From Cytophagales bacterium (GTDB lineage: Bacteria; Bacteroidota; Bacteroidia; Cytophagales; Cyclobacteriaceae): DNA of 32,364 nt. Numbering within the stretch: position 1 is the first letter of the stretch; each line of letters begins with the position of its first letter. Location of the stretch: contig JAAFHY010000035.1 in NCBI GenBank assembly GCA_013298505.1, positions 1-32,364 of the forward strand, written 5' to 3'. Shown piece after piece: positions 1-32,364 of the stretch. A program made the position numbers and the translations under genes. The notes under the pieces were generated by a model that saw nothing but the letters and a program-made list of their open reading frames with translations, was not told where the DNA came from and did no database searches.

Positions 1-875
1 CCAATGGAAGGCACTTCTACGGATGTGCCCAAAGCCGCATCGATGAAACTAATGTGCAGATCGTAAACTAAATTATTGCCATCGCGCTTTAGCTCTTTGT
101 CTTCGGTTTCTTCTACCAGAATCAACAAGTCTCCTGGCACTCCACCGCCGGGTGCTTCATTGCCTTTGCCCGACATCGACAACTGCATGCCATCGCTCAC
201 TCCCGCAGGGATTTTCACCGTGATCAAATCTTCCTTGGAAACCAATCCAGAACTGTCCACACCAGATGGGCGCTTGTCAATCATTTGCCCGGCTCCATTA
301 CAAGTGCTACAGTTGCTAGCCGATACCATCTGGCCGAGCATAGTGTTCACCACTTTTCTTACTTGGCCTGTGCCTTGGCAGGTGCTGCAATTTTTAAAGG
401 TTACACCTTCGGCACGAATGAGCCTGTTGACTTTTATTTTTTTCTCTACGCCATTGGCAATTTCTTCCAATGTCATTTTTAGTTTGATGCGCAAATTAGA
501 GCCCTTGCGTTGTCGCGATCTACCTCCTCCTCCACCACCAAAGAAACTATCAAAAGGACTTCCTCCTCCGCCACCACCAAAAATATCTCCGAATTGGCTG
601 AAGATGTCTTCCATGTTCATCTCGTGCGAGCTGTACCCACCTCCGCCACCGCCTGGTCTGTTGTGGCCAAAGCGATCGTACTGTGCGCGCTTATTTTCAT
701 CACTCAGTACTTCGTAGGCTTCGGCTGCTTCTTTAAATTTTTCTTCGGCTGCTTTATCGCCTTGGTTTTTATCTGGGTGAAATTGGATAGCTGTTTTGCG
801 GTATGCCTTTTTTATTTCTTCTGCAGAGGCACTTTTGCTTACACCAAGTATTTCGTAAAAATCTCTTTTTGCCAT
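1..875 (-). CDS. dnaJ: Chaperone DnaJ, partial (C-terminus beyond left edge)
   Basis: Hsp40 co-chaperone that delivers unfolded proteins to DnaK and stimulates its ATPase. The visible 291 residues begin [14 protein letters not shown] and carry the J-domain with HPD at residues 33-35. A Gly/Phe-rich linker follows with three hexaglycine runs (75-80, 100-105, 113-118), then the first substrate domain, the zinc region and the start of the second substrate domain. The zinc region is unusual. Only two CxxCxGxG motifs are present (C163-C166 and C189-C192), where the family normally has four. The places of motifs 1 and 4 are taken by cysteine-free sequence near residues 153-161 and 201-210. The frame is intact, so this is not a frameshift. 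The gene lies 55 bp downstream of grpE and is probably co-transcribed. No Shine-Dalgarno sequence is visible. The product is certain; only the C-terminal end is missing. Confidence 0.97.
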
Positions 876-930
876 TTGTTGAGGAGTGTGTTAGAAGAAG
901 TTAGAAGTCAGAATATAGAAGTCAGAATTT

Positions 931-1482
931 TTAGCTACCCACAACAACTTTTGCAAAACGTATTACTTTATCATTTAACAAGTAGCCTTTCTCGACTACA
1001 TCCATCACCTTACCTTTCAGTTTTTCATCGGGCGCGGGTACTTGTGTGATGGCTTCGTGCAAGTCTGGGTTAAAGTTTGAACCTGCTGCTTCCATTGCTT
1101 TCACACTATATTGCTCTAAAATCTTTTTGAATTTATTCTGAATCAGAAAAAATCCTTCTGCTGCTTTATCATTTTTATCAGGGAAAGATCTTTCGGCCCT
1201 CTCAAAATCATCCGCCACGCTGAGCATCGACTTGAGCAATTGCTCGTTGGCCGATTGTATCATCTCCAACTTCTCTTTGGCCGATCTCCTTCTAAAATTA
1301 TCAAACTCGGCATACAGGCGCACGTATTTGTCCTTGGCCTCTGCCAATTCGTCCTGTAGCTTTTTAAGGGGGTCTTCTTTCTTTTCTGGCTTGGGTTGCT
1401 CGGGGCTTTCGTCACCAGGCGTTTCTGTTCCCAAATCGTCATGCTTTTCCAATTCCTGCTCAGGGTGGAGATTGTTTTCCAT
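931..1482 (-). CDS. grpE: Nucleotide exchange factor GrpE
   Basis: Releases ADP from DnaK and so resets the Hsp70 cycle in the cytoplasm. The 183-residue product has an acidic, disordered N-terminus (residues 1-35, rich in E, D and P). A long helix follows, including the typical block YAEFDNFRRR near residue 60. The C-terminal beta domain contains NPDLHEAI and ends with the GYLLNDKVIRFAKVVVG signature of the family. Length is normal for GrpE. It sits between ilvE and dnaJ on the same strand. The 220 bp upstream of it should hold the stress promoter, but I see no CIRCE element there; a short palindrome at 1533-1545 is the only candidate operator. Confidence 0.97.
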   Translation of the reverse strand: MENNLHPEQELEKHDDLGTETPGDESPEQPKPEKKEDPLKKLQDELAEAKDKYVRLYAEFDNFRRRSAKEKLEMIQSANEQLLKSMLSVADDFERAERSFPDKNDKAAEGFFLIQNKFKKILEQYSVKAMEAAGSNFNPDLHEAITQVPAPDEKLKGKVMDVVEKGYLLNDKVIRFAKVVVGS

Positions 1483-1532
1483 TTTTGTCTATTAAATAAA
1501 CCGCAAAGAGACAAGAATTTTGCCAATTGAGC

Positions 1533-1545
1533 AATTGTGACAATT
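1533..1545. promoter_or_regulatory. Small palindrome upstream of grpE
   Basis: AATTGTGACAATT is a perfect inverted repeat (6 + 1 + 6) about 50 bp upstream of the grpE start, next to another CAATTG. Its position would suit an operator for the chaperone operon. Palindromes this AT-rich arise easily by chance, so the call is weak. Confidence 0.2.
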
Positions 1546-1702
1546 AGGCACTAAGCATTGAGGCCTGAAACTAGGAATTGACTTAAAAAAGCCAGATACA
1601 ACAAAAAAATGGAAGTGTTTCTAGTGAATTTTGTTAAAATCTGTTACATAGAAACCCATTTTGTTGGAGATTTTACTTTTTGATTACTGGCGTCTGATTG
1701 GC

Positions 1703-2773
1703 CTACTTAACCAAATAATTCCATCCATGCACATCGGCCTCTACACCTTTGCGTATGTCGTTCAGCTTTTTCTTAACACGAAGTTGGAAACTATTTTCAG
1801 TTACTGCGGGCAAGTTATAATCTGTTCCGTGGATATGGATCGTTGCAATTTGCGAAACCACCGCAGCCGTACCTACTCCAAATGCTTCGGTTAGGGTTTT
1901 ATTTTTAAACGCCTCTTCAATCTCGGCAACGCTTACTCTTCGCTCTTCTTTTTCGATACCCAAGCTAGATGCCAAAGTTAAAATAGAATTGCGTGTAACG
2001 CCATCTAAAAGTGAAGTGCTCAATTTTGGTGTCACCAACTTTCCGTTCAACACAAACATCACGTTCATCGCGCCAGATTCGTCAATGTATTTGTGATCTT
2101 TGGCGTCTGTCCAAAGCACTTGATCAAATCCTTGCTTCTGCGCAAGCATGGTTGGATAAAATGCACCACCATAGTTACCCGCACATTTTGCAAAGCCAGT
2201 TCCACCTTCTGCCGCGCGCACAAATTCTTCTTCTACCTTTACGCGCACGGGTTTTGCGAAATATGGCCCCACTGGACTCGTAAGAATTATAAATTTATAC
2301 TCTTCGGCAATCTTCACACCCAACTTTGCTTCAGACGCAAAAACAAACGGCCTCAAATAAAGAGAAGCTCCCTCCGAAGTAGGTATCCAATCGGCATCGA
2401 CATCGATCAGCGCACAAAGCGATTGAATAAACAATTCTTCGCTAATGGCAGGCATACACATCCGATCAAGCGATCGAAGCAATCTTTTATGGTGGCGCTC
2501 AGGCCTGAAAATAGTAATTACACCTTTATCATTTTTAAATGCCTTCATACCTTCAAACACCGATTGCCCGTAGTGCAATGCAAGCATAGCAGGCGATAGT
2601 TCCATCATTCCATAGGGCATAACTTTAGGCTCTTGCCATTCTCCATTTTTGTAATCAATCACCAACATGTGATCAGAAATATGATTACCGAAACCTAGAT
2701 TGTTAAAATCAACCGATGAGAGACGAGATTTTGCAACGCGCTCAACGTGGATAGATTCTGTTAATACGGCCAT
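1703..2773 (-). CDS. ilvE: Branched-chain amino acid aminotransferase
   Basis: Transfers the amino group between glutamate and the keto acids of valine, leucine and isoleucine, using PLP in the cytoplasm. The 356-residue protein is a fold-type IV aminotransferase of the larger, eukaryote-like BCAT class. Seen in it are YGQSVFEGMKAF (68-79), the lysine motif FAKCAGNYGGA with the expected Schiff-base K196, and ESGAMNVMFV followed by LLDGVTRNSIL, which bind substrate and the PLP phosphate. Length is normal for this class. The gene stands alone: a repeat-rich gap of 222 bp separates it from the PaiB-like gene upstream, and grpE follows after 220 bp. No other ilv gene is in the window. Confidence 0.95.
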   Translation of the reverse strand: MAVLTESIHVERVAKSRLSSVDFNNLGFGNHISDHMLVIDYKNGEWQEPKVMPYGMMELSPAMLALHYGQSVFEGMKAFKNDKGVITIFRPERHHKRLLRSLDRMCMPAISEELFIQSLCALIDVDADWIPTSEGASLYLRPFVFASEAKLGVKIAEEYKFIILTSPVGPYFAKPVRVKVEEEFVRAAEGGTGFAKCAGNYGGAFYPTMLAQKQGFDQVLWTDAKDHKYIDESGAMNVMFVLNGKLVTPKLSTSLLDGVTRNSILTLASSLGIEKEERRVSVAEIEEAFKNKTLTEAFGVGTAAVVSQIATIHIHGTDYNLPAVTENSFQLRVKKKLNDIRKGVEADVHGWNYLVK

Positions 2774-2885
2774 GGTGTATAGTTTTTAGTTGATGGTAAA
2801 ATTACCTTAAAATTTAAGATTCAAAATTTATAATTCAAATTTTAACTTCGCTTCAATCGTTCATCCTATTTTATTTTTTTTGGCG

Positions 2886-2990
2886 GCCTGGCCCGCCTAG
2901 GCGAACCACCAGGCTTTCCGCTGCAAGTCCTCGGTACGCGAGGCGCATACCTGTGGGCTTTCCGCTTCAATCCTTGGCCGATGCACCGCA
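2886..2990. repeat. GC-rich intergenic repeat-like element with two related units
   Basis: In an otherwise AT-rich spacer this block is strongly GC-rich. It contains two related units, AGGCTTTCCGCTGCAAGTCC (from 2911) and GGGCTTTCCGCTTCAATCC (from 2955). It also holds the palindrome CGCCTAGGCG (2894-2903), flanked by GCCTGG (2886) and CCAGGC (2909), and an imperfect hairpin around 2933-2951. From memory, elements with the core GGCTTTCCGCTNCAATCC occur scattered between genes in Bacteroidota genomes, so this is probably a dispersed non-coding repeat. It lies just after the stop of the seven-gene operon and may end transcription there. Confidence 0.5.
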
Positions 2991-2995
2991 CTTAG

Positions 2996-3610
2996 CTACT
3001 GCTTTTTAACAACGCCAAACTTTCTCATCTCATTTGCAATACCCACCGAATTTTCATCGCCTCTTTTATCTAACTCTGCAATAATAGTAGTGTGGTTCTT
3101 TTCATCTCTATTTTGGCTTAGTTTATAACTGGCCTCCAATCGGTCGATGGTAATTTCAAAACCAATCGTGCCACGCAATTCTCCGTGAAAGAACTTGTGC
3201 GACATGGTATCAACAGATACGGGATGTGCTGAGTCTTTTTCGTACTTATTTGTCAACTGTCTGAGCGATTCGATCAATTTCTCTTCACTCAACATCCGCG
3301 CTTTACCGTAGGCATGCACGGCTATGTAATTCCAGGTAGGCACATTTTCATGATCGTACCACGAAGACGAAACGTACGCATGAGTCCCCTGAAATATGAC
3401 CATCACCTCCTCACCTTCAGGCAACTCGCGCCATTGCTTGTTACCACGGCTGATATGGCCATGTAATTTATTTCCATCCAATATCAACGGAACGTGCGTG
3501 GCCCACAATTTGCCTTCTACGGTGCTAACAACGATACCAAATCCATTTTTACGAATAAAGTCTATTAACTCTTCTTCGTTTTCGTTTTTTGCATGAGCAG
3601 GGATGTACAT
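2996..3610 (-). CDS. PaiB-like FMN-binding split-barrel protein
   Basis: Member of the PaiB (FMN-binding negative transcriptional regulator) family, which has the pyridoxamine-phosphate-oxidase-like split barrel. Family signatures are visible over nearly the full 204 residues: MYIPAHAK at the start, ATHVPL (37-42), GHISRGNKQW (51-60), then AYVSSSWYDHENVPTWNY (78-95), followed by the C-terminal helical part. In Bacillus subtilis PaiB is encoded beside the polyamine acetyltransferase PaiA and lowers extracellular protease and sporulation. Whether this protein binds DNA, or is a flavin or haem enzyme, is not settled by sequence. It is the last gene of the seven-gene minus-strand operon, starting 4 bp after the DinB-fold gene, which suggests translational coupling. 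Confidence 0.88.
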   Translation of the reverse strand: MYIPAHAKNENEEELIDFIRKNGFGIVVSTVEGKLWATHVPLILDGNKLHGHISRGNKQWRELPEGEEVMVIFQGTHAYVSSSWYDHENVPTWNYIAVHAYGKARMLSEEKLIESLRQLTNKYEKDSAHPVSVDTMSHKFFHGELRGTIGFEITIDRLEASYKLSQNRDEKNHTTIIAELDKRGDENSVGIANEMRKFGVVKKQ

Positions 3611-3614
3611 ATTT

Positions 3615-4112
3615 TTATTTTTTTAGCGAACGGAGGTAAAAAATAATATCCATACTTTGAATTTTGGTAATGCCTAGCTGATGTAGTAATGTGGTGACTT
3701 GGCCACGATGATAGGTACCATGATTAATAACGTGAAATAGCATGTCTTCTACTTTGTCCTCAAATAAATCGCCTTTAAGGTTTTTATACCTTACTGTTGT
3801 TGAAGAAAAATCCATTTCTTGAGACTCAACGAAGGCAGCTAAACTTTTGGCTGATCGAACGATTCCTTCTAGTAGTTCTTTCTTTCCACCACTAAAATTT
3901 TGAGAAGGCCACGAATCTAAGCTTACACCTTGAAGGCGGTTTAACCATATTACTTCAGCATCCCAGGCATGTAAAAGAGTTTTAGCGATAGATGGAAAAC
4001 TACTTTTTACTTCAGAAAATAGAAGCGATTCGTCTACGGTTTCTAGCGTTTCGGTTAGGCGTTCATTTGCCCATACAGAATAGGCAAGGTGTTGTTTAAG
4101 TGTATAGCTCAT
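3615..4112 (-). CDS. DinB-family four-helix-bundle protein
   Basis: A DinB/YfiT-type metal-binding four-helix bundle of 165 residues. The likely metal triad is H48 (in LLHAWDAEVIWL), H131 and H135 (in INHGTYHRGQ), placed as in the family. In related proteins this fold serves thiol-dependent transferases such as mycothiol- and bacillithiol-S-transferases. The substrate here is unknown, and the name does not imply a DNA-damage role or the DinB polymerase. It lies between the PLP decarboxylase (33 bp) and the PaiB-like gene (4 bp) in the operon. Its place beside OsmC- and PaiB-type genes fits a detoxification role, which is inference. Confidence 0.85.
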   Translation of the reverse strand: MSYTLKQHLAYSVWANERLTETLETVDESLLFSEVKSSFPSIAKTLLHAWDAEVIWLNRLQGVSLDSWPSQNFSGGKKELLEGIVRSAKSLAAFVESQEMDFSSTTVRYKNLKGDLFEDKVEDMLFHVINHGTYHRGQVTTLLHQLGITKIQSMDIIFYLRSLKK

Positions 4113-4145
4113 ATTTTTTACAATTATGCGTTCTAAAAATTATCT

Positions 4146-5552
4146 TTAGAGATGCCCTTTAATTACCTTACACATTAGCTCTAATACAAAGTCGATGTCT
4201 TCACTGGTTGTGCGCCAATTCACAAATGCTGCTCTAATACCTTTACGTTCTTTGTAAATAGTGGGTGTCATAAATACTTTTCCCATTGCATTTAGCTTGC
4301 TTAAAAATGGTTTAATCTTTTCTTGGTTTTCTTCGCCTTGCAGAGTAAAACAAACCGTATTTAGCCTCACCGGTGCCAGCAACTCAAATTGCAAAGAAGC
4401 TTCAATGCCTTTGCCAAATCTTTCAGCATGAGCAATATTATTGTCAACGATTTCGCGAATGCCATCTTTACCATATGCCATTAATGTAAACCAAGCAGGC
4501 AGTGCTTTGAGTCTTCGTGAGTTTTCAGGAAGGAAATTCAGATAGTTGAAATTCTCCATTGGGTTACCAAGATAGGGCGCATTAGAATTTTGGAATGTTT
4601 CTACTTGAAGCACGCTGTGTTTTTGCTTTACAAAAAAGAGCGCGCTCTCGTAGGGTACATTCAACCATTTATGGCAGTCAATGGTAATACTGTCTGCGCC
4701 TTCCCAACCAGCTACCAAATGCTGACGGTGCGATGAGCAAGCCGCAAAGCCACCGAACGCAGCATCAATATGCCACCAGAATGAATATTTTTCTTTCAGT
4801 TTTGCAATTGCATTGAAATCGTCAAAGTCAACCGTATTTACGGTTCCTGCACTTGAGAGTAAAATGACAGATTCCTTTGAATTGCTCTTAAAATAATTTT
4901 CAAGGGCATCCATATCAATGGACTCGCGATTGCCTTTTGCTGTTTCAATTTTTATTACGTTACTGCTTCCAATACCAAGCAACGATAACGATTTAATAGA
5001 GGAGGAGTGGGGCGTAGTAGAAATAACTTTAATACTCGATGTTATTCCTTCTTTAGCAATGTCTTTTTCGTTTTGCGTCCCTACCCATTGACGTGCTACT
5101 GCCAAACAGGTGAAGTTGGACATGGTTGCGCCTGTAACAAACCCACCGAAGAAATCGCTTGGCAAGTGAAAGAGATCAAGAAGTAAATGAATGGTTTCTA
5201 TTTCTACGTTTGCAGAAACATCGCCTTGCCCATTTAGCCCTTGTGGGTTTTGGTCGTAGATGGTCGTGAGCCAATCTCCGGCTATGCCAGCAGGTGTTGT
5301 TCCGCCAGTTACAAATCCCCAATAGCGTGGGCCTGAAGAGCCGACCATGAGTGGCTCAAAGCGTTTATTAAATTGTTGCAGTGCACCGAGTGTACCGATT
5401 CCATTTTCTTGTAAAATCTTTTTGTGCTCGACTGTGTGTTGTGTTGAAGTTGGGCGATTTTCTAAACCGCTCAGGTAAGCCAATGACTGTGCCTGGGTTT
5501 GATGAAACAGTTCACCGAGTTGTTCTAAATCTTTTTGAAGTTGATTGATCAT
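4146..5552 (-). CDS. PLP-dependent decarboxylase, group II (aromatic amino acid / glutamate decarboxylase-like)
   Basis: Fold-type I PLP enzyme of the group II amino acid decarboxylases, which make amines from amino acids. The 468 residues show GFVTGATMSNFTCL (137-150), which binds the cofactor phosphate, HIDAAFGG (261-268) with the PLP-ring aspartate D263, and SITIDCHKWLNVPYE (288-302) with the Schiff-base lysine K295. The histidine before the lysine is typical of the class. No signal peptide is present. The substrate cannot be read from the sequence: aromatic amino acids, glutamate, aspartate or diaminobutyrate are all possible, and some relatives act as aldehyde-forming synthases. It is the fifth gene of the operon, 12 bp after the OsmC gene. 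A PLP enzyme inside a unit next to a MocR-type regulator is suggestive. Confidence 0.9.
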   Translation of the reverse strand: MINQLQKDLEQLGELFHQTQAQSLAYLSGLENRPTSTQHTVEHKKILQENGIGTLGALQQFNKRFEPLMVGSSGPRYWGFVTGGTTPAGIAGDWLTTIYDQNPQGLNGQGDVSANVEIETIHLLLDLFHLPSDFFGGFVTGATMSNFTCLAVARQWVGTQNEKDIAKEGITSSIKVISTTPHSSSIKSLSLLGIGSSNVIKIETAKGNRESIDMDALENYFKSNSKESVILLSSAGTVNTVDFDDFNAIAKLKEKYSFWWHIDAAFGGFAACSSHRQHLVAGWEGADSITIDCHKWLNVPYESALFFVKQKHSVLQVETFQNSNAPYLGNPMENFNYLNFLPENSRRLKALPAWFTLMAYGKDGIREIVDNNIAHAERFGKGIEASLQFELLAPVRLNTVCFTLQGEENQEKIKPFLSKLNAMGKVFMTPTIYKERKGIRAAFVNWRTTSEDIDFVLELMCKVIKGHL

Positions 5553-5564
5553 GTATGCGAAAGA

Positions 5565-6035
5565 TTATTCAACTTTAATGACTGGTTGGATAAGTACTTC
5601 AAAGTTTATAGACCTTGCTATGAAACATGAATGATGAGCCCTTTCATGCAGCTCGTGCGCTTTTGCAACCATCGACTGATCGCTCACGGTCACTTCTGGA
5701 CGGAGGACTATTTGAGTAAACTGGCCGCTTCCATCTTCATTTTCATCCATCGTACCTGCTGCGCGGTCGGTATAGTTTGTAATAACTACATTGTTCACCG
5801 CACAAAAGTGTAAGTACCATAGCATATGGCAGGCCGAAAGTGCAGAGACCATCAAATCTTCTGGGTTATGCTTTGTTTTGTCTCCACGAAAAGCTGGGTC
5901 AGACGAGCCCGCAATATCTGGTTTGTCATTTGAGGAAATGAGATGGCTTCGCTCATACGATTTATAATCTTTTGTTCCGGTTCCAGTGTTGCCCGTCCAT
6001 TGGACAGTTGCTGTGTAGTGATGCTCTTTCTTCAT
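5565..6035 (-). CDS. OsmC-family peroxiredoxin-like protein
   Basis: OsmC/Ohr-fold protein of 156 residues, whose family reduces organic and lipid hydroperoxides with two reactive cysteines. Both are present, C69 in SALSACHMLWYLHF and C137 in HHSCFIARS. The family block HNPEDLMVSALSACH (56-70) is clear. The N-terminal part (GTKDYKSYERSH) follows the OsmC/YhfA-like pattern rather than Ohr, so Ohr is the less likely assignment. It works as a homodimer in the cytoplasm. It is the fourth gene of the operon, 9 bp after the acetyltransferase and 12 bp before the decarboxylase, tying peroxide or electrophile defence to the amine-related genes around it. Confidence 0.9.
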   Translation of the reverse strand: MKKEHHYTATVQWTGNTGTGTKDYKSYERSHLISSNDKPDIAGSSDPAFRGDKTKHNPEDLMVSALSACHMLWYLHFCAVNNVVITNYTDRAAGTMDENEDGSGQFTQIVLRPEVTVSDQSMVAKAHELHERAHHSCFIARSINFEVLIQPVIKVE

Positions 6036-6044
6036 CTGTTTTTT

Positions 6045-6488
6045 TTAATTATCCCAACTATAATAATTATGATCTTTATCTAATTCGAAACCTACTTTAG
6101 GATATAAGTTGTTCCCAATGGTATTTGACTTCGCTGTCTCCAGAATCAAACCGCAAGCACTGGTATTTTTACAATGCTCTTTTGCTTTTTCAATCAGTGC
6201 AATTGAAAAACCTTTTCCGCGAAAAGCGGCATCTACAAATAAATCATTTAACAGCCAAAGTCGCTTCATACGAGTAGACGAGAACAACGGATAAAGTTGC
6301 GTGAACCCTGTCATTACATTTTCATTGAATGAAGCGAAAACCACTGATTCGTTTTTCTCAATTCGTTCGCATAAGAAATTCTTAGCGGACTTTATATCCG
6401 AATCTTTTTTATAAAACACACGATACTGATCAAAAAGAACAGCTAGTTGTTCTAAGTGATGAAGGGTGGCTTGCTCAATTTTAATCAT
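6045..6488 (-). CDS. GNAT-family N-acetyltransferase
   Basis: Acetyl-CoA-dependent N-acetyltransferase of 147 residues. The acetyl-CoA pyrophosphate loop is seen as FRGKGFSIALIEKAKEH (R90-G91-K92-G93), after the strand LLNDLFVDAAF. The C-terminal NLYPKVGFELD (127-137) matches the usual LYEKxGF element. The substrate is unknown. In Bacillus subtilis paiA (a GNAT polyamine acetyltransferase) and paiB form one operon, and a GNAT gene and a PaiB-like gene occur together here, though not adjacent. That makes an amine substrate plausible, but orthology with PaiA is not shown. It lies 48 bp after the PhzF-like gene and 9 bp before the OsmC-like gene. Confidence 0.85.
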   Translation of the reverse strand: MIKIEQATLHHLEQLAVLFDQYRVFYKKDSDIKSAKNFLCERIEKNESVVFASFNENVMTGFTQLYPLFSSTRMKRLWLLNDLFVDAAFRGKGFSIALIEKAKEHCKNTSACGLILETAKSNTIGNNLYPKVGFELDKDHNYYSWDN

Positions 6489-6536
6489 TATTTATTTTTT
6501 GTTAACCAAATAGGCATAGTGAACATAGAAATTCTT

Positions 6537-7322
6537 CTAATCAATAAATATTTTACCAATCAAATAAAGCTTTGCTGTTCCGCTAATTTCCACTCGGTCG
6601 CCTAGTAGCTTACATTTTAGTTTACCGATTCTTTGTGAAAGTTGCAGTGCATTAAATTCCGTTTTATTCAAAACTTTCGCCCAATAGGGAGTTAAAGATG
6701 TGTGCGCAGAACCCGTTACCGGATCTTCGTCAATACCCGATTGTGGTCCAAAAAACCGAGAAACAAAATCAACCTGATTACCTTTGGCGGTAACGATAAT
6801 TCCTCGCGCCTCCACCGTGCCAATCAGTTTGAAGTTTGGCCTCATATTTTGGATTTGTTCTTCGCGTTCGTACACGAGCATGTAATCGGTTTTGCCTTTC
6901 AGAGTCTTTGCTGATTTTACTCCAAGTCCTTCTTCCAAAGCAGGAATGGAACTTACTTCATTTAATGTATCGACTGGAAAATCCAGTGTAAGCGTTTCTC
7001 CAGACTTTGTTACAGTCAATAGGCCACTGCGCGAGTTGAAAGCAATAGCGCTGCCTTGATAATTTTCATAGTTAAACAATACAAACGCAGTGGCCAATGT
7101 AGCGTGACCACATAAATCTACTTCTACTGTAGGTGTAAACCATCGAATGCGCAAACCTTCTTTTTCATTTACATAGAATGCGGTTTCGGCCAAACAATTT
7201 TCCATCGCAATGTTTTGCATGACTTGATCAGGAAGCCATTGCTGCAATGGACAAACAGCGGCCGGGTTGCCAGCAAAAACTTTGTTTGCGAAAGCATCTA
7301 CTTGATAAATTTTTAGTTCCAT
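6537..7322 (-). CDS. PhzF-family isomerase-like protein
   Basis: Diaminopimelate-epimerase-fold protein of the PhzF family, 261 residues. The two pseudo-symmetric halves are visible: AGNPAAVC (17-24), ENCLAETAFY with the expected general acid/base E46, CGHATLA (71-77), and GIDEDPVTGSAH (196-207) in the second half. PhzF itself isomerises dihydro-hydroxyanthranilate in phenazine synthesis. No other phenazine genes are present here, so this is one of the many family members of unknown substrate. It starts 11 bp after the transporter stop and is the second gene of the operon. A small-molecule isomerase directly behind an exporter suggests that they share a metabolite. Confidence 0.9.
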   Translation of the reverse strand: MELKIYQVDAFANKVFAGNPAAVCPLQQWLPDQVMQNIAMENCLAETAFYVNEKEGLRIRWFTPTVEVDLCGHATLATAFVLFNYENYQGSAIAFNSRSGLLTVTKSGETLTLDFPVDTLNEVSSIPALEEGLGVKSAKTLKGKTDYMLVYEREEQIQNMRPNFKLIGTVEARGIIVTAKGNQVDFVSRFFGPQSGIDEDPVTGSAHTSLTPYWAKVLNKTEFNALQLSQRIGKLKCKLLGDRVEISGTAKLYLIGKIFID

Positions 7323-7333
7323 GTTATAGAATT

Positions 7334-8296
7334 TCAGATTTCTGATTTTGGATGTAGGACTCGTTTAATTTTGAATAGCGAATTTTGAAAACTGATTGGG
7401 CTGGCCTTAAGCTGATAGCCTCGGTTAACTAAATATATCCCCAGCACGGTAATGGCAATAGCCAGCCCGATTTGAAAATTTAATTTTTCACTAAGCACAA
7501 GCCATCCAAGTATTACCGCCACCACCGGGTTAATGTATGCGTACAACGAAACGAGTGTCATCGGTAATTTTTTTATTGCATACGAGTAGCAAGCGTAGGC
7601 AGCAGCCGAACCAATTAGGATCATGTAAATAAGCGAGAAAACAACTTCATTATTCCATTGTATTTGAGAGTAGTCATCAAATACGAGCGTGAACGGGATT
7701 AAGAAAAGCCCACCGAAAAGCATTTGAAGGCCAGCGTTTAAAAATGGATTCGAGTTTTGGTTTTTCTTTTTGATCCAGATGCTACCAATTGCCCAAGATA
7801 AATTGGCCATAAAAGTCAGTAAGATGCCTTTTGTATAATTGGCGTTTGAAAACTCTGAAAGGTGCTCGCCAAAGATTAAGATAATTCCAGATAGCCCAGT
7901 AGCCAATCCTACGATGATAAGCCAATTTGGTTTTTCGTCTTTTGTAACGATCACGTTTATAATTACAGTCCAGATGGGCATCATAGAGCAAACAATGGCA
8001 GCCACACCGCTCGAAATATAAACTTCGGCCCAGCCTACCACGCTAATACCAAGCGTGATCATTAATAAACCACAAATTGCTTGATTAAATAAGGTACTGC
8101 GATCGGGCCAAGATACTTTTCCAGATAACGCAGTGAAGAGTAATAGGATAGGACCAGCGGCAAGAAAACGCAGCATCGAAAACAAGAAAGGAGGGAACTG
8201 AGTTACTCCAATTCGTAATACTAAATAGGTGGTGCCCCAAATGATGCACACGGCCCCCAGCGCAAAGTAAGCGAGCAAATTTTTGTCTCTAGTCAT
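7334..8296 (-). CDS. EamA-family (DMT) transporter
   Basis: Inner-membrane permease of the drug/metabolite transporter superfamily, 320 residues with about ten hydrophobic segments and two EamA halves. Diagnostic patches are FALGAVCIIWGTTYLVLRIG at the start and AAYACYSYAIKKLP with SLYAYINPVVAVILGWL in the second half. Members such as YdcZ and RhtA export amino acids, amines or other metabolites; the substrate here is unknown. It is the first clear gene of the seven-gene operon. The 355 bp upstream of it hold a 37-bp operator-like sequence that recurs upstream of the mocR gene. MocR regulators and EamA transporters are known to be frequent neighbours. Confidence 0.92.
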   Translation of the reverse strand: MTRDKNLLAYFALGAVCIIWGTTYLVLRIGVTQFPPFLFSMLRFLAAGPILLLFTALSGKVSWPDRSTLFNQAICGLLMITLGISVVGWAEVYISSGVAAIVCSMMPIWTVIINVIVTKDEKPNWLIIVGLATGLSGIILIFGEHLSEFSNANYTKGILLTFMANLSWAIGSIWIKKKNQNSNPFLNAGLQMLFGGLFLIPFTLVFDDYSQIQWNNEVVFSLIYMILIGSAAAYACYSYAIKKLPMTLVSLYAYINPVVAVILGWLVLSEKLNFQIGLAIAITVLGIYLVNRGYQLKASPISFQNSLFKIKRVLHPKSEI

Positions 8297-8651
8297 AATA
8301 AGTTTTTGAAGCGTACTATATTACTAAAATCTCCACGGATTTTTTTCAATTGTTGATTTCATTTTGTTGTCAATTTTAGAAATCGATTTCAATGGCTTGC
8401 AGCACATTAATGTTTCTGGATTCGAAGCCGGAAGTGATGAAAGTATTTTTAAAGACAGCTTGGGCAAATTTAAAATGATCATCATATACCGATTAGTTAA
8501 AACCATAAATCCAGATAATGATACCAACAGCTACGCCAACCAACAGAAAAACCTTTCTTCGTCTTTGCATAAAAAAATCAACGCTCAAAGTTCTCTTTAT
8601 TACGCAAATAAAACAGTTTCAGTTTCGTGTATTTTAACCAGATCAGTTTGC
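8297..8651. other. Leader region of the seven-gene operon (no certain gene)
   Basis: This 355-bp gap holds no gene I would call with confidence. On the minus strand an ATG at 8570 opens a 25-codon frame (MQRRRKVFLLVGVAVGIII followed by WIYGFN) that looks like a single membrane helix and ends at 8493. The same frame reads on for 38 protein-like codons after the TAA, to a second stop at 8376, so it may be a decayed small gene or a leader peptide. Possible minus-strand promoter boxes are GAACTTTG (8593-8586) and TAAATTTG (8472-8465). The operator-like sequence at 8612-8648 closes the region. Confidence 0.4.
8612..8648. promoter_or_regulatory. Putative MocR operator, copy 1 (in front of the transporter operon)
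   Basis: This 37-bp block begins AACAGTTTCAGTTT and ends ACCAGATCAGTT. It matches the block at 9598-9634 at 30 of 37 positions without gaps; the first 14 and the last 12 positions are identical. TCAGTT occurs twice, 24 bp apart. The block sits 3 bp beyond the stop of the outer-membrane-like gene and upstream of the EamA operon on the minus strand. Here the plus-strand TAACTTTG promoter box of copy 2 is lost (GTATTTTA), which suggests that the outer parts are conserved for protein binding rather than as a plus-strand promoter. Confidence 0.6.
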
Positions 8652-9467
8652 TTAATGAACAAGTTGTGCTGAAACAGTAACAAGCAAGGCATTCTTAGAT
8701 GGGTTTATTTTTTCATTGGATGTGTGCACCATATAAAGCCCCGAAGCTCCAATGCTTAAGAATAAATTTTTCCTTGCTTTAATACGACCGTATGTTACCG
8801 AAATACCGTTGGTCACGTAATTGGAATGGTCAAATACATTATTGTTCCACCACGCTGTCGACACAACATCCCAATGGCGATGTGAGTAAGTAAGCCTAAA
8901 CCGATTCACCCAATCTCGTTCTTCTGGTTCTAAGACCAGATTACCAAATAGGCTCATGTGTTCAAAAGTGAATTGCGAATTTAGTTTAGCGGAAGTTATA
9001 AGAATAACCACCAAATCCGATCCACGGTCGGCTACGCCTTGTTCTTGTTCAAGAAACGAACCAACATAGGGAGTAAATGTAATTTGTTTAGAGAGTTTGA
9101 AATTTCTAAAAACAGAAATAAGAGAAAAATTGTAAAATGTATTGTGGTCGTACAAATCCATGCCTTTAAAAACGAACAAGCCCCAGTTATTTTTTTCGAG
9201 TATAAAGTTTAAATCAGCCGATGGATTTTCGGTAGCTAGGCGACCGCCATAGTTGAAGATAGCTTGAGAGTGCAAACGAGCCGTTAGTCGCCAGTGAACT
9301 GACTTTTTTTCTTTTTTTGCTTCTGTCGAATCGCTCAATTGGGCAGTAGCCGAAGTGGATGACAATATTCCAATCAACAGTAAAAGAAGTAAGCGAAAGC
9401 AATCTGATTGGAGAGTACGAGCGGTAGATTGTATCTTAGTTCTTTTTAATTTCGATATCGTTTGCAT
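8652..9467 (-). CDS. Secreted, probably outer-membrane beta-barrel protein of unknown function
   Basis: I do not recognise the family. From the methionine chosen here the product has 271 residues; an upstream ATG at 9515 would add 16. A long basic N-region precedes a hydrophobic core (CFRLLLLLLIGILSS) and a signal peptidase I site at ATA-Q. The mature part has alternating polar and aromatic residues in many short strands (WGLFVFKGMDLYDHNTFYNF, FRLTYSHRHWDVVSTAWW) with no catalytic motif, as in small outer-membrane barrels. It is transcribed away from mocR, with which it shares a 5' region, and its stop codon touches the copy 1 operator. Control by the same regulator is possible. Confidence 0.7.
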   Translation of the reverse strand: MQTISKLKRTKIQSTARTLQSDCFRLLLLLLIGILSSTSATAQLSDSTEAKKEKKSVHWRLTARLHSQAIFNYGGRLATENPSADLNFILEKNNWGLFVFKGMDLYDHNTFYNFSLISVFRNFKLSKQITFTPYVGSFLEQEQGVADRGSDLVVILITSAKLNSQFTFEHMSLFGNLVLEPEERDWVNRFRLTYSHRHWDVVSTAWWNNNVFDHSNYVTNGISVTYGRIKARKNLFLSIGASGLYMVHTSNEKINPSKNALLVTVSAQLVH

Positions 9468-9597
9468 TGTAAGAAAGCGTTTAGCTAGTTTCATTATAAT
9501 TTTGAAAGCGCACAAAGCAACACAACCTAGTATCGAACATAAACCCGATTATTGCGATCTTTAGTGGGCACAAATTTTATTTTTAAAACGATAAAAT

Positions 9598-9634
9598 AAC
9601 AGTTTCAGTTTTACTAACTTTGACCAGATCAGTT
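9598..9634. promoter_or_regulatory. Putative MocR operator, copy 2 (over the mocR promoter)
   Basis: Partner of the block at 8612-8648 in the same orientation, beginning AACAGTTTCAGTTT and ending ACCAGATCAGTT, with TCAGTT repeated at a 24-bp step. It contains a perfect Bacteroidota -7 box, TAACTTTG (9615-9622), read towards mocR. A protein bound across both TCAGTT repeats would cover the promoter, so negative autoregulation is the simplest reading. MocR proteins such as GabR are known to bind direct repeats near their own promoter. Confidence 0.6.
9615..9622 (+). promoter_or_regulatory. -7 box of the mocR promoter
   Basis: TAACTTTG fits the TAnnTTTG consensus exactly. It would start transcription near 9628, about 90 nt before the mocR ATG. 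No clear TTG -33 element is seen at the usual distance, which would fit a promoter tuned by a bound regulator. Confidence 0.45.
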
Positions 9635-9648
9635 GCAATTAGTTATTG

Positions 9649-9702
9649 GTTACTAGTTACTGGTTTTGTCGCTATTGGTCGCCTGGACTAGTAACTAGCA
9701 AC
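9649..9702. repeat. Inverted repeat in the mocR leader
   Basis: The arms are GTTACTAGTTACTGG (9649-9663) and CTAGTAACTAGCAAC (9688-9702). They match as inverted repeats at 13 of 15 positions and are separated by 24 bp. The region ends 17 bp before the mocR start, so a hairpin in the mRNA could limit translation. Low-complexity CTAGTTACTAGT-like sequence may also be a scattered repeat in this lineage. Confidence 0.5.
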
Positions 9703-9719
9703 TGCAAACTTTATAAAAT

Positions 9720-11156
9720 ATGGAGACAGAATTTGAAGTAAAACCAGACCATCTCTATCACGAAGTAGCAGAGCGGATTGAGACACTTATTGAAAAGCAA
9801 ACACTAAAGTTGGGCGACAAGCTACTTTCTGTGCGGGCGCTTAGCAAAGAGCAAGGCATTAGTTTAAGTACGGCCTTTCAAGCCTATTATCATTTGGAAA
9901 GCAAAGGGCTTATTGAAGCACGCCCACAGTCGGGTTATTATGTAAAATTTTCTCCTTCCGATACATTTAAAGCGCCTACCTGTTGTGAGCCGACCAACGA
10001 AGCTACTCCGGTAAGCGTAGATGAAATAATTACCAGCGTTTATTTTGATTTGCGTTCTCCCAAGCTCACTTCGTTTTCGTTGAGTTCGCCCGATCCAAGT
10101 TTGTTACCTGCGGCTAAGCTTAATAAGTCGGTGATGCATTCTTTACACAACTCGTCCGATCATTGTTTGGGTTACGAGCATATTCAAGGTAATGAGCAAT
10201 TGCGCAAACAAATTGCCCGACTGAGTTTTAATTGGGGCGGTGCGTTAAGCGAGCAAGATGTAGTGGTAACGGCCGGATGCATGGAAGCCCTCTCTCTTTG
10301 TCTGCAAGCAGTAACCACGCAAGGCGATGCTGTGGCAACCGATAGCCCTACGTATTACGGAATTTTTAGAGTGATGCAGAGCCTCGGGTTAAAAGTGGTA
10401 GAAGTACCCACTCACCCGACAACTGGAATTGACCTTTCTTATTTAGAGAAAGCCATCCCTAAATTTAAGATTAAGGTGTGCCTTTTTGTGAGCAATTTTA
10501 ATAACCCAGTTGGCAATTGTATTCCCGATGAAAAGAAAAAGCAATTGGTAGACATGCTAGCAAAAAAAGATATCCCCCTTATTGAAGATGACATCTATGG
10601 CGAAATGTATTTCGGAAAATCAAGGCCGAAGACGTGTAAGACATTTGATAAGAAGGGCCTCGTGCTCCATTGCTCTTCTTTTTCTAAATCGCTGGCACCG
10701 GGCTACCGGATAGGGTGGGCTGTGCCGGGCAAGTTCAAAGACAAAGTGATTAGTTTAAAACGGATGAACAATATTTCTACTAACACACTTGCTCAATCGG
10801 CCATTGCCCATTTTTTGCAGAACGGTAGATATGAGTTGCACCTACGCCATTTGCGAAAGGCGTTACATACTCAATGCCTTCGGTATTTGCAGGCTATTTG
10901 CGAATATTTCCCAGAAGATACGCGCATCACCAGGCCGCAAGGTGGCTTTGTGTTGTGGGTAGAGTTAAACAAAAACGTAGACAGCTATAAACTACACAAG
11001 CGCGCTTTAAAGTATAACATCGGCATTGCACCGGGGCAAATATTTTCTTCGCAGGGGCAGTTCCATAATTATTTTAGATTGAGCTATGGCGCACCGTGGA
11101 GCGATAAGATTGATAAAGCGTTGAAGACATTGGGCGAACTCGTTAGGAAATTTTGA
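9720..11156 (+). CDS. MocR-type transcriptional regulator (GntR HTH + aminotransferase domain)
   Basis: Regulator with a GntR winged helix-turn-helix (about residues 8-77: YHEVAERIETLIEK, GDKLLSVRALSKEQGISLST, LIEARPQSGYYVK). A linker joins it to a fold-type I aminotransferase-like domain (about 105-478). PLP-binding residues are kept: SNFNNPVGN (258-266), IEDDIYGE (288-295) with D290 and Y293, and SSFSKSLAPGYRIGW (319-333) with the lysine K323. In this family the domain usually senses PLP or a PLP-amino acid adduct, as in PdxR and GabR. It is divergent from the outer-membrane-like gene, and its promoter carries the same operator-like block as the transporter operon. The effector is unknown. 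It is not a plain aminotransferase, because the N-terminal HTH is complete. Confidence 0.93.
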   Translation: METEFEVKPDHLYHEVAERIETLIEKQTLKLGDKLLSVRALSKEQGISLSTAFQAYYHLESKGLIEARPQSGYYVKFSPSDTFKAPTCCEPTNEATPVSVDEIITSVYFDLRSPKLTSFSLSSPDPSLLPAAKLNKSVMHSLHNSSDHCLGYEHIQGNEQLRKQIARLSFNWGGALSEQDVVVTAGCMEALSLCLQAVTTQGDAVATDSPTYYGIFRVMQSLGLKVVEVPTHPTTGIDLSYLEKAIPKFKIKVCLFVSNFNNPVGNCIPDEKKKQLVDMLAKKDIPLIEDDIYGEMYFGKSRPKTCKTFDKKGLVLHCSSFSKSLAPGYRIGWAVPGKFKDKVISLKRMNNISTNTLAQSAIAHFLQNGRYELHLRHLRKALHTQCLRYLQAICEYFPEDTRITRPQGGFVLWVELNKNVDSYKLHKRALKYNIGIAPGQIFSSQGQFHNYFRLSYGAPWSDKIDKALKTLGELVRKF

Positions 11157-11192
11157 AGGACTCAAAGTTCAAAATGTAAAATTTAAAGTGCT

Positions 11193-11200
11193 TATATTTG
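11193..11200 (+). promoter_or_regulatory. -7 box of the superoxide dismutase promoter
   Basis: TATATTTG fits TAnnTTTG exactly. Transcription would begin around 11207, some 37 nt before the chosen ATG at 11244. This also argues against the upstream ATG at 11202, which would lie before the start of the mRNA. Confidence 0.55.
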
Positions 11201-11243
11201 ATTGCTAAAAAATTTCACTGTACATCTTAAAACTAAAATAATT

Positions 11244-11843
11244 ATGGCCTTTACACTTCCTGCACTTCCCTACGCAACTACTGCATTAGAACCACACATT
11301 GACGCCCGCACCATGGAGATACACCATGGCAAACATCACAATGCGTATGTTACCAATTTAAACAACGCCTTGGCCGATAAGCCAGAGGCAAATTTTTCAA
11401 TTGAAGATATTTGCAAGAATATTTCAAAATACCCAGCGGCTGTTCGTAACAACGGAGGTGGCCATTATAATCACAGTTTATTCTGGACCATCATGGCTCC
11501 CAACGCAGGTGGTGCGCCTACGGGGGCATTGGCCGATGCAATCAACGCAGCCTTCGGAAATTTTGATGAGTTCAAAACAAAATTTAATACAGCCGCCACT
11601 ACGCGCTTTGGGTCAGGCTGGGCTTGGTTGATTAAAGGAGCAGATGGTAAACTTGCCATCACCTCTACACCTAATCAAGATAACCCGTTGATGGATATTG
11701 CCGAAGTAAAAGGCACACCCTTGCTTGGTTTAGATGTATGGGAGCACGCCTATTATCTAAACTACCAAAATCGTAGACCTGATTATTGCACTGCTTTTTG
11801 GAATGTAGTTAACTGGGCAGAGGTGGCGAAGAGGTTTGCGTAG
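11244..11843 (+). CDS. sodA: Superoxide dismutase, Fe/Mn family (Mn-type signature)
   Basis: Converts superoxide to oxygen and hydrogen peroxide. The 199 residues begin [20 protein letters not shown], the usual start of the family; the upstream in-frame ATG at 11202 adds an atypical 14-residue tail and lies too close to the -7 box. Metal ligands are seen in [22 protein letters not shown] and [12 protein letters not shown] (Asp and His). The glycine-rich [11 protein letters not shown], together with the glutamine in [10 protein letters not shown], is the manganese-type pattern, though metal-promiscuous enzymes share it. There is no signal peptide, so it is cytoplasmic. It follows mocR after 87 bp but has its own promoter box. 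Confidence 0.96.
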
Positions 11844-11888
11844 GTTTTTTGATAATTTAGCAAGTCCTCATGTCATTTTAGTTGTTAA

Positions 11889-12332
11889 ATGATAGTGAAA
11901 AACCATAAGCTTATTGTTACCCTTCTTTTTATTGGGCAATTCTGTTACGCCCAGACAGTAAAGGAGAATAATGGGATGGATTCGGTAAAAAGAACAGAGG
12001 CGACCGAGGTTTTCTATAAAGTCGATAAGATTGCAGAGTTTCCTGGGGGAATGGGCAAATTTTACGAATATATTTCAAAAAATATAAGATACCCTGAAGA
12101 TGCTATTAAGGAAGATATGAAGGGAAAAGTATTGGTAGAATTTGTAATTGAATCTACTGGAGATGTTAGGCAAGATGAAGTAAAAATAGTGCAGGGTTTT
12201 TTCAAGTCATGCGATGAAGAAGCTATTAGACTAGTAAAGCAATGTCCTAAATGGAAACCAGCCTATATTAAAAAGCTAAAGAAAAATGTTCCAATGCGAA
12301 TGGTTATTCCGATAACATTTAAACCCGAATAG
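11889..12332 (+). CDS. Secreted protein with TonB C-terminal domain
   Basis: The 147-residue product has a short signal peptide (NHKLIVTLLFIGQFCYA, cleavage before about Q22) and a TonB C-terminal domain: FPGG (51-54), YPEDA (68-72), KGKVLVEFVIESTGDV (78-93), CPKWKPA (119-125) and PMRMVIPITF near the end. Classical TonB has an N-terminal membrane anchor and a proline-rich spacer that crosses the periplasm, and both are missing. It is therefore unlikely to transmit energy to receptors by itself. Free TonB-C domains of this kind are common in Bacteroidota and have no clear role. The gene starts 45 bp after sodA and ends before a perfect hairpin. Confidence 0.85.
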   Translation: MIVKNHKLIVTLLFIGQFCYAQTVKENNGMDSVKRTEATEVFYKVDKIAEFPGGMGKFYEYISKNIRYPEDAIKEDMKGKVLVEFVIESTGDVRQDEVKIVQGFFKSCDEEAIRLVKQCPKWKPAYIKKLKKNVPMRMVIPITFKPE

Positions 12333-12335
12333 TTA

Positions 12336-12356
12336 GCGCGCGTTGCAAACGCGCGC
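12336..12356. terminator. Perfect GC-rich hairpin between convergent genes
   Basis: GCGCGCGTT (12336-12344), loop GCA and AACGCGCGC (12348-12356) form a flawless 9-bp stem. It lies 3 bp after the TonB-C gene stop and 20 bp from the end of the convergent DUF3237 gene. There is no U-tract, so it may be a two-way structural terminator or a copy of a dispersed palindromic repeat. Confidence 0.55.
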
Positions 12357-12376
12357 CAGCCTAAATTCATTAATAC

Positions 12377-12865
12377 TTACTTAATTGCAAACACCTCATA
12401 ACTAACTCCGCCTTGTCCAAATTTTCCAATGCCCACGGCAATGAGATGATTAAGCCATTCGTATTTTTTTGAACTTGTTTCAAACACGGGCGTAATTCTC
12501 CAATAAGTGGTGCCATCAGGATTGTTGTGAACGAAGCCATTGTAGGTACTTGAAATTAATTGGCCATCGTCTGTTTCGAGAAGAAGTTTTACGTCTAGTT
12601 TGGTGGTAACAGAATCTAAACGTAAAACCCAATCTCCCCCTACGGGCCTTACCTTTCCCTTCATTTTTGGCCCTGCAAAAGTTCCTCCTTTGATGGTATA
12701 GATTACCCGCTTGCCCACAGGTGTCTTGCCTAGTTCTACTCCCGGATCCAACAAGAGATCTATTTTGTAAAGAAATTCAGAATCTAATTTTTGAGCATTT
12801 GCTGTGTTAGTAGAGAGTAACGAAGTGATTAACACAACTCCAGAAACAATTTTAGTGATTTTCAT
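12377..12865 (-). CDS. Secreted DUF3237-family protein
   Basis: Protein of 162 residues with a signal peptide (KIVSGVVLITSLLSTNTANA, cleavage before Q25) and a DUF3237 (UPF0311) domain filling the rest. Family features are LGKTPVGKRVIYTIKGGTF (45-63), GPKMKGKVRPVGGDW (65-79), LLETDDG (95-101), TYWRITPVFET and KYEWLNHLIAVGIGKFG near the end. The biochemical role of the family is unknown; it forms a small beta-barrel-like fold. Most relatives are cytoplasmic, so the export signal is a point of note. It is a single gene, convergent with the TonB-C gene and 80 bp downstream of phoH on the same strand. Confidence 0.85.
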   Translation of the reverse strand: MKITKIVSGVVLITSLLSTNTANAQKLDSEFLYKIDLLLDPGVELGKTPVGKRVIYTIKGGTFAGPKMKGKVRPVGGDWVLRLDSVTTKLDVKLLLETDDGQLISSTYNGFVHNNPDGTTYWRITPVFETSSKKYEWLNHLIAVGIGKFGQGGVSYEVFAIK

Positions 12866-12945
12866 AGTAGTGGGCTTAAAGATTAAGGATTATTAGCTGA
12901 TGAATTCGGTAGACGCTGAATATTTATTTTATTTCTTGGCGCGAC

Positions 12946-13884
12946 TTACTCATTTGTCCCATACGCTTCAATGATATCTCTTACCAACTTGTGCCGCACC
13001 ACATCGCGTGCACTTAGCTCTACAAAGCCGATGCCTTTTACTTGGTTTAAAATACGCACCGCTTCCTTTAAGCCCGAGTTTTGATTTTTAGGTAAATCAA
13101 TTTGCGAAGTATCGCCAGTAACAATCATTTTTGATTCAGGGCCCATGCGTGTGAGAAACATTTTCATTTGCATGGGCGTAGTGTTTTGTGCTTCATCCAG
13201 CAATATGAAAGCATTGTTGAGTGTGCGGCCTCGCATATAAGCGAGGGGAGCAATTTCTACAATTTCGCGTTCCATGTAGTATTTCAATTTCTCGAACGGA
13301 ACCATATCGTTTAGTGCATCGTAAATGGGGCGTAGGTACGGATCGATCTTTTCCTTTAAATCGCCTGGTAGAAAGCCTAGGTTTTCACCAGCCTCTACCG
13401 CTGGCCTAGTGATAATTATTTTCTTTACCTCTTTACTTTTTAATGCTTTTACGGCAAGGGCTACGGAGATAAAAGTTTTTCCTGTACCTGCTGGGCCAAG
13501 CGCAAATACCAAATCATTCTCTTTTACAGACTGTACAAGCTTTTGTTGATTGGCTGTTTTTGGTTTGATGGGCGCACCTTTAGTGCCGTAAAGGATTACA
13601 CCATCCGCATCGCTAGAGACGCCTTCTGGCTTCTCTTGAGCGATGTATCCCTTCACGTTCTCTTCGGTCAGTTTTCCAAATTGATGAAAATGCTCTTGAA
13701 GGGATTGTAGTATTTCGCTTATTTGTAGAATGTCAGGTGTTTCGCCTTGCACCAAAATCTCGTTGCCGCGCGAAACGATCTTACTTTTTGGAAAGGCTTG
13801 TGCCAACTCGTTGATGTTCTTGTTCTCGATGCCGAGAAACTCAAGCAACGGAAGGTTTTCGAGGGTGATGATTTTTTCGATCAA
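12946..13884 (-). CDS. phoH: PhoH-like ATPase
   Basis: Cytoplasmic P-loop ATPase of the PhoH family (312 residues), linked in other bacteria to RNA metabolism and ribosome quality control. An N-terminal KH-like segment (about 1-80) precedes the ATPase core with Walker A GPAGTGKT (130-137), ITRPAVEAGENLGFLPGD (158-175), Walker B FILLDEAQN (226-234) and the sensor motif VTGDTSQIDLP. This arrangement is that of the YbeZ/PhoH group. It is divergent from the SAM-hydrolase-like gene, with 91 bp between the starts, so both promoters must lie in that gap. No ybeY-type endoribonuclease gene follows, as it does in many other phyla. Confidence 0.94.
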   Translation of the reverse strand: MIEKIITLENLPLLEFLGIENKNINELAQAFPKSKIVSRGNEILVQGETPDILQISEILQSLQEHFHQFGKLTEENVKGYIAQEKPEGVSSDADGVILYGTKGAPIKPKTANQQKLVQSVKENDLVFALGPAGTGKTFISVALAVKALKSKEVKKIIITRPAVEAGENLGFLPGDLKEKIDPYLRPIYDALNDMVPFEKLKYYMEREIVEIAPLAYMRGRTLNNAFILLDEAQNTTPMQMKMFLTRMGPESKMIVTGDTSQIDLPKNQNSGLKEAVRILNQVKGIGFVELSARDVVRHKLVRDIIEAYGTNE

Positions 13885-13975
13885 TGAAATAATGGTTGAA
13901 ATGAAGTAATTTTACGACTGTAAATTAATTAAATCCCGCTTTGCTACAACGCAAGGATCATTAGAAAGTTCACAC

Positions 13976-14749
13976 ATGGCAATCGTTACGCTTCTTACCG
14001 ATAGCGGTGAAACAGATCACTACGTTGCTTCCATCAAGGCAAAAATACTGAGCGTAAACCCTGGTCTTACACTAATAGATATTAGCAATCGAATTGCGCC
14101 ATGCGATATCGCACACGGAGCTTTTGTTTTAAAGTCGGTGTTTAGAGATTTCCCAGCAGGAACGGTTCATCTGGCAGGGGTCGATTCGGCTGGAGCCAGA
14201 GAAGATGCCTTCATCGCTTTGCAACTCGAAGATCACTTTTTTGTGGGTGTTGACAATGGATTGTTGGGTTTGATTAGCGAAAAAAACCATCAGCAAGTTG
14301 TTCAATTAAATTCGGTTAATCCCATCCGCACCACCTTCCCCGAAAGGGATATTTTTGCACCAGCAGCCGCGAAGCTGGCAAGTGGTGTAGCCATTACAAC
14401 TCTCGGTAAGCCAATGCCTACCTTCAAAAAAATGACCGATCGGTTTATAAAGGCCAACAAGCGATTGATTGCTGGCAACGTGATTCGCGTAGATGGGTTT
14501 GGAAACCTGATTACCAACATTCCGAAAGATGCTTTTGAACTACTCAGCGCAGGCAAATCATTTACGATTCAGTTTGGTGGCGAAAAATTTAAGCGGATTC
14601 ATAAAAATTATTTTGAAGCCGATCCTGGTGATTGCTTCCTTATTTTCAATAGCTTGGGCTTGTTAGAAATAGGAATGTATAAAGGCAACGCCAGCGAATT
14701 ACTCGGCTTGAAATACGATAGCCCGATTAATGTGGCTTTTGAAGAATAA
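13976..14749 (+). CDS. SAM hydrolase / halogenase-fold protein (DUF62), divergent active site
   Basis: Member of the S-adenosyl-L-methionine hydroxide adenosyltransferase family, which splits SAM into adenosine and methionine. The 257 residues show TLLTDSGETDHYVASIK (5-21; usually TLLTDFG), FVGVDNGLLGLI (89-100), FPERDIFAPAAAKLASG (121-137) and VDGFGNLITNI in the C-terminal domain. The hydrolase triad of Asp, Arg and His looks altered. D70 and R75 are five residues apart where the usual DPGVGTxR spacing is seven, and the FHGRD histidine is replaced by proline (P122). Activity may therefore differ from that of characterised members. The ABM-domain gene follows after 19 bp, probably in one transcript. 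Confidence 0.88.
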   Translation: MAIVTLLTDSGETDHYVASIKAKILSVNPGLTLIDISNRIAPCDIAHGAFVLKSVFRDFPAGTVHLAGVDSAGAREDAFIALQLEDHFFVGVDNGLLGLISEKNHQQVVQLNSVNPIRTTFPERDIFAPAAAKLASGVAITTLGKPMPTFKKMTDRFIKANKRLIAGNVIRVDGFGNLITNIPKDAFELLSAGKSFTIQFGGEKFKRIHKNYFEADPGDCFLIFNSLGLLEIGMYKGNASELLGLKYDSPINVAFEE

Positions 14750-14768
14750 ACCATCAAGCATTTTTTCG

Positions 14769-15065
14769 ATGATAACACGAATTGTAAAAATGTATTTTAA
14801 TGAAACAACCGCACCTTTGTTTCTAGAAGTTTTCGAGCAGCATAAAAAGGCCATTCGCAATTTTCCGGGTTGCGTAGAATTAAAGTTAGTGAAAGAGGTG
14901 GGCGTACCTTTTTGTTACTGTACTGTAAGCCGATGGGACGCTACAACTAGTTTAGAAAATTACCGCAACTCAGAATTATTCATTGAAGTATGGCGTAAAG
15001 TAAAGCCGCTGTTTAGCAAGAAGACGGAAGCGTTTTCGTTGGAAGATTTTATTTTGGTCTACTAA
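14769..15065 (+). CDS. ABM-domain (dimeric alpha/beta-barrel) protein
   Basis: Small protein of 98 residues that fits the antibiotic biosynthesis monooxygenase-like ferredoxin fold. It shows a first strand MITRIVKMYFN, the helix APLFLEVFEQHKKAIRNFPGC, the strand VELKLVKE, then SRWDATTSLENYRNSELFIEVW. Proteins of this type act as cofactor-free oxygenases, haem-degrading enzymes or simple binding proteins; nothing here decides between them. The ATG at 14769 is chosen because it starts the first strand directly and clears the upstream stop by 19 bp; an ATG-equivalent start at 14730 would overlap the SAM-hydrolase gene. Co-transcription with that gene is likely. Confidence 0.75.
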   Translation: MITRIVKMYFNETTAPLFLEVFEQHKKAIRNFPGCVELKLVKEVGVPFCYCTVSRWDATTSLENYRNSELFIEVWRKVKPLFSKKTEAFSLEDFILVY

Positions 15066-15102
15066 CTAGACTTACGCACAATTTGACTTTATCTTAGGCT
15101 TT

Positions 15103-15177
15103 AACCACATAGTAACATAGAATACAAAGAAGGAGATGACTTTGAATTTCCTATGTGTACTATGTGCCTATGTGGTT
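15103..15177. repeat. ACCACATAG inverted-repeat element
   Basis: The outer arms AACCACATAG (15103-15112) and CTATGTGGTT (15168-15177) are perfect. Inner ACATAG (15115-15120) pairs with CTATGT (15151-15156), and a further TACTATGTG unit allows slipped pairing. The rest of the 235-bp spacer before the amidohydrolase shows no gene. From memory, ACCACATAG/CTATGTGGT elements recur between genes in Bacteroidota, so this is probably a dispersed repeat. Confidence 0.6.
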
Positions 15178-15300
15178 CAGAGTTTTTGTAATTTCACATA
15201 CTAAGTCTTTCTTGAACAAGTTTTGATTGTTCGCCACTCAAAACAATTAGATTTCAATTCTTCACTTTATTTCATAGATTTAGTCAATTAACTCTTTGCT

Positions 15301-16890
15301 ATGAAGAAAATCATGCTATCCATTGTTGCCGTTTCTTTTTCGGCATCGCTTTTATTCGCTCAAAGCGGAATAAAAAAAGCACCCGAAGTAAAAGAAGGCG
15401 AGGGACCTTATACCCAACTAATCATCCGTGGGGTAACATTGATTGATGGAACCGGAGCACCGCCTGTAGGCCCTGTTGATATTGTAGTAAAGCAAAACAA
15501 AATCGTAAATATTGTTAGCATTGGGTTGCCCACACCCGGCATGGCCAGCCAAGGCAATCGACCCAAATTAGAAGCCGGTGGCAAAGAGTTGAATTGCGAT
15601 GGCATGTATTTAATGCCTGGCTTTGTAGATATGCACGGCCACATTGGTGGCGGACAAGCGCCCATTGCCGAATATGTTTTTAAACTGTGGATGGCACACG
15701 GAGTTACCACCATTCGCGACCCAGGTTCTGGCAATGGAATAGAGTGGACTCTTGATCAAAAAAATAAGAGCGCACAAAATTTGATTACCGCTCCGCGTAT
15801 AAAAGCTTATGTAACTTTTGGTTCGGGCAGCAAAGAGCCGATTCGAACTCCGGATATGGCGCGTGCGTGGGTAAACGAAAACAAACTAAAGGGTGCCGAT
15901 GGTATTAAATTTTTTGGTGCCGCCCCCGAAATAATGGATGCCGCTTTGCGCGAAAACAAAAAAATTGGTTTACGATCGGCTTGCCACCATGCGCAGCTAG
16001 GCGTAGCGCGTTGGAATGTCGTTCAGTCGGCAGGTGCTGGCCTTACAACCATGGAGCATTGGTATGGCCTGCCTGAAGCCATGCTGCCGAATTCTAGTAT
16101 TCAAAACTATCCGCTCAGTTATAATTACTCAAATGAGCAACACCGGTTTGAAGAGGCTGGTCGCCTGTGGAAGCAAGCTGCCGCTCCGTACACACCAAAA
16201 TGGAATGCGGTAATGGATACTTTGTTAAAAATGGATTTCACCTTGGATCCAACTTTTGATACCTATGAAGCTGCCCGCGACCTACACAAAGCACGTAGGC
16301 AAGAGTGGCACGAGACTTACACACTGCCTCAGCTATGGGCCTTTTATCAACCGAGCCGAGTAGCGCATGGTTCATTTTGGTTCTCGTGGGGAACTGAACA
16401 AGAAGTTGCGTGGCGCGAGAATCTCCGTTTATGGATGACCTTTGTAAACGAGTATAAGAATCGTGGTGGGCGAGTTACTGCAGGTTCAGACAACGCATTC
16501 ATTTTTCAAGTATATGGATTTGGCTACATCCGCGAATTGGAATTGCTTCGCGAGGCAGGATTTCATCCTCTCGAAGTGATTCGATCTGCTACGTTGTATG
16601 GCGCACAAGCCTTAGGTATGGACAAAGAAATTGGTACGGTCGAGATCGGCAAACTTGCTGACTTTGCTATTGTCGATCAAAACCCATTAGAAAACCTGCA
16701 AGTGTTGTATGGAGTTGGTGCTATTAAACTAATGGACGATAATTCAGTGAAGCGCGTGGGCGGAATAAAGTACACAATCAAAGACGGCATTATTTACGAT
16801 GCTAAAAGATTACTGAGTGACGCCAAAAAGATCGTTGACGAAGAGAAAGCTAAAGCTGGTTTCGTATTGAAACAACCGGGTATTGATTAG
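15301..16890 (+). CDS. Secreted metal-dependent amidohydrolase
   Basis: Exported enzyme of the amidohydrolase superfamily (imidazolonepropionase/prolidase-like group), 529 residues. A signal peptide (MKKIMLSIVAVSFSASLLFA, cleavage before Q21) is followed by the small beta domain and the metal-site start MPGFVDMHGHIGGG with H112 and H114. Further likely ligands are K203 (GADGIKFFG), H229 or H230 (SACHHAQ), H253 (TMEHWYG) and the catalytic aspartate D397 (TAGSDNAF). The C-terminus ends with GTVEIGKLADFAIVDQNPLENL, as usual. The substrate is unknown; periplasmic relatives cleave dipeptides or cyclic amides. An insert of about 100 residues around 265-365, rich in W, Y and H, is larger than usual. 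The gene stands alone. Confidence 0.9.
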   Translation: MKKIMLSIVAVSFSASLLFAQSGIKKAPEVKEGEGPYTQLIIRGVTLIDGTGAPPVGPVDIVVKQNKIVNIVSIGLPTPGMASQGNRPKLEAGGKELNCDGMYLMPGFVDMHGHIGGGQAPIAEYVFKLWMAHGVTTIRDPGSGNGIEWTLDQKNKSAQNLITAPRIKAYVTFGSGSKEPIRTPDMARAWVNENKLKGADGIKFFGAAPEIMDAALRENKKIGLRSACHHAQLGVARWNVVQSAGAGLTTMEHWYGLPEAMLPNSSIQNYPLSYNYSNEQHRFEEAGRLWKQAAAPYTPKWNAVMDTLLKMDFTLDPTFDTYEAARDLHKARRQEWHETYTLPQLWAFYQPSRVAHGSFWFSWGTEQEVAWRENLRLWMTFVNEYKNRGGRVTAGSDNAFIFQVYGFGYIRELELLREAGFHPLEVIRSATLYGAQALGMDKEIGTVEIGKLADFAIVDQNPLENLQVLYGVGAIKLMDDNSVKRVGGIKYTIKDGIIYDAKRLLSDAKKIVDEEKAKAGFVLKQPGID

Positions 16891-16919
16891 CACAATTTTG
16901 AGATCGCTTTTGGTTTTAA

Positions 16920-18941
16920 TTACTTAGTCTCAATCAATTTCTGAATAGCCAAATACTCATCGCGCAGGCGGGCAGCTTCCATAAACTCCAATTCTTTGGC
17001 TGCTTTTTCCATGGCTTTACGCGTGCGATCTGCCATTTTTACCAATTCATCTTTGGCTAGGTAAGCAGTAACCGGATCGGCCGCCAGCGATTTTTCTTCA
17101 TCTTCGATGTAGTAGCGCTTCATCGATTTTTTAGAGTCGGCAACTTTGGTTTGCCCGAGAATAGAGTCAATAGATTTTAAAATTGTTTTGGGTGTGATGC
17201 CATTGGCCAAGTTATAATCTTGCTGAATCTTCCTTCTTCGGTTTGTTTCATCAATCGCTAACTGCATCGACTCGGTAGTTTTATCGGCATACATAATCAC
17301 GCGGCCATTTTCATTTCGCGCAGCACGGCCAATGGTTTGAACCAACGATCGTTGATTTCGTAAAAACCCTTCTTTGTCGGCATCCAGTATCGCTACGAGC
17401 GAAACTTCTGGAAGATCCAATCCTTCACGCAATAAGTTTACGCCCACCAATACATCAAAAATACCTAGGCGCAATTCGCGCAAAATTTCTACCCGGTCCA
17501 GCGTTTGCACTTCGCTGTGTATATAACGACATTTTACAGAAGCCCTCTCTAAAAATTTGGTCAGTTCTTCGGCCATGCGTTTGGTAAGTGTTGTTACCAA
17601 TACGCGCTCTTTCTTTTTTACGCGTTCGTCAATTTCTTCCAGTAAATCATCAATCTGATTTTTGCTGGGTCTCACATCAATCAATGGATCGAGTAAGCCC
17701 GTTGGCCGAATGATTTGCTCAACCACTACACCGTCTGATTTTCTTAATTCATATTCAGAAGGTGTGGCGCTTACATAAACAACTTGCCCTAGTATATCTT
17801 CAAATTCGTTGAAGGTCAACGGGCGATTGTCTAACGCAGATGGAAGACGGAAACCATAATCGACTAAGTTTACTTTACGCGATCGGTCGCCACCCCACAT
17901 AGCGCGCACTTGCGGCACGGTAACGTGGCTCTCGTCTATCACCATCAAAAAATCATCGGGGAAGTAGTCGATCAAACAAAATGGGCGTGCACCAACATTG
18001 CGCCTATCAAAATAGCGTGAGTAATTTTCGATGCCGCTGCAATAACCAAGTTCGCGCATCATTTCTAAATCGAACTCGGTTCGTTCTTTCAGTCGCTTTG
18101 CTTCTAAATGCTTGCGCTCGCCTTCAAACATTTGTACCTGCAGCACCATGTCGTCTTGTATTTCGCGAATGGCCATGTTGAGTAAATCTTTGCCCGTAAC
18201 AAATAAATTGGCCGGAAAGATAACCGCTTGCTTTTCGTCTGAAATTTTTTTCCCCGAAATGGGGTCAATCAATTGAATGTTTTCGATCTCATCGCCAAAA
18301 AAATAAATACGTAAGGCATAATCGGCATAAGCCAAAAATACATCAACCGTATCGCCCTTTACGCGAAAAGTGCCTCTCTTAAATTCTGCTTCGGTGCGAC
18401 TGTACAAAATATCGACCAACGCAAACAGCAGCCGATTGCGTGGGATGAGTTCGCCTACCTTTAATTGAATTCTGTTTTTTCCAAATTCTTCTGGATTACC
18501 AATTCCATAAATGCAAGAGACCGAGGCTACCACAATTACGTCTCTTCTGCCCGATAGTAGCGAAGAAGTGGCACTGAGGCGTAGTTTTTCAATTTCTTGG
18601 TTGATCGATAAATCTTTTTCGATGTAAAGATTAGATGACGGAATAAAAGCTTCTGGCTGATAGTAATCGTAGTAGGAAATAAAATATTCAACGGCATTGT
18701 TTGGGAAGAACTGCTTGAATTCTCCGTACAATTGTGCCGCAAGCGTTTTGTTGTGGCTAAGGATGAGTGTGGGCTTATTGGTGTTGGCGATTACGTTGGC
18801 AATGGTAAAAGTTTTTCCAGATCCGGTTACACCTAGTAGCGTTTGGTGCTGATCGCCTTCATTAACACCTTTTACCAATTGTTCGATGGCTTTTGGCTGA
18901 TCGCCCGTTGGCTCGTATTCGCTGGTTAATTCAAAATTCAT
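16920..18941 (-). CDS. uvrB: Excinuclease ABC subunit B (UvrB)
   Basis: Damage-verifying helicase-like subunit of nucleotide excision repair. At 673 residues it has the standard length. Seen in order are Walker A GVTGSGKT (37-44), the beta-hairpin region YYDYYQPEAFIPSSNLYIEK (about 91-110), the DEAD-type box VIDESHV, helicase motifs V and VI in GVNLLREGLDLPEVSLVAILDADKEG and QTIGRAARN, and the C-terminal UVR domain (about 632-667, RTRKAMEKAAKELEFMEAARLRDE) that contacts UvrC. It follows aroE on the same strand after 71 bp and is convergent with the amidohydrolase gene, 29 bp away, with no strong terminator between. Confidence 0.98.
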   Translation of the reverse strand: MNFELTSEYEPTGDQPKAIEQLVKGVNEGDQHQTLLGVTGSGKTFTIANVIANTNKPTLILSHNKTLAAQLYGEFKQFFPNNAVEYFISYYDYYQPEAFIPSSNLYIEKDLSINQEIEKLRLSATSSLLSGRRDVIVVASVSCIYGIGNPEEFGKNRIQLKVGELIPRNRLLFALVDILYSRTEAEFKRGTFRVKGDTVDVFLAYADYALRIYFFGDEIENIQLIDPISGKKISDEKQAVIFPANLFVTGKDLLNMAIREIQDDMVLQVQMFEGERKHLEAKRLKERTEFDLEMMRELGYCSGIENYSRYFDRRNVGARPFCLIDYFPDDFLMVIDESHVTVPQVRAMWGGDRSRKVNLVDYGFRLPSALDNRPLTFNEFEDILGQVVYVSATPSEYELRKSDGVVVEQIIRPTGLLDPLIDVRPSKNQIDDLLEEIDERVKKKERVLVTTLTKRMAEELTKFLERASVKCRYIHSEVQTLDRVEILRELRLGIFDVLVGVNLLREGLDLPEVSLVAILDADKEGFLRNQRSLVQTIGRAARNENGRVIMYADKTTESMQLAIDETNRRRKIQQDYNLANGITPKTILKSIDSILGQTKVADSKKSMKRYYIEDEEKSLAADPVTAYLAKDELVKMADRTRKAMEKAAKELEFMEAARLRDEYLAIQKLIETK

Positions 18942-19012
18942 TTCTAAAAATCATGCGTGGGTACTTCAGCGAACAACTGAATCAACGAGTAACCGAATCA
19001 ATCAATCGTGAG

Positions 19013-19756
19013 TTAATTATTCCAAATAGCCCACGCTTTTTCGGCCTGTATGTGAAGCATCTCTAATCCGTTTTTTACGGTTGCGCCTCGCATCTCTGCC
19101 TTTTGAAGAAACTGTGTGCGAGCAGGATTATAAATTAAATCGTATACATAGTGGCTCGAATTTAATTGCTCGAAATTAATGGGAGGCATCGAATTAGTGT
19201 CGGGCGACATACCCAATGGAGTGGTATTGATGATCAGGCATGATTCCGCAAAAGGCTTCGCGTTTTTTTCTAGCTCTTCGTAGGTGTAATCTCCTTTTCC
19301 ATTTTCCCTCGATACTAGTTTAAAGGGTATATCTAATTTTTTTAATGCTTGTTGAACCGCTTTTGATGAACCGCCCGTACCTAACACAAGAGCTTGGGCA
19401 TTTTCTATTTTTGGAAACCATTTTTCTAATGTTTCATAAAAGGCATCGCTATCGGTATTGAAACCTTTCAATTTTCCGTTCTGAATTTTAATAACATTTA
19501 CCGCGCCAATCTTTTTTGCTTCGCTATCAATCTCGGTAAGTAATTTTAGAATCTGTTCTTTATACGGCACGGTTACATTTAAGCCAGACAACTCTGGATT
19601 TTCGGCCAGCAGTTTTTTTAACTCTTCAACATTGCCCAACGGGTACAAATCATAATGATAGTCCCTCAATCCTTCTCTGAAAAATTTTTCATCGAAATAG
19701 GATTTTGAAAAAGAATGGGAGACAGTAGAGCCGATTAAGCCAAATTTTTTTTCCAT
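19013..19756 (-). CDS. aroE: Shikimate dehydrogenase
   Basis: Reduces 3-dehydroshikimate to shikimate with NADPH in the aromatic amino acid pathway. The 247-residue protein has the substrate loop GSTVSHSFSKSYF (9-21), NVTVPYKEQI with the catalytic K66, GAVNVIK (84-90), NTDSDAF with D102, the dinucleotide loop GTGGSS (126-131), NTTPLGM and, near the end, NGLEMLHIQAEKAW. It is slightly shorter than E. coli AroE but complete. It is the last gene of a four-gene operon, 5 bp after dedA. No other aro gene is in the window. Confidence 0.96.
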   Translation of the reverse strand: MEKKFGLIGSTVSHSFSKSYFDEKFFREGLRDYHYDLYPLGNVEELKKLLAENPELSGLNVTVPYKEQILKLLTEIDSEAKKIGAVNVIKIQNGKLKGFNTDSDAFYETLEKWFPKIENAQALVLGTGGSSKAVQQALKKLDIPFKLVSRENGKGDYTYEELEKNAKPFAESCLIINTTPLGMSPDTNSMPPINFEQLNSSHYVYDLIYNPARTQFLQKAEMRGATVKNGLEMLHIQAEKAWAIWNN

Positions 19757-19761
19757 ACTTA

Positions 19762-20418
19762 TTAAAGATTAATTGAACTTACTTTTTTTGCCTTCCTGTT
19801 TTTAATATAACCAATAACCATCGGAAGAACAGAGATGAGAATGATAGCGATAATGACTTTGTCAAAATTATTTTTTACGATGGGGATGTTTCCGAAAATA
19901 TACCCGAGCAAAGATAAACTACTTACCCACAAAATGGCACCGAGTACACAGTTTAATAGATACTTCTGGTAATCCATATTTCCAGCTCCTGCCACAAATG
20001 GTGCAATGGTTCTTACAATGGGTACGAACCGCGCCATAATAATAGTCTTTGCCCCGTGCTTTTGATAAAAGAGTTCAGTCTGCTCAATGTATTCGCGCTT
20101 GAAAAATAAAATCCGCTCTTTGCTCTTGATAAAATCGCCTGCGAAGCGACCTACAAAATAGTTTACGTTATCGCCTAGCAAGGCAGCTGCCAGAAGCAAC
20201 GGAATAATGATGACAATGTTTAATGCAGAATTGGGCAATGCCGAGATAGCACCGGCAGCAAACAGTAGTGAATCGCCAGGCAAAAAAGGCATAACGATAA
20301 GACCCGTTTCGGTAAACACAATAAAAAAAAGTATAACATACGTAAGTGTGCCATACTCGTTTACAATTGCTACAAGGTGTTGATCTAGGTGAAGAATAAA
20401 ATCAATCAAGAATTCCAT
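19762..20418 (-). CDS. DedA-family (VTT domain) membrane protein
   Basis: Inner-membrane protein of 218 residues with several hydrophobic segments and the DedA/VTT core. It shows FTETGLIVMPFLPGDSLLFAAGA (about 36-58) and the re-entrant arginine motif MARFVPIVRTIAPFVAGAGNM followed by YLLNCVLGAILWV. Members of this family flip or recycle undecaprenyl phosphate or phospholipids and affect pH and drug tolerance. The C-terminus is basic (KNRKAKK), as expected on the cytoplasmic side. It lies between the ComA-like gene (6 bp) and aroE (5 bp), which shows tight co-transcription; a functional link with those enzymes is not evident. Confidence 0.93.
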   Translation of the reverse strand: MEFLIDFILHLDQHLVAIVNEYGTLTYVILFFIVFTETGLIVMPFLPGDSLLFAAGAISALPNSALNIVIIIPLLLAAALLGDNVNYFVGRFAGDFIKSKERILFFKREYIEQTELFYQKHGAKTIIMARFVPIVRTIAPFVAGAGNMDYQKYLLNCVLGAILWVSSLSLLGYIFGNIPIVKNNFDKVIIAIILISVLPMVIGYIKNRKAKKVSSINL

Positions 20419-20424
20419 TCGTTC

Positions 20425-21228
20425 TTAGTCTGCTTCAAAGGCAGGGGTGCTTTTGTCTTTTTTTCGCTCTAATCCTAAAAAATGTAAAAACGTATCGCCA
20501 CGCAACCCAAGCCGTATCGTCTCTAACGGAATGGCTTCGTTGGGTGCTATGTTGCCGAGATTCACATTGGCACCGAGTAACTTGATAAACCACACTTGCT
20601 GGGCCTTTTGTGGAGCCTCCCAAATTATTTTCTCAAACGGTATTTTAGTTAAAATCTCTTGCACCAAGCCCGAACGTACTTCGCCACTCGATCGAAACAA
20701 TCCTACGTTTCCACCTTCGCGCGCTTCACCAATTACCTTCCATGCACCGGCATCTAATTCTTTTTGCATTAAATCAATCCATTGGTAAGGTGGAATGATT
20801 TTGTCTGCATCTTTTGATCCAACTTCTGACAATACCGTTACTTGCTTAGCGAGTTTAGAAATGTACTCTAATTTTTTTTCGTGTTCTAAGTCAATTGAAC
20901 CGTCAGACACTTCGGCAAAAGCCATATCGTACTGATCTAATACTTTACGATAATCGTCAAACTGATCTCTGATGATGAAAGCTTCAAACAAGGTTCCGCC
21001 AAAGTAACAGGGTATGCCAGCGTCTTTATATACTTTTAATTTTTCTTTTAGGTTAGGGGTAACATACGAAGTAGCCCATCCTAGTTTCACAATGTCGATG
21101 TGGTCAGACGCAACACTCATAAAGTCTTCGGCTTCGCGCACACTCAAGCCTTTGTCCATGGCCATTGTAAAACCTTTATCCCTGGGCTTCTGTGTGCGCT
21201 CAGGAATGTTTTTTAAGTTGTAGTTCAT
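20425..21228 (-). CDS. comA: Phosphosulfolactate synthase (ComA family)
   Basis: TIM-barrel enzyme family that adds sulfite to phosphoenolpyruvate to give phosphosulfolactate, known from archaeal coenzyme M synthesis; plant HSA32 is a relative. The 267 residues keep the family blocks: MAMDKGLSV (22-30), IVKLGWATSYV (46-56), CYFGGTLFEAF (74-84), EVSDGSIDLEHEKK (106-119), EVGSKD (137-142), EAPQKAQQVWFIKLLGANVNLGNI (204-227) and LGLRGDTF. Bacteroidota lack coenzyme M methanogenesis, so the product may feed another sulfonate, for instance sulfolactate or a sulfonolipid precursor; this is inference. Its ATG overlaps the TPR gene stop by one base (TGATG), which implies translational coupling. Confidence 0.9.
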   Translation of the reverse strand: MNYNLKNIPERTQKPRDKGFTMAMDKGLSVREAEDFMSVASDHIDIVKLGWATSYVTPNLKEKLKVYKDAGIPCYFGGTLFEAFIIRDQFDDYRKVLDQYDMAFAEVSDGSIDLEHEKKLEYISKLAKQVTVLSEVGSKDADKIIPPYQWIDLMQKELDAGAWKVIGEAREGGNVGLFRSSGEVRSGLVQEILTKIPFEKIIWEAPQKAQQVWFIKLLGANVNLGNIAPNEAIPLETIRLGLRGDTFLHFLGLERKKDKSTPAFEAD

Positions 21229-22637
21229 CAGGAGTTTTCTTTTCTAAACTGATCTATGATTTTGTACAGGGCTTTTTGAGTTTCTATTTTCGGAAAGAAT
21301 TCAAACAAAATTTTGTGCCCCTCAAAGTCCAAAATTAATGCATTTTCCAAATATGTAAAGGCCTCTTTAAATTGCCCCGCCTCTATAAGATAAACGGCCA
21401 TTCGATAAAGAAAATCGGGGTCTTTTGGCGAATCGACCATGCCATGGCTAAGCACATCAACGGCTTTCAAAGGTTCGCCTTGTTCGTAGTAAATAAACGA
21501 CCAATTGAGCCACACTTCTTTGTCATCGGGTGCTAAGTTGGCAGCCTCTTCATACGCACTGATGCTTGAAATAGTGTTTCCGATTTTAAACTCTGCATGC
21601 GCTGCGGCTTTCCAATAATCTGAATTGTGATGATTTATTTTGATGGCCTTGTTAAAAAAGTGAAGTGCCTGATACCATTTTTCTTGTTTCTCTAAGCAAC
21701 TCCCAGCACCAAACCAAGCCTCGTCATACAGCGTATCGAGTTTGGTCGATTTCTGAAAATACTTAAGGCCTAACTCGTATTGCTCCATATTTTCATAGGC
21801 TGCACCTATGCAACAATACACTTCGGGGCTGGGCCCTTCTATTTCAATTGTTTTGTTAAATGATGCAAGCGCTTCTTGATATTTTTCTACGTTCATCAAG
21901 GAGTTACCTAAATTAAAATGAGCCGAGGCAAAACTTTCATCAATGGCTAATGCGTATCCGTACGCATCAATGGCTTCTTCAAATTTTTCTAGCTTGTTAC
22001 AAACGATGCCTAGGTTATACCACGCGGCAGATGAGTAGGGATCTTCGTCAATAAATTTTTTGTAGTATTCTAAACTATTTTCTAGCTGACCAACTACATC
22101 TAAACAAAATGCCAATTCGTATAGAGAGCCTTCGTGATTAATATTTTCTTCAACCGATTTTTTGTAGGCTTCAATGGCTTTGTCATATTCTTCCATGCTT
22201 TGATACGCCAGCCCGATGTTGTAATAGATGTCGTCTTTTTCTTCGTTAGAAAAACTTAGTACGTCTTCGTAAAGCGCGATGGCCTCCTGGTATTTTGCTT
22301 GCAGCGATAGTATGGAGCCAATCGATAAATAAATTTCGATGTCCATTGGATGCAAGTTACGCGCTTTTTCTAAAAGCGTAAGAGCTTCTTCGTATTGCTC
22401 GAGGTTTGAAAGTATTTGTGCCTTGACGGCTATTAAACCAGTCGAAAACGGAAATTGATCCATGGCTTGATTTACTGCCCCCAACGCTTTTTTGAATTTA
22501 AGTTTTTCCATGTAGTGATCAATGATCACCTCGTAGGCATCGATGTCAAAATAACCGGATGTATTTGAGCGTAAATTTTCCTCGTACCGCTTGATCAACT
22601 CTTCTTCCTCTTCTCTCTTTCTGAATTCGTGGCTCAT
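21228..22637 (-). CDS. TPR-repeat protein
   Basis: Protein of 469 residues built almost wholly of tetratricopeptide repeats, at least ten, from about residue 30 to 455. Examples are AWYNLGIVCNKLEKFEEAIDAYGYAL and AHFNLGNSLMNVEKYQEALASFNKTI, given here only as landmarks. The N-terminus is charged (RKREEEEELIKRYEENL), and there is no signal peptide or membrane segment, so it is a cytoplasmic scaffold. The partner is unknown. It heads the operon TPR - ComA - DedA - aroE; its stop overlaps the ComA start by one base. A promoter with TTG and GAACTTTG spaced by 20 bp lies upstream. Confidence 0.9.
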   Translation of the reverse strand: MSHEFRKREEEEELIKRYEENLRSNTSGYFDIDAYEVIIDHYMEKLKFKKALGAVNQAMDQFPFSTGLIAVKAQILSNLEQYEEALTLLEKARNLHPMDIEIYLSIGSILSLQAKYQEAIALYEDVLSFSNEEKDDIYYNIGLAYQSMEEYDKAIEAYKKSVEENINHEGSLYELAFCLDVVGQLENSLEYYKKFIDEDPYSSAAWYNLGIVCNKLEKFEEAIDAYGYALAIDESFASAHFNLGNSLMNVEKYQEALASFNKTIEIEGPSPEVYCCIGAAYENMEQYELGLKYFQKSTKLDTLYDEAWFGAGSCLEKQEKWYQALHFFNKAIKINHHNSDYWKAAAHAEFKIGNTISSISAYEEAANLAPDDKEVWLNWSFIYYEQGEPLKAVDVLSHGMVDSPKDPDFLYRMAVYLIEAGQFKEAFTYLENALILDFEGHKILFEFFPKIETQKALYKIIDQFRKENS

Positions 22638-22702
22638 GCTTGAAAGGTTTTTCTAAAGTAGAAAAAAAAATGGGTAGAAAAAACTAACCCGTACTTTTTA
22701 TG

Positions 22703-22733
22703 CAAAGTTCTTAGAATAAAAAATGAGCAGCAA
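22703..22733 (-). promoter_or_regulatory. Putative promoter of the TPR-ComA-DedA-aroE operon
   Basis: On the minus strand TTG (22733-22731) is followed after 20 bp by GAACTTTG (22710-22703), one mismatch from TAnnTTTG. Spacing fits the Bacteroidota -33/-7 promoter, and the start would lie about 60 nt before the TPR gene ATG. Confidence 0.4.
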
Positions 22734-22744
22734 GTTTGTGTTTC

Positions 22745-23731
22745 TTATTTGTTTGTGCTATAAACGCGCAAATAGTGATTACAGCATCTATTTAGGGTTT
22801 CTTCGAGGGGTTGATAGGAAATGCCTAATTCGGCAATTGACTTTTCATTGGAATACACAAATTTTTCGCCTGCCGCTTTTACCGACTCGCGGGTTATCAT
22901 TGGGTTTGATCTCAAAAGCGAACATCGTATCTCCTCAAGGGTTGCAAACAAATGAAGCAACGAGTTACTTATTAAAATAGATGGGGCTCGTTTTGAAAAA
23001 TGTTTAGCAATCATCGCAAACAGATCATAAAAAGTAATTGATCCTGCAGAAGCGATGTAACGTTGACTTTGCAAATCGCTGTGTTTATAAATTGTATAGA
23101 TTAGTTCAGTCACGTCCTTAACATCGACATAGTTGGTAAGGCCGCTGCTATAAAATTTCTTCTCTTGCCACACATAACTAAATAATTGTGCGCTGCTCTT
23201 TTGCCAATCGCTGCCAGCCAGAATAAACGAGGGGCACACTATGTTTGCTATTAAGCCTTCTTCTATGCCTCTGTATACTTCTAGTTCGGCCAAGTATTTT
23301 GATTTTCCATATGAAGAGTTTAGTGGGCTATCTACCCAAGTAGCAGATTCGTCTATTTGATAAACTCCTTTTTGCCTACCTAATGCTGCAACCGAACTGA
23401 TGTGAATAAGCCTGGCATTTTTCGCCAAGCAGGCATTTACCACATTCGCAGTACCCTCTACGTTTGTTTTAAAGAGTAACTCTTTATCGCGCGGATCGAA
23501 AGACACCATTGCGGCAGCGTGAATAACAGTTTCAATGCCATGCAAGCTGTCGGTTAAAAAATCGATATCTAGAATATCTCCATCAATCCACTTTAAGTTG
23601 ACTTTCTGGTTTAGATCACTAGGCAGGCTACTATCTTTTCGTTTTAGCGCAGTCACTTCTACGCCTGTTTCTAAAAATCTTTTCAGCACGCAGCTTCCAA
23701 GTAATCCAGTAGCCCCCGTAATTAATACCAT
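22745..23731 (-). CDS. Extended SDR NAD-dependent epimerase/dehydratase
   Basis: Rossmann-fold oxidoreductase of the extended short-chain dehydrogenase group, 328 residues. It shows the NAD(P) loop GATGLLG (6-12), the acidic turn DGDILD (50-55), the NAG-type block HAAAMVSF (71-78) and the catalytic pair Y141/K145 in SSYGKSKYLAE. It resembles dihydroflavonol-reductase-like and nucleotide-sugar epimerase-like members. The position one base after the CpsB-like phosphatase suggests a role in surface sugar synthesis, but the substrate is open. It is the last gene of the exopolysaccharide cluster. Confidence 0.9.
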   Translation of the reverse strand: MVLITGATGLLGSCVLKRFLETGVEVTALKRKDSSLPSDLNQKVNLKWIDGDILDIDFLTDSLHGIETVIHAAAMVSFDPRDKELLFKTNVEGTANVVNACLAKNARLIHISSVAALGRQKGVYQIDESATWVDSPLNSSYGKSKYLAELEVYRGIEEGLIANIVCPSFILAGSDWQKSSAQLFSYVWQEKKFYSSGLTNYVDVKDVTELIYTIYKHSDLQSQRYIASAGSITFYDLFAMIAKHFSKRAPSILISNSLLHLFATLEEIRCSLLRSNPMITRESVKAAGEKFVYSNEKSIAELGISYQPLEETLNRCCNHYLRVYSTNK

Positions 23732-23732
23732 A

Positions 23733-24455
23733 TTAAAGTGCGTTATTTAATAGTGGCAAAGCAAGTGCTTTGTGGTAATATTTTAGATCCATCGAAACAC
23801 CAAGTGCTTCGGCTTGTTGTAAGTTGTGGCAATCGCTCCCTAAAAAATTAATCCATCCTTTATCAATAAGTTGATGCGCCAATTTCTGAATTGACTTAGA
23901 ATAATATTCGCAAAGAGAAATCGAGTTCAGTTGAAATAGCACACCCCTGTTTTTTAAATCTTCGGCTTTACTCATATTCATGTAAGCATACCGCTCAGGA
24001 TGCGCCAGCACTACTTGATAACCTTGCGTGGCTGCATGAAAAATAAAGTCTTTTAGTTGGTAAGGCTCACTTAAAAAATTGGTTTCAATCAGTAAATAAT
24101 TTTTCCCAAAAGTAAGGAACGGCCCTTTAGCGATTAGTTGATCGTAGATCACTTCATCCAAGTAATATTCTGCTGCGGCTTCTATTTCAATATCAATTTT
24201 ATGTTCATCAAGAATTTTTCTTAGCTCTTGCAGCTTACTTAAAATTCCTTGCGCATCGTTGCGATACGTATCGTGCTTGATGTGTGGGGTAGTGATTATT
24301 TTTTTAAAACCCAGCTTAGTAAGCGCATGAATCAACTCAAGAGAATTTTCCCAGTTAGGAGCTCCATCGTCAATGCCTGCTAATAAGTGCGAGTGAATGT
24401 CGCAATGCAAGGGAGGTAGTTTCTCTTTTTTCGGTGACGTTAAGAATGAAAACAT
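23733..24455 (-). CDS. CpsB/YwqE-like PHP-fold tyrosine phosphatase
   Basis: Manganese-dependent protein-tyrosine phosphatase of the PHP class that removes phosphate from bacterial tyrosine kinases of capsule synthesis. The 240 residues carry the metal motifs CDIHSHLLAGIDDGAPNW (18-35; H21, H23, D29), TPHIKHDTYRN (56-66; H58), EAAAEYYLDE, VLAHPERYAYM and LGSDCHN. No signal peptide is present. It lies 9 bp after the Wzc-like kinase, its likely substrate. This type is best known from Firmicutes; many Gram-negative Wzc systems use low-molecular-weight Wzb phosphatases instead, which are not seen here. Confidence 0.93.
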   Translation of the reverse strand: MFSFLTSPKKEKLPPLHCDIHSHLLAGIDDGAPNWENSLELIHALTKLGFKKIITTPHIKHDTYRNDAQGILSKLQELRKILDEHKIDIEIEAAAEYYLDEVIYDQLIAKGPFLTFGKNYLLIETNFLSEPYQLKDFIFHAATQGYQVVLAHPERYAYMNMSKAEDLKNRGVLFQLNSISLCEYYSKSIQKLAHQLIDKGWINFLGSDCHNLQQAEALGVSMDLKYYHKALALPLLNNAL

Positions 24456-24464
24456 GGCGTGTAA

Positions 24465-26792
24465 TCAAAAATTGATTAGCCCCCTCCAACCTTTTACGCT
24501 CGTTTTATCTTCGTAGTAACCATATCCGTAAGCTTTACTGCTAGAGAGTAGCGCGTTAAGCACTACGGCAAGCCCAGAAACTTTATGTATGGTCTGGATA
24601 CGATTAATGTTATTTAAGAATTCTTGCTTCGAATAGTTAGCACGAATCACGTAAATAGATAAATCGGATTTACGCATAGCCATGATGCCGTCTGTTACTA
24701 ACCCAACGGGTGGGGTATCGATTACGATGTAGTCAAACTCAGTTTTTAAGTCGTCAAGTAGCGAGGTGAATTCTCCATTGAGTAATAATTCAGATGGGTT
24801 TGGTGGGTGTGGGCCAGATGGTAAAAAGTACAAATTTTCGAGCTCTGTTTTTTGCACGCAATCTTGCCACGTATTCCTTTTGATTAAAATCGTGCTGATT
24901 CCTTTCGAGTTATCATGGGCTACAAAGTGACTTCCATTTTTTTGTTTGCGCATATCTAAGTCTAGCAACACAACTTTTTTCTTTGACATGGATAGCACAC
25001 CGCCCAAATTAGCTGCAAGAAACGATTTGCCTTCGCCTGAGACTGTGGATGTGATAGTAATGATTTTTTTAGCTCCGCCCGAAGTAAAAAAGTCTAGGTT
25101 AGTCCTCAGCGTACGAATGGATTCGCTGACCATCGATTTAGGGTTTTCAAGCACATGAAAATCGGTAGACGAAGATCGTTTGTAGGCTGGTATTACGCCC
25201 AGTAAGGGAGCACTCGTGCCTCTTTCAATTTCTTGCGTATTAGTAATTTTATTGTTCAACAGATATAGAAATCCGATAAAGAAAAAGTTCAACACTATTC
25301 CAACCACAAAACCAATGGCTAAAATGTAAATTTTCTTAGGCGAAAGTGGAACGGATGGAATGGTGGCCGTAGAGAGAATTTTAAAATCAGGTGTATTGCC
25401 GGCCTGTGCAATTTCAAACTGCGCTTTTGATTGCATCATTAGCAAATAGAACTCTTCGTACAATTTATAGAATCGCTGATTTTTTGAAAACTGCGTATTC
25501 TTATCGGGCATGGCAATAAAATCCTTTTCAAGTTTTTGTTTTCTGCTTGCTAGTTCAACTGCATTTTTTTGCCACTCTTTTTTTAGTTCTGTCAGTTGTT
25601 GGTAAACAAGGTCTTTTACCGATTTCATTTCCTTTTCTTTCTGCCGATAGGCAAACGTATTTTCATTGTAAGCCAGGCTTAACTGATCGCTTCCTTGCCT
25701 AAGCTTATTCAGTTCTTCTAGTTTTTGGTTTAAGTACGAGGGTAAAAAGTTTCTTTGTTGAACCGAAAGAGTTGGTTTGTCCTTTACGATTTCATCAATT
25801 GTTTCATTTAGAAGCGTAATCCTTTTGGTTAGTTCGAATCGTTGCGAGTCAACACGATTGATGGCTATTATGGTATTTTTTAGATCGAGGGTAAGATCAC
25901 TGCTCTTATTTTGAAGAGTGAAGTTTTCAAAATAGTTTTCAAAATCTTGCATCCTTTTTTCAACTTGTGTCAACTCATTATTGAGCCAATTTATTTTTTG
26001 TCGGTTGGCCAAATTTTTCTGCTCGCTACTGTAAAAGATATAGAGCGAGTCGATCGTGTTTACAATATCAAATGCCTTTAACGGATTGTAATCCTGAAAA
26101 GCTACACGAATGGTGTTGGCATTAAAGCTAAGAGGGTCTACTTTAATATTTTTCGATAAGTAATCGATCAGCGAAACTTTGCTGTTGATCACAAATTCAA
26201 GATCGTTGTAGCCTGAAAGCTCAAAATAACTAGTGGCCGAGAAAACTAATTTATTGCCATGCACGCTGATTGGCACTCCGAATTTTCCAGTCATCGAGCC
26301 TTCGGCATCGCTAACTTTAATCTTAAATGATTCTTTATCAATAAAAGTAAATTGAATGGGGATATCTTGTATTTCTGAGTTTGTTAGCTCGTAAGAAACC
26401 ACAAACGGAGAGCGCTTATACATTTCGTCTTTCAATACATTACCGATGCTGTAATAGCTTACCGCTAAATCGAGCGAGTCGATTACCCGATTGAAAAACA
26501 CTTTTGATTTTATTTGTTCGATCTCGCCCGAAATGATGTTGATATTTTGATCTTCCACTAAAGTTTTGATCCCTAGCTCGGTAGCATCTCTTTTAATATC
26601 AAGCTTTAATTCAGAAGCCGACTCAAATACCTCTTTCGTCCATCGGGTAGTAAGGTAGGCAGCAATATTGCAACTGATAAAGATTAGCAGTATCCACCAT
26701 TTGGCTTTTTGAGTTACGGCAATAAGTTTATCGAAATCTAATCCTTCAAAGGGCGAGGCAGGTGGCAAAGGGGCTTTGTCTGTCGAATTCAC
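24465..26792 (-). CDS. Wzc-like exopolysaccharide tyrosine autokinase
   Basis: Inner-membrane polysaccharide co-polymerase with a cytoplasmic BY-kinase, 775 residues. Helix TM1 (31-47) is followed by a large periplasmic Wzz/GNVR part with coiled coil (about 255-425), then TM2 (about 488-511, after the Pro-rich PSVPLSPKK). The kinase has Walker A SGEGKS (585-590), Walker A' VVLLDLDMRK (607-616), Walker B YIVIDTPPVG (688-697) and a tail with tyrosines at 755, 757, 759 and 760 as likely autophosphorylation sites. It controls chain length and export together with the Wza-like lipoprotein, encoded 6 bp upstream. The CpsB-like phosphatase follows. Confidence 0.95.
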   Translation of the reverse strand: MNSTDKAPLPPASPFEGLDFDKLIAVTQKAKWWILLIFISCNIAAYLTTRWTKEVFESASELKLDIKRDATELGIKTLVEDQNINIISGEIEQIKSKVFFNRVIDSLDLAVSYYSIGNVLKDEMYKRSPFVVSYELTNSEIQDIPIQFTFIDKESFKIKVSDAEGSMTGKFGVPISVHGNKLVFSATSYFELSGYNDLEFVINSKVSLIDYLSKNIKVDPLSFNANTIRVAFQDYNPLKAFDIVNTIDSLYIFYSSEQKNLANRQKINWLNNELTQVEKRMQDFENYFENFTLQNKSSDLTLDLKNTIIAINRVDSQRFELTKRITLLNETIDEIVKDKPTLSVQQRNFLPSYLNQKLEELNKLRQGSDQLSLAYNENTFAYRQKEKEMKSVKDLVYQQLTELKKEWQKNAVELASRKQKLEKDFIAMPDKNTQFSKNQRFYKLYEEFYLLMMQSKAQFEIAQAGNTPDFKILSTATIPSVPLSPKKIYILAIGFVVGIVLNFFFIGFLYLLNNKITNTQEIERGTSAPLLGVIPAYKRSSSTDFHVLENPKSMVSESIRTLRTNLDFFTSGGAKKIITITSTVSGEGKSFLAANLGGVLSMSKKKVVLLDLDMRKQKNGSHFVAHDNSKGISTILIKRNTWQDCVQKTELENLYFLPSGPHPPNPSELLLNGEFTSLLDDLKTEFDYIVIDTPPVGLVTDGIMAMRKSDLSIYVIRANYSKQEFLNNINRIQTIHKVSGLAVVLNALLSSSKAYGYGYYEDKTSVKGWRGLINF

Positions 26793-26798
26793 TACTCT

Positions 26799-27554
26799 TT
26801 AATTTACGCTTCGGATAATGACTGCCAACGTAGCTAAACTCACAACGAGACTTATAACTGTAAAGTTATCTCGAAGTGCTTCGGTGAACGGCCTACGAAT
26901 AGGCTCTACGTAAACTACATCGCCTGGCTCTACTATCATGTTCCCATCTTTAAATCCTTTGATGGTGCTAAAATCTATTTGATAGACATGCTCGCCTCGT
27001 ATCAACTTTAGCTTGTTTGCCTTTGCTTCATTTGCTACTCCTTTAGCAAGAGCCAATACTTCTACTAACGTTACGTTTTGATTGGTGAGTGGAATTACCT
27101 GGCCACCCGGTGCACCCAGTACAATTACCCGTTTGTTTGAAAATGATAACCGCACAAAAGGTTCTTTAAAGTATTTCGCATATTCTTTTTGTGCAATCTC
27201 TTCTGCTTGGTGGATGCTCAACCCCTTCACCTGAAGTTCGCCAATCATTGGCAACTTGACAATCCCATTCGATTCGACCAAGTAGTTGAACACTGTTGGA
27301 GTGACTTCACTTTGATTGGGTTGATTGGTTAGCTCTGGATTGGGATCTATAATCCGCTCTCCTTTATTCGAAAAAACATCTAGTTGAAGTAAATCGTTGG
27401 CTTGTATTTGATAGTTTTTGTCGGCCGATTGGGCTTCTTTTTTAAACACTTCAGTTCGTCCTTCATCGGTTTCTTTAAACATGATATTCTGTTTATAGGA
27501 AGCGCACGATAGAAGGGCGGTTGCACCATAAACTAACAGAAAAATTTTCCGCAC
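26799..27554 (-). CDS. Wza-like polysaccharide export lipoprotein
   Basis: Outer-membrane export channel component, 251 residues. A lipoprotein signal ends in the lipobox ALLSC with C17. The Poly_export domain (NYQIQANDLLQLDVFSNKG, then GIVKLPMIGELQVKGLSIHQAEEIAQKEY) covers about 47-150 and is followed by an SLBB-like domain (VIPLTNQNVTLVEVLALAKGV, then GDVVYVEPIRRP). A C-terminal hydrophobic segment (about 230-247, FTVISLVVSLATLAVIIRS) is typical of Bacteroidota members. It is shorter than E. coli Wza, which has an additional SLBB domain. The gene precedes the Wzc-like kinase by 6 bp. Confidence 0.93.
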   Translation of the reverse strand: MRKIFLLVYGATALLSCASYKQNIMFKETDEGRTEVFKKEAQSADKNYQIQANDLLQLDVFSNKGERIIDPNPELTNQPNQSEVTPTVFNYLVESNGIVKLPMIGELQVKGLSIHQAEEIAQKEYAKYFKEPFVRLSFSNKRVIVLGAPGGQVIPLTNQNVTLVEVLALAKGVANEAKANKLKLIRGEHVYQIDFSTIKGFKDGNMIVEPGDVVYVEPIRRPFTEALRDNFTVISLVVSLATLAVIIRSVN

Positions 27555-27627
27555 GGTAGAAAAGGGTTATTCCTTGCTCAAATTAAAGACTTTCTTTCGA
27601 TAGAAACTAAGGAGCGTGTTGATATTG

Positions 27628-28731
27628 TCACTTTAAAGATTCTAGTGCCAACAAGTATTTCGAGATGACAATTTTTTCATCGAATTGAGTCTCCATTTTT
27701 TTTCGTCCGTTTTGCCCCAATCGTTGTAAGGTGTCGTTTTCATAGTTGGCCATTTCGTGCATTTTAGAGGCCAAGTCATCGGCATCTTTTAGCTTGCAAA
27801 GCAGCCCATTGTGATTGTGATCTACCACGTGGTGGCAACCGGGCACATCGGTAGTGATAATTGGTTTGGCAGAGCTAGCAGCCTCTAACAACGTGCGAGG
27901 CGTTCCTTCTCGGTACGAGGGCAGCACCACGCAGTCGGCCTTGGCAATAAACTCTCTTACATCTTTTGCCGTGCCTAAGTATTCGATGGTGTTGGTTTTT
28001 ATCCAATCGTTGATTACAGAAATGGCAATGCCGCGCTGATGAGCAGGGTCTTTAGCGCCTAGAATTTGAAAGTTAGCTTGGAGGCCATTCAACCGAAGTT
28101 TTTTTACCGCCTCTACAAACTCAAGAATTCCTTTATCGGTTATCAACCGCGAGATTAGTAAAAACGTGAACGGCCTGTTTCTTTTAAAATCCATGGCCGC
28201 AAAATGGTTCAGATCAATTCCCGAGCCTGGCACTAAATCGCTGATCTCTTTTCTGATCAATTTACGGTCTATAAAAAGCGCCCTATCATCTGGGTTTTGA
28301 AAGAATACTTTTTTCGGAAACCGAAAAGCCAGTTTGTATAAATTGATAGCAACGCTAGAAATGAAATTGTCTTTTAAAAAAATGGTGCCTAAGCCACATA
28401 CATTATTAATGGAAGGTATTCGTAGCACGGCCGCAGCAAAGGTTCCATAAATGTTGGGCTTGATGGTATAGTGCAAAACCACATCGGGTTTTAGCTTTTT
28501 ATAAATAAAAAAAAGCTCGAAGAATAGCGCGAAATCTTTTAGTGGATTTGCCCCCCTGCTATCCATTTTAACATCGTGATTGATGCAACCTGCTTTTTCT
28601 AAAAGAGGTGAAAACCGATCGAACGGGGCAACGGTATGTACCTCATGCCCAGCTTCCAGAAGAGCCTTTACCAAGCTCAAACGGAAATTATAAATATTCC
28701 AAGCAGAGTTTAATACAATTGCTACTCTCAT
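27628..28731 (-). CDS. Glycosyltransferase family 4 protein
   Basis: GT-B retaining glycosyltransferase of 367 residues, probably adding a sugar to a lipid-linked intermediate on the cytoplasmic side. The N-terminal domain begins RVAIVLNSAWNIYNFRLSL, and the C-terminal donor domain has FLLISRLITDKGILEFVEA and the EX7E motif (E275 and E283, in REGTPRTLLEA) followed by TDVPGC. The ATG at 28731 is preferred over the TTG nine bases upstream, because it starts the first beta strand directly. It is first in the polysaccharide cluster, 73 bp before the Wza-like gene. The 274 bp upstream, towards hflX, hold no gene. Confidence 0.92.
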   Translation of the reverse strand: MRVAIVLNSAWNIYNFRLSLVKALLEAGHEVHTVAPFDRFSPLLEKAGCINHDVKMDSRGANPLKDFALFFELFFIYKKLKPDVVLHYTIKPNIYGTFAAAVLRIPSINNVCGLGTIFLKDNFISSVAINLYKLAFRFPKKVFFQNPDDRALFIDRKLIRKEISDLVPGSGIDLNHFAAMDFKRNRPFTFLLISRLITDKGILEFVEAVKKLRLNGLQANFQILGAKDPAHQRGIAISVINDWIKTNTIEYLGTAKDVREFIAKADCVVLPSYREGTPRTLLEAASSAKPIITTDVPGCHHVVDHNHNGLLCKLKDADDLASKMHEMANYENDTLQRLGQNGRKKMETQFDEKIVISKYLLALESLK

Positions 28732-28993
28732 AAGTGCCAACTAACCGCTCTTTTTTGAAGGAGGGGGGTTTAGGTAAATCAATACCAAAATCTGAGAAAT
28801 AGACAGAATTTGGACTGGTAAATCTTACAAAAGTATAAAAAAGTAACCCTCCCTAGAAATGGATTTGAATAATTGACGCCCACAGAAAGTAAATTGCCTT
28901 TGCCAACGATTGTAATGCCTTGCCCGCTATGAAATAGGATGCAGCTTGAAATCACAATTGCCTCGATAGTTAGTTTTTAGGGAAGCAGTAAAC

Positions 28994-29001
28994 TAATTTT
29001 G
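28994..29001 (+). promoter_or_regulatory. -7 box immediately before hflX
   Basis: TAATTTTG fits TAnnTTTG exactly but ends only 4 bp before the hflX ATG, so transcription would begin within or at the start codon. No good -33 element is seen. It may reflect leaderless expression or be chance. Confidence 0.25.
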
Positions 29002-29005
29002 CCAG

Positions 29006-30178
29006 ATGAAGAAAGCAGTTTTAGTGGCATTGGCCGATTCAAAAAGCGAACAAGAGGAAATAACAGAGCATTTAGATGAATTGGCGTTTTTGGCCGAAAC
29101 AGCTGGGATTTCAACCTTAAATAGATACACTCAGCGATTACCCCATCCCGATGTGCGCACTTTTGTGGGCAAGGGAAAACTTGAAGAGATTAAACAGTTC
29201 GTTTTTGCCAAGGGTGTGCAAAATGTACTCTTTGATGATGACCTGAGCCCTTCGCAACTCAGGAACTTGGAGCGCGAGCTTAATCCAGAGAGCAGAGAAG
29301 AAAAAATTAGGGTATACGACCGCAGTTTATTGATCCTCGATATCTTTTTGATGCGCGCCCAAACCGCTCAGGCACGCACGCAAGTAGAACTGGCTATGAA
29401 CCAATACCTTTTACCCCGGCTTACGCGTATGTGGACGCACTTAGAGCGCCAACGGGGCGGAACCGGTGCAAGGGGTGGTGCAGGTGAAAAAGAGATAGAA
29501 ACAGATAGGCGGATTATCAAAAATCAGATTTCTGCTTTGAAGGAAGACTTAAAGAAGATTGACAAGCAACGGATCACCCAGCGAAAATCGCGAAGCAATA
29601 TTGTGCGGGTTTCGTTGGTGGGTTATACCAATGTGGGCAAATCGACTATTATGAACTTGCTTTCCAAAGCCGATGTAAAAGCAGAGAACAAATTGTTTGC
29701 TACTGTAGATGCTACCGTGCGCAAAATGGTGATTGCCGATATTCCTTTTCTGCTTTCCGATACAGTTGGGTTTATCCGGAAGCTACCTCATCATTTGATT
29801 GAATCTTTTAAATCTACTTTAGACGAGGTGCGCGAAGCTGACTTGTTGCTTCATATTGCAGACATGGCGCATCCGTTTCACGCCAACCACATTCAGGTAG
29901 TAAAGCAAACCTTGGCGGAAATTGGGGCGGGTAACATCACCACGATTTTGGTATTGAACAAAATAGATTTGGTGAATAAAGAGGGGCTAGATTTGGAAAG
30001 TGTGAGAGGATACTATACAGAAATGGGGTTTGACGAAGTGGTGTTTATATCTGCCCTTTCAAAAGAAAACCTGCAAACTTTTAAAATGACAATTTTTGAA
30101 GCGGTGAAAAAGAAACACCTTCACATCTATCCAAACTACATTCAGTCAGAGAATGCGGTTCATTTTAATTTGGGTTGA
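29006..30178 (+). CDS. hflX: GTPase HflX
   Basis: Ribosome-splitting GTPase induced by stress, 390 residues. The N-terminal HflX domain (about 1-190) includes VRTFVGKGKLEEI (50-62), FDDDLSPSQLRNLE (76-89), RTQVELAMNQYLLPRL (124-139) and the glycine-rich RGGTGARGGAGEKEIE (150-165). A coiled linker leads to the GTPase domain: G1 GYTNVGKST (206-214), G2 FATVDATVR (231-239), G3 DTVG (252-255) and G4 NKID (318-321). All GTP-binding motifs are intact. It is divergent from the polysaccharide cluster. The next gene on the same strand starts 170 bp later and is unrelated. Confidence 0.97.
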   Translation: MKKAVLVALADSKSEQEEITEHLDELAFLAETAGISTLNRYTQRLPHPDVRTFVGKGKLEEIKQFVFAKGVQNVLFDDDLSPSQLRNLERELNPESREEKIRVYDRSLLILDIFLMRAQTAQARTQVELAMNQYLLPRLTRMWTHLERQRGGTGARGGAGEKEIETDRRIIKNQISALKEDLKKIDKQRITQRKSRSNIVRVSLVGYTNVGKSTIMNLLSKADVKAENKLFATVDATVRKMVIADIPFLLSDTVGFIRKLPHHLIESFKSTLDEVREADLLLHIADMAHPFHANHIQVVKQTLAEIGAGNITTILVLNKIDLVNKEGLDLESVRGYYTEMGFDEVVFISALSKENLQTFKMTIFEAVKKKHLHIYPNYIQSENAVHFNLG

Positions 30179-30348
30179 GTAAATCTTAGAAGTTAATTAG
30201 GGCAACTAGTCGAAGATCGCTCTTTTTGCAGATCATTTGCCTTTTTCAGATCACCTGTACATTAACCGAAAAAGAATTTTTAGGCTTATTTAAACTTTTG
30301 GCTTACGAATTGCATCCAATGAGCATTAAAATACGTAAGAAGATTAAC

Positions 30349-30702
30349 ATGAACGTTTTGAAACCCATCCTTATTGTTGCTGGCTTGTTTTTTAGCCAAT
30401 TCGCGTTGGCTCAAGCCAAGGATGAGTCTTTTTCATCTGGCACCGATCCTGTTAAGTTAGTTCAGGTTTACCCCAATCCAGCTGTAGAGTTTTTGACTAT
30501 CACCTTTGAATCGCCCATTGCCCGAAAATCAAAGTTTACTATTCACAACATCATAGGCAACGAGGTAGAAATTGAGCCTGAAATGATCGATGAATTTGAG
30601 GTAAAAATAAGGGTTAAAGATTTCCACGAAGGATATTATTTCCTTTCCATTCAAAATGGCCAAACAGCATTTAAGAGTACGGTCAAGTTTTTAAAGCGAT
30701 AA
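30349..30702 (+). CDS. Mini-protein: signal peptide plus type IX secretion sorting domain
   Basis: Product of 117 residues from the ATG at 30349, chosen because it opens a clean signal peptide (MNVLKPILIVAGLFFSQFAL, cleavage after AQA or before Q22). After about 17 linker residues comes what looks like a complete type IX (Por) secretion C-terminal sorting domain. It has YPNPAVEFLTITFES (41-55), FTIHNIIGNEVE (63-74), FHEGYYFLSIQNG (92-104) and the terminal K-rich strand STVKFLKR. Normally this domain ends a much larger secreted protein. Here there is no cargo. It may be a relic, a small surface protein, or a competitor for the sorting machinery. An earlier in-frame TTG start (30226) lacks any sense as a signal sequence. 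Confidence 0.8.
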   Translation: MNVLKPILIVAGLFFSQFALAQAKDESFSSGTDPVKLVQVYPNPAVEFLTITFESPIARKSKFTIHNIIGNEVEIEPEMIDEFEVKIRVKDFHEGYYFLSIQNGQTAFKSTVKFLKR

Positions 30703-30757
30703 ATTCTCTGTTTGATTTATCGGCTCATGCAATTCCAAATCTAAAATCAATAAAAAA

Positions 30758-30793
30758 AAGAGAGTAGTAAGTTTTTAAAATTACTACTCTCTT
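30758..30793 (-). terminator. Bidirectional intrinsic terminator
   Basis: A perfect 13-bp stem (30758-30770 with 30781-30793, core GAGAGTAGTAA/TTACTACTCTC) and a 10-nt loop lie between convergent genes. On the minus strand the stem runs into a T tract (complement of the A run at 30752-30759), a standard terminator for the DUF2911 gene. On the plus strand it is followed by a weaker CAATTTT. Confidence 0.85.
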
Positions 30794-30809
30794 CAATTTT
30801 GAGTGTAAA

Positions 30810-31940
30810 TTACTTTCCTTCTTTTAGTTTTTTCAATTCACCTTCATAAAAAGCCATATTCTGTTTTTGGTTGTCAGGTATATTTTTTATGGCCAACTCC
30901 CAATATTTTATGGCGTTCTTCTTATCGCCCATGGCTGTATAGCCTCTAGCCAAGCCAATGTTGGGTGTAAACTTTTCTTCAGGGTGCTTCTGTGCATTGT
31001 ATTTGAAAATCTCTAGTGCCTTTTCCTTTTTTCCAGCTTGAAGCAAGCTTCTACCGTATTGGTGAATGGCCGCTACACTGGCATCCGTGCGTTTTACCGC
31101 TTTTTCCATTACCACATCTGCATCATCGTTTTTATCCATCGCTCTTAACACGGTTGCCTTGGTTTGTAGCGTAAAAAATTCTTCTTGGCCTCCGCTATTG
31201 GGATTCATCGCTTCATTTGCCCACGCCAACCCTTCCTCGAGATTGATTTTGTGTTGTGCGCAGAATAACGCTGCGGTAGCATAGTTTCGGTAATCAAAAC
31301 CTATCCACGAGCGAAGTTCATCGCGCATCTTGGCAACGTATAGCTCATTCACATTTGGAACTTCTATTTTAAAAGCGATCTTTTTGTTCTCCCATTGCAA
31401 GAAGGCAATGGTTCTATCTTTTTGCCTGTCGTCAAATCCGTAAGTCAAAAACTCGGTGTACGTTCCTTCTGTTGGCGTTACATCTACACGTAAAGCATCT
31501 TCTTTTTTATTGTAGTAGTAACTTCCCCAACTTGATGTATTGGTCGAAAAAATCCATGTCCAAGGGCCTTCTTTAGCGGTTGCTAGAAACAATCCGTACG
31601 ATCCGGCTTTCAATTCTTTGCCCTCGATCTTTACATCATGGCTAAGAGTGATTATTGTGTTTTCATTTGACCCTGCTCTCCAAGGTGCTTCTTTGGCGGG
31701 ACCAAAACCCTGATCGATGTATCCGTAGTGCACGAGCTCTCCCCAAATGTGCCCTTTGCGATCATCGCCATTGGGTGCGTGTACATCGGGGCTATTGTAG
31801 GTAATGGTTACTTCAACAGGCCCAATGTATTGAGTTACTTTCGACTTTTGATTATCGCCATTTGGTGGCTGACTAATGGACTGCGCCATTCCGGCCATAG
31901 CAATAAATGAAATCAGTAAGACTGTAAATAGTTTTTTCAT
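30810..31940 (-). CDS. Secreted DUF2911 / TPR protein
   Basis: Exported protein of 376 residues. The signal peptide (MKKLFTVLLISFIAMAGMAQ) is followed by a DUF2911 domain (about 30-195) with YNSPDVHAPNGDDRKGHIWG, PWRAGSNENT (86-95), KAGSYGLFLA (111-120) and WTWIFSTNTSSWGSYYYN (127-144). The C-terminal half (about 220-370) holds TPR-like helices with an even spacing (ALEIFKYNAQKHPEE, AIKYWELAIKNIPDN). DUF2911 is common in Bacteroidota and has no known activity; the family is thought to be periplasmic. It is transcribed alone after the lipid-kinase gene (61 bp) and ends at a strong terminator. Confidence 0.88.
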   Translation of the reverse strand: MKKLFTVLLISFIAMAGMAQSISQPPNGDNQKSKVTQYIGPVEVTITYNSPDVHAPNGDDRKGHIWGELVHYGYIDQGFGPAKEAPWRAGSNENTIITLSHDVKIEGKELKAGSYGLFLATAKEGPWTWIFSTNTSSWGSYYYNKKEDALRVDVTPTEGTYTEFLTYGFDDRQKDRTIAFLQWENKKIAFKIEVPNVNELYVAKMRDELRSWIGFDYRNYATAALFCAQHKINLEEGLAWANEAMNPNSGGQEEFFTLQTKATVLRAMDKNDDADVVMEKAVKRTDASVAAIHQYGRSLLQAGKKEKALEIFKYNAQKHPEEKFTPNIGLARGYTAMGDKKNAIKYWELAIKNIPDNQKQNMAFYEGELKKLKEGK

Positions 31941-32001
31941 TTGCTTTTAGTTTAAAGGTGAATTGGACGTTTAACGGAGGAGCGACTATTTATAGCTATA
32001 C

Positions 32002-32364
32002 CTAAACAAAGTATTTTTTGATATGCTGATTTGGGTGACCAGCGGTTAATAGTATACGTAAAGTGGCTGGCTGAATTGTAACTTCAATTCGATTGGCGGG
32101 AGGATGAGCTTCGCCATCGATATGAAAAGGAATGGGCACTTTGCAGTGGATTGAAATCTGGTTGGCTTTTACCGTGCTTATAAGTTTTGAATTATTGAGA
32201 TTACCTGAAAACATGTTGTAGCTAAATGGAAGAATTTGGTGTAGCGACATTTTGCGAATGAAACAAACATCAATGAGTTGATCGCATACCGATGCATCTG
32301 GCGCTATTCTAGCATTGTTGCCAGGTTGAGAGGAGTTAGCAAAAGCGATAATAAAGTATTTACT
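32002..32364 (-). CDS. Diacylglycerol kinase-like lipid kinase (YegS/DAGK), C-terminal part
   Basis: The 120 residues at the right edge form the C-terminal domain of a YegS/DAGK lipid kinase. The frame is open to the edge, so the gene starts beyond the window. Typical are FIIAFANSSQPGNNARIAPDA, then VCDQLIDVCFIRKM, then the strand block KVPIPFHIDGEAHPPAN, which matches the conserved xxVDGE turn (usually QxDGE) of this family. The ATP-binding N-terminal domain cannot be seen. Such kinases phosphorylate diacylglycerol or sphingoid-type lipids, and Bacteroidota do make sphingolipids, but the substrate is not decided here. Confidence 0.85.
   Translation of the reverse strand, partial: SKYFIIAFANSSQPGNNARIAPDASVCDQLIDVCFIRKMSLHQILPFSYNMFSGNLNNSKLISTVKANQISIHCKVPIPFHIDGEAHPPANRIEVTIQPATLRILLTAGHPNQHIKKYFV

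Follow-up and report, generated by a model that had tools for sequence, protein, structure and literature searches.

A predicted pair of three-box operators links a MocR-type regulator to an EamA exporter operon in Bacteroidota

Introduction

The closest described relatives of the regulatory system analyzed here are GabR of Bacillus subtilis, with its 34-bp ATACCA repeats, and the PdxQ, PdxW and PdxR groups of MocR regulators. GabR is established as a repressor of its own gene and an activator of gabTD (PMC6522883, PMC6917764). In the survey of Suvorova and Rodionov (2016; PMC5320631), as far as its text describes these groups, PdxQ regulons include DMT transporters, COG384 (PhzF), the RimI acetyltransferase, and pyridoxamine-phosphate oxidases, and PdxW regulons include OsmC and acetyltransferases. 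The survey lists motifs of three direct boxes as a class of MocR motifs, comprising 18 regulons, and covers Bacteroidota with 8 regulogs and 19 regulons. The pairing of regulator and site described below is well supported, but it is of a sort broadly expected for the MocR family.

Our subject is the window, that is, the whole stretch of 32,364 nucleotides from a Cytophagales bacterium of Cyclobacteriaceae that was analyzed. The original prediction was that it holds a complete regulator, two sites and a target operon. This claim gains support from phylogenetic footprinting and from the co-occurrence of the site with MocR, with binding itself predicted from sequence, and on these comparisons we take the conserved pair of putative MocR operators and its regulon, with their GabR-like geometry, to be real. 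For a MocR of environmental Bacteroidota, a phylum in which few such regulons have been reconstructed, the locus supplies an operator, a promoter geometry and a regulon that can be tested. Literature searches for MocR together with GntR and EamA, or for MocR together with Dyadobacter, returned no paper; the supplementary tables of PMC5320631 could hold an earlier prediction.

Results and Discussion

The MocR regulator and the EamA operon

The regulator is encoded at 9720..11156 of the plus strand. Its product joins a GntR-type wHTH domain (PF00392, residues 12-75) to a class I aminotransferase domain (PF00155, residues 137-469), the domain composition of the MocR subfamily, and SFSKSLAPGYRIGW in the translation fits what we take to be the PLP lysine motif of fold type I. 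The genome gave no other match to the GntR family (E 0.001). Alignments with the structures of GabR (4n0b, residues 8-409) and 7pq9 (residues 9-471) span both domains. GabR thus has the same architecture, but the similarity is low (68.7 bits), and the target genes and the box sequence are different. The best NCBIfam match is the PdxR equivalog NF052282, at 269.8 bits over residues 12-471, under its curated cut-off of 320; the GabR family NF052285 scores 123.3 bits, under its cut-off of 600. In contrast to PdxR, the family matches in the window operon contain no PLP synthesis genes. Because the score is below the PdxR cut-off, we file the protein as a MocR with a PdxQ/PdxW-like regulon and assign it to no published group.

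The operon is transcribed on the minus strand. Its first long gene encodes an EamA (DMT) exporter (7334..8296), followed by genes for PhzF (6537-7322), GNAT (6045-6488), OsmC (5565-6035), a PLP-dependent decarboxylase (4146-5552), DinB (3615-4112), and a PaiB/FMN_bind_2 protein (2996-3610), with gaps of 4-48 bp in the part 2996..7322. The seven long genes are those originally described; the leader contains at least one further small gene, treated below. By family content the putative regulon resembles the published PdxQ and PdxW regulons, as the text of PMC5320631 presents them: EamA (DMT), PhzF, GNAT, OsmC and the FMN_bind_2 protein are all found, and EamA (PF00892), downstream of operator copy A, provides the DMT or LysE transporter of a PdxQ-type regulon. 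Unlike the regulons presented there, the window operon also includes DinB and the decarboxylase, and no pdxH was identified in it. The PaiB-type FMN_bind_2 protein has a sub-threshold match to PNPOx_N (23.7 of 28.1 bits), and in one relative (L120) a PNPOx_N protein above threshold stands before EamA.

Two neighboring genes deserve mention. The gene of a branched-chain aminotransferase (1703-2773, minus strand) lies 222 bp past the operon and has no site of its own; in some other lineages this gene, or the GNAT gene before it, adjoins the MocR site. A Fe/Mn superoxide dismutase gene (11202-11843, plus strand) is the next one after mocR in many relatives, and is divergent from EamA in L204 and L206, genomes with no MocR match.

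Two copies of the operator in the window

The blocks at 8612-8648 and 9598-9634 had been reported as a 37-bp match. Recomputation gives the same agreement, 30 of 37 ungapped positions, with identical outer parts of 14 and 12 positions, 7 differences among the middle 11, and TCAGTT repeated at a step of 24 bp in both blocks. When the intergenic regions 8297-8651 and 9516-9719 were shuffled preserving dinucleotides, the best 37-mer match was 27 and none of 1000 shuffles reached 30. The similarity of the blocks extends to 58 nt at 74% (8591-8648 and 9577-9634). A pattern search allowing up to 3 mismatches in the assembly (206 contigs, 98.93% complete) found these two copies only.

Operator copy A (8613..8648, plus strand; CAGTT boxes at 8614-8618, 8620-8624 and 8644-8648) does lie upstream of the EamA operon, as had been stated; in addition, its strand is opposite to that of the operon, and it is 316 bp away from the EamA start. 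Its spacer lacks TAnnTTTG. Equivalent copies were found before EamA in relatives. Operator copy B (9599..9634, plus strand; CAGTT boxes at 9600-9604, 9606-9610 and 9630-9634) is situated between mocR and the gene 8652..9515.

This gene, on the minus strand, separates the two copies. Its product is outer-membrane-like by eye only and has no Pfam or NCBIfam match. Copy B is at promoter distance from it too, and the gene is a possible third target of MocR. An element like GCAANAANCGGGTT occurs in its leader at 9541-9555 (minus strand); judged by eye it is conserved, and in relatives a CTTTG box comes next after it. It is perhaps the gene's own promoter or a site of another factor. A search of 8200-9750 against Rfam returned nothing at E up to 1, and a riboswitch or other known RNA was therefore dropped as a candidate for this region. 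The plus-strand ORF 8364-8672 has no Pfam match and was also set aside as a gene, since it is antisense to conserved small ORFs.

Conservation of the site in relatives

In its consensus form the motif consists of three direct boxes, ACAGWT-TCAGWT-N17-AWCAGWT, with CAG at 0, +6 and +30. It was scored over 19 positions, and the reversed pattern served as a control. For footprinting, the best 80 of 107 loci with a MocR relative were taken, from Cyclobacteriaceae, Dyadobacter, Mucilaginibacter, Saprospiraceae and other Bacteroidota; the gene start was present in 79. Conservation of the site near orthologous regulators, the check proposed along with the original prediction, was indeed observed. The motif occurs upstream of MocR with at most 2 mismatches in 64 of the 79 loci, and with 3 mismatches in 5 more, in sequences related by descent, so that counts of loci or genomes are not counts of independent events. 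The reversed control found no locus of the 79 at this level, its best match ever having 5 mismatches.

The 15 loci with 3 or more mismatches, these 5 included, are L038, L039, L041, L050, L051, L052, L054, L055, L057, L099, L101, L109, L110, L111 and L112. The first three keep box 3 and TAnnTTTG and have lost boxes 1 and 2. A full-match site stands before the best EamA elsewhere in the genome in all five of L051, L052, L055, L112 and L053; in the last, the motif on the MocR side has 2 mismatches.

In a scan of the whole order with up to 2 mismatches, 31 of 291 genomes were matched (40 matches); most of the 2-mismatch matches are background, since the reversed control gave 22. Outside the genus, 7 of the 9 matches with 0-1 mismatches precede a MocR (L143, L149, L161, L162, L166, L167, L168), as do the 2-mismatch matches in L144 and L145. 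L164 has a 0-1-mismatch site at a gene boundary, in a locus with neither MocR nor EamA. In L156, from another family, a full-match site (1503-1538, plus strand) lies about 640 bp behind a MocR relative (44%) and before an unrelated leftward gene.

Within the genus, 58 genomes were compared, with up to 3 mismatches allowed for the site and E 1e-60 or better required for MocR. The site is present in 37 of the 58, and its reversed control in none. MocR is present in 38, of which 37 were found by the search; the other is G051, where MocR is cut by the contig end (L123). The site is found in 37 of the 38 genomes with MocR vs none of the 20 with no MocR match. The single exception is G013, whose MocR is a fragment at the start of a contig and which also encodes an EamA relative. 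Of the 20 genomes with no MocR match, some of which are incomplete assemblies, 16 encode an EamA relative (49-71% identity, E 1e-70 or better). The EamA locus of L211, in a genome that is 78% complete and has no MocR match, carries a decayed site with boxes 1 and 2 nearly intact and box 3 lost. Near EamA in L204 and L206, likewise in genomes with no MocR match, no site was recognizable (best 6 mismatches; 3 of 6 loci examined).

The 60 sites in these genomes were assigned to genes under limits of 350 bp and 600 bp, with the expected orientation required. Of these, 55 precede MocR, EamA or both: 23 MocR only, 9 both, and 23 EamA only. Among the 5 before neither gene, 3 are 66-273 bases from a contig end. 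In G006 a PhzF-like gene stands between the site and EamA, and in G036 the site is beside a gene of the 8652-9515 type, with EamA 24 kb off and bearing its own site. The proposed link to the operon holds also where EamA is unlinked from MocR: sites precede EamA genes as far as 117 kb (G005) and 2.8 Mb (G030) from MocR.

These data bear on whether the site might belong to another transcription factor that merely happens to be linked with MocR. We deduce the binding of MocR from sequence, which leaves room for such a factor, and the L156 site, a full match outside the genus that is not before MocR, would agree with it. But the site is missing from all 20 genomes that have no MocR match, including the 16 with an EamA relative. 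Moreover, the site lies over MocR's own promoter in several lineages, and direct boxes fit the MocR class as outlined in PMC5320631. Finally, the pairing of regulator and site is unusually clean, because no second GntR-family protein was matched in the genome. We consider an unrelated owner of the site very improbable, and continue with MocR as the predicted one.

Another explanation concerns the origin of the pair. Where a gene of the 8652-9515 type is absent, mocR and EamA often have one shared site between them; loci that have it usually carry a copy on either side of it, and the window is of this kind (an exception, with a single copy, is L124 of G039). The blocks might thus have arisen by segmental duplication of a single control region upon entry of this gene, with only one copy still working, and the extension of the match to 58 nt would suit such an event. 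The origin may well be so; yet both copies have been kept. The copy on the EamA side retains its boxes in relatives, whereas its spacer lacks TAnnTTTG in 28 of 30, and some genomes with a decayed MocR copy still have it in intact form. That one of the copies is an idle relic is therefore improbable, and we treat both as candidate operators.

Box structure of the motif

The composition of the boxes suggests which of them are read as a pair. In 64 sites with up to 2 mismatches, positions 4 (box 1) and 34 (box 3) change together: TT occurs in 16, AA in 46, AT in 2, and TA in none. Position 10 (box 2) does not change along with them: among the sites with A at position 4, it is T in 33 and A in the other 15. 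Boxes 1 and 3, 30 bp apart, are therefore the likelier functional repeat, and they probably form the pair read by equivalent subunits, although the covariation is only suggestive, because clades differ as wholes. The TCAGTT pair at 24 bp, put forward earlier as the repeat, is real in the window, but it is not the pair that covaries. A comparison of wHTH residues between the CAGTT and CAGAT clades yielded no separating position at the 80% threshold. The covariation of boxes 1 and 3 provides a natural test for the reading of direct repeats by head-to-tail MocR dimers.

Promoter geometry and sign of control

Three -7 boxes were predicted around the two copies, with transcription starts expected near 9627 (plus strand) for mocR and near 8581 (minus strand) for the EamA operon. 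The predicted -7 box of mocR, TAACTTTG (9615..9622, plus strand), is inside copy B, in the spacer between boxes 2 and 3, in line with the earlier claim that one copy covers the mocR promoter box. That of the EamA operon, GAACTTTG (8586..8593, minus strand), is one base from the common offset, and a leftward one at copy B, AAAATTTG (9571..9578, minus strand), is directed toward the 8652-9515 gene.

TAnnTTTG in the spacer, directed toward MocR, is found in 42 of 89 MocR-proximal vs 2 of 30 EamA-only unique sites (Fisher p 4.8e-5), one of the 30, in L109, being probably a chance match. In the leftward direction, 93 of 119 unique sites have TTTG at exactly offset 24 after box 1; another 13, the EamA copy of the window among them, have it at offset 23, and 10 at offset 2. 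With the -7 box placed at -12 to -5, as given in PMC9723704, the predicted site would span about -28 to +8 at the mocR promoter, and about -68 to -33 at leftward promoters (-67 to -32 for the EamA promoter of the window). By eye, leftward promoters have no evident -33 element, and many have xAnnTTTG rather than TAnnTTTG.

From the motif, its conservation, its co-occurrence with MocR and its position relative to the -7 boxes, all of which were computed, we infer binding, the sign of control and a ligand. A site that spans -28 to +8 of the mocR promoter should lead to repression of mocR, and a site next to a leftward -7 box with no evident -33 element should lead to activation of the EamA operon. 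The likely signs are thus repression of mocR and activation of the leftward genes, by analogy with GabR. The preference for leftward activation over repression is based on this geometry and on that analogy.

The alternative is that the same regulator at the same sites represses in both directions, as an apo-repressor relieved by ligand. Box 1 touches the leftward -33 region, where a bound protein could block polymerase, and EnuR is termed a MocR repressor in PMC8739950. On the other hand, the 36-mer is wholly upstream of the leftward -7 box; the lack of an evident -33 element and the frequent xAnnTTTG are what is expected of activated promoters; and GabR, as presented in PMC6522883 and PMC6917764, sets a precedent for opposite signs. 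Repression of both sides is thus rather unlikely.

The best explanation overall, which we hold with high confidence, is that both blocks serve as operators for the product of mocR (9720-11156), with boxes 1 and 3 most likely read, and with mocR probably repressed and the EamA operon probably activated. In the proposed mechanism, the direct boxes would be read by a MocR dimer, head-to-tail as in GabR. The pair it reads would most likely be boxes 1 and 3, whose 30-bp step makes about three helical turns, and box 2 would have an auxiliary role. At copy B the dimer would repress mocR. When loaded with PLP and with an amine or amino acid as ligand, the bound regulator would switch on the EamA operon; the 8652-9515 gene would perhaps respond likewise.

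The genes facing the site vary among relatives. Among the 67 loci whose site precedes MocR, EamA takes the first divergent position in 27, out of 31 in which the first genes include an EamA relative. Elsewhere this position belongs to a member of a mixed cluster of GNAT and branched-chain-aminotransferase proteins (10 loci), a protein of the decarboxylase cluster (8), a DUF1572/DinB-like protein (7), a gene of the 8652-9515 type (6), or something else (9). The first divergent gene often starts about 40-60 bp from the site.

Small ORFs in the EamA leader

Two small ORFs on the minus strand occupy the leader of the EamA operon in the window. Small ORF 1 (8493..8570) encodes 25 aa, MQRRRK followed by a hydrophobic stretch that looks by eye like a membrane span. 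Similar ORFs, with ATG near the site, a basic start and a hydrophobic rest, were found in 15 of 30 unique EamA-only vs none of 34 shared leaders. For the 11 of these 15 that start with M..R[RM], pN/pS is 0.41 in the reading frame of the ORF, against 1.03 and 1.54 in the two alternative frames, and divergence by codon position is 0.42/0.20/0.64. By its substitution pattern, small ORF 1 appears coding-like. A profile of the 15 peptides gave 26 matches at E 0.01 in 25 of the 58 genomes; 15 matches, from 15 genomes, are below E 1e-9. The 14 strong matches with EamA on the same contig all share its strand and lie 12-242 bp upstream of it. As leaders of this kind went into the profile, what carries information is the absence of strong matches at other places. 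At least 5 weak matches are found elsewhere.

Small ORF 2 (8324..8485) encodes 53 aa and ends with EKNPWRF and a stop. Its relatives, in 11 leaders in all, end with NPWRF or NLWKF; this C-terminal end is conserved, with synonymous codon changes. The conserved small ORFs indicate an unstudied part of the exporter operon. We tentatively suggest, as a possibility of less than even odds, that in a part of the genus the exporter operon under MocR control starts with microproteins that have been overlooked. One, with about 25 aa and a single hydrophobic stretch, would be encoded just upstream of EamA and could plausibly serve the exporter as an accessory or regulatory subunit; the second, in some species, would be the peptide with the NPWRF/NLWKF end, which may couple or tune the translation of EamA.

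The possibility that small ORF 2 is the remnant of a PNPOx gene was considered and provisionally set aside. The leader of the window gives chance-level matches only (E above 6), and the intact PNPOx_N protein of L120 shares only its C-terminal 12-22 residues with small ORFs of L114, L022, L142 and L132. The end common to these four and L120 is NNLWKF or similar.
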